Assembly: GCA_008933995.1 (NCBI GenBank)
Contig: WARS01000007.1
Coordinates: 2,854,230 to 2,918,229, forward strand
Direction of reading: 5' to 3'
Length of the DNA stretch: 64,000 nucleotides
From: Datnioides undecimradiatus
Lineage: Eukaryota; Chordata; Actinopteri; Lobotiformes; Datnioididae
The notes under the pieces are model-generated. The model searched no databases and had not been told where the DNA came from. It saw only the letters and a program-made list of their open reading frames with translations. Position 1 is the stretch's first letter; each line of letters starts with the position of its first letter. Below are positions 1-64,000 of the stretch, piece by piece. Made by a program: the position numbers and the translations under genes.

Positions 1-258
1 ATATACAGTCTATATATAACTTAAGCACACAAATATATGTATAGCTACATAGATTAGGATGTACAACGGTAAAAGATGCAGACAGGTGCTCCTGTGGAGA
101 GCCCGAAAAACAAAATCATGTAGTAATGTGGCAGCGCAGTGTCGTTTACACAAACACACACAGACATGCACAGGGACACACACCTGAGTTACAGAAGGCG
201 ACGCTGCAGGGAGGCAACACTGTGTGCTGCCTGCCACACAGGCATGCACACACTGACT

Positions 259-289
<31 letters not shown>

Positions 290-2120
290 GCTCCACGCGA
301 GAAACAATCCAATCGACCCTGACCTGATTACTAAGAGGCAGAAATCATCATGTGTAAGCTCTTATTGTTCTCATGTTCTGCAGAGACCTTGCTTTAGCTT
401 GAGTGTGCGGTCACTCTGGGTGGATTGCAATAATGCCAAATACACACACACACACACACACATTTATACACTCCTCACACAAAGGGATCGCATTTCAGAT
501 TGAAACGCTTCGCATTTCTGTTTGCACAGAGGAGGGCCCGTGGGGGAAATCTGGGTTGTAAAACATGAAAATAAATTCTGTTTCACATTTTCATGGTTAT
601 TTAAATACACATTTCAGCTGCGCGCATCTGAGCGAATAATAAGGAGAAGATAAGTTGAGCAGCTGAAGTGATATTGCCACCTGGATTGGGTAAATCCACA
701 ATCAAACTCGGAGAGAACAGCGTACACAATGAATAACCGTTTGAGGTGCTTGATTCATCCACACGACGTGCACGACTCATTAGGCACATTTTACATTCAC
801 TCCTGAAGACGGTTCAAGTGTCTGATCCAGGAACAGCTAACTGCACCGAGGTGTGGAAGGAAAAATCAGAAATCCCGCACGGGGGCTTTGGTGTTACGCG
901 AAGAGACCATGACGACTGATGATTGCGGAAAGATTGAGTTCAGATACACAATCTTAGATGAGGCAAACAGAGGACACACACACACACTAAAGCACAAACT
1001 CTGACACAAACAACCGCACAACACTAGATAACCACACAGGAATAAACAGCGAAAGGAAATCATCTCCACTCTGCCAATATGAAGAGAAATGAGACTGGAG
1101 ACCAAAATAAACAGTAAACAGCCTTGTCGCTAAGGCTAGCCTGTCGTTCCTCCTAATATTTTCCTTCAATCTCTCTCCCCCCACTCTCTCTCTCCCCGGC
1201 CCAGTGTTTCTCCTAGTTTCTCTCAGTCACACTCTTTTCCCTCTTGCCCACAGTCCTCTCATCATCCCTCACAATCCCCAACAATCACAAGTTTCAGTAA
1301 GTTGTCCAACTTTTGCTGAACGCGTGCAACAGACAGTCGGGGACGAGAGAAGAGAAGCAGAGCGACGGTGAGGAGCTGTGATGATCTGCCTGCATGCGGT
1401 GCGTTTCCACCTTCCCGCACGTGTGTGTGTGTGTGTGTGTGTGTGCATGCGTGCGTGTGATATGAGGAGAATACAAGAGGCAAACAATCGATCTTATCGT
1501 CTCCGGGTCACAGCGAGATGAAATTATTAAGTTCCCCCTCTCTCCTTCTCCTCTGCCTCTCTTCTCCAATCCTCAGGGGAAGATGGAAGAATATCGCCAT
1601 GGAGGCTCACTCTCCCAGATTAGATTTGAGGCGTGTGAATGTGTATTGTGTGTGTGTGTGTGTGTGTGTGTGTGAAGGGGAGAAGAGGCCAATAAAAGAG
1701 CAGAGGGGTCAAGTGTGCAGTTATTGCTTTTCCTTGTCTCCGTGGAAACCCAGGAGAGGCCTTCCACTGAACTGATGCTCAACAATGAACTTGGTGTGTA
1801 TATGTGTGTGTGTGTGTGTAAATGTATGAAGGGTTGTGGGGCAAATTGAAATGTCAGTGGGGCTCTATTTATGATACGGTTCATGGAATAGGCTGACATC
1901 AGAGGGGGCACGTTGAAAGAGGGGGGAAAATGGACAGACGGCAGCGGAGCGGTGGAGAAAAAGTGGTTTGACAAGGACGAACTAAGACACAGACAGCGTC
2001 ATCTTTATTGGATTCATACATATGAGGGAGACGGAAAGCAGGCGCACACACACACGTACATGCACATTCCAGGCTGGAGTCAAACCCTGCGACGCCACAG
2101 TAAACCTTGAGCGAGCAGCT

Positions 2121-2137
2121 GGGGGGGGGGGGGGGGG
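2121..2137 (+). repeat. G17 homopolymer
   Basis: Seventeen consecutive G, able to form a quadruplex. Similar runs are G12 at 27034-27045 and G14 at 55048-55061. Confidence 0.95.
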
Positions 2138-2280
2138 CTACATGTACAGGAAACATCTACAATCCCACTTATCAATATATAAAATCACAATCATGAGATC
2201 ATGCTGTTCTTTAAGCCCTGCTAAAGGTTGCATCCTCGGTTGCTGCGGCAACATATCACCGCGTTCAATTACCTCCTGCG

Positions 2281-2790
2281 CAAAGACAGCATCTCTACAT
2301 ACTGCGTACTACTAATACTACTACTGCCACTAATACTAATGGTTATTCTGATACTAATAATAATGACTGGTGTTGGTTTATATGACCTCAGCTGCTCCCA
2401 CATATTATTATTTTAATTTGGTCACACTTTCTGCTCCTATTATTAGCATATTAGCATCACACTATCTGCTATGCTACCACTAACTACGCCATATGTAACT
2501 AGAACCTATACGTCTCTTACTGTAACTATCATTTCTGTCACTGTAGCAGCAGTGATACTGTTAATACAAGCAGTGGTGATTATCAGTATTCATACAATTA
2601 CTACTACAAACTATTAGTTTCATGGGTTTTACTGCTATTTAACTGTGTTATCATAAGCTGTAGTAGTAGCATAGAGCATGTCTGCTCATACCATAGCTAG
2701 TATTGCTGCTTTTACTACTTCTGAGATTGCCACTGTAACAGCAGCTAGTGCTTTTAGTGGTGCTACTAGTTTCTATATACATCAGTGAAA
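2281..2790 (+). repeat. Cryptic ACT/TAG trinucleotide tract
   Basis: A degenerate tract of ACTACT, AATACTAAT and TAGTAGTAG units spans about 500 bp with both orientations present. It looks like an old, heavily mutated trinucleotide expansion. The small frames in it are not genes. Confidence 0.7.
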
Positions 2791-2994
2791 AGTAGTGGCC
2801 AACAACTGATGTGATATAACTGATATACTGTAAAGTGATATACAAATACAAATGTAAGCAGGCTGCTTTCCTTTTTCTGTTGTATAGCAGCACACAAGTG
2901 CATGATCATATTTCCTTTGAAGGATACATATATATGGAATGTATAAGCATGACAGAGGATTCATCAACACAACAGGCACACGGAGCAGCAAAGA

Positions 2995-3190
2995 CTGAAA
3001 CACAGATTTACGATCCCGGAGGCAGGCAGACAGGAGAGGCAGGTAGCAGAGGCAGACAGGGGCATACAGACACAAACACTACCAGCAGACATAAAGACAA
3101 GGCATCAGACATTCAGGGAGGCACGGAGGGAGGCAGACAGACAGCAGCCACTCATTACTGCAGACAGAGAGGCAGACGCGCAGGAAGACA
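2995..3190 (+). repeat. Cryptic GGCAGACA tract
   Basis: Repeated GGCAGACAG, AGGCAG and CAGACAGACAG units with interruptions. The plus-strand frame 2835-3203 reads through it and has no other support. Confidence 0.7.
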
Positions 3191-3282
3191 GGTAGCCCAT
3201 TAGCAGATGAGAGAGTTTAGGCAATTTAGCAGCTGATGCAGGACTTTGCTTCGCCGAGGGGGGAGTGAAGAGAGGAAAGTGA

Positions 3283-3284
<2 letters not shown>

Positions 3285-3332
<48 letters not shown>
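3285..3332 (+). repeat. (TG)24 microsatellite
   Basis: A 48-bp pure run followed by CGCGC. Further GT runs follow at 3388-3401. Confidence 0.97.
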
Positions 3333-3340
<8 letters not shown>

Positions 3341-3824
3341 TAGGACATGAGTGGGCGTGCATTCATCCATGTAAGTGTGTATGCGTATGTGTGTGTGTGT
3401 GTTCTACATGGGTGGCACCATTAATGGACACCAGGTTACCAAAGATAAGAGCAGTGTTGATGCAAAGGCAGGCTGGGATGTGTTCGTTGTCATGGGGATC
3501 AGGTGTGGTTGAACGGATGGCGGTGAGTCTGGGAATAAGCTATAGGGGTTATGGGGTTGCGTGCGCATGTGTGAATATGAGTTATAGATAACAACGCAGT
3601 GTGATCCATCACCTAATTTACGCCAACATGCACTTGAGCCTCTTTTCCTCACAGCGGGCCAATTAGACGTTTCCATCTGATGACATCACCACACCCTCCC
3701 TGAGTGAAAAGTGACACCGCTATCACTCAGGATCAGCGGGGGGGGGACCATACAGACCACCTTAAAGGAAAATAAATGAAAGGGATGATAATGGGGAGAA
3801 AGTCTAAATGTATGCACATATTAC

Positions 3825-3831
<7 letters not shown>

Positions 3832-3867
<36 letters not shown>
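3832..3867 (+). repeat. (AC)18 microsatellite
   Basis: A 36-bp pure run, followed 13 bp later by GTGTGT (3880-3897). Confidence 0.97.
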
Positions 3868-3870
<3 letters not shown>

Positions 3871-4568
3871 AGTTTAGCGTGTGTGTCTGTGTGTGTGCTG
3901 CGATCTGTAGCTAAATAGTTACACTCTTTCTTTTCTGTGTAGCCTGTTCATTTCCAGTTCTACAGTGCAGTTAATTAGCATTTTTTTAATACAGCAAGAT
4001 TCACCTGCAACTAACGAAACCGCTCATCGCCGCGTGTGAAAGCGCAGGTTGGGATGAATTACAGAGCCACAGGTATTTACAATGCACGGCGCAGTGGGGA
4101 AGAGTGTTAACTCTGGCACAAATCAGCTTGTTGTTGTTTGTGGTTGAGCTAGTTTGCTTGCTAATTCTTGCGGATGGCGCCCCAATGCCAAGTACCTTGG
4201 GCAATTTAAAGGGATGCAACCGAAAACAAACAACTCGGAGAGCGGAGGCATGAATGAGAAATGAAATGGAAGATAATTGCTGACAAGTATAAAAAGCTGC
4301 AGGGAGGAGAATTAAGTCTGGGGTATTCCAGCGTGGATGCAAAACACATTCCGACAAAAAAAAAAAAAGAAGAAGAAAAAAGGCAGCAACAAAAGAGAGG
4401 AATGCATTCTAAACAGGCTGCAGCACTTAGATCTAAGCTCACGTCAGAATGCATCTTCTTCCTTTTTCAGCTCGTGGGCTAGCCTCTAACCCCGTCGTCA
4501 TGGTAACGCCCTGAGTGGTGGTGGCAGCCGGGGGAGGACCGGGACTGGGTTTGAGGGGTGGGTGGTTA

Positions 4569-4599
4569 TGTGTGTGTGTGTGTGTGGAGGGGGGACTCG

Positions 4600-4642
<43 letters not shown>
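4569..4642 (+). repeat. (TG)9 ... (CA)20 inverted microsatellite pair
   Basis: (TG)n at 4569-4586 and (CA)n at 4603-4642 are separated by 16 bases and could fold into a hairpin. Confidence 0.95.
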
Positions 4643-4643
<1 letters not shown>

Positions 4644-6830
4644 CAAGGTCAGGGGTCCAGCTCTTTAAGACCCTTTCTATCCCTTGATCTGCTTTCTCTT
4701 TCTCCCCCTCTCTCTGCCCCCCCTTCAACTCTACGTCTCCTCTCTTTTGGGGAGATACAGACCAGGATTACTGCATAAAGACCCTTGTATCCTCCTATCT
4801 CCTATTACTCACCCACACCCATACACACAAACACACACACACAGACAGGCACATTATATGGGTTTATTGTGGACATACGTGGCCAATATCACCCCTCTCC
4901 AGACTGCTATAATCCCTCTGTGCCCTGCAGCCTGATTTCCACTGTTACATTCACACGGGTATAATAGTCTTTAACACACATGTAAAATGATACGAGCATT
5001 AGAGGGAGCGCTGGTAACAGTGCACTCTTTACATTTACCCTTTATGTTTTCTTAGCAATGTCAGAATACCATCGAATCAAAGCTAATGAAACTGCCTTTG
5101 CAATGATGCAGTAAAGGAAATTCAATAACGGGCTGTGTACCATATAACAATGCACGTTTCACATGCTGCAGGACAGACCACGTTCCTGTAGCTGCACAAT
5201 GTGAGTTGGACAGGTCATTTCCTGCTTTCTGTATGGCGGTGCTGTCAGTTTGATATATCAAACTGAAGTCTACACATACTAAGGAAATAAGGAACTGGTG
5301 TAAAGAGAAGTCAAAGTGGGGAATATGTCCTGTAAAATTCTGCTTGAGTTAGAAAAAAAAAATCACACCCAACCTTTTTTGAACTTGCTCAGGTTCATTC
5401 TGAACTCAACTAGAGCCGCAGCCACTGAAGTTTAACAAGCCCGAACCCTATTAAATATTTCTGGCAGCGCTCCTGATTTAATACCCGCGGCTTTTTCGCT
5501 GGATTAACAGCCATTCTTATGGCAAACACTCTGCACTTTTCTACCTTAGCAGACAAAGAGTTTACAACTCACCTCTCATTCACACACACACACACGGATG
5601 ACTCCTTAATAACTAACTAAAGTAAATATCCAATCACTTAAGAGAACTGTCCTTTACAAGGGGAGCGTCACATGACCAACAAGACCATCAAGGCTGCATC
5701 CTGAGCTCATCTATCTATACTGTGCACAGTCAAGAGTAATATAACACACCTGCACATGAAAACATGTGTCATCTGCACAACATATGCTGCAAAGCTCAGT
5801 CAAACTGCTGCACCACGAAGACCACATGTTATAGTGCTCAATCACAAATCTCTCTCCTATCAGCCTAACTGGTGGAAACCAGTGATCGGCTGACACATGT
5901 TTTCATTGGACGTTGTTTCCTATACACCTGTACGTGCCCTCACAAGGTGATAAACGCAGTTAGTGGCCAGGCATCTCTCACCAGTCATGGCTTCGTATCG
6001 CAACACATTGTGTCACATGCAGAACAAATGATGAAATGAAACCTAATACAAGGTAATGGAAAGATGTTCAGCCCAGTTTGAGATGAGAATCAAAGCTTTG
6101 ACTGCAGGACAGCGGTGTAACCACAGACTCAGACATAATTAATTACAGTCTGCTCGTCACAAATGGGATACATATGCACAGAAACGCACGGAGGGATATA
6201 AATAACAGTGCTGGTATCTCATAACATCAGACAGTATCAGAGAACCAGCGCCTCAGACAAGCACAGAGTGATGACTGGTGGAGAGAATATGAGACTGATA
6301 ACAGTGACCTTCTACTGCCATTAGGAATGAGTGTCTCCGACAAACACACACACGCGCACACACACACACTCCAACACACACACGGGGCATTCACCCCTTT
6401 AGGCCGATATACATCCCTCTACAGGAATATACACCCGTGCACGGAGCACCAGTGTGAGCTGTCAGTCAGTGCGGTGTCAGAGAAGAGACCCCCTGGATTG
6501 AGTGACAGCTGGTGGACAGGATATGACATACAGCTACACTCCCACAGAGACTGCAGGAAGCACAGTGCCGCTCTGCGCTGCACGGCTCCTCTTTCCTCTC
6601 AGAACGACGCTCTCCTTCTGCTGTACATTTCGCCTCCTCCATCAGCTCCGTCTTTCTCACTTTTACAAGTTTCCATTCCCAGAAACAGACATACGTACAA
6701 CTGCTGTTTGCTCCGCTTTGCTGCTACGTTTTTGTTGATCTAGATGCTGTCCTTTGCTGCCCGATTAGTGATTTATGTTCAAATAAATATAAAAACAGAG
6801 ATTGGGGTTTTTGGTTTGGTCCGGTCCTGG

Positions 6831-6869
6831 GTTGTACCTGTAGCCCTCCTCTGGGGGTACAGGTTCAAC
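6831..6869. other. Potential stem-loop
   Basis: The left arm GTTGTACCTGTAGCCC (6831-6846) pairs with GGGGGTACAGGTTCAAC (6853-6869) with about two mismatches and a six-base loop. It lies 170 bp before the CpG-rich patch. No known RNA family is recognised. Confidence 0.35.
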
Positions 6870-7039
6870 TTCCACCAAGAACAAACAGCCTCTATATGTG
6901 CCGTGAGAGACACAAACGCAATTCACTTTCTTCTCCTCATAAAGCTTAAATGCCGTGACAACCAAAACCGACCTTGCTGAGCATATCAACACTGTTTTTC
7001 CGACTCCTTTCCCCTGAGTTAAGGTGGCAGGAGCGCAAA

Positions 7040-7200
7040 CATGGACTCTGAAATACGAGGGGGGCGCACACGCCTCCCCGTCCCCGGCGGAAACAACGCC
7101 CTTGCGTGAAAGTAAGAAAAACAAACGCCAATGCACCCGAAACGTCCGTTAGAATCATCCTTTGCGCCGCGGCGCCGTGCGAGCCGCAGCCTGTGGTGCA
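7040..7200. promoter_or_regulatory. CpG-rich patch in the large intron
   Basis: About 19 CpG dinucleotides fall in roughly 150 bp, ending in a run near 7162-7192 (gcgccgcggcgccgtgcgag). The rest of the intron is CpG-poor. Both strands have overlapping open frames here (minus 6765-7209, plus 7106-7351), which are probably a by-product of GC content. A donor-like GAAA|GTAAGA occurs on the plus strand at about 7108. An unannotated promoter or non-coding RNA start is possible; no exon is proven. Confidence 0.35.
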
Positions 7201-8094
7201 TCTCAGCACATTAGGTCAAATCAGGTTGAACAAAGCAGGAGCTCTGCGGATTTGGCTTGGGGAAACTTTTAAAGACCCAGCCTTTTCTGACAGTAATAGA
7301 GCTGAGCCGTGGATCCAAATGAACCACCTTTTGTGTTGTTTTATCTATTGAACACTATTGTAGTGACGTGACCTCCCAATGTGTCCCTAGATATCATCAA
7401 TGATGTTCAATAACTCATTTCCCTTTAATATATTAATGCACGTCTCTGCCTTCGTCTTTATGAACTCAACTCGTCTGTGTGTGTGTGTGTGTGTGGGTGT
7501 GTGTGCGTCCCTGTCTGACTCGGCCATTCATATTTTAATGCATCCTCCTCTGTGAAGCACTTCTTTTTCATGCTTTTTGTTTCTGGCTCAAAGACCCACT
7601 ACAGTACTTCCTCTCTCTATTCCTCCCCGTCTCTCTCTCTAATCAACCTGAGCAGCATCTATCTGCTCTTTGATGAGAAGACCATTACCGAGAGCGAAAC
7701 ACCAGAGTGTGTGTGTCTGTGTGTGTGCGTGTGTGTGTATCATCATGCCAGCAGATATATGCCGACAACCTCGGGGTTGAACGTCCTCTCTGGATGTGTC
7801 TGCACGGCATGCAAGAGTGTGTGTTTGTGCATTATTGTTATTATTATTATGAATATCCGCACAGGGCCGTCGCTCCTGTGAATTGAACTGTGTCTTTTCA
7901 GGCTCATTTGTCTCTGTCTTTTAGAAAAAACCCTGTTACATGCAGCGTTTGCACATGACAGCGCTGTGGGCGACGAGGAGGAGGAAAACAGAAAGCGTTA
8001 CCTTGACATCACAGGAGATGTGACAGAAAAACAATTTCTATCCCCGCAAACAGACGAAGACACATCAACACATGTGCACACATATAAATACACA

Positions 8095-8098
<4 letters not shown>

Positions 8099-8131
<33 letters not shown>
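8099..8131 (+). repeat. (CA)n microsatellite
   Basis: A 33-bp pure run preceded by ACACGCGCA. Confidence 0.96.
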
Positions 8132-8133
<2 letters not shown>

Positions 8134-8264
8134 CGACACAGGCAGGGGAGCAAAGAAGATTTAAATGATGTTTGACTGTTAAGTACGACTCCTGACTGCA
8201 CGCCTCTCCCTCAGCTCCTGACCCGTGGTTTCTCTGCTAAACAGGCCTATAGGCTACACACCAC

Positions 8265-8265
8265 C

Positions 8266-8311
<46 letters not shown>

Positions 8312-8312
8312 A
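8265..8312 (+). repeat. (CT)n(CA)n compound microsatellite
   Basis: (CT) at 8265-8287 passes directly into (CA) ending at 8312. Confidence 0.96.
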
Positions 8313-8567
8313 GAAGCGTGAGGAGTAGAAATCCATTTCCCCAAAGCATCAGCACAGATACAAACCTCCTCCATCTTCCCCCCCACAAATAAACACACGC
8401 AACAGACAGAGACACAAAAATAGCATGCGTACAAACACTGCACAGAAATACACACGGACACACACACGTTTGCGCACGCACACTGCGACAGACGCAAGTG
8501 CGCACACAGGTAAAAACTGAGATGACAGAGCTCCGTCTTGCTTAAGGATGGAAGACATGATAAAGTA

Positions 8568-8728
8568 TTCGGTAATTACAGAAACAGAGCGGAGTGTTGA
8601 TGTCACCCGGAGTGCCACGCAGATACTGATTAGAGATTACACAGATTCAATTAGGCGTTTCTCTGGATGAAATGAGATATCTTGCATGAACCTAATTCAA
8701 TTTAAATTAGTTGAATACTTCTGCTAAT
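8568..8728 (+). other. AT-rich element, copy 1 of an inverted homologous pair
   Basis: Seen: 8620-8639 (CAGATACTGATTAGAGATTA) is an exact 20-nt reverse complement of 16376-16395. Flanking blocks follow in the same order: 8693-8710 (TAATTCAATTTAAATTAG, 17/18) and 8717-8728 (ACTTCTGCTAAT, 12/12). A weaker block lies at about 8588-8608. It is rich in TAAT homeodomain cores and has no coding frame. It could be an old conserved repeat family or a duplicated enhancer. Confidence 0.6.
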
Positions 8729-8974
8729 GACACAGCAATGTGGCCGCACACAGTGTGCTGCTGTTACTGGATACACACGTAAACTCAATACCAGTGACTC
8801 ATCCAGAGATGAGAGAGCAGACTGGAGAAGACTGAGGGGCTGTGTCTCATCTGAGCTCCTCAGTTTACAGACCTTGAAAACATGTTTTCTCAGGCGGCGG
8901 ATGACTAGGACTGACGAAGTTCAAGTTTTTTGATTTGGATGGTTATATGATTTATGATTTCAATTGCAAAAAGG

Positions 8975-9004
8975 TGACGTCACGTGCTTCTCCGAACCAA
9001 TCAG
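8975..9004. promoter_or_regulatory. CRE / E-box / CCAAT cluster
   Basis: A perfect CRE palindrome TGACGTCA (8975-8982) overlaps by two bases a CACGTG E-box (8981-8986). A CCAAT box follows about ten bases later (8997-9001, in gaaccaatcagg). Such a set is typical of CREB/ATF, USF/MYC and NF-Y bound elements. No transcript start is visible beside it. Confidence 0.4.
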
Positions 9005-10689
9005 GAGTCACCAACAGTTTATTGGACTCTGGTGCCAGCTGGTGAGAGCTAAAGCCCTGATAAACAGGCCCTAAAGATGTTTCTAGCATTATGTTGCTTA
9101 TTTGGTCATAAATGTACAATGAAGCAATTTGTTCCAACTGTAAAAAAAAACCAAAAAAACAACCCCATAATATTTAAAAAATCCACAGACTGCATTTTGC
9201 TTGACTGATGTTTAAATAATTGATGCTCCAAAGAAAAACAACAGTTAATGCTTATGAAAAGTGAAAAAAATAGGAATTTATTTTCAAATGAACCAAACCA
9301 TGAAGCAGCACTCATTCAGTTTGTGTCAAACTTTGAAAACTACCATGTGGACATGCACAGTTTGTGTTAAACGTGGAATCACATGCACATTAGGAAGCAT
9401 CAAAGCAATGCACCGATACAGAAGTGCTTTGTACCCTCTTTTGTATATGTCAGTAATGAATATTTTCATACTGCGCCAACAGCTTTTGGAAACACCAGGA
9501 AAGTGTAGAAACAAAACAAACTGTGTCTTTTTTAGTTGCCTACCATCTGCACAGCTACTGCACAGAAATGTGACAGACAGGGGGAAAGTATGCCGGCACA
9601 GTGCCTAACTGCTCAACTGTCTGTTTCTGACGCGGAGAGAGAGAGAGAGAGAGCGTGCCGCGGTAACGAGCGGTGGACAGACGGCCACCGAGCGAAGCCA
9701 TTACCCACAACAAACACGCAACACAACAACACACAGGCGCACACCTTAACGCCCCGCCGCCTTACTGCCGACTCAGCAATGCCACACCTATGGATGCTGT
9801 TGCCATGGCAACTCCATACTCTGCATGCCCCAGCTGGCGTTCCCTTGAGGAAAGCATGTATGGGTGTGTGTGAGTGTGTGCGCGTGTGTGTGAGAGAGAG
9901 AGAGGTTAATGTGCCCCATGTGTGCTTTGCTCTGTCATGTGCAGTGGGGTGTACTGAAGAGGAAAACATGGCTGGTTGGGAGCAGTTATCATGGTATCCC
10001 ATTGTGTGTGTGTGTGTGTGTGTGTCTGTGTGTGTGTGTGCGTGTGTGCATGTGGGATCTCTTCCTATGGTTCTGTTCCATATTGCAGTCACCGGTTTTG
10101 GTTGAGGAGTTCGACCGAAGCCCGTGACACCCAGCGAATCAGGATTCAGCTGTCATTTCCAGACAAGACAGACAAATCAGCGAATGAAGATAAAACGCCA
10201 CCAACTTTGGCGCCGAAGAACGCGCCGCCAAGATCTGAACTCAGTCCAAGTTCATTCAAATCTGGTAGTATGACCACAAAACACAGTCGTGGAGTCAACA
10301 GATCCCACGGCAGCCCACTCAATCACTCGGCCTTCCTGCTGTTTTCCTACAATGACTCGCGCTTTCATTGTACACACATTACAGCGTGTGGTGACCTGGG
10401 CTCCTGCCAACGTGGCTCAGAGGATTTGAGACGAGCACAACACTCGGTAGTCGTGTTTCCAGCTCTCGGCTTGGTTCGGTGCAGCGTCACTCATCGCGGG
10501 AACGCGCACAGAGAACAACAAAGGGTCTGGATGTGTAACGTGTGTAACTAAATAATAATCAAACGTCAATCACATACAGGCAGAAACTTACACAATCACC
10601 CAGCTCTAAGATGTAAAGCCTGACTGAACCCTGCTGCAGTGATGTAAAGGTGTACTCCGGGGTGTGTCAGCACGCTGTGACATCACCGC

Positions 10690-10900
10690 TGGATGTCTAT
10701 ATTATATTATATTCATATTATACGAGACTAGATACCATCTTAGATTTCAGATATCATAATAAGGCGGTATGACGCATTGTTGTCTTTGCCTGGTTTTAAA
10801 GGCTGCATTACTGTAAAATGATGTGATTCTCTGAACTGTTCTAGCTGTTTTTTATCATTTATAATATTTATATTGTGTTTTTTATTATTGATATCAGGGT
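10690..10900. mobile_element. hAT-like non-autonomous element remnant, copy in large intron
   Basis: It carries GATACCATCTTAGATTTCAG and, at 10778-10817, TGTTGTCTTTGCCTGG followed by TTTTAAAGGCTGCATTACTG. The second block recurs at 19526-19560 with few changes. These are inner or right-end segments, as I recall, of the same teleost family as 32897-33090. No target-site duplication could be defined. Confidence 0.6.
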
Positions 10901-13900
10901 ATTTGGTCGAGAAGGATTTAGTTTAAAGCCGCCGAAGGGTCAAAAATGAACACCGATGTGCATAAAATGGCTAAAAGTTGCCCCGTGGAGTCATCGTCGA
11001 CAAACCAAGTCTTGTTTACATTCACTATTTATCATCAATATACACCGTGTGCATCCTCAAGGACTAACAAACGTGCCGACACATTTGCAGAACTTTACCA
11101 CAGCATTTGAAACCTACATATTTTCTGCCCTCTAGCTGTGACGGTGCCTGTCCAGGGGACACGCTGTTAAGGCATCGTTCTGTAGGACTGCTACTGGTCA
11201 CAGACTACACATGGCACCTTTCTAACAGTCTATTTATTTGTTTATTGACCGGGATATTATAGCAAACTGTTTCAGTGATCACAAAAAGACCACACTCCAG
11301 CCAAAATCTGATCCGTTAAGTGTAATTCAACCCGTCGAACACAGGCACTCACAGTCCTCCCCTCGCTGAGAGCCAACCGGAATGCAGACGACATTAACTA
11401 ACGTTCATCATATAGAGTTTCTGGCTTTGCATCAGCAGCTGGTGGTGTGAGTTTAATATCTGGCACATCGGGCCTGTAATACAGAGGCCGCCCTGTGAGA
11501 ATCCCGCACCGCTACAGCAGACTTAGCAGTGATAGAGAATAAATCCCCGGACACTGTCGTATATTCTGGATAATGCAGAAACGTTTTCAAAACAATCCAC
11601 GTTCAAGGTGTTTATTAACCAGGCCGGCACAGCTCAGCTGACCCCAGTCCGTCTTTCCCGGCTGGATCAAGCTCAGAGCGCTCAAAGAGAACCGGGGCTT
11701 TGCTGTTCAGTCTCTGCATTTCAGCCTCTCGCACTCCACTGCTCCCTCACCGCTGTGCAATTTATAGACTCCAATGCACACACACACACGCCTGACTCAT
11801 CATATGGCTCTCCTTTCACTTATATCCCACCTCTTCATCATCTTTCTCCACATAACACTTTTTAAACAAACACTGCAGACTAACTCTGCAGCTCTTTATT
11901 ATCTTCATCCGGATCGCGTCGTGCTGTCGTGCATGCATTCCCCCCCCGACACGCGTTTACCAGGCGGAGCCGGGAAAGATGGAGAATAATGAGTGTGTGC
12001 AGGTCAGTCGTCTCATTTCCCCTTTCTGACCAGCATCACTTGCCGGCGTGCCCGTCTCATCTCTTCGTCTTCCTCTCTAAATACGAACTTTATCATCCAT
12101 TAACTTCTGTCTTCCTCCTCCTCTTCTCCCTCATCCCTCCTCTTTCTAAGTCAATCATCCCAGGCCGCTCCATCTATCCCCGCACTGCCAGTTCATCTCT
12201 CACTCCCCACTCCATCCTGCCGTCTCTCAACCACATATCATATCACTCCCCTCTCTGTGCACTTTCCCCCCACCGATCCACTCAGCCGGTCTGTCAGCAC
12301 GGCTGTGTAGTTGTTTGTGTGTGTGTGTGTGTGAATGTGTGTTGATGCAGCAGGAGCATCACCTTGTTCCATCAGTGAAACAGAGAGGGAGAGAGAGACA
12401 GAGGGAGGTGATGCCTTCAGGGGCAGAGGAGGGAGATGGAAACAAGTGTGTCATATGTACTAGAAAATGGGCTTCTTAACCAGCTTCACTTGAATTCATA
12501 ACTTTGTTACCGTGATCATCTGATCTACAGAGAGCACACGTCTGTTACAGTCAACACAGAACAGTTAAACAGGCTTGTGTCAGATATATAATTAGATTCA
12601 TCATTTTTAAGACATATGTTTGACTTTAAGTAGAGCACTGTCTACTCTATTTATATTACATCATCTCAGGCTCTGATCACCCCTTCACCCAGTCACGACA
12701 AAGAATACCCTGGTTTGTGTCTTTAATTGAGGCAGGAGCTGTTAGTATCTATGACAACCCGGAGCAGCGGGGACAGCTGAAAGATGCTCTGGGCAGTTTT
12801 TATTCACTCGGCCGGAAACACAAGTCTAACCTTTCATTTTGGAGTGGAGCCTGTGATTGGTGGGGGCAGGGTGGGGGTTGTTGCGGGAATCATGAATGTC
12901 AGCAAACTGGAAAAAGGATGGTTTTAAAAACAGACCTCACCACGACAAATATGTTAATTATCAGATGGTTAAATCGGCGTCCACTCACCCACTCGCAGTG
13001 ACAAAAACGTTTGCCCAGCTTGGTCACAACACAACTACTCACACACAGACACACAATAACCCCCCTGAGGGCTGTTGCCACTCGCCATCATCCTCCCCTC
13101 CATCCTGTGGGTTGAACCATTAATGGCTAATTTGCAGGCTTTTTGGGGTAGAAGGTCATCACACTGATGGATGGGAGGTCTAAGGATTCATCAATACTAA
13201 CCCTCCTCTGTTAACACACACACACATATATAATACACGTCCAGGGGCAGATTGAATTTAAACATGTATTGCAGCCAATCAGACGTACGCACTGATGCAG
13301 GCGGCGCGCACGCTCACATCCATTCCTTACTTGCCATTTAACTGCAAGCTGGTACCATTACCATCCATACTAGTACCATCTGTCTTGACAGTGACAGGTG
13401 TAAAGGGAAAACCACAAACCCACAATGCATTTCTGCAGCTGCAGTTAAACAGGAAAGGGACAGAAAGGGAGGAAGCGGTTCAAGGACGGGCAGCAGAGAG
13501 GCAGAATGAGGGGCGGGGGCTGGTGGGGAGGGGGAGGAGGGCATCGGCTGATTGAAAATGAAAATAGAAATCTGTATCTCTCTCTGGCCTGTGTCTTTAT
13601 ATTAAACTTTATATTAAAAAATTATTGACATCTATTTCTTTTATAGTTGTCACCGTTATCCATATTACACTTGTAATGCTACCTCCATGACTGTTTAACT
13701 TCAGTTAAGGGACGTGGCCTAAGCTGGAGGCTCGTTACCATGGATACACACACATATGGTGACGCAGCATCTAATTAATTAATCAATGACTGACAGCCGA
13801 GGATTAATCAGCTTTGCTGGCTTGAACCAAGGCCAAGAAAGAGAGCACAAAGCCGAACGTCGTCACTCTCAGACAAACACAAACACAACTTCTGGTGCTT

Positions 13901-14656
13901 TTCGTTTGTTAGTGTCGCGATCAAATTCGATTGAACTGCGTATGCAATGCTATGAAAAGCTATGAGCTCGTAGCAGAAACTCAAGTGGGATCAGATCTGG
14001 ATTCACAGCCCTGAAAACTCCCTCTGCCGCCTGAGTCGATGGGAAAACCTTGTCGCTTTGAGAATGAACACGTGACATACTGTGTCCAAAACACGCTGCA
14101 TCGGTCCGCTCACGAAAAATCTAGAAGGAGGATAGGGAGCAGGGTGAAAGAAGCTAGCTCACGCACGCGCACATTTGCATAAGTTGTGTAAAAGAACACT
14201 GTGTAGTCACTTCAAACACAAACAAATGCATATTTCATATAAAGAAAATCAATCTTATCCCGCTACAAGGTTTGACTGAACGCCAAATCAATCACACGGC
14301 CTTTCTTTCCTGAACAAACAGATACAGATACAAAGACTTTCCATGACTCGGAGTCGTGATGCACACACTCACTGGAGATGGAAGGGCGCAGTCAGGAACT
14401 ATAAATAAGTTCATCTGTAGCTTGGTCACGGTGACATCCTACTCCCTGCTGCGTCAGTACATACAAACACACACATACACACGCACGAATTTTGCCTAGT
14501 CACAGTACAAACAACGACCTATTGACCGGCCTTGGAGCTTGGATGCACGAACGCAGCGCGTGTGCAGGAAGTGGTGATGATGATGCAGTTGAAGATGCAA
14601 CTTTAGAGGGCAGAAATAAAAACAGGAGGGGGAAGTAAACAATATAAGCGAGACAG

Positions 14657-14698
14657 GGAGGAAAAACAGGAAGAGACGGAGGAAAAACAGGAAGAGAT
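14657..14698 (+). repeat. 21-bp tandem duplication
   Basis: GGAGGAAAAACAGGAAGAGA plus C or T occurs twice in direct succession (14657-14677 and 14678-14698), one mismatch. A third partial unit follows after a gap at about 14710. The purine-rich strand extends to 14745. Confidence 0.9.
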
Positions 14699-15235
14699 GA
14701 AAGTTATGGGGGAGGAAAACAGAGGAAAAGAGAAATGAGAAGAGCGAGTGGTGACTGTACATGATGAGATGGAAATAAGTTTGATCCCATAGGTGGACCA
14801 GAGATGCATATCAATCAGTTCCATCTCCCTATTCCAAGCAAACACACACACACACACATACACAAAAACAACCTTCCTCTTCAACCCTGGATCATGCAGA
14901 CCGTCAAAAGGAAGCACGCCCTAGAGCTGTGATGCCATTGGCCAGCAATGATGTCATCTCTTCCTGGAGGTTGAGCAGCGAGCTGAACAATTGGCTGGCT
15001 GAGGCAGACAGTGGGAGAGCGCTGCTGAGGTATCAGTTCCATTCATACAGAGGCAGCGATGGAGCGTGTGTGTGTGTGCACGTGTGTGCGCGTGCATGTG
15101 TCCAACTGTGTGTGTAGGCGTGACCACTCCCCACTGGGGCATACAGGCAGATGTATTAGGGCCGTGTCCATCATTGAGAGACACAGACAGTACCTGCTGG
15201 GATGCTCCCTAATGGAGTCTCTGTCTCTGTCAAAC

Positions 15236-15289
15236 ACATACACACAGACACACACACACACACACACATGCACACACACACACACACAC
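15236..15289 (+). repeat. (CA)n imperfect microsatellite
   Basis: Three CA blocks broken by CAGACA and CATGCA. Confidence 0.93.
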
Positions 15290-16299
15290 TGGAATTTCGC
15301 TCAAATGCACACTATCAAATATGCAAGTAATCAAGCATGCACACACACACGTACACTCTTGAACACACACAGCTGATGGGGGTTGGGAGGGTTGAGATGG
15401 GTGTTGTCTCCCTGTTGTTACTGGGCTGTTGTCATGGCAATGCAGATGGAGCTTTTACTGCTAGCTGGGAATTTGCAATAAACTACACACACACACACAC
15501 ACAGTCTTTTCACTGATGCGTGCACGTGCACACCTTTTGAGCGCAGCACTGCTCTTGCAACTGCTTTCAAGCAACACACAAAAATAGGAAAACAGAAAAG
15601 GACTCAGTGTCTGGGAGTGTGTATGAGTGTGTGTGAAGGTGTCAGTGTAAACACTCCCAGGAGAGACACTAGACACGTTCCTCTAAGAGATGCTCATGGG
15701 AAATTAGCCTGTGATAGCCTGTTACAAAGTGCTGTGCATTCACTCTCCTTCTTCTCTTTCTCTCTTTCCTTATTACTCCCCTCCCCCTCTTACCACCCAC
15801 ACCTCCCTCTCCTCACCCCCTTTCCTTGAGAGTATGATGTCACTAGTGACTCTGTAATTGCCAGCATAGCTGCTGGGATTTCTTCCAAATCTGCACGTGT
15901 GAACACAAGATGCAGAGCAGCCCCCGGTCTCATTCTAACATGCTGCAGTATCGAGCTTAGATTAAAAACTCCAACATGCACACTATAGACAGATGCAGAT
16001 GCAGATACCACACCGACCACCATAATGCAGCAGAGATGTCCTGATACAGAAGCTAATTGCCTTGCTGGGGGATGTTCTTTGCCTGTGCCTTGTCCATTAC
16101 TCTCCTATATCTGGACACTTGCACTGCTTTCTTACTACACACCGGAAACATAATAACTGATATCTACCGTTCAAATCGATCCGGTCTTTCCATCCTTCTT
16201 TCTTCACTCTAATCTCTTCTCCCAGTGATTATGTGTATGCATGAGTTATACGTGCTCCGGCAGACGATCCGAGTGTCCACACTGCATGAATTCTATCTT

Positions 16300-16435
16300 A
16301 TTAGCAGAAGTGCAATCTAATTTGAATTGAATTACATCCAACAAAGCTATCAAATTTCAGTCAATTAAATCCGTTTAATCTCTAATCAGTATCTGTATCT
16401 GGTTCACATTAACACCCCAATCCGCCTCATTAATA
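16300..16435 (-). other. AT-rich element, copy 2 of an inverted homologous pair
   Basis: This is the reverse-complement partner of 8568-8728, 7.7 kb away in the same intron. Colinear blocks are at 16376-16395 (exact 20 nt), 16317-16334 and 16300-16311. The spacing between first and second block is 61 nt here and 73 nt in the other copy, so one gained or lost about 12 nt. No terminal repeats or coding potential are seen. Confidence 0.6.
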
Positions 16436-17961
16436 ACCAAAAAAATGCTATCAGTACCTCTGCTGGAATGGCACTCTATCTTCTCCATCTCTGAGCGAGC
16501 ACTTGTGTTTAACTTGGGCATCTGCAGCAGTGCTGAAGTAATCAGTCAACTCTACTGACAGACAACACTTCTGAAAGCCGTTAATGCTGTTTAACAAGAA
16601 CCAGTGCAAATCAAATGCAAACTGCTCAACATAGTCTCCACAATTCATCAATTTGAGAATATATTGTTAGATTAATTGACAATCTAATAAAATAACATTG
16701 CTTGCAGCTCCATTTCTGTGGATGCATGCATGCACACATGTGCGTGTACACATGTATGAGCGCATATTTGTGGGTGTGTGTGCGCATGTATGCGAGAGAA
16801 AGCGAGTCCCAGCCAGCGTGTTCATTGCCATTCTCAGCTGCTCTCTGCAAATCACCCAGAGACGCTCCAACAGCCGCGGGTCCTTTCTTAAAGCAAAACG
16901 ATGCATTAAAAACTCCACCGGGGTTCAGGACCTTCTGTAACTCAAACACACTCAAACCCACTGGGATTTATTAGAAATTAGAACTGAGAGCAACGGTGGC
17001 ACGGAAAGTGAAAAATCTCAACCTGGAGAAAATGTAATTTTCCTGCTACGGGGACTGGAAATCTCAGCCGTCATTAATAAATGAATAATTTGAAAATATG
17101 CTGAGACTCAAACATACGATACGTAATTTTCTACCACAAGTGGTCCCTCAATCAAAAATATTACATATGGTCTCTCATGTTGTGAAGTAGCATGGGATCA
17201 TGGGAGTTGCTGACTTCACCAACACACGTCAGTCATGTCAGTCATCTTCTCCAGGTTAAGATTCCTTCAGTGTGGACTGTTCAGGGGCTTTTCACCGGGA
17301 GTCCCTTTATGGCTTTTCATGCTATTGTGACTTAAAGCTTCTGGCACACAGCCACAATGGTGATGCATTGCGCAAAGTGGATATTATGACGCTACTGACA
17401 TGCAACCAAATGAAACCAGTTATGGACTGTCTGCGGTCATCTGTCTGTTGTGCATGGCGCTTCATATATGCTTCACTTGAAGGCAGATCAATAACAAGCT
17501 TTGCTTAGTTAATCCTGTACTCTAAATCCATGCTCATTGCTAACATCAGGTCCATCTTAACATCTGAGAAAGTCAGCACTCCCAGATTGCATCCATTATG
17601 CATCATTCCAAACCGGAGGGCCACACTTTTTGTCTCGAACAATGGGCATTAAAAGCGTGAGAGCGCAGCTCCCCGTGCTGGAACGGCTATTCGTGTCACT
17701 GGGGAGAACTGAGCCTTTAAAGCTGCAGCCACCTGTGATCCAATAGCCTCCACGTTCTCCCGAGGTCAGGTGAGGTCAAAGATGAGGGGAGCAAACAATT
17801 GCCAACCTCCTGCTCCAAAATCCCTTCACTATGCCACACTCCCTCTCAGCTGTAGCGTTCCCAGCATATGTGAGCACGGGGCGTGTGTGTGTGTATGTGT
17901 GGATCCGCAGGCATGTGTGATTTCTTCAGCTAGAGACTTGTGGAGAGACTTCAGAGGGCCG

Positions 17962-17999
<38 letters not shown>
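17962..17999 (+). repeat. (TC)n(CA)n compound microsatellite
   Basis: The same compound design as 8265-8312. Confidence 0.96.
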
Positions 18000-19459
18000 T
18001 GTTCAGCCCTTCGTGTCAGTTCTGAAGGTTTGCCTGTAAAACTAACAGACACTTGACTTCATTCATCTTCAAGCTCCACATTAGAATTTGTGAATGAACG
18101 GAGCAGAGGGGGAAGACAGAGTGAGGCGTGACAGTGCAAGATAAGTAAAAAAGGAAGAGAGAAGAAGAAGAAGAGACGAGAGGAGAATATCATTCTTGTT
18201 CTCCATCAGCACTGAGCAAAGCCAGCGCAACATATAAACTCTACTAATGGGCGATGCAGTAAACCATTCAGTGTGGACGCTATTAACTTTCTCATCACTC
18301 AGAAGACCTTTCTTTGCATTTGAAGGCGCGTCTGTACTTATTCAGTGATACCTCCGTTCAGATCCGGTGAGGCGATGGCTGCTGTTACAATCGTGTTTTC
18401 AGCCAGCTCCCATGATCCACACATTCAAACAAACGGGCCAAAATAAATGAGGGAGTATCGGATCCGACGAGAACCAACGAGAATGAAGCAGATCTGCAGA
18501 GCGGTCTCTGGCGAAGCGCGCGCCCTTAAAGATGAAAAAGCAAAATGTAAATATTCGCAGATGCAGTTACTTTAAGCTCGCCTTCTTAAGTGTTCAGAGG
18601 GAAGAAGATAATTATAAGACTGAGTCGCAGGGCATTTTCATCTCTAACCTGCAGGCAGGTGTTCTTTAGAATAATCTCTCTCCTCCGCCAGCCTTTGTTT
18701 AAAGACCATACATGTTAGCTTTATGTTCTTATGTTATTCTACTCCACAGCTTTCCTTTGTCATGCCAAGCGAGCAAGAGCAGATGATTACACGAAGCACT
18801 GAGCTGGAAACCGCTGTGATCCTGGCCCGCAGCTAAAAGTCATGATATGGGGAGACCATTTCGTTTTGTGCGGGGTGAGCAGCGTGCGCGCTTGAGTTTG
18901 CTCAACCACAGAGCGCCTGAAGATGCATTTCTGCGAGACAGCCTGGCCGTATCTGTTCCCGCTGCAGTGTTTGTAACTGTTTCATTAATGCCACCTGATT
19001 GCTCTGAGGTCTAGCAACTGATCTCATTTTGAGCTGAGCTTTGAACGTGGAAAAATGAACCTGGCGCACAAGGTGGCATTATTTCATACGGGCGCCAACG
19101 AAGCGTATGGAAATAAATCCGTTAATCCACATTTTATCTGTCTGGGAATCAAAGTAGTCTTTCTCTTTTAGAGCAGGCTGCCTAATAGTGACCTGCAGCT
19201 GGAGGACCACTTAACTCTGAGCGCTGTCTCCGACCTTCTAAGCCGAGATGAAGATTAAAAGGGAGCTGGAGCACAATGCGGAATTCAGAAGGACAAAGCG
19301 GTGCTGAAGAATAAGTGCTGGACTCTTTAGTGTGCTGTAAAAGCTAACTCAATACTTCCTGTAGCTGCTTCATGGTAAAAGCCTCCACGAAAGGACGACA
19401 TAAGCATTCTGTTTGGCTTTTACTGTAATAGTCGCTGTGGGACAGTGGTTAGTTACTGC

Positions 19460-19600
19460 AGGTTTTGCATTCTGGTATATGTTATATTCAAATTTGGGTT
19501 TTGTAATATTATGATATGACACAAGTGTTGTCTTTTCCTGCTTTTAAAGGCTGCAGTAAAGCTTTTTAAGGGCTAAGTAAAGAAACTGATTCCTCAGCCT
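19460..19600. mobile_element. hAT-like non-autonomous element remnant, second copy
   Basis: 19526-19560 reads TGTTGTCTTTTCCTGCTTTT then AAAGGCTGCAGTAAA, matching 10778-10817 in the same orientation apart from a few substitutions. The flanking AT-rich sequence (TATGTTATATTCAAATT) is diverged. Confidence 0.55.
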
Positions 19601-21033
19601 TGTTAGCATGAATGCTATCCAGTGAAAACTCCAGGGGTATATAGTGTAGGAGGAGACTGTGTTCCCTAGAAGCAAGCAGCACTGGTCATCATGTAAAACA
19701 CATCCAGTGGCTTCAGCTGCGTGGCAATCATCAGACTGGCCATTTCCAATTCGTTACTAAGCCATTTGTACCAGACCTAACTGTTTAATCCTTTGCTGTA
19801 GACGTACAATCACCTCACCTCAGTATCATCGACTGAACCCATGTTTATGTTTTACTTGACAAGCCTCATGAGACTGCAAATTCCCTGTCTGAAGCGGAGG
19901 CAGGAGTGGAGGAGGAGGATGTTATTACAGCGTCGCAGAGCACGGCGGGAACTGATTTTGACTTCGGTGACTGTGGCTCTCGCGTCATCTGCCACCAGCA
20001 GTCGGAGCAACGTTGCTTTGTGTAAACCATGACCCCACATCTTTCCCCGCGCTGGCAGCCAAACTTTAACCAAGGCAGCTTATGGTGAAGTTGTGGACTG
20101 CGACTGACTGAGCGCCGCCACTCGCATTCCCCTTTCAAGCGTGTGGGAGAAGCTACGGAGGCTGCTAAACACATGACATACTAAACACAAGACCACTGTT
20201 TAGTTTGCCTGTTTATTGCCAGTGTAGGCAGATGTAGGTGCAGCATGGCTTCATGGATATAAAGGGCTCATGCTAAGGTAGCGATGGCACAATAATTATT
20301 ATAATCAGGTGATTATACTCTAATTAAAGCATAATTATGAATATTATGTTTCATTTCTGACAATAGATCCCCCCGAAACATGCGCACTGGACATTTAAAG
20401 TGTTTCTTTAATCTCACTCCAATGAACCAAATTAAAGAGGGGTTGAAAGAGTCAAACTAACTTGTATGAAGTAGTTAATCTACAGAATTACTGATCAATT
20501 ACGCCGGCTCAAACTAATCCTTCTCTTCGGTTAATAACGTTCAACACGTCCACTCGAAAACCAGGAAGTGCCATGTAAGATTTGGCGCTCGGTATAATCC
20601 AGACGTTACAGCCGAAAAGAAGATCTGAGCGCAGAGAAATGTGAATGAAGAGCAAATTCACAGGATGGTCTGGGGCACCACACACACACACACACACACA
20701 AAACACACGTACAGAGCAGACAGACACAAACACAGCCTCATTACTGCCAAAAACATCACAGCGCTCTAATGAGGATATGGACTCTGGAACAAGGCAATTT
20801 AAGTACACACACACACACACAGGCGCATGCACACAGCTGCCCTTCACACTATGAGCCTGAGGGTGTGACAGGCAGGCACGCCAAAAGAGGATTTGTGGTG
20901 AAAAGCTTCGGGGAGGAGGGCAGGAGGGAGAGGGAGATAGGAGGAGTGGAGAAGAGGGGATTACATGGTGAATATTTCAATACTAAAACATACCAATTGG
21001 CTTGGGCTCCCTTTCTGGCTTGGACAGTTAAAT

Positions 21034-21034
<1 letters not shown>

Positions 21035-21087
<53 letters not shown>

Positions 21088-21094
21088 ACACACA
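21035..21094 (+). repeat. (CA)n microsatellite
   Basis: About 60 bp with a single CT interruption at 21081-21082. Confidence 0.97.
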
Positions 21095-22380
21095 AAGCCT
21101 TAGCAGGACCATATCTTACACAGCTTGCTTAGCACTGTCTACACTAGAGAGTGGGGTGATGGGTGAAGCTAATACAAAATCAGTGTTGCAGCCCCCCGGG
21201 GGTTTGACGGACAGGCTGATTGCTGGTTAACCGGCTGCGACTGAGTGAGTGGACCCAGTCCAACCGAGCTCTCCTTTACAATGCAGGAGCATGTAAAAAA
21301 AAAAACAACAACACACACACAATAATGAGACAACAACGAAAAGTAGATCCGACCCGCAGGAGGCGCCGACGCGTGAGACAGTCTTGTTATCGTCAAACTC
21401 ATAAGTGCAGACCCTGAGCTGTGTAGAGGTGAATGATTTAGATAAGGTCCTACAGAGAGGACGTATTGCCAACGGTATCGGTACATTTCCTGTTATTAAA
21501 CTGTGACCTGCTCTCGGGAATAGAGATGAAGCGTAGACACACAGAGGGGACATCAGTGCAATAAAGCGGCTGGTTTAATATGTATGATCTATCTGTTCTG
21601 GGATTTCTCTAACAACCGGATAACAACCGGAGCTCCACGACTGCCCAACTTCTTCATGTCACTACGGCTCAGTGTTTTCCGTATTCAGTCTAAGAAACAC
21701 GTGAGACCATCAGTGTTTGTTGTCAATATTTCAAAACCTAATTAAATCTGAATCAATGATCAAATCGATACGAAAAGCCCGGCTAAAAATTGCATTTCAG
21801 CAGTTTCCTTCGCGACGCCAATCGCCCGCACTTTTACTTACTCGGAAGGACTCTCATTTGCATTTTGTCCCTATTTGTCTCCTCACGTTCTGTAACCAGA
21901 GGATCCTCGGAGCTTTGCTGTCACGAGTCCTTCGCTGACTGTAAACTGAGGCGATCGGGGTGACATCAAGGATGTTTGGCTGCACAGGGAACTGAATCAA
22001 GGTGGAACCCTCTTGGTATTTTTCATTAAAAATCAGTTTAAACCAAAAGCTTGGATCAAATCTAAACCCAGAGCTACGGGACATGTTCTTACACTGTACT
22101 GACTTTAGACTGAGTCACTGAGACTCTGTTGGTTAACAGAGTATGCGAGTGAGAGGCAGAGAGGTGCCATGTTGCGAGGTTGGAGGTCGACAGCAATGTT
22201 CCAGATACAGTCGGGCTGCAGGAACGTTAAAGGACAGAGGGGCCGGCTGCTGGCTGGCATGATGGCTGCCACATGCTGCTCAGGTCAGCAGGGAATGAGG
22301 CTACGGAGTGGTGAGGCAGAGGCGGGGTGAGGGGGTGGGGAGGGTAGTGGCTCGTAAAAAAGAAAGGATTAACAATTTAA

Positions 22381-22384
<4 letters not shown>

Positions 22385-22424
<40 letters not shown>
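22385..22424 (+). repeat. (GT)20 microsatellite
   Basis: A 40-bp pure run. Confidence 0.97.
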
Positions 22425-22426
<2 letters not shown>

Positions 22427-22557
22427 GGGCTCATAGGGGCTTCTACCACCGCAGGAGTCCAGCGGACAGTTACATTGGCCCAGTTACAGAGATGCGCTGG
22501 AAGCACTGGGTATAATGCAGACACAATGGTTAAGCTGCATGTCTGTATATGTGTGTG

Positions 22558-22560
<3 letters not shown>

Positions 22561-22599
<39 letters not shown>
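22561..22599 (+). repeat. (GT)n microsatellite
   Basis: A 39-bp pure run, 137 bp after the previous one; the two may mispair. Confidence 0.97.
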
Positions 22600-22602
<3 letters not shown>

Positions 22603-23950
22603 CCATAGTTAGCATTCTGCAGTCTAGACCGGGGGATCAAGTGTAATCTCTCTCCACTGATACAGCTGATGAGCAGAGGTCACACACCGCCGTCGCTCTA
22701 TCGACACCATCTCTGCATGTCACTTCATTATCATCATTCGTCCTCCGGCAGTTGACCTGTTTTGGCAGCAAAGCTGTGAACTACATCTTTTGTTTACTCT
22801 GAGTTAGCAAACAGAAAATATGAGTGTTTAAAGCTCCTGCAGTTGACTGTGACGTGACTGACCACTAACAACCTGCATCAACTAAAGGAACTGCTGTCAT
22901 CAGTGGTGCGCAGACGGCACAGAGATTCACTGTGAGTAATTACTTTCACAGCAAAACACTTATTTTCAGCGCCCGTAGCGACAATGCAGATGCCCCGTAA
23001 ATAACTCAAAAACAATAAACACCCAATAAATCCAGTGTATTCCTATCACACAGCATCACCGCTGCCATATTATTCCCACATTTGCAGCGAGCAGAGGTAT
23101 TCTGTTGATAAGGAGCTCCAGATCAACATCCCCGGCTCCCCAGGGTGCTGGCAGCTTGATACACCAGCCATGCGGCGAGCGGTCCTCGTGTTTTCAGATA
23201 AACCAACACAAAATCGCCAGCTGCCGGTACCTAATAGAAAAACAGTGGCAGTGTAAATACTATAACCAACGGTTGGCCCGTGGAGGCATAGGAAAACCAT
23301 CGACACGACATCGAACGCGCAGAACAAGTAATGATTAAAGCGTCGCGTCTGTGGCAGACACTGTTTGGGTTTAGGTGACACACAGTACTGTGCTCGACAG
23401 TCTATGTTTAATTAGAATGGATTGGAGGATCAATATTAGTCTGCAAACAAAATCACAGTGTTTGTAAACAGCCCCGAGATGCTGAGAATTAAGTCATTAT
23501 TTTTTTTTACTATAGAAATGCTCCCACTTAACTCCATCCATTCAGCAACTGCTAATTAATTTACCCCCCACTCACACACACACACACATACACACCCCTA
23601 CCACACAAACCCCATGACAGATTCAATTAAAATAACTTCATTACACTGCGCTTTGAAACGCTCAAAACAAAAGCAGATCCCTCCAAAACCTAGAAAGAGG
23701 AGAGCCGAGAATCCCTCTCTCCCTTAAATAACACAACAAGTGAAGTAATCCAGTACGGAGGCGCTCGACTATCTCAGCGCGTCGTCATAGTGACGAAACG
23801 TCCTGCTGTCGGCGGCAGGGGGACAAGGTGGGACACGCCAGCACCTCACATCAGGATTACCGCCCTGACACAAACACAACTCTGCGGCTTTACGGTTTAA
23901 AGTAAAGCCGTAATTATAACAACACGGCTGACTGCGAACAACGTGGCAGG

Positions 23951-24032
23951 GAGAAGAGAAGAGAAGAGAAGAGAAGAGAAGAGAAGAGAAGAGAAGAGAA
24001 GAGAAGAGAAGAGAAGAGAAGAGAAGAGAAGA
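23951..24032 (+). repeat. (GAGAA)16 pentanucleotide microsatellite
   Basis: Sixteen perfect GAGAA units, 82 bp with the trailing GA. The minus-strand frame 23914-24246 reads it as repeated SSLLF and is not a gene. The purine purity suits triplex formation. Confidence 0.97.
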
Positions 24033-24893
24033 TCATAACTGCAAGCTCTAACACCTTTGGTTCTGTGAAGTCCACTAAATCTCCATATCTCATCTGTTTA
24101 CTGGTCTCTTCTTTTAGCACCGCCGTCATGTGAAATCCTTGCAGCCGCCAATGTAAGGAGCATTTTTTGCTCAGGCTGCACAACCTTTGCCGACCAAGCC
24201 CCGTCAGCCAACTTGATTTTGTTGGTCCTGGAAAAGTAGTTGACATTTCGAAAACACAGGCTCTCAGCTAAAGAGCATCAAATATCGGGTATAACGGACA
24301 CAGAAACACACACCCACACACACACACATACACACATATGTGCACAAAATATACCGTAGGTGTCATTTTGTCCCAGGAATAAGGTCAGATATTAGGTTTC
24401 GAGCATGAAGCCAGATTTAGAGCAAAGTAAAACTGATACTGTCCGCTCCACTCTCCTGTACCCTTCACTCAAACACCTATCCCCCATCTCTTTTTCCCCC
24501 AAACTGCCTCTTCTCCCTCCCCATTTCCCTCCATCTCTCTCCCCACAGTGATTTCACACAATCCATCTGACACCCAAGTGCTGTACAGCATCTATGATAT
24601 CATCAGTCTGCCAGCTATAGCAGGCGGGCTGACATTACCGGCTGCCGGGACAGGAGAGGAGCCAACAGTGAGCACACCTCCCACGAATACACACGAGGGC
24701 AAACATACAAACACACACAGAAACACACACACGTGCATGGACAAATGCGCCAAATCTAAGGAAGCCTGGATGGTATGTGAAATCAGAGCGCACATATGGC
24801 CGGTGCTGACATATCATGCACTGAGAGCACTTTGTCACACCCCCGGAAGCACGGGCTCTCTGTTTCTGTGTCACAACACATACAAACAGACAT

Positions 24894-24896
<3 letters not shown>

Positions 24897-24972
<76 letters not shown>
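24897..24972 (+). repeat. (AC)n microsatellite beside the short-isoform exon
   Basis: A 76-bp run with one AAAC interruption at 24937-24940, the longest dinucleotide run in the window. It begins 23 bp past the donor of the 25075-24995 exon, so in the transcript it is an intronic (GU)n close to a 5' splice site. Such tracts can influence splicing in other genes. Confidence 0.97.
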
Positions 24973-24974
<2 letters not shown>

Positions 24975-24994
24975 ACACATAGACGCTCACTCAC

Positions 24995-25075
24995 CTGCAC
25001 TTGCATGAAAGACCCCCGGTAGAAGCAGCACGCTGCAGCCGACAGGGCACTCCACAGACTACACCTCTCCGTCAT
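24995..25075 (-). CDS. sh2d3c: sh2d3c short-isoform first exon (27 codons)
   Basis: The ATG at 25075-25073 lies in a good context (cccaccATGA). It opens exactly 27 codons ending at 24995 with donor CAG|GTGAGT, phase 0. The peptide begins MTERCSLWSALSAAACCFYR and ends SFMQVQ. The long form also ends its microexon in VQ at phase 0, so both can splice to the same SH2 exon (expected FSKEKY). From memory, a mammalian SH2D3C isoform starts with nearly the same sequence; I am fairly but not fully sure. The segment is hydrophobic with a Cys pair followed by an aromatic and Arg, which would fit a lipid-modified membrane-contacting N-terminus (inference). No signal-peptide cleavage site is obvious. A run of (CA)n lies 23 bp beyond the donor. 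Confidence 0.85.
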
Positions 25076-25600
25076 GGTGGGTACACACCTTCCTCGGCCG
25101 CCTTTCCTTAAACCTTTCCCCCCTGACTCCTTCCCCCTTTTCCTCTACTTCCCCTCTCTTCTTCTCGTCCCGTTCTCCTGTCCTCTTCTTTCTCTCCACC
25201 CCACCCAGGGTGTCCGATCTAAACCCCAGCCCCTGGGCTAAGCCTGTCCCACCCCTGCCAGCCTCCTCTCCTGCCTGCCTCTCTGCCTCTCTGCCTGGCT
25301 AACAGCCCTTAAACATAGTGCCACCACTACAGAACCAGGCTACAAGCTAAACAGCTAACGCCACAGCTACAGCTTACAAGCAGCTGCTGGTAACCACATC
25401 AGCTATTAGCTACGAGCGAACAGCTGGTACTGATAACAGCGAGTGATGTTACAGCTCCTGACATCTCCGCTGCTTCTGCCCTGCACCGGCTTCTTGTCGC
25501 TTCTGCTCTCGCTTCTCTCCCTCTCACTGCACTTGCTGCACTTCACGCGGCTGCTAGGGATTACCTCATTGCTTGCTGATGAAAGGAGTGTGGGTGGGGG
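25076..25600 (-). promoter_or_regulatory. 5' UTR and putative promoter of the short sh2d3c isoform
   Basis: On the minus strand this is purine-rich and lacks a TATA box. It contains repeated GGAA cores, including GAGGGGAAGTAG (about 25157-25146), which resembles a PU.1/ETS box. ETS-driven TATA-less promoters are typical of blood and endothelial genes, where SH2D3C is expressed; the link is inference. 25320-25430 holds a loose run of AGCTA/CAGCTG units. The long frame at 25406-26095 is low-complexity read-through, not a protein. Confidence 0.45.
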
Positions 25601-25622
25601 GAGGGCGGACCAGAGGGAGAGA

Positions 25623-25676
25623 GGGAGGGTGGGTGGGTGGAAGGGATGGATGGATGGATGGAGGGAGGGAGGGACG
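25623..25676 (+). repeat. (GGGT)/(GGAT)/(GGGA) tetranucleotide tract
   Basis: Successive GGGT, GGAT and GGGA units just upstream of the short-isoform promoter; G-rich on the plus strand. Confidence 0.9.
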
Positions 25677-26190
25677 CTGGGAAGCATGGGGAGGGGGGTG
25701 AACGCTAGCAGGCACAAGCAGAGGGAAGTGCTGTCGAATTGCAGGCACAAACCCCACCCACCCTCCCGTCGACCCCCGCTCCAGTGTTGAGACAATGCTG
25801 ACACGGGGCGGGTGGAGGTGGGTATGGGGGGGAGAGAAGGAGAGAGTAAAACATGGAGAAAGTGAGAAAAGATGGGAGGAGGGAGAGGAAGGATAATTAA
25901 AAGATGAGATGATGAATGGAGAAGATGCGGGTAGAGGGAGAGAAGGGAGGAGGAGTTCAGCCTCCCAAAGGAATCTAACCTTTCTTTTGCCATGAAAGGA
26001 ACCCAACAGGGGTGCCCCCCACCAACCCCCCCCAGACACACAGACACTAATGCAAATTCACACCTTTTATTCCACCTACAAGTCGACACACACACACTCG
26101 CACGTCACTACATATTACTAGAGATATCAGGAGCTACAGAGCTTTGGTTCCTGTGGTGGAAAAATGTTGATAAAAATGCCCTCCCTCTCC

Positions 26191-26264
26191 GTGTGTGTGT
26201 GTGTGTGTGCGTGCATGCATTGGTGCATGCTCGTGTGTGTGTGTGTGCGTGTGTGTGTGTGTGT
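26191..26264 (+). repeat. (GT)n imperfect double microsatellite
   Basis: GT runs at 26191-26209 and 26233-26264 flank a CGTGCATGCAT spacer that can form left-handed DNA. Confidence 0.93.
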
Positions 26265-26384
26265 AGCGGAATATAATGATGTGTCTCTAAAAAGCCATGC
26301 AGACTGCAGCTAGACAGCTCATTATAAGCTGAAACACACAGGCAGGTGTTTCAAGGATAACACGGCGTGATTTTCACCGGCCCA

Positions 26385-26388
<4 letters not shown>

Positions 26389-26433
<45 letters not shown>
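26389..26433 (+). repeat. (AC)22 microsatellite
   Basis: A 45-bp pure run, inverted with respect to the GT run 125 bp before it. Confidence 0.97.
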
Positions 26434-26435
<2 letters not shown>

Positions 26436-27929
26436 CACACATACCGGCAAGGAGATGTCAGGAGGGGTGGGGCTCTGTCTCCAGAGGCCTGAGTGAGTGA
26501 CATCATTGAGGACGCTTCACCATAGCAACACTGCGAGAGCCTTGACAGCATCCAAAATTCTGACACTGCATTTACTCGGGTCTGCAGCACTGCAGGGAGG
26601 CATAACGTAAGAGAGAGACACAGCCAGAGAGGGGGAGCAATATGCTTCTTTCCCTTCTCTTACTTTGTCTGTGAGGTCATCTCTGCGCCACACAAACACG
26701 GCATCGGATGATGTCAGCAATCGTGCCGCTAATCTGCCTCTCCAATGCATGCTAGTGGGTCACAGGCAGGGAGGAGAAGAGGCGGACAGATAAGGAGCCG
26801 CAAGACGCAGGATGGATTCATTAACTGCACCGTCTCCTCTTAATGTAATCTCAGAGCATCCAGTGCTGGATTAGACAGATTACACAGCGGGGACACAAAT
26901 AATCTCATAAGAGGGGGCCCTGTGCTTTCCTTCCTTCAATCCTCTGTAATACCACGCCAGAAACAATCACAACATACAGCGCATTACATCTGGCTCCCTG
27001 CGCCACACACACGCGCAACCCAAAATGCACGCTGGGGGGGGGGGGCACATGTGACAATATGATGGATGCAGAGTCTCAAACACAGATGGAGTGCTACGGC
27101 TATGAGTTTAGCATGAAAATTGTAAACGTTAGCGGGTGCGATCCCCACTCAGACAGGTTCTAATGAAAATACATTGGCGCCTGAGGTGCATTAGCTAAAA
27201 GCCAATCCACAGAACGACACTTTTAAAAACACATATTTGACATTAGAATACAAATATTGTGTTTTGCGTGAGTGAACGAGCCCTGCTGCGTGCGGGCCCT
27301 GCATCGTCAGACGAATTAAGTAAAGCCAAACAGATATCAAGAGGCTGCTGCGGGGAGCTGTGACATTAAAGCAAAGCAACGGGTTCACCCCGGCTGAGTC
27401 ACAGCGAGTTCTCTGGAAACACTTGATACAGAGGAAACGATATTGTGCTCTGCGCTATGATCTAACACTCAAGGGCTGATATTGTGGTGCAACTGTAACT
27501 CTCCTGCAACTAGGAAGAGCTGGGCTGACATTTAATCTCCAGCAGACATAGACACAGTCAGTTCCACATCATTTAACTGCGAGTAGGTTTGCTGAAACAA
27601 CCAAACCAACGCGTCTGCGGCCCGGATTTCAATGAGTGCCAACAACAGGAAGTAGAGATCACGCACCGATGTATTAAACACTGCTGCAGATTACATTACG
27701 TGTTGCAGTTTATCATAATACACGGTGTATGACATGTACTTACGCACCTCCACTGCTGCATATCATTGAATATGCTTTAAAGGAATAGACTGAACTCTCT
27801 GCAGACACAGGTTCACAGACAAATGGCTGTACCTCTGTCCCACTTTGTGCCTTTGGGAAGACTGAAGAGACTCTCATTCTTACTTCAGTGTCTCGTACAC
27901 TTCATTACCCTGAATGGTCGCCCCTGTGC

Positions 27930-28380
27930 TTTCTCTTTCCTTGCCTCGTCCTCGCTCTGTCTCATCTATTGCTTCCCCTTAAATCCCTTTATCAATCTTC
28001 CTTTCATTCTCTACATCCACATAGTGTTTCTGTCAGGAAACATGCACCCCTCCCTCTGTTTTCCTCACCTCCTTTCCCTGTCTCCTTTCCCTCTATGACT
28101 CTGACTGTTATCCATTCACTGAACCTATCCTCGGCATTCCCGTATGCCTACCCTCCCTCTCGCCATGCTCCATCGAATCCAACCTTTCTCCAACCCTTCT
28201 TATCACCGTTCTCCTCCCCTCCTCTCTCCCTCTCGCCCCTTATCTGGACCTCTCATCACTCACCTAACCTCCTCGTCTCTCTGATCCCTGTCTTTCCCTC
28301 TCCTCTCCCCTCTGTCCTTCCCTTCTCCTCCGCGGCCATCCCTCCACCTCCATCTCTACATCTCCTCCCCTGCTTGGAGG
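27930..28380 (+). repeat. Long pyrimidine-rich tract
   Basis: About 450 bp dominated by C and T with few purines. The 27888-28394 open frame is a by-product (Ser/Pro/Leu-rich) and not a gene. Shorter tracts of the same kind are at 12031-12300, 15735-15830 and 25090-25270. Confidence 0.75.
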
Positions 28381-28484
28381 CGGTCTTCAGTTAAATATTA
28401 ATTAGTGAGCCCCATCCCGCAGGCTGATAGGGAGCACAATGGAGAATCCCTGCAAGTGCCTGCAAGCATCCCACTAATGAAAGG

Positions 28485-28485
28485 A

Positions 28486-28517
<32 letters not shown>

Positions 28518-28537
28518 CACACACACACACACACACA
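28485..28537 (+). repeat. (TG)12(AG)5(AC)10 self-complementary microsatellite
   Basis: A TG run (28485-28508), a short AG run (28508-28517) and an AC run (28517-28537) abut without spacers, giving a near-perfect hairpin with an AG loop. Confidence 0.95.
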
Positions 28538-29104
28538 GATAGTGAGTTTTAGAGTAAAATGTGTGTATGTGCGTGTGTGTGAGATGAAAAGAGACCCACC
28601 AAGAGCAAATCAAGATTATATGAACACACATATCTTTATGTGTGTCTGTGTGCGCACGTGCGTGTCTAAAAACAAAGACAGGGCTCCTCTGGGGAGTAGG
28701 AGGGTACAGCTAATGATTTGTGTGTGTGCGTGAGTGTGTCTGATTGTCATCAGTGTGTTTTCACAGGGTGGACCCCATTCGCCGACTGGTTAATCCGTAT
28801 CGAACCACCAGATATGTGTTTCAAAGCCCGTTTGAAACATCAGCCCGCATGTAATGATGCAGCGGGAGAAGGAGGCCTGCTGGAAACGCTGCCGCTGCGT
28901 CCGCGCGGACAAACACTCATTTAGATGTGAAACAGCGCAATTAAAAATCAGCTGTCCTGCTTTAATCGCATCAAAATGACTTAACCTTACGCCGATGCGT
29001 TGCTGTAGCAACTCGACGCATGTTCAGCGTGAATAAAGCAGTGTGTGATACTCTCGCAGGGAGATCGGTGGGTCATTATTCTCTAATGTCGTGCACCGCT
29101 TAGT

Positions 29105-29180
29105 GACCTTGAGGGGAGGGGGGGTGGACAAAATAACAGGAACACCTAAGAGCACAATAGCAGTGCCTCGCATATCAGAG
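29105..29180. repeat. Possible DNA-transposon relic
   Basis: GGGTGGACAAAATAACAGGA followed by ACACCTAAGAGCACAATAGC resembles a teleost MITE end (GGTGGACAAAATAATAGGAACACCT as I recall). There is no second end within reach. Low certainty. Confidence 0.3.
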
Positions 29181-31610
29181 GCGGTGATTCATCTCAGTGG
29201 CAGTCAGTCAGTGAAGTAATGTCCAATAGGTGCTGTGTTGTATCAGGATTATTGAGACTTTCCCCTTTATTGTATTATTATTACACATTATTGTTGTCTG
29301 ACTGTGGCAGCAGCTTGAACAGCTTGTGGGAAGCATGGTGGCTGGTATTTGCACTGCATCTGAAGCTGTTTATCTTATTCTGTCTGTACCCTTTGAGTCA
29401 AATTTAAAAAAAAAAAAGATATATGTGGGCTATGCTGACCTACATAAACTGATTTATGCAATAATCCAAAATGTAAATGGCGTCTGGGTAAACAGTGCAT
29501 ATGCTGCATGTGCCTGTGCTGCGCCTGTCTGCACAGTGAAGGAACAATAAGTTTGCAGGGGTGTGTTCCACAGCTCACACCCCCTCCAGTTTACAGAGGC
29601 GCCACATGACTTCAATCCACTGCAATAGTCACACATATACATGCACCCACAGGGCAGTGTCTTAATTAAATCAGACAGCGCGCAGACACGTGCCGATTTT
29701 GGAAATTCAAACCATTCGCATAATCAAACACACAGTAACGCACAGACGCACAGCTGAGGCCCCCCCCCACACACACACACACTGATGTATTTTCAGGGTA
29801 CCGGTGTGGGTCGGCTGCCAGACATATGTTAATAAACCTCATATGAAGCAGCCCCCGCCCGCCCGACACCACCCCACCCCTCCTGCCCCTCCCATCAAAG
29901 TCGCAACAAACCACGAAATAGGACAGGAGACAAAGCCGGGCTGGGCTGCAGGCAAGAACACACAGCCACAGAGCGAGGAGCCACACACGCAGACGTCACA
30001 CACGCGCGATCTGACAACAAGCTCACACTTTGACTGACTGAACAGTTTTGATTAGCTACTCAATAACACAGCGAGGTCAGGCCCGTGGTTTCATTTTAAC
30101 TGTTTATTTTTACATCTTGCACTAAAAGTCATAAAACCAAAAACAGCAGATATTGCTTGACCGGCCATGCGTCCACATGAAATATGAATGATGATGGATA
30201 TTTTATGATAAAGCTTAAAAGATGAATGACTTGCCCTGAATGCTTGGGGGGGTTCCTCACTGATTGCTTATTTTCTTTTGGAATATTAGATCAGATCGGT
30301 TTGTCTTTCCTTTGATGGATGTGTGATATTGTGTGGGAGTGTGTGTGAGTAAATAAGCGTTGACGTGTGCGAGCGTGCACATGTGACAAACCGGAGGGGA
30401 GAGTCCCCGGCCTGGTCTTTCCCATTATAACAGGGAACACGGAGGCCAGCTCCTGATTTAAACATCAGCTGTCATAAATGTTTCAGAGAACTGCACGGAG
30501 ACCGGGGGGGGTGGCAGTTCTCGGGGAGTGGGTGGAGCGGTGGGTGGTGGTTGGCGTGTCAGAGCCAGAGAGGGAGCCGAGAAACAAAACATGTGTGAGG
30601 ATTTACCAAGAAGGTAAGTTAGGGTGAAAAGGCGGCAAACAGGAACCCTGCGTTCCTATCAAATATTATGAAAATTCATTTTAAAGCACAGAAAAGTTAA
30701 TGCTGTGTATAAAGTACCAATTATTATCATTATGCAAGCACCCATGCCCCCCCCTCTCCATAATCACACTGAAAACGCCTTGTTTTATGTGACCATGCTG
30801 CTGAATTACAAGCACGCTAATTGCTGCGCTCTGTCGGAACTTATCACACCCCGGCTGACTGACGGTTTCCCGGCAGCGTTTCGCGGCGGAGGTGGGTCAC
30901 CTCGCCCGAAATAAGGACCGCATCACCAGCGCCATGAAATGTTCGTCCGCCTTTATAATGACGTGATACCTCAATACTCATGATGCAGCACTATCGTTTG
31001 TTGTCACACACTGACACAGTCGTCAGCAATGTGGATATAATCATTAAGGGGGTGCAGATGAATGTGAACTTGCTGCTGTATGAGCTACAATACACTCAGT
31101 AACTCTAATTCCACTAGTGTAATGTTTACATTCTGCTGCTCTGCCTCCGGCATTAAGAGTGTGCTGTGGTGGGATTTAACTCTAGTCAATTTGTTGTGGT
31201 CAGAGGAAGTTGAATATATTTGTTTTACAAAAGGAATACAGGTCAGGGTCACAGGAGGAGGCTTTTACCACCCTGCCTGTGATGTAAAATCAATAAATAA
31301 ACAGATCCCAGGAGCTCAACAGTTCATCTCACTCTTTCCCTCCCTCTCTTTTACTTCCCTCCTTCCTTTCTGAGCTTGACTTTCTTGCTCCCCCTTCCCG
31401 CTTTAAAGTCCAGTATCTGTATTCCTGTTTGTGGTGCAGAGGATTCATGAATCCCTATCATCCACCTCCAAGGTCGGGAAGCTGCCTCACATGCGCTCTG
31501 ATCTTTAAGGGCCCTCGCAACTCGAGCGCGTGGCCCCACCTGCTGGCTGCAGGCGCAGACTGCCGGCTAGCTGCACGCTGCTGACACTAGCGCTGCTTCA
31601 CTCCAAATTC

Positions 31611-31652
31611 AATTAGCTAAATGGCAGACTGAATTAGGCTAAATGCAGAGCG
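31611..31652 (+). repeat. 21-bp imperfect tandem pair
   Basis: AATTAGCTAAATGGCAGACT (31611 on) is followed directly by AATTAGGCTAAATGCAGAGC (31632 on). It sits in an AT-rich, TAAT-containing block (31598-31700) that looks like conserved non-coding DNA, 330 bp beyond the microexon donor. Confidence 0.6.
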
Positions 31653-31984
31653 AGCCTGCTGAAATGAGCGTAACTGTTGAAGGCTAGGGGCTAATAATCA
31701 GCCACAATTACATCTGAGCGCTCACAATAATAAAAAAAAAATCTAATTCAATAACGCGGGAGAGAGGAGGGAATTCAAGCGGGGGCTGAGAACTGTAAGT
31801 CACATCTACCTGGTACCGCAGGTGTGTCACTGGCGGGAGAAGACACAGTGATGCAACGAAAAGTAAAAACTCTAAATAAATCTTTAGAGTCATGGCAAAC
31901 GATCTAGGACACATAGGACGGGACGGGACAAGGGCACACACAGCCGCGCGCACGCACGGACACACACACCTGGAGCAGACTTAC

Positions 31985-32024
31985 CTGCACATATTCTGCC
32001 TGGCTCTCTGCTGGCTCCATGTGG
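31985..32024 (-). CDS. sh2d3c: sh2d3c 40-nt microexon leading into the SH2 region
   Basis: The acceptor is an excellent pyrimidine tract (ttctcccttccttcag) before 32024 and the donor is CAG|GTAAGT after 31985. One base plus 13 codons read HMEPAESQAEYVQ, residues 275-287 of the long form. This aligns with the mammalian stretch just before the SH2 domain, which from memory reads EPEAGSDYVKFSKEKY in SH2D3C and PTVEYVKFSKERH in BCAR3. The exon ends in phase 0 exactly where FSKEKY would follow. It also contains an in-frame ATG (32020-32018) that could start a protein if an upstream exon is untranslated. The next exon is not in the window. Without the phase and family match this exon would be missed, being too short for an ORF scan. 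Confidence 0.85.
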
Positions 32025-33692
32025 CTGAAGGAAGGGAGAACAGAAGGAAAAAGATGGGAAATGTTAGTAAATGGAAGAACAGGAGAACGTCTGCACTATC
32101 ACACACTTGTGTTTTTGTGTTCGATCTGCTCTTGTAACAGGTGCAGTGCAGATTACCACAGGAAAAAAACACGCCTGTATTCCCATGACACACATGCCGC
32201 GGCCTCTCCCTGAGTCGAATGCTGCTGCAGCCGGAGTTGGTGGAAAACAGACAGATAACAGACCCCGCTGAGAATCTAAGGTTGCTGAATACTGAGAGCC
32301 GGCCTCTCAAATCTCCCTGGTGCCATAACTCACGCTTTTTACGCTCATGTTGGATCCAGATCACGTGTTGTGAACCCCGCCGAGCAGCGGTCCCGGGAGC
32401 CGCGCCGTGGGTCCTGCAAAGCTTTGTGATACAGACCGCGCGCGAGCTAAAGGGGCAATTACACACCCAGACAAGTTTTAAGATCAATCAGCGCGGCTCC
32501 CAGTTGCATGGTGGGTCTCACAGGGCCCAGAGCAAAGCCGCGTTACACATGACCACAGAGAGGCCAGATCAAAGGGTCCCATCATGGCAGCGGGCTCGGG
32601 AATGTTAATGGGTCCCACGGCAGAGGAGCCCCACATTCCCCCTCCCATTCCCTGCTCCAGCTCTTAAACCTCTATTTGAAAAATGGTCATGTCAACTATT
32701 TGCCTCCATCATTTGCACAGATAACATCAGGGTTCATCCAGGAACGACTGAGCTGAGCTGCAAATACAAGAGCACGGCGGCCGAACACAAGGCTGAAAGC
32801 AACGCACCAGAGTCAGACAGGAGGAGGTTCACCTGAACACTACAGCAGAACTGCCTGCCTGACACTTACATGGACAATCCCGACATTTGCATGTTACTGC
32901 AGTTAGTGCTGGGCGATATGAGCAAAATCAAATTCAAATATCGCAATGTTTTTTTGACTAAATACCTCAATAATATCTTTATATATTGCGCTAATACTGT
33001 AGAGGTGACAATTGGTGCCTGCACAAAATATTCAGACACTGAGATTTCTGATTAATAATCATCAGTAACGTGGTTTTAATGACTTGATTTCATATTCAAA
33101 CTCTATTTACTTCATATTGAGCCTGTGTACATCCATCCTTATTCCTGTTCAGCATGTTCCAGGCTTTGCTGATCTAACTTGTAAAGCTCTCTGGGAGAAA
33201 CTGTGATATTAAGGGCTGCTGCGATGACATGAGATGCTCATATATGAAGCAGAATGGCCTGGGTGGTAAGGTTTTGCTATGACTGTGCCCAGACAGTAAA
33301 TGCTGTGTGTTGTCTTGTATGTTCAGGTACAATTGGGAAAATGAATTAAAAGTAAGTAAGTAAGTTTTTTACCTTAAGTAAACATTAAATTAGATTTAAA
33401 AAAATGAAATAGCTTGTTTGTATCAGTCAACAAGCAATAGAAGTTCCCATGACAGCAATAAAACATGAAACCTGAATATCAGAAATGCCCAAACCAGGTC
33501 ATGTTCAAGACTTTGCAGAAAAACTTGATCCGTTAATTGTTTTCTTGTTCATGAGTTAACAACCCTGTTCCACCCCTTTCACATCAGTGTCAGACAAAGG
33601 AGCTGGCGAGCCTTTCTCCATGAAGGACAATGAGACCAAATCCATAACTGTTCCACATACACCGTGACAGTAGATCATTTCAATAAACTTAC
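32025..33692 (-). other. sh2d3c intron between intermediate first exon and microexon
   Basis: This intron carries the hAT-like remnant (32897-33090), a CpG-rich patch with a CACGTG E-box (32362-32367) and CpGs to about 32450, and otherwise unremarkable sequence. The CpG patch lies about 340 bp upstream of the microexon and could be a further minor promoter; no donor supports that. No other exon was seen. Confidence 0.6.
32897..33090 (+). mobile_element. hAT-like non-autonomous element remnant (CTGGGCGATA family)
   Basis: It begins GTGCTGGGCGATATGAGCAA and continues through an AT-rich stretch with ATATTGCG, then TGACAATTGGTGCCTGCACA and AAATATTCAGACACTGAG. This order is characteristic, from memory, of a very common teleost hAT-type MITE. 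It is inserted in an sh2d3c intron, and its inner part is the reverse of the sequence type seen at 10690-10900 and 19460-19600. Confidence 0.7.
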
Positions 33693-33865
33693 CAGCCACT
33701 CAAAGGCACCAGCAACACAGTCTTAGAATAAACTGAAATTGGTTTTCCAGCAGAGCCGCGAGGAGCTGCACTTCGGACAGAGGGAGAGAATGAGAGGAGG
33801 TAATGGACAGTGAGGCCGGGAGATGGAGCGCACAGAGAGGGGACAGAGCGCTTTGAAGTGCCCAT
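33693..33865 (-). CDS. sh2d3c: Candidate alternative first exon of sh2d3c (intermediate isoform)
   Basis: Inside the 3.5-kb intron between exon 3 and the microexon there is a strong donor, TG|GTAAGT, after 33693. Upstream of it, an ATG at 33865-33863 with A at -3 and G at +4 opens 57 codons and leaves two bases. These make a Cys codon with the first base of the microexon, the same phase as exon 3. The N-terminus reads MGTSKRSVPSLCAPSPGL and continues hydrophobic to VLLVPLSGC. The surrounding sequence is CpG-rich. Mammalian SH2D3C uses a separate first exon at this place for the Chat form, but I see no sequence likeness to that short N-terminus. If the exon is untranslated, the ATG in the microexon could serve. 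The phase match alone has a one-in-three chance. Confidence 0.45.
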
Positions 33866-33980
33866 ACTGAACTTGCAGTGCGCCGTGCAGCGGTATTTCC
33901 CACGGTCCCCGGGCTGAACGAATGGGCTGAGCTGCGCGCTCGCACATGCGCGGCCGTGCATGCCGACACAACTGCAGCCT

Positions 33981-34016
<36 letters not shown>

Positions 34017-34130
34017 TGCAAATTCCACTGTAACACGATACACACGCTCTGTTATCATGCAAGGAATATTGGAGACGGAGAGACCTTGGCATGTCATGGG
34101 AAAGCGGCGAGAAAACGCAATCTGCTCTGC
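33700..34130 (-). promoter_or_regulatory. CpG-rich putative promoter for the intermediate sh2d3c start
   Basis: CpGs cluster around 33755-33965 (for example gcgcgctcgcacatgcgcggccg near 33935-33958) in an otherwise CpG-poor intron. The cluster overlaps and precedes the candidate first exon ending at 33693. No TATA box is evident. A 29-bp (CA)n run at 33984-34012 sits inside the region. Promoter role is inferred from CpG content and the adjoining donor. Confidence 0.4.
33984..34012 (+). repeat. (CA)14 microsatellite
   Basis: A 29-bp run within the intermediate promoter region of sh2d3c. Confidence 0.96.
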
Positions 34131-34517
34131 TGAGAGGAGGAGGAGGAGGAGGGGGGGGGCTTCAGGAGTTGCACGAGGCTACATCTGACCTCAAACTCTT
34201 CATAAAGTTCTGACTTTGTTGATGAAGCAACCGCAACATCATAAAACGCACACAATGTGCGCACAGAAATGCGTATTTATGTCGGGCTCCTGTGCGTCAG
34301 AACAAATCGATGCAAAATGGGAAAAATATCAGAGCGCCAGCGCGGCGGCTTTCCAGCAGCATCTGATCAATAAAAGGAATCGATGTTACCTGCTGCCTTC
34401 AACAAGCCATGTAATGAATCCTGTTATCTTCGCACCTCGCACCCATCGCCCGAGACAAGTCCTGATCAAGGCCAAGTGAGCACCAAGTATTAACTGTCCA
34501 ACTCTCAGGGCTGAGGT

Positions 34518-34531
34518 GCGCCCCCTGGTGT
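34518..34531 (-). promoter_or_regulatory. CTCF-like motif
   Basis: The plus strand reads GCGCCCCCTGGTGT, whose complement ACACCAGGGGGCGC matches the CTCF core well. It lies between the long-form exons and the intermediate promoter, a place where an insulator could separate promoters (inference). Confidence 0.35.
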
Positions 34532-34544
34532 ACGCGGACAGCAG

Positions 34545-35250
34545 GGCCGGATTAATCGGTCCTGACGGTCCGGGGCAAATCTGTGTTGCTGCGCCCCCAG
34601 TGACCCCCGTTTATTTACTGATTTGTGTGTATAACCCATAGCTGTTCTATGTGTGAGTGAAAATGAAATTATGAAAGACAGATGTGGAGGAGGTGCGCAG
34701 ATTGTTTACATAAGAGAAAGACTACTTGGAATTCTGTTTTTAAAAAAAAGAATCTGCAAAATCTGCTCAAAGCACTGAAAGTAAAAGTACTTGTCTTCTG
34801 CAGAAGTAAGACTTCACTACATGGCTGTCACTGATGCATCAGTGCAAAAACAGCATTGTACTGTTGGAGCTGGTTGAAGTGGAAACATATGGGATAGTTC
34901 CTCCCTTTTTGTTAAACTGTTGTGCCTAGTGCCTCAAACAACTATGAAAAAAGTATGAGAAAGAGAGGAAATCAGTCATGGGCACAGATGCAAACAACTT
35001 TTGGAAATGTCACATGGGGCCCCAACTACACACAGGTTGTCTGTAAGCTGTGCCACGCCCAAGAAGGTTTGGAGCCACCGGTTTAATCTTTAACAATGTA
35101 TTTCATAAGCTTGCCAGCTCTGACATGGAGACCCTCCTGAAGACAGGGTCTCAAGATCATTTAGTCAAGCAGGAGCCACCATGAGATCCTAATCATGTCA
35201 GCCGATCCTGTGCTTCAGAGGAACATGCTCCTGCAAACCAGTTGACCCTG
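34545..35250 (+). mobile_element. Degenerate hAT-like transposon remnant (tentative)
   Basis: The left part carries GCAGGGCCGGATTAAT and then a GGTCCGGGGCAAA-like stretch, typical of one class of hAT termini. Positions 35036-35059 translate to VVCKLCHA, like the Cys pair of a BED zinc finger from hAT transposases. Frames are broken by stops and no long open frame survives. The right boundary is not defined. The call rests on short motifs. Confidence 0.33.
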
Positions 35251-35528
35251 TATGAGACCGGAGCTTCTGCGGACCTGGACCGCTTGGGATGGTTTACCAC
35301 TTTGTAAAGACAGCACAGAGGATGAAGGCCGTGCCTGTTTAGGGTCACTGTTTCACCGAAATGCAAAATGTGGTGTTGAGTATGATGCGGATCATCATTA
35401 CAGCAGCAGTTTTAGTTTAAAGTTTTTCTATACGACCTATGCTCAGTTCACTAGCTGAATGATGAAAGATTGCACTCCAAGAAAATGTGGGTAAGAGCCA
35501 TTTAAACAGGAAGCGGAAAGAGAATCAC

Positions 35529-36036
35529 CTGTCAGAGTTTAGGTTTCCTTCATCTCCTCCATCTGTCTCAATCCTGCCCTCCACCTGCTCTTCCTTCAGT
35601 TCAGATGCAGGTCCACACTCTGGCACATCATCCTCGTGAGTCTGATCTTTCTCCTGGCTGAGTGGAGGTGATGTAGTCTCTTTAGGTTCCACGTCTACAC
35701 CTGCCTGGGAGACGCCTTGCTCGTCACATGTTTCTGGTTGCAGTGCGGCACTTGAGCCACCAGATGGCAACACTTCTTCACAGACAGCTGTGGGTCCAGA
35801 GGTGGTGTCTGGGGGATTTGAGGCATTAGTTTCTGGTTTAGGCTGGGTTTGGGGTTCAGAGGGAGAAGTTTGGAAAGGCTCAGTCTCGACTTTAACTCTG
35901 TTGTTGTCCACAGCCACTTTGGATGAGGTGGCTGTTAATGTCAAGGGCCTACGGTCCTCGCCCCCTGCAGGCCGCTGGCTTTGACTTCTGTTGATGCTGC
36001 TCTTATCTTTACTCTTCTTAGTGCTGTTGGAGCCTC
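35529..36036 (-). CDS. sh2d3c: sh2d3c long-isoform coding exon 3 (disordered Ser/Pro/Glu-rich linker)
   Basis: This 508-nt exon lies 172 bp downstream of exon 2. It has acceptor ttcttctccag before 36036 and donor AG|GTGATT after 35529. It encodes about residues 106-273 and is open throughout. The composition is low-complexity: a Lys/Ser start (STKKSKDK), a Pro/Thr/Gln-rich middle (about 150-190), then an acidic Glu/Asp-rich end (EDDVPECG, GGDEGNLNSD). No folded domain is visible. This matches the family, where the region between the HMGT block and the SH2 domain is disordered and poorly conserved, so length and sequence here are not diagnostic. It ends with two bases (AG) that the microexon's first base completes to Ser274. 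A shadow frame on the plus strand (35790-35984) is not a gene. Confidence 0.88.
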
Positions 36037-36208
36037 CTGGAGAAGAAAGCGACAACAGAGATAAACATCAAAGCTGACAAAAATGTAGAGAAGCAGAGAG
36101 AAAGAGGGATGGTTATGGTGAAAAGTGTTGTCCTATTAGTCAAACTTCTCCCTTTTCCCAGCTGAGGTGTCATCAGTCAAGTGTTGCTCATGACGTCCGC
36201 TGCTTTAC

Positions 36209-36502
36209 CTTTATTGCTCTTGTCTTTCCTCCTCATCAGGAGCCGGGGCAGCGTACCCATGTGCGTGTAGCTCTCACTGGAGCGGACGTAGCTGGCAGTG
36301 CGAGGACGCATGGCGCCCATGTCGTCCACCGATGTCTCAGCCACTGGAGTCAGGGCTGTGGTGGTGCCGGGACCACAGTCAGAAGCATCTCCGGGCGTGC
36401 ATCCAGCTACTGGTCCAGACTTGGACAGAGAGGATTTGGAGTCTGATTTCTCACTGGAGCGACGGAAGGAGAGGTTGGTGAGGCTACCAAACCACTTGAA
36501 AC
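36209..36502 (-). CDS. sh2d3c: sh2d3c long-isoform coding exon 2 (basic/Ser-rich N-terminal region)
   Basis: This 294-nt exon has a strong acceptor (pyrimidine tract then cctag) at its right edge and donor GTAAAG from 36208. With the ATG at 37474 it supplies residues 8-104. It opens with FKWFGSLTNLSFRR, a hydrophobic-basic segment, then a Ser/Lys stretch and a Thr/Pro-rich linker. It then has the block YVRSSESYTHMGTLPR, with residues 84-93 being SYTHMGTLPR. Family knowledge from memory: human SH2D3C long form has a YARSSDMYSHMGTMPR-like block and BCAR3 has SHMGTLP, so this is the main evidence for the family call. The end (RRKDKSNK) is strongly basic. In the mammalian long form (Chat-H) the N-terminal extension is tied to membrane localisation in lymphocytes. 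It starts with two bases completing Ser7 and ends with one base of Gly105. Confidence 0.9.
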
Positions 36503-37455
36503 CTAGGCAACAGGAAGAGAAGAAGAAATGCTTATTATGTGGAAAACAAACACTGTATCATGTGTTGGACCACGCGTTTGGCCTCCAGGCTGTTTGGATC
36601 TTCTCTTTCTTTCTCTCCCACTCATTTTGGAGTTTGAAACAAAAGGTCAACGCTGCCGTTACCCTCACCTCCACAGAACTTTGTGTTGTCTTCTAGGTCT
36701 CTGTTTTAGTTTTTCAACTCACCAACTTTCATTTACCTCAGTCTGCATATGCCATTTTTCTCAGGGACATAAATACTAAAGGGACCTGAAAGGAAAGTCT
36801 ACATTAGGCTGATACCTTTGCTCTGTGTCTGCCAGATGAAACGTGTGCAATTGTTTGATAAGAGATTCACCATAGCAACTTAATGAGGAGAGTTCATGTG
36901 TTAGATGTTGTGTTGTCAGGGTGTTCTGCTGCCCCCAAGTGGCGATAAGCAATGAATGCTACTTTGGTAAGCAGGTTCTTTCATTTTGTGTTGAAGAGCA
37001 TATATGTTTCGCATATATGTCATATAAGTTTAAGTGTGTGTTTGTGTGTGTGTGTGCTGGTCAGTGTTTGGGTCCGTTTAGTTCTGTGTGTATATTTAAG
37101 CACACACCGCTTCTAAAATAAAAGCTTCTTTTACAAAGCATAATTAAAATCATGTATTGTATATGTATAAAATATCATTATGTCTGAAATATTTATAGCT
37201 GTTGATTTATAATTTACAATGTACAGTTTCATTTAGCACGTGCTTTAATCCACAGCGATTACGCTTTCGCAGCAGAAGTCATTTTAGCTGTGAGCTGATA
37301 TTTCGTGCCACCAAAATATTGTAAAACTGACATGGCGGTGTGTGACAGTGAGCACTGCTTAACCTGGCTGCTCACACACTCTCTGACTGTGTCTGTAAAC
37401 ACATGAACAGAGTGCAGCTGCTCCACACACACACACACACTCACAGGGTACTCAC
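36503..37455 (-). other. sh2d3c first intron (953 bp)
   Basis: The intron runs from GTGAGT at 37455 to cctag before 36502. It contains a CTCF-like motif at 36929-36943, an AT-rich middle (37090-37240) and a short (CA)n at 37423-37440. The 36298-36696 plus-strand frame overlaps the exon and is a shadow. Confidence 0.65.
36929..36943 (-). promoter_or_regulatory. CTCF-like motif
   Basis: The plus strand reads CTGCCCCCAAGTGGC; its complement GCCACTTGGGGGCAG is close to the CTCF core (CCACYAGGGGGCAG). It sits in the first intron of the long isoform. The match is by eye only. Confidence 0.3.
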
Positions 37456-37711
37456 TCAGCTTGCGGATGCTCATGTTGTGGCTGCAGTGTGGGTAGGAGA
37501 TCAGCTGCAGGTGGGTGACAGATGGATCATCTGGGAGGGGACGCTGTAGAACAGAAGAGCAGAGCCTGACTGGGAGGACCACGTCTGATTGAGGAGGAGA
37601 AACCCGCGGTGCGAACCCCAGTTCCTCTCTGCGGGTGAGATACTGCAGGCAGTTTGCATGTGTGACAGAGATGAGTGTCAGTGGCAGGGGCAGGGCAGCC
37701 TCTGACACTTC
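37456..37711 (-). CDS. sh2d3c: sh2d3c long-isoform start exon (5' UTR plus first 19 coding nt)
   Basis: The likely start is the ATG at 37474-37472, giving MSIRKL and then one base of a Ser codon. The exon ends at 37456 before GTGAGT. The A at -3 gives a good initiation context. That final base plus GT from the next exon makes AGT (Ser), so the protein runs MSIRKLS then FKWFGSLTNL, comparable with the human long-form start, which as I recall reads FKGFGSLSNL in this region. An acceptor-like ttacacag precedes 37711, so an upstream untranslated exon is possible; otherwise transcription starts nearby. The 79 codons before the ATG are also open in the same frame, so a longer N-terminus cannot be excluded. 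I prefer the internal ATG because the upstream frame has no ATG of its own and shows no likeness I recognise. Confidence 0.72.
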
Positions 37712-39828
37712 CTGTGTAAAGCTGAGAGCACCAATGGTAGGAGGAAATGAAAGGATGTCATGAGTTGACAGAGGTTGAAATGGTTAAAAATAAATGAATA
37801 ATTGAAAGAAGCGATGGAGAAGTGTCGATCGGATGGTGAGGATGGAAAAAACACTGTATAAAGTGTAAAAACAGAAGTGATGGCTGGCGACCTTTGTCCC
37901 ATTGGAGTAAAAGGCTGATTATAAACTCATAACTTTCACCTTTGATATCACTGATGAGTTACTTCAATACAGGCGTCCTTTAATCTTCCCACTGCCAATT
38001 CTGTAGTTACTGTTTAATAAAGGTAGAGATTCATGATCTGTCATAATGCTGCTGCATGCATATGTATTTTGAGGATCATGCTAATGTTGAAGAGGAAATG
38101 AATGTGGGTAAATAAGTGTGCAATAGGACGTGTTGCTGGCTTGCGTGTCCCTGTTAAAGGCATCACGTCCTGCAGCGCAACCACAATTTGAATTTCATTT
38201 CTGTGCATGTGGGTGAGAATCACACCACATACTCGTGCAAAGCGCTTATGATCATTTTTCATGTTCTCTATCTTCTTGCAGCGCAGATGTGGACATCATT
38301 CGCTGTTTCCGCAGGATGTGAGCGCTGCAGTTACAGCTATCCAGGTGATCATATTGGTGTAAGGGTGGTCTGTGAGTCCTGGTGCATCATTTAACATCAT
38401 TGGGTCGCGACCTGACATCCAGTATATCCCTTATAATATAAATCACCCATTACTTCAACCATCAGTGTGCAGCAGAGCATTGTTCAAACCCACTGAAGTA
38501 TGCAACTATTTTGCATTTTCACAGAAAAACTGTTGTTTTAAAATACCAAACATTTCAGGCTGAAATAAGTGGTTATGTGTGGGTATATGTGTCTAAAATG
38601 GTACAAACAACATTTAGAATACTCCAGTGATAAGATAGAGCAGCTATGGACAACACAGACTCTTGGGTTTGAATATTTCACTTAGTGTTCAGAGAACACA
38701 CACATGTAATACATATATTATACAACTAATTAAAGTAAAGAGGTTGGACAAATTAGAGAATGTATGTGACATAGTGGAATTAGGTGACTTCTACAATATT
38801 TGAGCCACTGCACTGGAGAAGCAGTGGCAGATAATGGTTGGTTTCCCGATTCCACAAAGGACACTGTTGAACTTCACATCTTATATATATACAGCAGCAA
38901 TGTGTTTCAGTTTCAGATCAGTCCCACACAGTGCAGGATAGACTGTGTTAGTCACACAGCCTTTGGTATGAGACCCGTGTCTTGGGTTTTCACTTCCTGT
39001 TGACATTTGCGTCTGTGCGGCTTCTTTACCGATGCCTTTTGGCTTCCTGTCAGCATTGCACCACACCAGCATATGCAGCTCAGACTCTGCTATCTGTGAA
39101 GGTGTAGATTAGAGCAAAACACATTACAGAGCAGCATGAGTACATGCAGAACATCCAAACAGCTCCCTGACGTGGTCATGTAGTAGCTTAAACATATTCA
39201 TTTTCTTCATCTTCTTCCATTTTTCATTCAAAGACTCCAAGCAGATAATATTTCAGGCCCAGGCACTTCACTTTTCATTCCTGGAGACATTGTACAAGTT
39301 GTTCTGGGTCAAGTTGCTCAGTGCATATCTCATAGTCACTGTGGTTACTATAAGGTTCTCTGTTATCTGCTCTTAAGCATCCTCTGCATGGCACCACAGG
39401 TCCGTAAAGAAAGCAGAACTCCAGCCACACTTACTTCCTTCTACCCTGCAAGCACTGCAGATTACTCTACATACATGCTTGTTGTATTAGCAGACAGTCA
39501 TTTTTTAAATCTTGTTATACATGCATATATCAATATCCATCATTTTTGTAGCTTTGTAGCTTTGTTTCTGTACCCATCAGGACCCGGTCCTTTTAAGGAA
39601 CGAGGTCCAGGCAGAAGACCCAGTCCTTTAGGTGCAGCCTATAGCCTGAGCCCACTGAATGTCTCTGCTTTGTAATCCTCCACAATGGAGGTATAGATGG
39701 AGTAGAGTGAGATATGGTGTAGTAAACACAGACACACACGTGCGCACACACACACCCTGAAGTAATGGCTTTTTTTGTGTCCCAACCTGGGTTTTCCACA
39801 GAAGTAATTTGCTAGAGTGAATGACTCT

Positions 39829-39870
39829 GTGTGTGTGTGTGTGTGTGTCTGTGTGTGTGTGTGTGTGTGT
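39829..39870 (+). repeat. (GT)n microsatellite
   Basis: About 42 bp with one TCTG interruption near 39848. Confidence 0.95.
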
Positions 39871-40387
39871 TGTGCCTGTGTGTGCTGCTTTAATTTCACC
39901 CTGATGAAAAACAAGCCTTCAATAATTCAGCTCTGTGCCTCCTCATACGCTGACAAATATCAGTCACTTTGACCCGCGGCTGCGCCGACACACACCACCC
40001 TGTGAGAGCGACACACAACTCAAACCTCGTGCACACAGACGAAGACGCCCACACTGTGCTCCGTTTAACTTCATTACGTGCTATACCCAAAATTACATTC
40101 CACAAGTATGACTATAACCGTAACCCTGATCCTGTATCTGGTTATTACGCGAATAAATAACAGGGACTGTAGCACCAAACATCACGTACCAACTATAGCG
40201 TTCTCTACTGACTTATTAAGAAATGTATTACTTATTAAGAGACATTATTCCTTAAAGACAAAAGAAACACACTCATTACAAGCTGTATTTATGGATTATG
40301 GTTAAGAATGATGCATTAGATTGTTGCTATTTATTTAGCTATTTAAAGATTTTCAAATGATACGATTTATTTAAGCATATTCACGGT

Positions 40388-40510
40388 GAAAGCTGAAGAT
40401 AGACAGGAAAGGGACAGAGAGAGAGAGAGAGATGGGGGCCTGATGCTGCTGCAGTAAGGACTCGGCCTTACAGTCATACCACTCCACCAGGTGAGCTGCT
40501 GGGTTGCCCT
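40388..40510 (-). mobile_element. tRNA-derived SINE with eroded B box
   Basis: On the minus strand the head reads GGGCAACCCAGCAGCTCACC then TGGTGGAG, a tRNA A-box-like start. AAGGCCGAGTCCTTACTGCAGC follows, then CCCCATCTCTCTCTC, CCCTTTCCTGTC and a CTTCAGCT-like tail. From memory this is a widespread teleost SINE whose full form has GGTTCGATTCC between these parts. That segment, the B box, is missing here, so about 40 nt seem to have been lost by internal deletion. Without the B box it should be silent. Confidence 0.8.
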
Positions 40511-41789
40511 TTATCTAATAATCAAAATCATGTTAACGCTTCAGATGACTGTGTTCATCAAAGTACAGTATTCAGTTTGATTTGTAGCTGCCAAATGATG
40601 CAAAATGATGGATTAGGAGCAAAAAAAAACAAAAGCACAGAGAAGAATGAAGTCACAGCTGTGGTATAACTGAACCCCGTGTATAACATGTTCCTGCGTT
40701 GTCCCTGGAGACTGAAGGCTCATGGGTAGGATACCACAAGAGGTATGTATATATATATAAATTAATATTTCTTTATTTATTTTAAGCTCTCTGTTTCTGC
40801 TCCGGCAGCCTTGTCTCTATGCTTCTTTTTCCTTTCTGCTCTTGTATCAGCGTTTCTTTTAAAATGGTCCCGGCTGTCGTTTATGATTGCATACCGTCCA
40901 ACAAAAGAGAAATGCTGCGGAACACAGTGGGTGTAAAACTGATCCGGGGTGGGAGGAGGGGAAAGGCCAAGGCCGCAGCGTTTTGGCACTTTGCACTGAT
41001 GTGGCCTCCATTTGTCAAACGTGAGGGAGGCAGCGAGATGAGTTATGAAAGCCTTGTTTGTCATCAAGGTGAAATTAACAGCTCACACGCTCAAACATAC
41101 ATTCATCCTCAGCGTCGTATGTTTGCCTCACACTCTAAAAGCTAAAGATAATTACATGGAAATGCTTCTGTGTCTATCGTTTGTTCGCCAGTGACAGTTA
41201 TGATATAGTTGTCCACTATGAATTTTGATGCGCCGGTTTCGAGCACATAAACAGACAACGCCTGAAAAGTCTGAAATTACTTCCTGTCATGTTGCCCGTA
41301 CGGCAATCAGTAAAAATGGGTAGAAACAGGAAGCGTTAAAAAGAGGATAAACACCGACGTTTTCACTGAGCAATGAGAGGCAGACATTCCACAGAAAACG
41401 GGAGAAACAGATCATTTTTACTGAAACATTAATATCTGGGTCTGAGAGTGTGTATTTGACATCATGCTTAGAATTCTGTTAATGTGAAAATCAGTAACTA
41501 CACAGTTTTAAGACTTTTTGGACAACCTCTCCAAACTGAGCCCAGTTTCATCACCTGTCTCTGTCTGCCTGGAGGCTCAGCTGTATAATAAATACACTGC
41601 ACATATTCACACCATCTGCTGCCGGAAGAGTGATGAGGACTGCTGTAAACACGTAACCTGTTTTTATCAGAATCTGCTCAGAGACGGTTCCACTTCCAGG
41701 TCTGATTTGATTTACTTTGTCCACTGCTTTCCTACACATTACTGTCAGCAGGTTTACCAAAAAAAGAGCCGGACAGCTGACAAAACATA

Positions 41790-42106
41790 CAGCTAACGCA
41801 TGCAGAAGCTCTGTCCTGGGCTCCATCATGGAGGTGGTGGGGGAGAGGAGGACGTTAGCCAAGCTGACATCCACCATGGAGCACGGCTCCCAACCCCTAC
41901 ACCTGACGGAGGAGGCCCTGAGCAGCTCTTTCAGAGGCAGACTGCTGCACCCCCAGTGTAGGAAGGAGCGCTACTGCAGGTCACTCATCCCTGCAGCAGT
42001 CACACTGTACACCACACAAGTAAACCACAGTCACACAGGCAATGCAAATATGGCTGTATATGTGTTTATTGTATGTATAGGTATATATATAGTGGACAGT
42101 TTGAGG

Positions 42107-42146
<40 letters not shown>

Positions 42147-42275
42147 ATATATATATTTACTCTATGCTTTAATTTTATTTTTCACTTGTCTTTTCTTTCT
42201 ATCTTCTATCTTGAGCTGCTGTGACTCGTAAACTTCCCCACTGTGGGATCCATACTCTGATCTCTTATCACACCT
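41790..42275 (+). mobile_element. LINE 3' fragment (Rex1/L2-type, end of ORF2 plus 3' UTR)
   Basis: A frame from about 41804 to 42020 encodes the far C-terminal part of a non-LTR retrotransposon ORF2, with PLHLTEEALSSSFRGRLLHP and CRKERYCRSLIPAAVTLY. This is the family-typical pattern of a His/Leu start, a Ser-rich stretch and an R..RSFIPAAV-like end. The 3' UTR holds a (CA)n at 42110-42145 and ends near 42236-42273 with AACTTCCCCACTGTGGGATC, a decayed form of the usual fish LINE end. The 5' part, including the reverse transcriptase, is absent. The preceding 41518-41790 open frame may be more of the element, but I recognise nothing in it. Confidence 0.65.
42110..42145 (+). repeat. (AC)18 microsatellite in LINE 3' UTR
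   Basis: A 36-bp pure run followed by (AT)n; it lies inside the LINE fragment. Confidence 0.96.
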
Positions 42276-43788
42276 CAGTGAAAATGATTAAATGTCTTTC
42301 TGTGTTTCGGACTGAGGGGGGCGCTAAAGACAATTGCAATTTCACATCAGAGCGAAACCTCCCTCTGCCTCTACTGGGCCCAGCAGGGACCAATCACAGC
42401 ACAGAACAGTAACGTGAAACACACCTGACATTTAAAATAAATGAGTGACTGTGGATAATGGCATATTCCTCAAAAAAGGCAACATGTAATAAACCTAATA
42501 TGAACTTAATGTAAATTATGCATCAAGGGATCAACATGTCATTAGGCAGTTAATTAGGCAAAACAAATGTGCAGGAGTCATTATAACATGTCAGTGTTTT
42601 TAATGCCTCTTACATATTATTGACCAAAGTCAATTTATCAGTAATATTATAGATTGAACATGTATTTTAAGTAATCAATCATAAAGGGCACCGGGGTTTG
42701 GGTGTTCAGATTAAGATTAACAGGAGATCATTGAGTGATCGACATGTTCCTGCACAGACGGGGACACTGGAACTCTCTCTGTGAAGCTCAGGTGTTCGCC
42801 GGGTGAGTTCTTTTGGAAAAATGCAGGCAGACCTGAGAAGCCTCCAGCACGCAGGAGCCGCGCCAGCGTTGATTTCTGGCTGCCCGCTTCTCCCTGCAGA
42901 CCCGAGGACAAGAGCCAGGGCTCTGGATTAGTATCCTTCATGGTGTGGACGCTGGACCGGGGAAGTTATTGCTTTGGAGTCATCAACAAAGAGACACTTG
43001 GAAGGCATGTGATGAAGACAGAGTCATTTAATTGGCAGTTGTAGATCCATATGGCCTTTATGAGGGCAATCATAAGATAAAGAATCTATTGATCACTGTT
43101 GCTTTCTGTTTCACCTGGGTCAAACTGAAAATTATAGACATACACACACCTTTTTTTTAATTTACTATGCATGAGCATAAGATTCCTAATTTATTCTTTT
43201 GGCATTACTTCTCATCACTTCTACACATAGTCACAAAAATGTGACTTTCCCTGTCTCCTGAAGGTTGTGGATGGCCACCAGATTGCGTGTTTTACTAGTG
43301 ACACCAAGGGAAGGAAGAAAGGATGTAAGGAAGGACAGAGGAGTCGATGAGAGGAGGGAACAAGCATCTCCAGTGATGATGATGATGGTGGAGGGAGAAT
43401 CAATGTCTCAAGACCTCCGTAAGAAAACCTTTTGAGCATAATGAGTGAGTCTGACAGTGCACTGCAATATATCATGGAATGTCTAATAAGAATGTACTTT
43501 AATGGTGTCAGCTTGTGGCCAATTACATGGAAATATGCATCGTGAATTGGATTTTTGATGCCTATTATAAATATAAACAGTGTGTTTAAATGTCCATTAT
43601 CAGGAAATAATAAGAGTCAATAAAAAGCACAACTGCACACACACACACACACTAAAGAAACACTCAATTACCCAACAATCTGCTCTTAGTCGGCTGCTAT
43701 CCATTTCTGTGTCCATCTCCTTTGTGGTTTGGGAGGGGAGTCAAGAGGCCAGCTTAGTAATAAGGAATACAGGTGTGTGAGTGCATGC

Positions 43789-43792
<4 letters not shown>

Positions 43793-43822
<30 letters not shown>
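43793..43822 (+). repeat. (GT)15 microsatellite
   Basis: A 30-bp run preceded by GTGCATGCGTGC. Confidence 0.96.
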
Positions 43823-43828
<6 letters not shown>

Positions 43829-46800
43829 CCACCTCTTTAATGAGCCTATCGGTGCAGCCAGCTGAAGGTGACTCATCTCCACCAGGTGCAGCTCTCATAG
43901 TAATGCTCCTCTTTGTTGGTGAGGTGTTGAATCATTAGGAGTAAACAGTGAGTCCTCAATGAGAACTGCAATTCATGTGTTTGATGTGGTTGATCTATGT
44001 GGCTCTGATCATTCACTGCATATCTATATGTTACATTACTGTCTATGTCCACAGAGCAGTGCATGGTCAGGGAGTGGTATTGGTATTGGTTATTGATAAT
44101 CAGGGTTTTATCAATTCTGTTATATATAGCATGCATATGCCTGTCAAGCCTCTATCACATTAGAAACTACGTGCAGAGGACGTTACTAAAGCAAACAGCA
44201 ATTGAAAATGTTTGAATGGAGTTCCATTTGTTAGGATCGACTCATTTTAAACTATGATATCAAATAGAAAATCCTTCTATTTGACAAGGCAAACACGGTT
44301 TTGTGTTGTTCTCACCGGAACAGCAGTGGGAGTATGCGCAGGTCACACAGGGAACATGCAGTAACGCTGCCCGGGGTCGTTTCACTTCTACTTTTGTTCA
44401 CCAGAGCAGTTGAGGATAAAGCACTTAATGGTCCTTCAGTGTGATGTGTGTAAGGAGTATGTGATTACATATGTGATACACTGGCATTCAACTCCTAATC
44501 TTCTGTCGTATCCTAATTTAATAATAATATAATTATTAAACTGCTTCCACTGTCCCCCCTGTCAGATTTTCAGTTTCAGTCAGTCCGTTTACAATATAAA
44601 CTCAGTGAAGACACTAACTGTGCATCCTGTGCATGCTCTCTGCATCATGCACTGCCGGCATTCAACCACTAGAGGACTGCAAACAACTGAGATATAGATT
44701 TAATGCAAATTTGCATGCTTGACTCGAACGCAAGCCACTTACGTTAAACCATTACAGTGTTCCGTGCAGCGTTTCTGATATGAATGATAGTTATAAGTGA
44801 TACTGAACAGAAAGTGAGTCATTAGATCAATTCTACGCGCTGCAGAGCGTTTAGATCATAAACGCTGCTCTCTCTGTAGTGGGGCTTTGTGTTGTCAGCG
44901 TTGAAATTGTTCTCATCAGTTGTAGTGGTATAATTAAATGTGTGGTGACAAGGAGAAGCAGTGTTTTGGGTCAGAGTAAGTTTAGGTGGCTGGTTAAACT
45001 GGTGACTGGTGATTTTCAGTTTCAAGTTTTTAAACAGATGGTCCCCCGGCTGAGCAGGACCACAGGCAGGTCCCGTCCTTGCTAGCGTCTGACGGCGCGC
45101 TCCCGTGTACGAGAGAGGGGGGAGATTATCGAATCAGTCAAAACATTCAAGGGGGAAAGAATAATCTGGATCAAATTCTGGGCATCAAGTCACACTGACA
45201 TGTTGCGTGCCTCATTGTAGTTTAAACCCCCCAACCACCAAATCGACCTCATCAGCTGAGGTTAAAGACACACATTTACACAGTTTTGATCCTGGATTCT
45301 CACGTGTGGTGTGAGTTCGCTCAGCGTGGGCTGTGAGGACAGGAGCGATCAGCACCACGGACAGAGGTCCACGCAGAAAAGAATGCAGGAGACACCGAAA
45401 ATGGAGCGAGGAGGAAATGACATCATACATGAGGGGTCTCCCGTTGAAAGAGGCCGGCGAAGAGTCAACCCAGCGTGTAAACATCATGTATTAGTGTGTT
45501 TGACTCAATCAGTGACAACTAATTCCCCTCACGATACCATCGTGTTGCAGGAACATATGCACCAGTGTGATATCAATAATCCTCCATTAGGTGAATATCA
45601 GCTGACTTATATATCTGTTGGTCTCTAGTTACAACCACTAGTGCAGGGTGACATCACCACTGGAGATGCACTGATTTCCAGTCAGTTAGAGTTCCCATTT
45701 CCTTTAAACTACAGGATCAATATAGACCACAGTAAACATGTGGTGCTCTCACTGGATCAGCTTGTTCCCCTTTAAACAGTAACTCCTGACAGTGCTGATG
45801 GAATGGATGGATGGAGTAGTGACAATACAACACGTAATAACACAGCACGGCAGCAGCTGTTATACTCACTACATTTGTGCCTCTGAGTGGATGACAAGAC
45901 TCTAAAAGGGCAGATATAGACTATATAGAGAGACTTTGAGTGTTCGTGCCAACCTGATGCAGGTACCATCAAGTCGCAGTGTAATCAGACCTGACTTTCA
46001 CTCCAGCAGTGCCCAGTGCCACGATTTGGCCTTTTTTAAGCTGAATAAGAGCGTTGGACAAGGCTAAAAGAAGCATTTTTAACATTCCAGCACCCTTAAA
46101 TATTTCATTACTCCTTATCCACTGCTCCTGATAACTCGCTTACCATGCTACAAGGAAATATTTATAACACGCTGCACTTAAAGCAACTCCAAATGGGCAT
46201 AATGAAGTAAAAATCAAATTACTTTGGAAAGTGAATGTTGAGAGGTATGCATGAGAGAGCACAGTGCGGGTATGAAATGAAAACGTCTCCGGCTTTTCTT
46301 TCTTCCTCTCGCTCTCTGACAAACACGTTGTGTCAGCTTCATCAGAGTCTTTTCTTATTCCCGCAGCATCCACTCAGCTGGCGCAGACCTTGACCCGGTC
46401 AACATGTGACTGTCATACTGAGTGGGGGACCGGAGAGTGACGGAACGAAGGAGAGTTGTTAAGAGCTATATAGAGGTGTGGTAAAGGTGGAGAAGAGAGG
46501 AGGAGTGCGTGCGTGTGTGTGAAAGAGAGACGGGGGGGAAATAGAAAAACAAAGGGAGGAGGACAGCAGATGGTGTCAGGGATCACTGTGGGTGTAATGC
46601 CTGCCAAATTTTAAAAAAAGCAGCTTGATGATATTCCTTAATCTATCCCACTCCACTGGGTTATTGTCTGCATACATCACTATTCATAGACGGTGATTTG
46701 GTCTCTGGTTTCTGTTTGTCTCGGTGTGACTCAGCCGCATCTCCATTTTTGAGCAGATCCCAGATGGAGAGCGTGCACAAAGTTAAAAGCCGCACTAAAA

Positions 46801-49800
46801 GCGATGGTTTCAGAAGGCGGGAGTTTGAACATCTACAGCTCCGTGTCAAACAGAGAGCTCCATCTGCAGAGAAACGCCATGAAAGCTCCAGAAAATCTGC
46901 AAATGGACCTTGTGATAAGTGTGTTTTCCCAGTTTCAGCCTCAAATGTAAAGAAAGGTTCTTTAGAGCAGCAGGTAGTGTGTAACTGCAAAGCTTTCCCC
47001 ATTTAAAGATGTGAGTTTCTTAATCAGCTCACGTCACCTGTTGGAATATCACCCTGTCCTTTATACCTTGAATATATATTTTGGGGTTTTTTTTTATTTT
47101 TATTTAAATGAAATCCGTCTAACTGTGTTCATTTGGCTTCACGCACTGTAATCAACAGCTCAACTTGTCCGTGGCATCGTTGGAAGCAAATGATGTCTTC
47201 GCTCAGTTTTGAAATTCATCAGCTATATCAGAAGCTAACAATGCCCATTTGCATAACTCCGTGTTAATGCTCTGCTGCATGCATATTGCATGATGATCAC
47301 GCTCCCATGTATCTGTGGTGTGAATCGGGTCCATGTGCTGCTAACCTGCTAACCTGTTACTGTAAAAAAACAGCAACATATAGAGGAAGCTTTTGAGCCA
47401 ATCACTGCCCAGCTTTGGTCTGAACATGATTTATCATTTTGTCTCTGACATGGCAGCGTTTGTCAAATATCGTCTGTCTGTCATGTATGCACTCGTGCGC
47501 ACCGTGACCCAGTTTCTGCAAGCAGATCATGAATGTTTCATCCGCTCTAATCTAAAGCCACTCCATCCCCTTGTTATTTTGTTAATGCATTTCTCTTTAT
47601 TGCATGTATATGTGCATTATGAAACAATACGTGTCTCTGTGTTTCTTCTTCTCTTTACTCTTCATCTATCCATCAGTCTCTCCCTCCTGGAATCAAACCA
47701 GGATGCTCCCTATGCTTTGATCCACACAAAATCACATTGTTCAACCTTGAGTGTCCTTCTCCACAGCTGACTGAGGGGAGGTGAGACAAAAAGAGGGAGA
47801 TTGAGTGAGATGGGGGAGGTGCAAAGTCATCAATTATTTATGGGTGAAATCTAATAAGAGGCAGGAGTTTAGTTGGGCAGCAGGCATATTGACAGATAGA
47901 TGGGGTCCCTCTCTGTAGCAGCGTCACTCATCATTATCCTGCGGAACAGTGGAGCTGAAATATGAAAACGGGAATATCATTTTCTGTGTTCCCTGATATT
48001 GAGAGGCATTCGCAACAACTGCACGGAGCATCCAGCTATTATTATTGTTATCAGCTGGATTTTAATGAGATTGCTGTAATTACATTACATGATGCATCAC
48101 TCTTTTTATGCAATGCGTGTGTGTTGGTGGGCGGATGAGTGGTTTGTATGTATTTAAAAGAGCATTTGCATCGATAAGTGAAATAGCGTTTCAAAAACAT
48201 TGATCTGCAGCATCAGTCACCCCCTCCATCTTTTCTAATCATATTTGAAAGTACAGTTGTTGGTACACACTAACATCTCCTCTGACATCTACGTTCCATA
48301 TTTGCATACTTATTTGATTGGTGGGGTGAATTGAGCAGCCGGTCGGGGGGCTCATGGGAAAATGGCGAACACTTAAAGGCTGCTAAAAACAGAAATATTG
48401 AGTAAACAGTGATAAGGTGTTAATGTCACTGTTACAGCACGCTTCTTCTCAAGTGGACCGAAAATCGGTTCATGCAGAAATGTCAGCGATGTAATCTATT
48501 ACGTTTAGACGGTTTAGCGTCATTATGGATGATGTTCCAGGCCTGGCTCAGACTACACGCTTATTTCCACGGTTACACATAGACACCAGACGATTAAGAT
48601 TTTAGATTCCAAAATATCAAACAAGTTTGTAATTAGAACTCAGGTCTCGATGAATCTGCGAGCCAGTTTGGACGTCTAAGATTGGCTCTATAGCCCCTCA
48701 CATTACCTGTGCTGAACATCAGAAGCATCCACAGCCCCAGACCAGATCTCTGCTTTGATTATCAGGAGGGGAATCAAGGTAAAACCAGTCCAAACTCCGG
48801 CAGCGAGAGCCAGGCTTACATCTTCTCACTTAGCCACCCAATTTTATCCGGGCCCTGCAGATAGTTTGGGTTTTTATCCGCTGTGTTTTCGAGATATCAG
48901 CTGCCGAGTCTCCAGCCAGACACGACAGAGTTAAAGGCACATTTCTTTCAGTGAATAGTGAAATTTTGTGACAGCATGCTCTGTCTGCTGCTGTGAGTCA
49001 TCAGGACCTTGATCCTGCACGTTGCTGTTAAGGTTTTCAAATGAAATTTTATGATGCTTTCAGCCCTACAAATAAAGTTCCCTTCTCCTTGGCCTGGTGC
49101 AGAAGTGGATAGAACTTCTTGAACTGAGGTGAGCTGCCGTACCTATTGCTGCGTGGCGACTTCTGATGATCGCATGGTGACTCACAAGGAAAGGCTCCGA
49201 TCTCATCGCCATCTGCGTCCTCAGGATTGATGCAATTGCTATAAACATCATCAAAGAACACTGAAAGACACTGAAGGTAAAAAACCTGAAAGAGTTTCGG
49301 TTTGGACCAGATAAAAGATGACTTCTCTATCAGTTTGAGTGTGGACGGAGGTGAAAAGATCAATGTGCACTGCTGGGAAACAGACAGCTAATGATATATA
49401 GGTGACGTTTCTCAAAGTGAAAACTCTTCCAGTCAGAGAAAGTTCAAAGAGTTTTGCAGCAGAGGCACATAAACATCATATAATTGGCTTCAGATCATCT
49501 CTATATAACGTTTTACCATCTTTGTATCCATTTTACTCCTTATTTAAGGTTAAAACAAGCACTAACTTCCATTAAAAAGGAATACAAATGCAAACATCTG
49601 CCCAGATTCTCTGTTATTTGTCTTTTCCTGGGCTCTGGCTCAGCCTCTGCATCTATTAGTCAGCCTCTGCAAGGTGCAAATGCTCCAATATGAGAATCAT
49701 TTACTCTTTCTGCTATGAATGAAATGTTAGGGACTTGTGAGTTGGCTGTGAAGTATTTTGAAAGGGCAGAAGCTCGGCAGTTTGACTGAAGTCTTCAGTG

Positions 49801-50452
49801 ACCTTCAGTGTTATGGAAATCACAGCACGACATGTGAGAGAAGGAAGCTGACAGGGCTGTTTGGCTGCTCTGGCCCTCACAGAGGCTCAGAGGCGCAGGG
49901 CCTGAGCTGGGCCTGAGTCAGACAATATCAACTCTGAGAGTTTGGGAATTGCAGGTTCTTTAGTCAGTGCACTCACACCACAGTGAAGCAGGAGGCCCTG
50001 TATCACTTCCATCCACTCTTCAGCTGGATTCTGCAGCTGAGTCTCAAAAGTACAGAGAATCAGCCTCCAAATTACAGTACCTGCTGGATATAAACAAGTA
50101 TCACATTTTCAGATTTTAGGGAACTTACCCAGTAAATATCAAGCGATTACAGGGGGACGCCCTAGTGTGACACGGTGTGTGTGTGTCAAAGGCCTGATGC
50201 TTCAACAGAGTATTCTGGGTGTTCCTAGAAATCACCATAATAGTGAGCCATGGGTAACAACTGCACACCACGTACAATATAAACAGATACAGTGTGTGTC
50301 AAGAGATAGGGAGTGCGTCAGTACTGACATGATAAAATGAGTAAAGAAATGTAATTGAATAATCCCCGAATCATGACTGAATGTCACAAACTGATTGGGT
50401 AAACCATCATTGAATAGGACATAACAGACACAGTCTATTGTACAAATAGAAT

Positions 50453-50453
<1 letters not shown>

Positions 50454-50493
<40 letters not shown>

Positions 50494-50670
50494 ATTCACA
50501 GTGTTTTACAATACATATCAGCATTCACCAATATACACCCATATATGAGTGGGTGTGAATGGAGTAACCTAACGGAGGAAACTCATTCAGTCATTCATCA
50601 TTCACATGCCGATGCAACAGCATCTTGCCCAAGGGCACTTCAGCACACAGACCCAAGGAGCCGGGGAGGT
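50454..50670 (+). repeat. (CA)20 plus dispersed teleost repeat
   Basis: A 39-bp (CA)n at 50454-50492 is followed by CATTCACAGTGTTTTACAAT, paired CATTCA motifs and, at about 50622-50663, ATCTTGCCCAAGGGCACTTC followed by AGCACACAGACC and GGAGCCGGGGAG. From memory this closely resembles a common fish repeat that ends in a TTGCCCAAGGACACTTC / GGAGCCGGGAATCGAACC stretch. Its class is uncertain to me. Confidence 0.55.
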
Positions 50671-50885
50671 AATGCTGAGTGGAGGTATACTGTATGTATG
50701 TATCTGGTTTACTGATGCTTTATCATCATTACACATTACAGACATTCATGTAACCATGTTGTAGCTACAGCAGTAACAATATTAATGTCACTTTGTATTG
50801 ATTATTAGAAAAAGCACATTTGTTGTGGTGTTGGTAAGTATTTTACTGGAACCCTTAATCTTAACCCTTAACCCTTAAATCTTAC

Positions 50886-51085
50886 CTAAATGTCTCAGTT
50901 AGAGGATCATTCTGAAGCTCATCCCCCGCCATCAAAACACAGCAGCGTCTGTCCGGTGGCGTGCCCTTTCTCAACACAATGCTCCAACAAATGTTTAAAG
51001 AGAGCTGTAATGTCAGAGGGGCAAATGGTATGAATAAAACAAGCAGCTGTCCACGGGGCTGGCCCGGCTCTTTATGAAAGGTGGT
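50886..51085 (-). other. Candidate spliced exon upstream of sh2d3c (unproven)
   Basis: A 200-nt minus-strand segment is bounded by a strong acceptor (gtatttttattcag before 51085) and a strong donor (TTTAG|GTAAGA after 50886). A further donor, GAG|GTAAGA after 51211, lies 125 bp upstream. Inside, an ATG at 50932-50930 opens MAGDELQNDPLTETF to the donor. I do not recognise the peptide. It could be a 5' UTR exon of the sh2d3c long transcript; spliced to 37711 the MAGDEL frame would hit a stop after about ten codons. It could equally belong to another gene or be chance. Confidence 0.2.
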
Positions 51086-51263
51086 CTGAATAAAAATACA
51101 ACATGCCAGGGGACGGAACCGCGGAAAGATGTCAGATAAGAGGCTAACTCCCAGAAAAATAGATATTTTACACAAAGACAGCAAAAATAAAATAAAAAGT
51201 GTATTCTTACCTCTTTTTTCACTGCTTTAACACTGGACCTGATTTGTCAGTGACTTTGCACGA

Positions 51264-51277
51264 GTGTGTGTGTGTAT

Positions 51278-51311
<34 letters not shown>
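51264..51311 (+). repeat. (GT)n microsatellite
   Basis: GT runs 51264-51275 and 51281-51311 split by ATAA. On the minus strand it precedes the donor at 51211. Confidence 0.95.
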
Positions 51312-51314
<3 letters not shown>

Positions 51315-54300
51315 TACCAGTGAACAGGATTTGCCGATGGTAGCTCTACGTGCTAGCGTTCGATCCCTCTGTAATATGGAGGATTGGTGAAGTACATACG
51401 TGACACACACGTCTCATCACGCAAACTCTTGTTAACACCTGAACACATAGATGTGCTGCACTGGCTTCACAGCGTCAAGTGTGAATGATGAGCACAAACA
51501 TAGAATGTCTGAGCTTCCACCATTGCTACAATAAACATCTTACTTAAATTATTTATATAATCATGTTGAATAATGTTTCATAGGCAGAAGAGTGATGATT
51601 AGAATGAAATGCTGACGGTGGAACATGAATCATGAACATAGTGTGCAGGAAAGCTTCACTCCCTCACTGTTAGGGGCAAAGGAAGAAGGGTTAGGGTTAC
51701 ATTTAGCTTTTAAGGGTCATTTAGTCCCTGAGGTCACAGCAGAGCTAACAGAGGGGCACTTGAGGGGGCCAGGTGTGCCCCTCTGGTGCATCTTCAGTGT
51801 TCTGTCAGGCTCAGACATTTCCACGGCTTCAAAATATAAAAGGCTTGCGGCGAAAAGCAGGGGTCTGTGAATAGAAACAGACAGAGGGAGCTGGATTCAG
51901 AATATGCGTGACCCCCGAGAACGGTGCCGCCCTTGTCTTAACCTCTCGTCCTGATTTGCTAGAAAAAAAGTCTTTTCTCAAGCCACTCCAGCTCTCATGG
52001 CAGATCCACGCCGGCGAGAACAGAGAGCATCAGTAGCTGCTCGCTGCTCGCGCTAATGATGCCCCAGCTGCCCGCCTGCTAAACTGCGCATGCACCCCTG
52101 ACCGCTGACTTGATGCATGACACGATCTCGCTGGTCCTTCGTCTGTCTGAGAAGTGTGTTCACTTCGGAACGGGCCGCAGCATGAATACGTGCAGCCCTC
52201 ATTAAAATGACTTTTTGTTGTTTGGTTCTTTATTTAAGCTGCTGCGCTCGGTGAGTCTGCAGGATTCTCACCGATTCACACACCTTTGATCAGTCATAAT
52301 GATGTGCAGTGTAGTAATCAGACAACATCATAGCCATCTGTTAGCAAGCAGTGAACAGCTGGATAGCTAAACTGTATAAAGGAACCTGAAGATTATTGAT
52401 AAAAATGTCTATCTGGACTCAAGCATCGTAGAGAGTGTGAGAATTTACACTTAACATGATTTATATATCTTATTTTTTATTCTCTGCGTGGCATAATGTT
52501 ATTTGTATCGGACACACATCCCACACGAACCAACAGACCTTTATCGCTGATACATCTGGACGCCAATAAGATGAATCCTGCCATCATCCGCCCTCTCTGC
52601 TCCCAGCTCACAGGGGAGAGGCAGATGCAGTGAAGCCTCAGGTGTTCGGTTTCATAGAAGAGTCTGTTGATCCTTCACTTCTCCTTGTCCCTCCCTCCTC
52701 ATTCATCCCCCTCCCTTCCCCACCATCCTCCCGTCTCTCTGGGGCTCCCTTTGTTAACCCGAGGCCACATTACTCCCACAACAAACAATCCAATTTCCAC
52801 ATTTTTTCTTCTTCTCCCTCCCGGTCTGCGTCTCTCCACCTGTGTTTTTCTTCCCTAACTGTAATTCTTCTTGTCAATTTCAGTCAGATTTGCAGCTCTC
52901 ACTTCACTATAAGAACCACAGCGACTGCTGCAGCCCATGGATCATGACATAGAGAGGTAAAACAGGAAAAATCCTTAAGGGTATCTGCATGACTGGATGT
53001 AAAGAACATCAGAACATATTCGTGTAAACCTCTGCCAGCGTAAATCATTTTCATGCAGAATAACCAGAAGACAGATAGATCCAGTAAATCAAAAGTGCAT
53101 CCCCAGATAAGTTAGAAACATGCTGCATGACTACATATTTCATGAGGCAAATCATTGTTGTATTAAAATGGCCTATAAGACTGAGATGTGGTCAGCGATC
53201 CGGACGTCTGGAACCAGGCTAAAGAGTGAAGAGCTTGAGTTTGGCCTTATTCTTATGTATTTGTTGACGTCACTTTAATTAAAGGCACATTCAGTGGAAA
53301 TGATGCTAAATGTATTGAGACAGCCACCATCACATTGTAGATAGCATGTCCTTACATCATACAACAATAGCCTATACATCTGTCTTAAACAAATCACTTT
53401 ACAAAATAATATATTTCAAATCAATATTCTGAAAATAACACTTTATTGACATTCATATATTAAAACAAGTGTTTTCCTGTCTGATATGAGGTGCACTCTA
53501 TTCTCTGACTGCAGCTATAACAAGCAAAACCATCAACCAGCCATATGATTTAAACCTGGCCCCCCATTCCCTTCGAAGCAGTCACCTTGTGCACCTCATA
53601 AAGAATGGCAGGAGCTGGTTTTTAATGCCCCGTATGCACCCGATGCGCAGCGATGGAGTACAGTCCACTGACAGTCTGACACTGGGGGGCAAACTCACAG
53701 TGCACCACCCTGTGAAGGCTGGGAGGTTATATCTTGCAGCTGCAGCACGTTTGATACCGGGACTTCCTGTTTTTAGAAACAGCAGAAACCAATGTGTCTT
53801 TATCTGACTGGGCCACAAAAAACAATTTACATATCAGAGCATACTGAGAACATACCCAATATGTATATAGGTATATGAAAAAAAGATGTGTCGGCAATGA
53901 GTAAATATTGATGGGACACTATTGATCACAGTATTATCTATCCAGTATATTGGTCTAGTGTCTGATTCTATTTCACATAAGGAAAGACAGGCAGTTACTC
54001 TGTATCATCCTTGTTCTCCCCCACACCTGTTTGCATGACTCCACGTATCTTGCGTTTCACATTTTCGCAATCTTCCGAGCTCACTTTGACTCTCTTGTGG
54101 CATATTAGCATGTGTCGTAATAACCAAGCAGCCTGCAGTCTCTAATACTGAGTGATTGAGCCTCCTACTCCTCTTAACCTGCCCCTTTATATCAATTATT
54201 GCTTATTGCACTGCGACACAGCAGTCTTACAAGACAAATCCCGCTGAGTGCTCGGTGATTGATTGGCTGCCTCCGCACACTACAGCGAATGGGAAGAAAA

Positions 54301-54787
54301 TCATTTCAAAGTCATGTTTATGACTTTTTTTTCTCTCAAGACCCGGAAATAAATATTGTCAGTGTTCGGGCCGCAAATCAATAACTCATAGCTGTATATC
54401 TATATTTTGCTTTTTCTTTACAATTCAAGACACCTGTTCATGCTCTGGAGGCAATCTTCTCTCCTGAAAGAAGGAATCTTTACAGTTAAACATAAAAGTG
54501 GCAGGCAGAGTCAAATGAAGAAGAATCAGGCTGAAACGACTGTACATTCTGACTTTTGCAATCACATGACAGCAGCATTCATTGATTCTTGTAATACACA
54601 TCAGCTTGAATATGTGAATTTTGGTGGTAAATAGGAATGGAAACATGAAATTGTGATCTAAACAGTGATATTAGGCAAAGATTAGACCAAAAGTCACGTA
54701 GACACACCTGTGTGGGTAAGAATCGGTGACCGTTATAATATTAGTGTAGTATTTTGAGACAAGGTTGCATGGATGTTTGTCATGCAT

Positions 54788-54788
<1 letters not shown>

Positions 54789-54819
<31 letters not shown>
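54789..54819 (+). repeat. (CA)15 microsatellite
   Basis: A 31-bp pure run. Confidence 0.96.
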
Positions 54820-54821
<2 letters not shown>

Positions 54822-56538
54822 ATAACCCTTATCCAGAGATAATGAGCAGCCACAGATAAGTTGCTGGCTGCCTTGTTAGTCTCCAGCTTCACGCTCCGTC
54901 AGTGCTCCACTTCACCGTGCCAAAAATAACCAAACATAATCTCAGGCTGTAAAGCTGAGTGACAAATAATATTCATGTTGCTGCTGAGGCCCATGACAAC
55001 AATACCTTCTCTATACGTTGTGTCCTTATGGACCAGTGGTTCCAAAAGGGGGGGGGGGGGGACGACAAACAGGCCCAGGGGATAAAACTATGGAGTTTCA
55101 CAGCAGATCTTTGATGAGTCAAATTATTTCAAATTATAAGTACTGTGAGTGTCAGTATTGTCACTTGTTGTATTACATTTCATTGCAGCAAGTAGTTACA
55201 TAATGCCATTCTCCTATGCCATATCAGTTCCACCTGCTCTCTCCGCTATGACGGGTCAAAGTGATGCGCACAGGAATGCACAAAGTTCAGATAAGCAAGC
55301 AAAGTTCTTCTTTCAAAGTTTAAAGTTAATGTTTATTATTCATAACATTTTATGGAGTGCTATTTGGATTGCATAACATTATGCATACTGATTCTAGTCA
55401 GTATGGGAACATTCAGATGATAGAAATAGGTTCAACAAGCTGAGTACAACTCAGTGGCTGCATGCTGCACATGTATTCAGTTTCTATTTACTGAATTATC
55501 ACCCAAACATGATGTTATTACAATACTAACAAATATAATGCCCCTTAGATAGAAAATAGTAAAATCAGAATAATATAACAAAATAGTATTAATGCACCAG
55601 AAAAGACTTTTCAGTAAAACAGAAGTGATAACTGCTGCAGGCAAAGCTCACTCCTCCTCAGCCCCATCGACAGGCTGTGTATAGTTTGGTAGGAGACAGT
55701 AACTCAGAAGCTCCATAAAGTTGTTTAAATTAAAAGTCGTAAATCATAAAATCAGTGCACAGATACAGTAATGATGGCTCCAGTGATTTGAATTTGAATT
55801 TTATCAATATTAAATCAACTGCGCGTTTCCTGCCATGAAAAACCAAAGTGTCTTCAGTGAAAAACACCCACTGAAGGTACGATTGTGGGTGGCATTGTTA
55901 AAATTAGATGGAGTATTGGAAAAGTGTGACTTGTGAAACGTGTGACTTGATGAAATATGTCTGTGGGCTTTATTCAGAGACTGATCGATTGTTAAGCATA
56001 TGAAATCACATGGAGAGTACAGGGATCTCTTTTAATTATTTCTTCTGTGTCAGATTTTCTTCTCTCTGCAGCCATGTGCACTGCAATGATCCCACTGCAG
56101 CTGCATGTATAAACATTAACCGATCGATCGATGGATTGATCCTCGCATGTTCTGAATTCAGAATGGAAATAGCCAACATGAGGCGCCTAAGGCATTTGCC
56201 CAGTGCTCAGCATTGAGCAGACAGCAGCAGCGTGACGGATTCACTTCACTGTGTTCTGCTTTACATAGTACACATCTCAGCATGTAAATGTGTTGAATCA
56301 GCCTCACTTCCTCGGGGGTCAGGAGAAGGTCGGGTGAACATCACAGATAAATTGCTTGGGCGCTCATCTCGGATCACTTTTGGAATTTCTCTCCAGATAG
56401 GTGACCTCACCCCTGACCAGTGTTTCTGAGGAAAGCCCAGCCTTCCACTGGCTCTCAAACCCAATTAGTGTGAGTGCATTGATTCCGGTCAATTATCTGG
56501 CCTGTCCCCGGTGACCCCCCCATTCCTTGGGGCTGAAG

Positions 56539-56560
56539 ATCAATGATCGTGATCATTGAT
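56539..56560. promoter_or_regulatory. Palindrome of two ATTGAT motifs
   Basis: ATCAATGATC (56539-56548), a GT spacer and GATCATTGAT (56551-56560) form perfect 10-bp inverted arms. ATTGAT is the core bound by Onecut/HNF6 factors. The surrounding 56460-56680 is AT-rich, repeat-free and resembles conserved non-coding DNA. Confidence 0.35.
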
Positions 56561-57721
56561 TACTTACATATAATGAGCATGGATTTGACTGCGGCTCTCA
56601 GCAGGCGTTACGAAAAACAATTACAGCAGTTACATCCCGTCTGTCCTAATTGTCTCACTCAGGATGTTGCTATTTTTATTCAGAGCTTTCCAACAGTCTT
56701 TGGTTTCTAGTTATTAGAATTATACAGTAAGTCAGCCCATAACCTTTTAGTTAAGAAGAGCTGATGTGTTATTTTCACCCAGCAAACTCTTTCTTTGATG
56801 AGAATGACTGTTGCTTAGAGTGTTGCCCTCTAATTGAATAATCACGAGACAAGCTGCATCAAGATCTGGGTGGCTTCTCACCTCAACTCAACAATTTCCT
56901 GGGTGAAACTCTCTATTCTCCATAGTGTCATAGTTTACTTTGTGGCAGTTAACAATTCATATTAATGGCCAATCAATTTTGCAACACTCTGTCACGCTTG
57001 TTAAACACATATGTGTGCGCAGCAGATACATCTTAGATGGTAAATATACTTTGACAATTTAACCGCTGTGTTGGTGCAAATGCCTGTTCTCCTCTCTGCT
57101 TTCCTCCCTCTCTCTCACACACACACACTCACATACATGGTGGCCCATCTCAGTAAACAGTTAGAGGAACAGGTGGTTGGGTTCTTTGCTTTACTGAAAA
57201 CTCTATAAATACTTTCTCTGCATTGTTACTGTTAACAATTTGCTCCCTCTGATGTATCCCGTCAAATTATAATCAACATTGCCTGACTAGGCAAGAGGGA
57301 CCACCACGAGCTATGAACTATGCAGCCTTCTACCAGAAAGTATAATATATATGAACAAGGACTAAAGCTCTCTTCTGCTTGGCTGCTCATGTGTGATCTG
57401 CCTGATACTAACTACATTTAATAAAGCGCAGAAGTGATCCCACTTACAGTAATAAAGGCCCCTCCCCCTCTCGCTCCCTGAGCTATTTCTGTACGCTCAG
57501 TGTCTTTTGTTTGGCTTGAGCACTTGTCCCTCCTGCAAGCATGCCAGCCCTGACACATGTACTCCGCAAACAACGCCGGTTAGCATGGCAGAAATTCCTA
57601 AACATCTTGACCTCATTGCTCAGATGTTCTTGTCTTTGGCCGAGCGGCAACTGTCAGCACTGGTGTACCATCGCATTGTTGACAAATAACCCTCTGTGTG
57701 TGTGTGTCCACAGTGACCCAT

Positions 57722-58050
57722 ATGGCATATAGTTACACTTTACAATAAGATACACAAAATACGAGTGGTTACCAAATATGCAATGAATGAGGAGCTAACT
57801 ACTAGTTAACCATTATCCAATCAGCTAAGTCCTAATCCAGCTTCAGTTAAGAAACAAGTGAGGAACACGTGAGGAACAACTTGATCAGACTAACGATTAA
57901 CGACGACTAACTGGAGAACAGACAGGGGGAGCCAGTATGAATTAGGTAATGATTAGGTCATCAATATCTTCTCAATCAAGCAATCAATCAAGTAGTTATA
58001 GGTAATAATTAGTAGTTACTGAGTAATCCCTCATTACACCATCATTACCT
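57722..58050. repeat. Dispersed teleost repeat relic (TTACACTTTACAATAAG type)
   Basis: It starts AGTTACACTTTACAATAAGA near 57731 and continues as a loose series of TTAAC/TAATTAG/ATCAATCAAG units, ending in TAATTAGTAGTTACTGAGTA near 58005-58024. This layout is typical of a frequent teleost non-autonomous element. Clear inverted ends were not found. The internal units are degenerate. Confidence 0.5.
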
Positions 58051-59639
58051 GTCCATCAGCTGTATCAGATACCAATATGGTTCTGAAGTATCTGCAGACC
58101 GATCTATCTCTCAGGCTCTCGTGTGGATAATAGCAAAGAAACAGGATCTCATTGTCTAAATTTACCTTGGTGGGTGTTAATGAAGGTGGTGTAATTCTGC
58201 TGCACCAGGAGAAAAACCCTGGAGACCACACAGGAAGAAGCTCACAGCTGTGTCGGGGGTCTTACTTTTACAATTCCTGGCTTCAGTCTTTCACTTCTTA
58301 CTTTTTCTTTTATCCCTGTGTAAAAGCAGTGGTTCCAGGGCAACTTGGATCACTTACTCTGACCATTTTTTAAAATATTTTCTTGTATTATGCTTATTCA
58401 TATGCATTATTATACCAAAGCAAATTCCTTTGAATGTCAATTGCCAATTACATTTAGTTTTAAACATCTTTGGTGGAATTTATAAACCACGCACCGAAGA
58501 AGGTTACAATTCTATGACGAGGCATCATCAGAGCATTATCAGAATTATTTCAAGTTCCGACTATAACCCACACAACACAGAGATCCCATGTGTTTTTCAG
58601 CAGCATGGTTGACCTCAGGCACTATATTATTCCTCAGATGTGCAGGATGGTCCTGCACGGTTTTTCAGTCAGAGGAACCTCAATGTTGTCTTTGGGGAGC
58701 AGTCCCAAGACCAGGAGGTGCTTCCTTATGGCCACCGTGCTCACAGGAGACCTCCCAGCAGCAGTCGGTGACATGGTCATGCTTTTTCTTCTTGTTCCTT
58801 TATGATGAGCCCCTTCCCTCCAGAAACAGGCAACGTTAGCTGTCTGGAAACACCTGACCAAGACATTACAATGCTGTTTGAAGCTAGCTATTTTATTAAA
58901 TGGTGTTTGGACAAGATTCGCTGATGGCTGCGGGGACAGATTACCTCCACAGATGCGCCAGGTCATTGGTCTCGTGCTGAACATAATTGGATGTCCTCTC
59001 CATCAGCTCACTGGTTCCTGCTCGCTTTAAGTAAACACTTGCCTGTTGTCTTCAGTCCTCTTACTACACACGCTTCTAATTGAGACCAGGGAAAGTGAAT
59101 CACCCTCTCTCAGGCCCTGAGCATTGTAATTAACTTCTACTTCCCTCTGCTGAGATACTCAGCGGCAAATAGATGCCGTTATGTCTGTGAAGGTGTTAGT
59201 GTTTGAAGCCCAGAGACTGCTCCCTGGAGTAAGACAGCAGCATATTATAATATCTGCCATATGAATTTTTGTTCTTGTGTAGTTTTATGTGCAAAAGTAA
59301 AATAGCTCACTCAAAAGACATGGAATATGATATAACATATGTGTAGCTAGAAACATGCAGTATTCCTGTTTTTGGTTTCAGGTCAAATTTGCTATTTTTA
59401 ACTTCCGTTCTGTCTTTGTCTGAATGCTAATGTTTTAGCCGCACTAGCAGCATGGTCAGTCAGTTAGGCCCAACACCACTGACCTGTAAAACCTTAAGCC
59501 GTGAGCTCCTCAGGCTTAGGTGACCTCACTGTTACCTTCTTCACTGCACTGAAGGAGCTGACTGACCGTCTTCCAGGAACTTGCCTTAACACTTCTCTTT
59601 TATTGTCATAGCTTCCTCCATGTTAGTGTTACCTTTTTT

Positions 59640-60020
59640 TGCCTGGACTTGCTGTGGTAAACCTGTGTTTAACATCACAACACAATGAACTGTGGGTAAT
59701 TCCCCTAGGCAAAGTGTGCAGAAATGCCCACTTTCAACAACTATTGGTTGGATTGCTATGAAATTAATGTTCCTCTCAGTAGAACTGTAATTACTTCCCA
59801 GATCGTTGTTGACCAAATTCCCTACAAACTACTCACCGAATTCACTTCAGCTGCACTCTAATCAGCACATGTTAGCATATTAGTATGTTAAACTAAGATG
59901 GCGGGCATGGTAAACATAAATACCTGCTGAACATCTACATGTGCATTAGGACCATGGTAGATGCTGTTAGAGCCTTTCGCTTAAAGCATCACTGTGCAGC
60001 CTCACAGTGCTGCTACAATG
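59640..60020. repeat. Dispersed teleost repeat relic (TTAGCATATTAGTATGTTAA type)
   Basis: It contains in order GGTTGGATTGCTATGAAATT, ATGTTCCTCTCAGTAGAACT, TGTTAGCATATTAGTATGTT, AAACTAAGATGGCGGGCATG and CAGCCTCACAGTGCTGCTAC. I recognise this order from a very common percomorph intergenic repeat. It is heavily mutated and has no coding capacity. Confidence 0.65.
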
Positions 60021-60234
60021 GCTCTTAGTTCTGTTATTTCAAGATGTATTTCATAGATCTATTTGTCATTATATTGCTGATAATAAACTAACTATATGGC
60101 ACTGGAAGGAAGAGAAATATTGGCCTTCCTTGTGTTTTTACCATTATATATTATATATCTTTTGAAGTAACAGCATTCATTTAGTTACGTGCTGTTGCAT
60201 GTAGGATTTTCATGACCACGCAGCACCCATTATT

Positions 60235-60550
60235 CTGAAATGGGGAGGAATAAAAGAAGAAGAAGAGGAGATGGAGTCACAAGAGAGGTGAGTGTGAGGC
60301 TGAGGAGGGAAGGAATAATGAGAAGAGTGCTGCGTGAGACAGAGACGGAGAGATCAAAAAAATGTGAGAGGGTTATAAAAAGAGAAGGAACACATCTCAG
60401 CGGGGGGGAAAGGAGTGTGTGCCCTAAAACCCAATGCAAAAGTGAGAAACGAATGAATGTAAAAAGTTGAAGACAGAAAGGAGACCAGAGGGAAGGTGGA
60501 AAAGAGATCATTGGAAACCTGACACTCGGGGAGGGAGACAGGGAGAGGCA
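60235..60550 (+). repeat. Purine-rich tract
   Basis: AGAAGAAGAAGAGGAGA and similar sequence over about 300 bp. Frames on both strands here are compositional. Confidence 0.7.
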
Positions 60551-63500
60551 AACTGTGGAGGTGACAGATTTCTGAGTGTCTGGGAAAAAAAAATTCTTCC
60601 GCAGGTGTGAATCTAGTCTCAGCCTGCAGATCAGAGGCGTCTAAACCCACACACACACATTCACACACGCATGCGAACCCTTACTTGCAAATAATACACA
60701 CAAACTGAGACAGAGTTTCTTCTCTCTCTCTCGAGCTGTCCTTATTTTCCCTTCCTCTTTCTCCTAACAGTCTACCTCTGTCTAAACACACACTGCTGTA
60801 TTAAACACGACAGCATAAACCCACTGTTCATCCTCAGTGTTTGCTCTCCCAATTTTCCTTAATCAAAACAAATAATTGAATCATTTCTCTTTCTTCCGAC
60901 AACACACACGCACTGAGATGCTGGTGATCACTGATTGCAGCTCAAAGAAGACTAAATTTAGACCTATTGATTACGATGTTTGAGCAAGGATGGAACGATG
61001 AGGGAAATTCAAATAAATAAGAACCTTTGGCTGGCCTCTGTTGTTGCAGATCAGTTAGCAAGGCTTGATTTTGATCTGTCTGACAGTTTCACACATCCAC
61101 ATTTGAGTATGCATGCACAAGAAAGTACTAACAAGTACTAATAAGATGTTTTAAAGATTGGTACCTATGTGTGTCTACCACACAGTAATGGAGTGTTTCT
61201 GTGTGTGTGTGCTCGGTCTACAGGTGATCAGAGAATTGAAAGACAAAACTGAAAATAAATATCTATAAGCATAAGTTGGACTTCAATAAAATGATTTTTT
61301 TTAATCAGTGGCAGGATAACGGGAAGCACTGTGGTCTTTGTGTGAGTGTTTGTGGTGGATGTGTGGATGGAGAAATATATATATTTAATGTTACGTGTAC
61401 TTAAGATCATTGATATACAGACGTGTGAATACACTCACATGCACACGTACGCACACACATCTCCCTGCGCTGCATGTTCTCTGCGGTGGAGCAGACAGCT
61501 GCCTCCCTAAAACTGAACTGTAATTAACACCTTTAAACCCAACATACCAGACTCATAAATAAAAGAAGCCGATTAAGGGTCTGGGACACATTAAAAGTGG
61601 ATTAGCCTCCAAGATGTAAATATCCTGCGCTCATTTTCATCATAGTACCAAGAATCCACAGGCTGAACCATCATTAGGGAACCGGGAGTGCAGAAATGCA
61701 TGCAAATGTTATTTTAATTTTTATTTTTTTTAATGTTTTTGAGAGAAAGGGGGGTGAGACAGCCTGAGAGATGAAATGACTAAGAAAAAATAGAAAGGGG
61801 GATGTAAGAGAGGGTATTAAAAACAGAGACCTGTCAATCACACATAACTCTTTGGATCTAAGTCCAAGGGATTTACATGGCTGTGAATACTCTGCTCTAA
61901 AATACACACCCATTCACATACCACTTATCAGACATCAGCAACGTGCATGCACACAATTAACATAATACTTAACAGTAAGAACCCCACATTAGGGAATAAT
62001 GATGATGGTAATGTATTGTTTTTGTGCGTACATCGGGAGGCTATGTAAATGAAGCTGTGCTAATTATAGTACAGTACAGAGGTAAAGTTTTAAAATAAGG
62101 TCACAGTATCATATGGCATAGCATACAGTGGAGGTTAACCACGTGACTGTACCATATTTTATGATGATTAGCATTGCATTCCTGGCATACAGTAGCTGCA
62201 GCAGATGGCTTCGCGCTGATATTTAATTGATTTCGCTGTGTTTCAGAGCCCAGATTGAAAGAAATCCTGGAATATTTTCATTTGGAGGCTTTGTAATACT
62301 GCAGTCAACACATATTCTCCTCGACATGGCTCCTGATGTTCAAAAACAACGTATTGGTTCCACGCTGAGTGAACATGGAAACAACTCAGCATCAAGTATG
62401 GACTGAACATCCCATGCAATGGGACGGATATAGCAATACATACAATTTCATACGTCAATATACACGCATTAGTTTTGCCCATTTACATTGCCATCAAGTT
62501 CATATTAAATGTGTTGGGAACCTGAAATTGATGCAAACGTTCTGTTTCATGCATGATTATTCATCACTATTCGCTGATGCAGAGTCTGAAGGAATCTTGT
62601 CAGCTTTCGGGAAACACATTCTCTTAAATAGTTTTTCACAATCCGTTATACAAACGTGTGCCTCACGACATCACAGACGCAGTGTAGCCGATGAAAACCC
62701 ACATGGTCAGCACTCTCACTTGCAAAAATGTTTTCGCATGTGTGTTGCAAAGTATTGACTGGTGATTTTTATGTACAGGTTGATCAGTTAAATGTGCCCC
62801 TGGCCGAATCATGGGATAGGATTGGATAGTTTTAGATTGTCTGCATGTGCAGGAGAAGTGCTGTTTGCCGGAAAAATGATTTGTGATACTGAAACGTTGA
62901 CTACGTGTTCAGGTAGGGTTGTGCTTAAATATTGCGAGTGAAACCATATTAAAGAGAGAGTTTTTTGATCTAGGGTCGTGTTTACTACGGTAGATGGCAT
63001 TCAGCAGGGGTGCAGGGGTAAGAAGTTAAGTACTGGACTGGTGTTCTGTGAATTATCCCATTAAAATATTAAATAACAAGCTAACCAACCATACCAGAGG
63101 AAAACCAGCAACTCTCAAGTTCTCTCAGCAGTGAAATTACGTTTTTTGTCAAAGCAGTCTGGTGGATTTGAGAATGCATCACAACAGCTTCAGTTTCTCT
63201 TCAGGGAAGGCTGTCTGACAGCAAGGTAAAGTGGTGAGAGCATTCTCAGTATAGAATACACTTCAGCAGATATTGATTTTCTTGGGTGGCTAAAGTATGT
63301 TTTGCTGCTGACTCCATCCTCCATCCCCAGCAGCACGCTGGATTTCATCCTACACCACTGCTCCTGCATGGGCGTTCTAGTCAAAGTTACATTTGTTACA
63401 ATAGGTGATCCATTAAATCTCCTGCTGAATGCATCAATGATCAACAGGAAATGACATATGACAACGTAAATGTGTGTTGGTTAAAAAGACAGTCCATACG

Positions 63501-64000
63501 GCTGTTTGGGAGTCAGACTTGTTATGTTTATAGCATAGTCTGATGGATTGTGAGTGTTAGACTACCGATCGAGACTATCGATGAGTGTCTATTACATTAC
63601 TTACCTTAGTCCTGATCTCCCTGGCACCCAGGAATTGAGCATAGCTAGTCAAGTAAACTAACAAAGGGCTGAGGAAGCACCTTTTTACAAACTATGCCTG
63701 AGAGTCACACTTTAAAAACCCCTTTACGTTATGATATGCATTCTTGAAAAACGTGGACTATCCCTTTACCCTTTATAAAGGAGTCTCTCTTTAGTGTGGT
63801 GGCAAAGACTGAGTGGGAAAAACACCAAACCAAATGTTTGATGGATGCACTGACTTTGTCTACAGTGAGGCGAGCAGTGATCTGGAATACTGTTTGTTAT
63901 TTTCTCCGTTCAGCCTGATCTAATGGGAGGCCTGTTATTGCTCAGCAGATGGAAGGATTCAGCCAGACACTCGCTGTCTCTCTCTCTCTCACTCACACAC

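Follow-up and report, generated by a model that had tools for sequence, protein, structure and literature searches.

Two inverted copies of one sequence

Judged by alignment, two elements, A and B, are old copies of one sequence that lie in opposite orientation about 7.7 kb apart in the 64-kb window, which is the whole stretch of DNA analysed here. They may represent a locally duplicated, inverted enhancer pair of the homeodomain type, a reading to which we give slightly less than an even chance. A gapped self-BLAST of the window pairs 8568-8735 (+) with 16441-16293, with 66.9% identity in 169 alignment columns (72.5 bits, E 6e-13, whole window searched), the strongest non-simple repeat pair of the window. 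In a reversed-sequence control (masked rerun of the self-BLAST) we obtained 8 matches, the top one at 35.4 bits. The elements and their parts are as follows.

8568..8735, + strand: element A, main homologous stretch (BLAST 72.5 bits, E 6e-13)
16293..16441, - strand: main homologous stretch of element B, in the opposite orientation to A (same BLAST pair)
8620..8639, + strand: exact 20-nt block of A, with two GATTA and CTGATTAG, which matches the CNE word CTRATTAS
16376..16395, - strand: exact 20-nt block of B
8693..8710, + strand: 17/18 block of A, with ATTCAATT, which matches the CNE word ATTVAATT
16317..16334, - strand: 17/18 block of B
8717..8728, + strand: 12/12 block of A, identical to CTGCTAAT, which matches the CNE word VWGCTAAT
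16300..16311, - strand: 12/12 block of B
8490..8567, + strand: outer weak part of A (likeness within 8490-8521; 0 CNE words)
16442..16510, - strand: outer weak part of B (likeness within 16484-16510; 0 CNE words)
8522..8531, + strand: direct repeat at A, 9/10 nt, outer member (46/1000 shuffles as good)
8727..8736, + strand: direct repeat at A, inner member, pairing with 8522..8531
16292..16299, - strand: direct repeat at B, exact 8 nt, inner member (13/1000 shuffles as good)
16475..16482, - strand: direct repeat at B, outer member, pairing with 16292..16299

The original prediction started from the exact 20-mer at 8620-8639, and we confirmed that its reverse complement is 16376-16395. The two further blocks it named (17/18 and 12/12) are present in the same order, with start-to-start spacings of 73 versus 61 nt and 24 versus 23 nt. 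Similarity is not lost beyond the 20-mer: the BLAST stretch is above chance, and the inner block without the 20-mer still scores above 1000/1000 shuffles. Among exact repeats of at least 18 nt (low-complexity filtered), the only other one is a local palindrome at 5245. An alignment scheme of 5/-4 with gap penalties -10/-1 extends without limit, and hence the extents it gives were left unused. The 20-mer has 0 matches in prokaryote and virus contig collections, which are uninformative on its rarity in fish. Block DNA words and exon peptide words had no match in the paper text searched.

Base composition and word content

Both copies consist of an AT-rich core between GC-richer flanks, as expected from the composition borders of CNEs. 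The GC content of A (8568-8735) is 0.387 versus 0.473/0.487 in its 150-nt flanks; for the inner block of A it is 0.328 (flanks 0.50/0.487) and for B 0.322 (flanks 0.433/0.447). A GC drop at least this large occurs at 0.4-0.9% of positions across the window for the inner block of A and at 1.1-2.2% for that of B. For the longer stretches the corresponding figures are 4.5-8.2% (A) and 2.2-4.4% (B). The predicted richness in TAAT cores is borne out. TAAT and ATTA together occur 8 times in A and 9 times in B, counts that are equalled by 1/1000 and 11/1000 shuffles and are as high in 10/760 and 8/760 tiles, respectively.

We also compared the elements with the 34 distinct 8-mers listed as human CNE words in Table 1 of PMC2176071. 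Element A has 13 CNE-word places, a count reached by 0/1000 shuffles and 0/1505 control tiles. Element B has 8, reached by 39/1000 shuffles and by 16/1505 tiles, which are longer than B. Letter-permuted word lists reach the count of A in 0/300 cases and that of B in 1/300. CNE-word enrichment is strong in A and weak in B, and the two enrichments are not independent, since A and B are homologous. In the part of PMC2176071 considered here, most AT-rich CNE words are put down to overall AT-richness and A/T runs. The predicted duplicated enhancer or CNE is partly supported by these data, namely by the composition, the TAAT excess and the CNE words that permuted lists do not reproduce.

Divergence between the copies

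The inner block is less diverged than the outer part (K2P 0.22-0.25 across 8620-8735 versus 0.47-0.52 across 8490-8619), and clustering of identities along the alignment is borderline (run-length and scan tests, permutation P 0.06-0.14). Columns covered by CNE words have an identity of 0.84-0.90 versus 0.55-0.58 elsewhere, which is equalled by 0-2 of 337 or 517 circular shifts. Letter-permuted lists nearly match this value (mean 0.80 versus 0.84, with 80/300 lists reaching 0.84), and A/B identity rises with local AT content. Hence, the better identity of word columns is no sign of site retention as such. The same caution about AT content applies to TAAT/ATTA, retained in 12/16 cases versus 10/36 for other AT-only 4-mers. 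Against an enhancer pair, word enrichment is weak in B, and the positions retained best follow AT content, not words.

Substitutions and gaps look as they do in neutral decay, with 6-8 gap events per 60-66 substitutions and CpG turnover, and this counts against an enhancer pair. Among the 14 aligned CpG columns, 1 has CG in both copies and 9 have CG opposite TG/CA. Since CpG gain cannot be distinguished from CpG loss at equilibrium, this pattern does not discriminate between an old repeat and an old duplication.

Edges of the copies and a possible repeat origin

The weaker A/B likeness runs outward to 8490 and 16510. The score of the outer part (8490-8567) is equalled by 2/1000 shuffles in global and 37/1000 in local alignment. 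The likeness resides in 8490-8521 (2/1000 shuffles), and 8532-8567 is at chance (699/1000). The inner edge is sharp, and likeness in the right flank (8736-8787) is at chance level (202/1000 and 152/1000 shuffles). A short direct repeat resembling an insertion scar stands at the edge of each copy. The original statement that there are no terminal repeats therefore needs a rider, as short direct repeats flank both copies (46/1000 and 13/1000 shuffles). Such repeats suit insertions and count against an enhancer pair.

The main alternative, a real possibility although we would not bet on it, is that some old interspersed repeat, either a non-autonomous DNA element or a fragment that had been retroposed, inserted independently at the two sites, once in each orientation, and that A and B are its degraded, functionless remains. 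In each copy a direct repeat adjoins the sharp inner edge (8522/8727 and 16292/16475), which suggests this, and the repeated words of A differ from those of B, as would be the case for target-site duplications. The CpG turnover in 9/14 columns, the indel-rich alignment and the presence of two more diverged pairs in the window also fit. However, a profile search found no third copy in the 64 kb, and neither a B box nor a tRNA or Rfam match was found. The likeness between 8490-8521 and 16484-16510 extends past the direct repeats (2/1000 shuffles), which independent insertions would not produce; the direct-repeat words of A and B align with each other; and the edge test was devised only once the edges had been seen. 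CNE-word enrichment and composition borders would also be unexpected in a random dead repeat. In a further reading, A and B belong to an ancient, conserved, Eulor/UCON-like repeat of low copy number and, having begun as repeats, were exapted as regulatory sequence and retained at both sites. This would unite the repeat-like and CNE-like features, and we consider it quite unlikely. Eulor/UCON repeats are described in the part of PMC5753468 used here as ancient, hard-to-classify families, some of them traced to transposons; a possible repeat origin together with CNE-like features is what A and B would share with them.

Terminal inverted repeats of a single 8-kb transposon would account for the inverted arrangement at both ends of 8490-16510. 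For A and B this is extremely unlikely: likeness peaks inside and fades outward, the outer ends being least alike, which is the reverse of what terminal repeats show. Moreover, no 8-mer is common to 8450-8575 and 16435-16560 as a target-site duplication, and the frames translated over this region (minus, 1-15 kb; plus, 8-17 kb) have no match in Pfam. Nor do A and B look like a tRNA-type SINE, given the lack of a B box and of a tRNA and the presence of one mismatched A-box-like site, in B only.

Coding content and RNA pairing

Stop-masked translations, covering about 1-60 kb in all three minus frames and 8-17 kb in all three plus frames, had 0 Pfam matches at E 0.01, and 10 single ORFs had none at a curated cut-off. 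Compared with PDB, the minus frames between 1 and 15 kb, all three of them, gave no match at E 0.1, and one exon had a single PDB match at E 1.2. Lack of a Pfam or PDB match is not proof of non-exonic status. On the minus strand, two exons at about 36502-36209 and 36036-35529 have matching splice phases (hand-counted). Rfam gave 0 matches at the gathering score, and ARAGORN 0 tRNAs.

Retention of the two elements could be due to a long-range duplex in the RNA of the putative intron, one that serves editing, splicing or circular-RNA control. The predicted A/B duplex has -113 kcal/mol on the plus and -132 kcal/mol on the minus transcript, and in 200 shuffles of each strand the mean was -40 (plus) and -52 (minus), with lowest values of -55 and -67 kcal/mol, respectively. 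However, any inverted repeat yields such energy. A G-U pair survives at 12 of the 32 transitions in the plus transcript and at 20 of them in the minus one, the frames searched revealed no exon between the arms, and each arm folded singly is at the level of its shuffles (z -0.71 to 0.77). The duplex anticipated by the original prediction is energetically possible, and the mismatches carry no clear sign of kept pairing. We regard its selective maintenance as very unlikely.

A putative duplicated enhancer and its relatives

Under the enhancer-pair reading, an old local inverted duplication would have produced two copies of one homeodomain-type cis-regulatory element, that is, CNE- or enhancer-like DNA. 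Each AT-rich core would be a cluster of candidate TAAT-type sites (CTGATTAG, ATTCAATT and CTGCTAAT), which homeodomain or POU factors may bind. Enhancers act in either orientation. Hence, the inverted copy could stay active alongside the first as a redundant enhancer, presumably on the same target promoter.

Vertebrate CNEs are described as AT-rich with composition borders and TAATTA-type motifs in the parts of PMC6730951, PMC5728398 and PMC11034925 considered. Homeodomain-type CNEs share with A and B an AT-rich core, GC-richer flanks, TAAT-type words and the lack of a coding match in the frames searched. The likeness is one of composition, and CNEs are reported to be mostly single-copy, with duplicates arising from whole-genome duplication, whereas here a single locus has two homologous copies. 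In the part of PMC3100342 consulted, replacement of TAATTA in an intronic CNE of the Lhx2 locus abolished the reporter in 8 of 13 embryos and truncated its pattern in 3.

Duplicated CNEs (dCNEs; McEwen et al. 2006, as cited in passages of PMC2781166 and PMC1896008) are, like A and B, two diverged copies of one CNE-like sequence. However, dCNEs lie near paralogous genes that stem from whole-genome duplication, and A and B lie inverted, 7.7 kb apart, in one locus. Another route is offered by PMC2671141, whose relevant passages report that short proximal duplications (mean 162 bp) arise by break repair, with one example of an exon duplicated in opposite orientation, and that the majority of more distant duplications looked like retrotransposition. 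Such repair-mediated duplications resemble A and B in being short and local, with opposite orientation on record. They were classed confidently up to 5 kb, however, and the breakpoints of A and B are too old to read. The distance of 7.7 kb exceeds that limit and counts against an enhancer pair. We encountered no local inverted CNE duplicates in the titles and abstract openings of our literature search, which is no claim of absence from print.

Such a pair, diverged and inverted within one locus, would reveal which enhancer bases persist after duplication, and also how redundant enhancers arise. If A and B are an old repeat instead, the pair is ordinary.

The window contains a second inverted pair, 39864-39958 and 41010-41101, 1.1 kb apart and independent of A/B. 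This pair is weakly CNE-like, with 2 and 3 words (reached by 128/1000 and 30/1000 shuffles). Together with A/B it might mean that enhancers of the homeodomain type became more numerous within this locus through a series of short inverted duplications, local products of break repair, and were kept there; we hold this to be unlikely. If true, it would be a local route to redundant (shadow) enhancers, unlike the genome-duplication route of dCNEs. In the three repeat pairs of the window the members are separated by 7.7, 1.1 and 8.7 kb, closer than random positions at a Fisher P of 0.054, which counts in favour of the enhancer-pair reading.

Homology and age of the two elements

Two AT-rich elements of the window are homologous and face in opposite directions, and the pair is real and old:

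8568-8735, plus strand: element A, with inner block 8620-8735
16293-16441, minus strand: element B
8490-8567: weakly alike outer part on the A side
16442-16510: weakly alike outer part on the B side

A gapped BLAST self-comparison of the 64-kb window aligned 8568-8735 with 16441-16293 (72.5 bits, E 6e-13; 66.9% over 169 columns, 21 gap positions). This match, anticipated in the original prediction, is the top one of 3 non-simple-sequence pairs among 8 pairs at E 1e-3 and came first again in a masked self-search; a reversed-sequence control gave 8 matches, the best at 35.4 bits. The predicted exact 20-mer is present at 8620-8639, with its reverse complement at 16376-16395, as are the 17/18 and 12/12 blocks at the spacings claimed. 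Likeness continues past the 20-mer: the inner block without it outscored 1000/1000 shuffles. The score of the outer part 8490-8567 was reached by 2/1000 shuffles (global) and 37/1000 (local). No likeness above chance was found at flank 8736-8787 (202/1000 and 152/1000) or in the far left stretch (741/1000 and 844/1000), and that of 8788-8887 is marginal (24/1000 and 60/1000). A profile built from A and B found no third copy in the window.

K2P distance is 0.22-0.25 in 8620-8735 versus 0.47-0.52 in 8490-8619 (ranges by gap costs), and run-length and scan tests put the clustering of identities at the borderline (P 0.06-0.14). Among 14 aligned CpG columns, CG stands in both copies at 1, CG faces TG or CA at 9, and 4 are other; gap events number 6-8 per 60-66 substitutions. 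This pattern would suit neutral decay, with a constrained core or with none.

Composition and conserved non-coding words

The pair resembles vertebrate conserved non-coding elements (CNEs) in composition and words, more clearly for A than for B. GC content is 0.328 in the A core (8620-8735; flanks 0.50 and 0.487) and 0.322 in B (flanks 0.433 and 0.447). For 116 nt of A, 0.4-0.9% of positions in the window show an equally large drop, and for 103 nt of B 1.1-2.2% do; the longer stretches give 4.5-8.2% (A, 168 nt) and 2.2-4.4% (B, 149 nt). TAAT and ATTA together number 8 in A and 9 in B, counts reached by 1/1000 and 11/1000 shuffles and equalled by 10/760 and 8/760 tiles.

Words were not self-chosen: we used the 34 distinct 8-mers in Table 1 of PMC2176071, overrepresented there in human conserved non-coding versus other intergenic sequence, and left out Tables 2 and 3. 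A holds them at 13 places, where shuffles average 1.23 and reach at most 10; several of these places overlap and thus form fewer than 13 separate sites. None of 1505 other tiles, 288 of them low-GC, equals this count. The 8 places in B were reached by 39/1000 shuffles and equalled by 16/1505 tiles and 4/288 low-GC tiles (tiles of 168 nt, B of 149). The outer parts hold no such words. Letter-permuted word lists equalled the count of A in 0/300 cases and that of B in 1/300. In Table 3 of PMC2176071, set against composition-matched random sequence, GC-rich words predominate, and its authors put most AT-rich words down to overall AT-richness and A/T runs.

Identity is 84-90% in word-covered columns versus 55-58% elsewhere, as high in 0-2 of 337 or 517 circular shifts. 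We set aside binding-site retention, our first reading of this, because permuted lists nearly match it (mean 0.80 versus 0.84 for the real list, reached by 80/300) and identity climbs from 0.44 to 0.89 as local AT content increases. The better-kept parts are the AT-rich parts, with no separate retention of words established.

At 8571-8581, A reads GGTAATTACAG, with a complete TAATTA, where the aligned B reads GGTTATTAATG; this is possibly a homeodomain-type site gained or lost in one copy.

Origin of the pair

We rank first, tentatively, the reading that A and B would be an enhancer pair of homeodomain type, duplicated locally and inverted. Next comes the possibility that both are fossil copies of an ordinary old repeat. 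The B box is absent, an A-box-like site occurs once, in B only, the pair has no Rfam or tRNA match, and no coding match was found around the elements. Landmarks are often missing from fragments of old repeats, which is why such a repeat stays in contention. Direct repeats that adjoin the inner homology edge of both copies look like insertion scars.

Direct repeats at the edges (test devised once the homology edges were known)
A: ATGACAGAGC at 8522-8531, ATGACACAGC at 8727-8736; reached by 46/1000 shuffles
B: exact 8-mer at 16292-16299 and 16475-16482; reached by 13/1000 shuffles

Against such scars, the likeness of 8490-8521 to 16484-16510 falls outside these direct repeats (2/1000 shuffles), and the direct-repeat words of A and B align with each other. 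Between the direct repeats, 8532-8567 and 16442-16474 show no likeness (699/1000). The outer island (8490-8531 and 16474-16510) lies about 35 unlike bases from the main block.

Two further pairs bear on local duplication:

39864-39958 and 41010-41101, inverted: 77% across 96 columns; E 8e-11 without masking, 55.4 bits with it
10757-10810 and 19504-19558, direct: 80% over 55 columns, E 3e-5, TTTTAAAGGCTGCA in both

The former, non-simple, shares the inverted arrangement of A and B at 1.1 kb apart; both copies hold TTAATTTCACC then YTGATGA, and its likeness perhaps spans 39849 to 39986. It was retained on masking, and the direct pair was lost because one copy is partly masked. Distances of 7.7, 1.1 and 8.7 kb for the three pairs (Fisher's P 0.054 versus random window positions; 0.047 for the first two) lean mildly towards local duplication. 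Local repair-mediated duplications of similar size are on record in PMC2671141, the confident ones within 5 kb; the majority of more distant ones described there have a retrotransposition look. That only three non-simple diverged pairs occur in the window at E 1e-3 suggests a repeat-poor locus. CA/TG microsatellites are very dense in the window, which would fit the teleost host given in the original prediction.

Transcript pairing and gene context

Predicted pairing of A and B in a transcript reaches -113 (plus) and -132 kcal/mol (minus), with means of -40 and -52 over 200 shuffles each. A G-U pair survives 12 of the 32 transitions in the plus transcript and 20 in the minus. The RNA duplex originally proposed is energetically possible, any inverted repeat pairs likewise, and a use for it is hypothetical. 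Two consecutive minus-strand exons, at about 36502-36209 and 36036-35529, have matching splice signals and phases (phases hand-counted); their predicted protein is serine-rich, with no Pfam match at E 1. It is plausible that A and B lie inside one intron.
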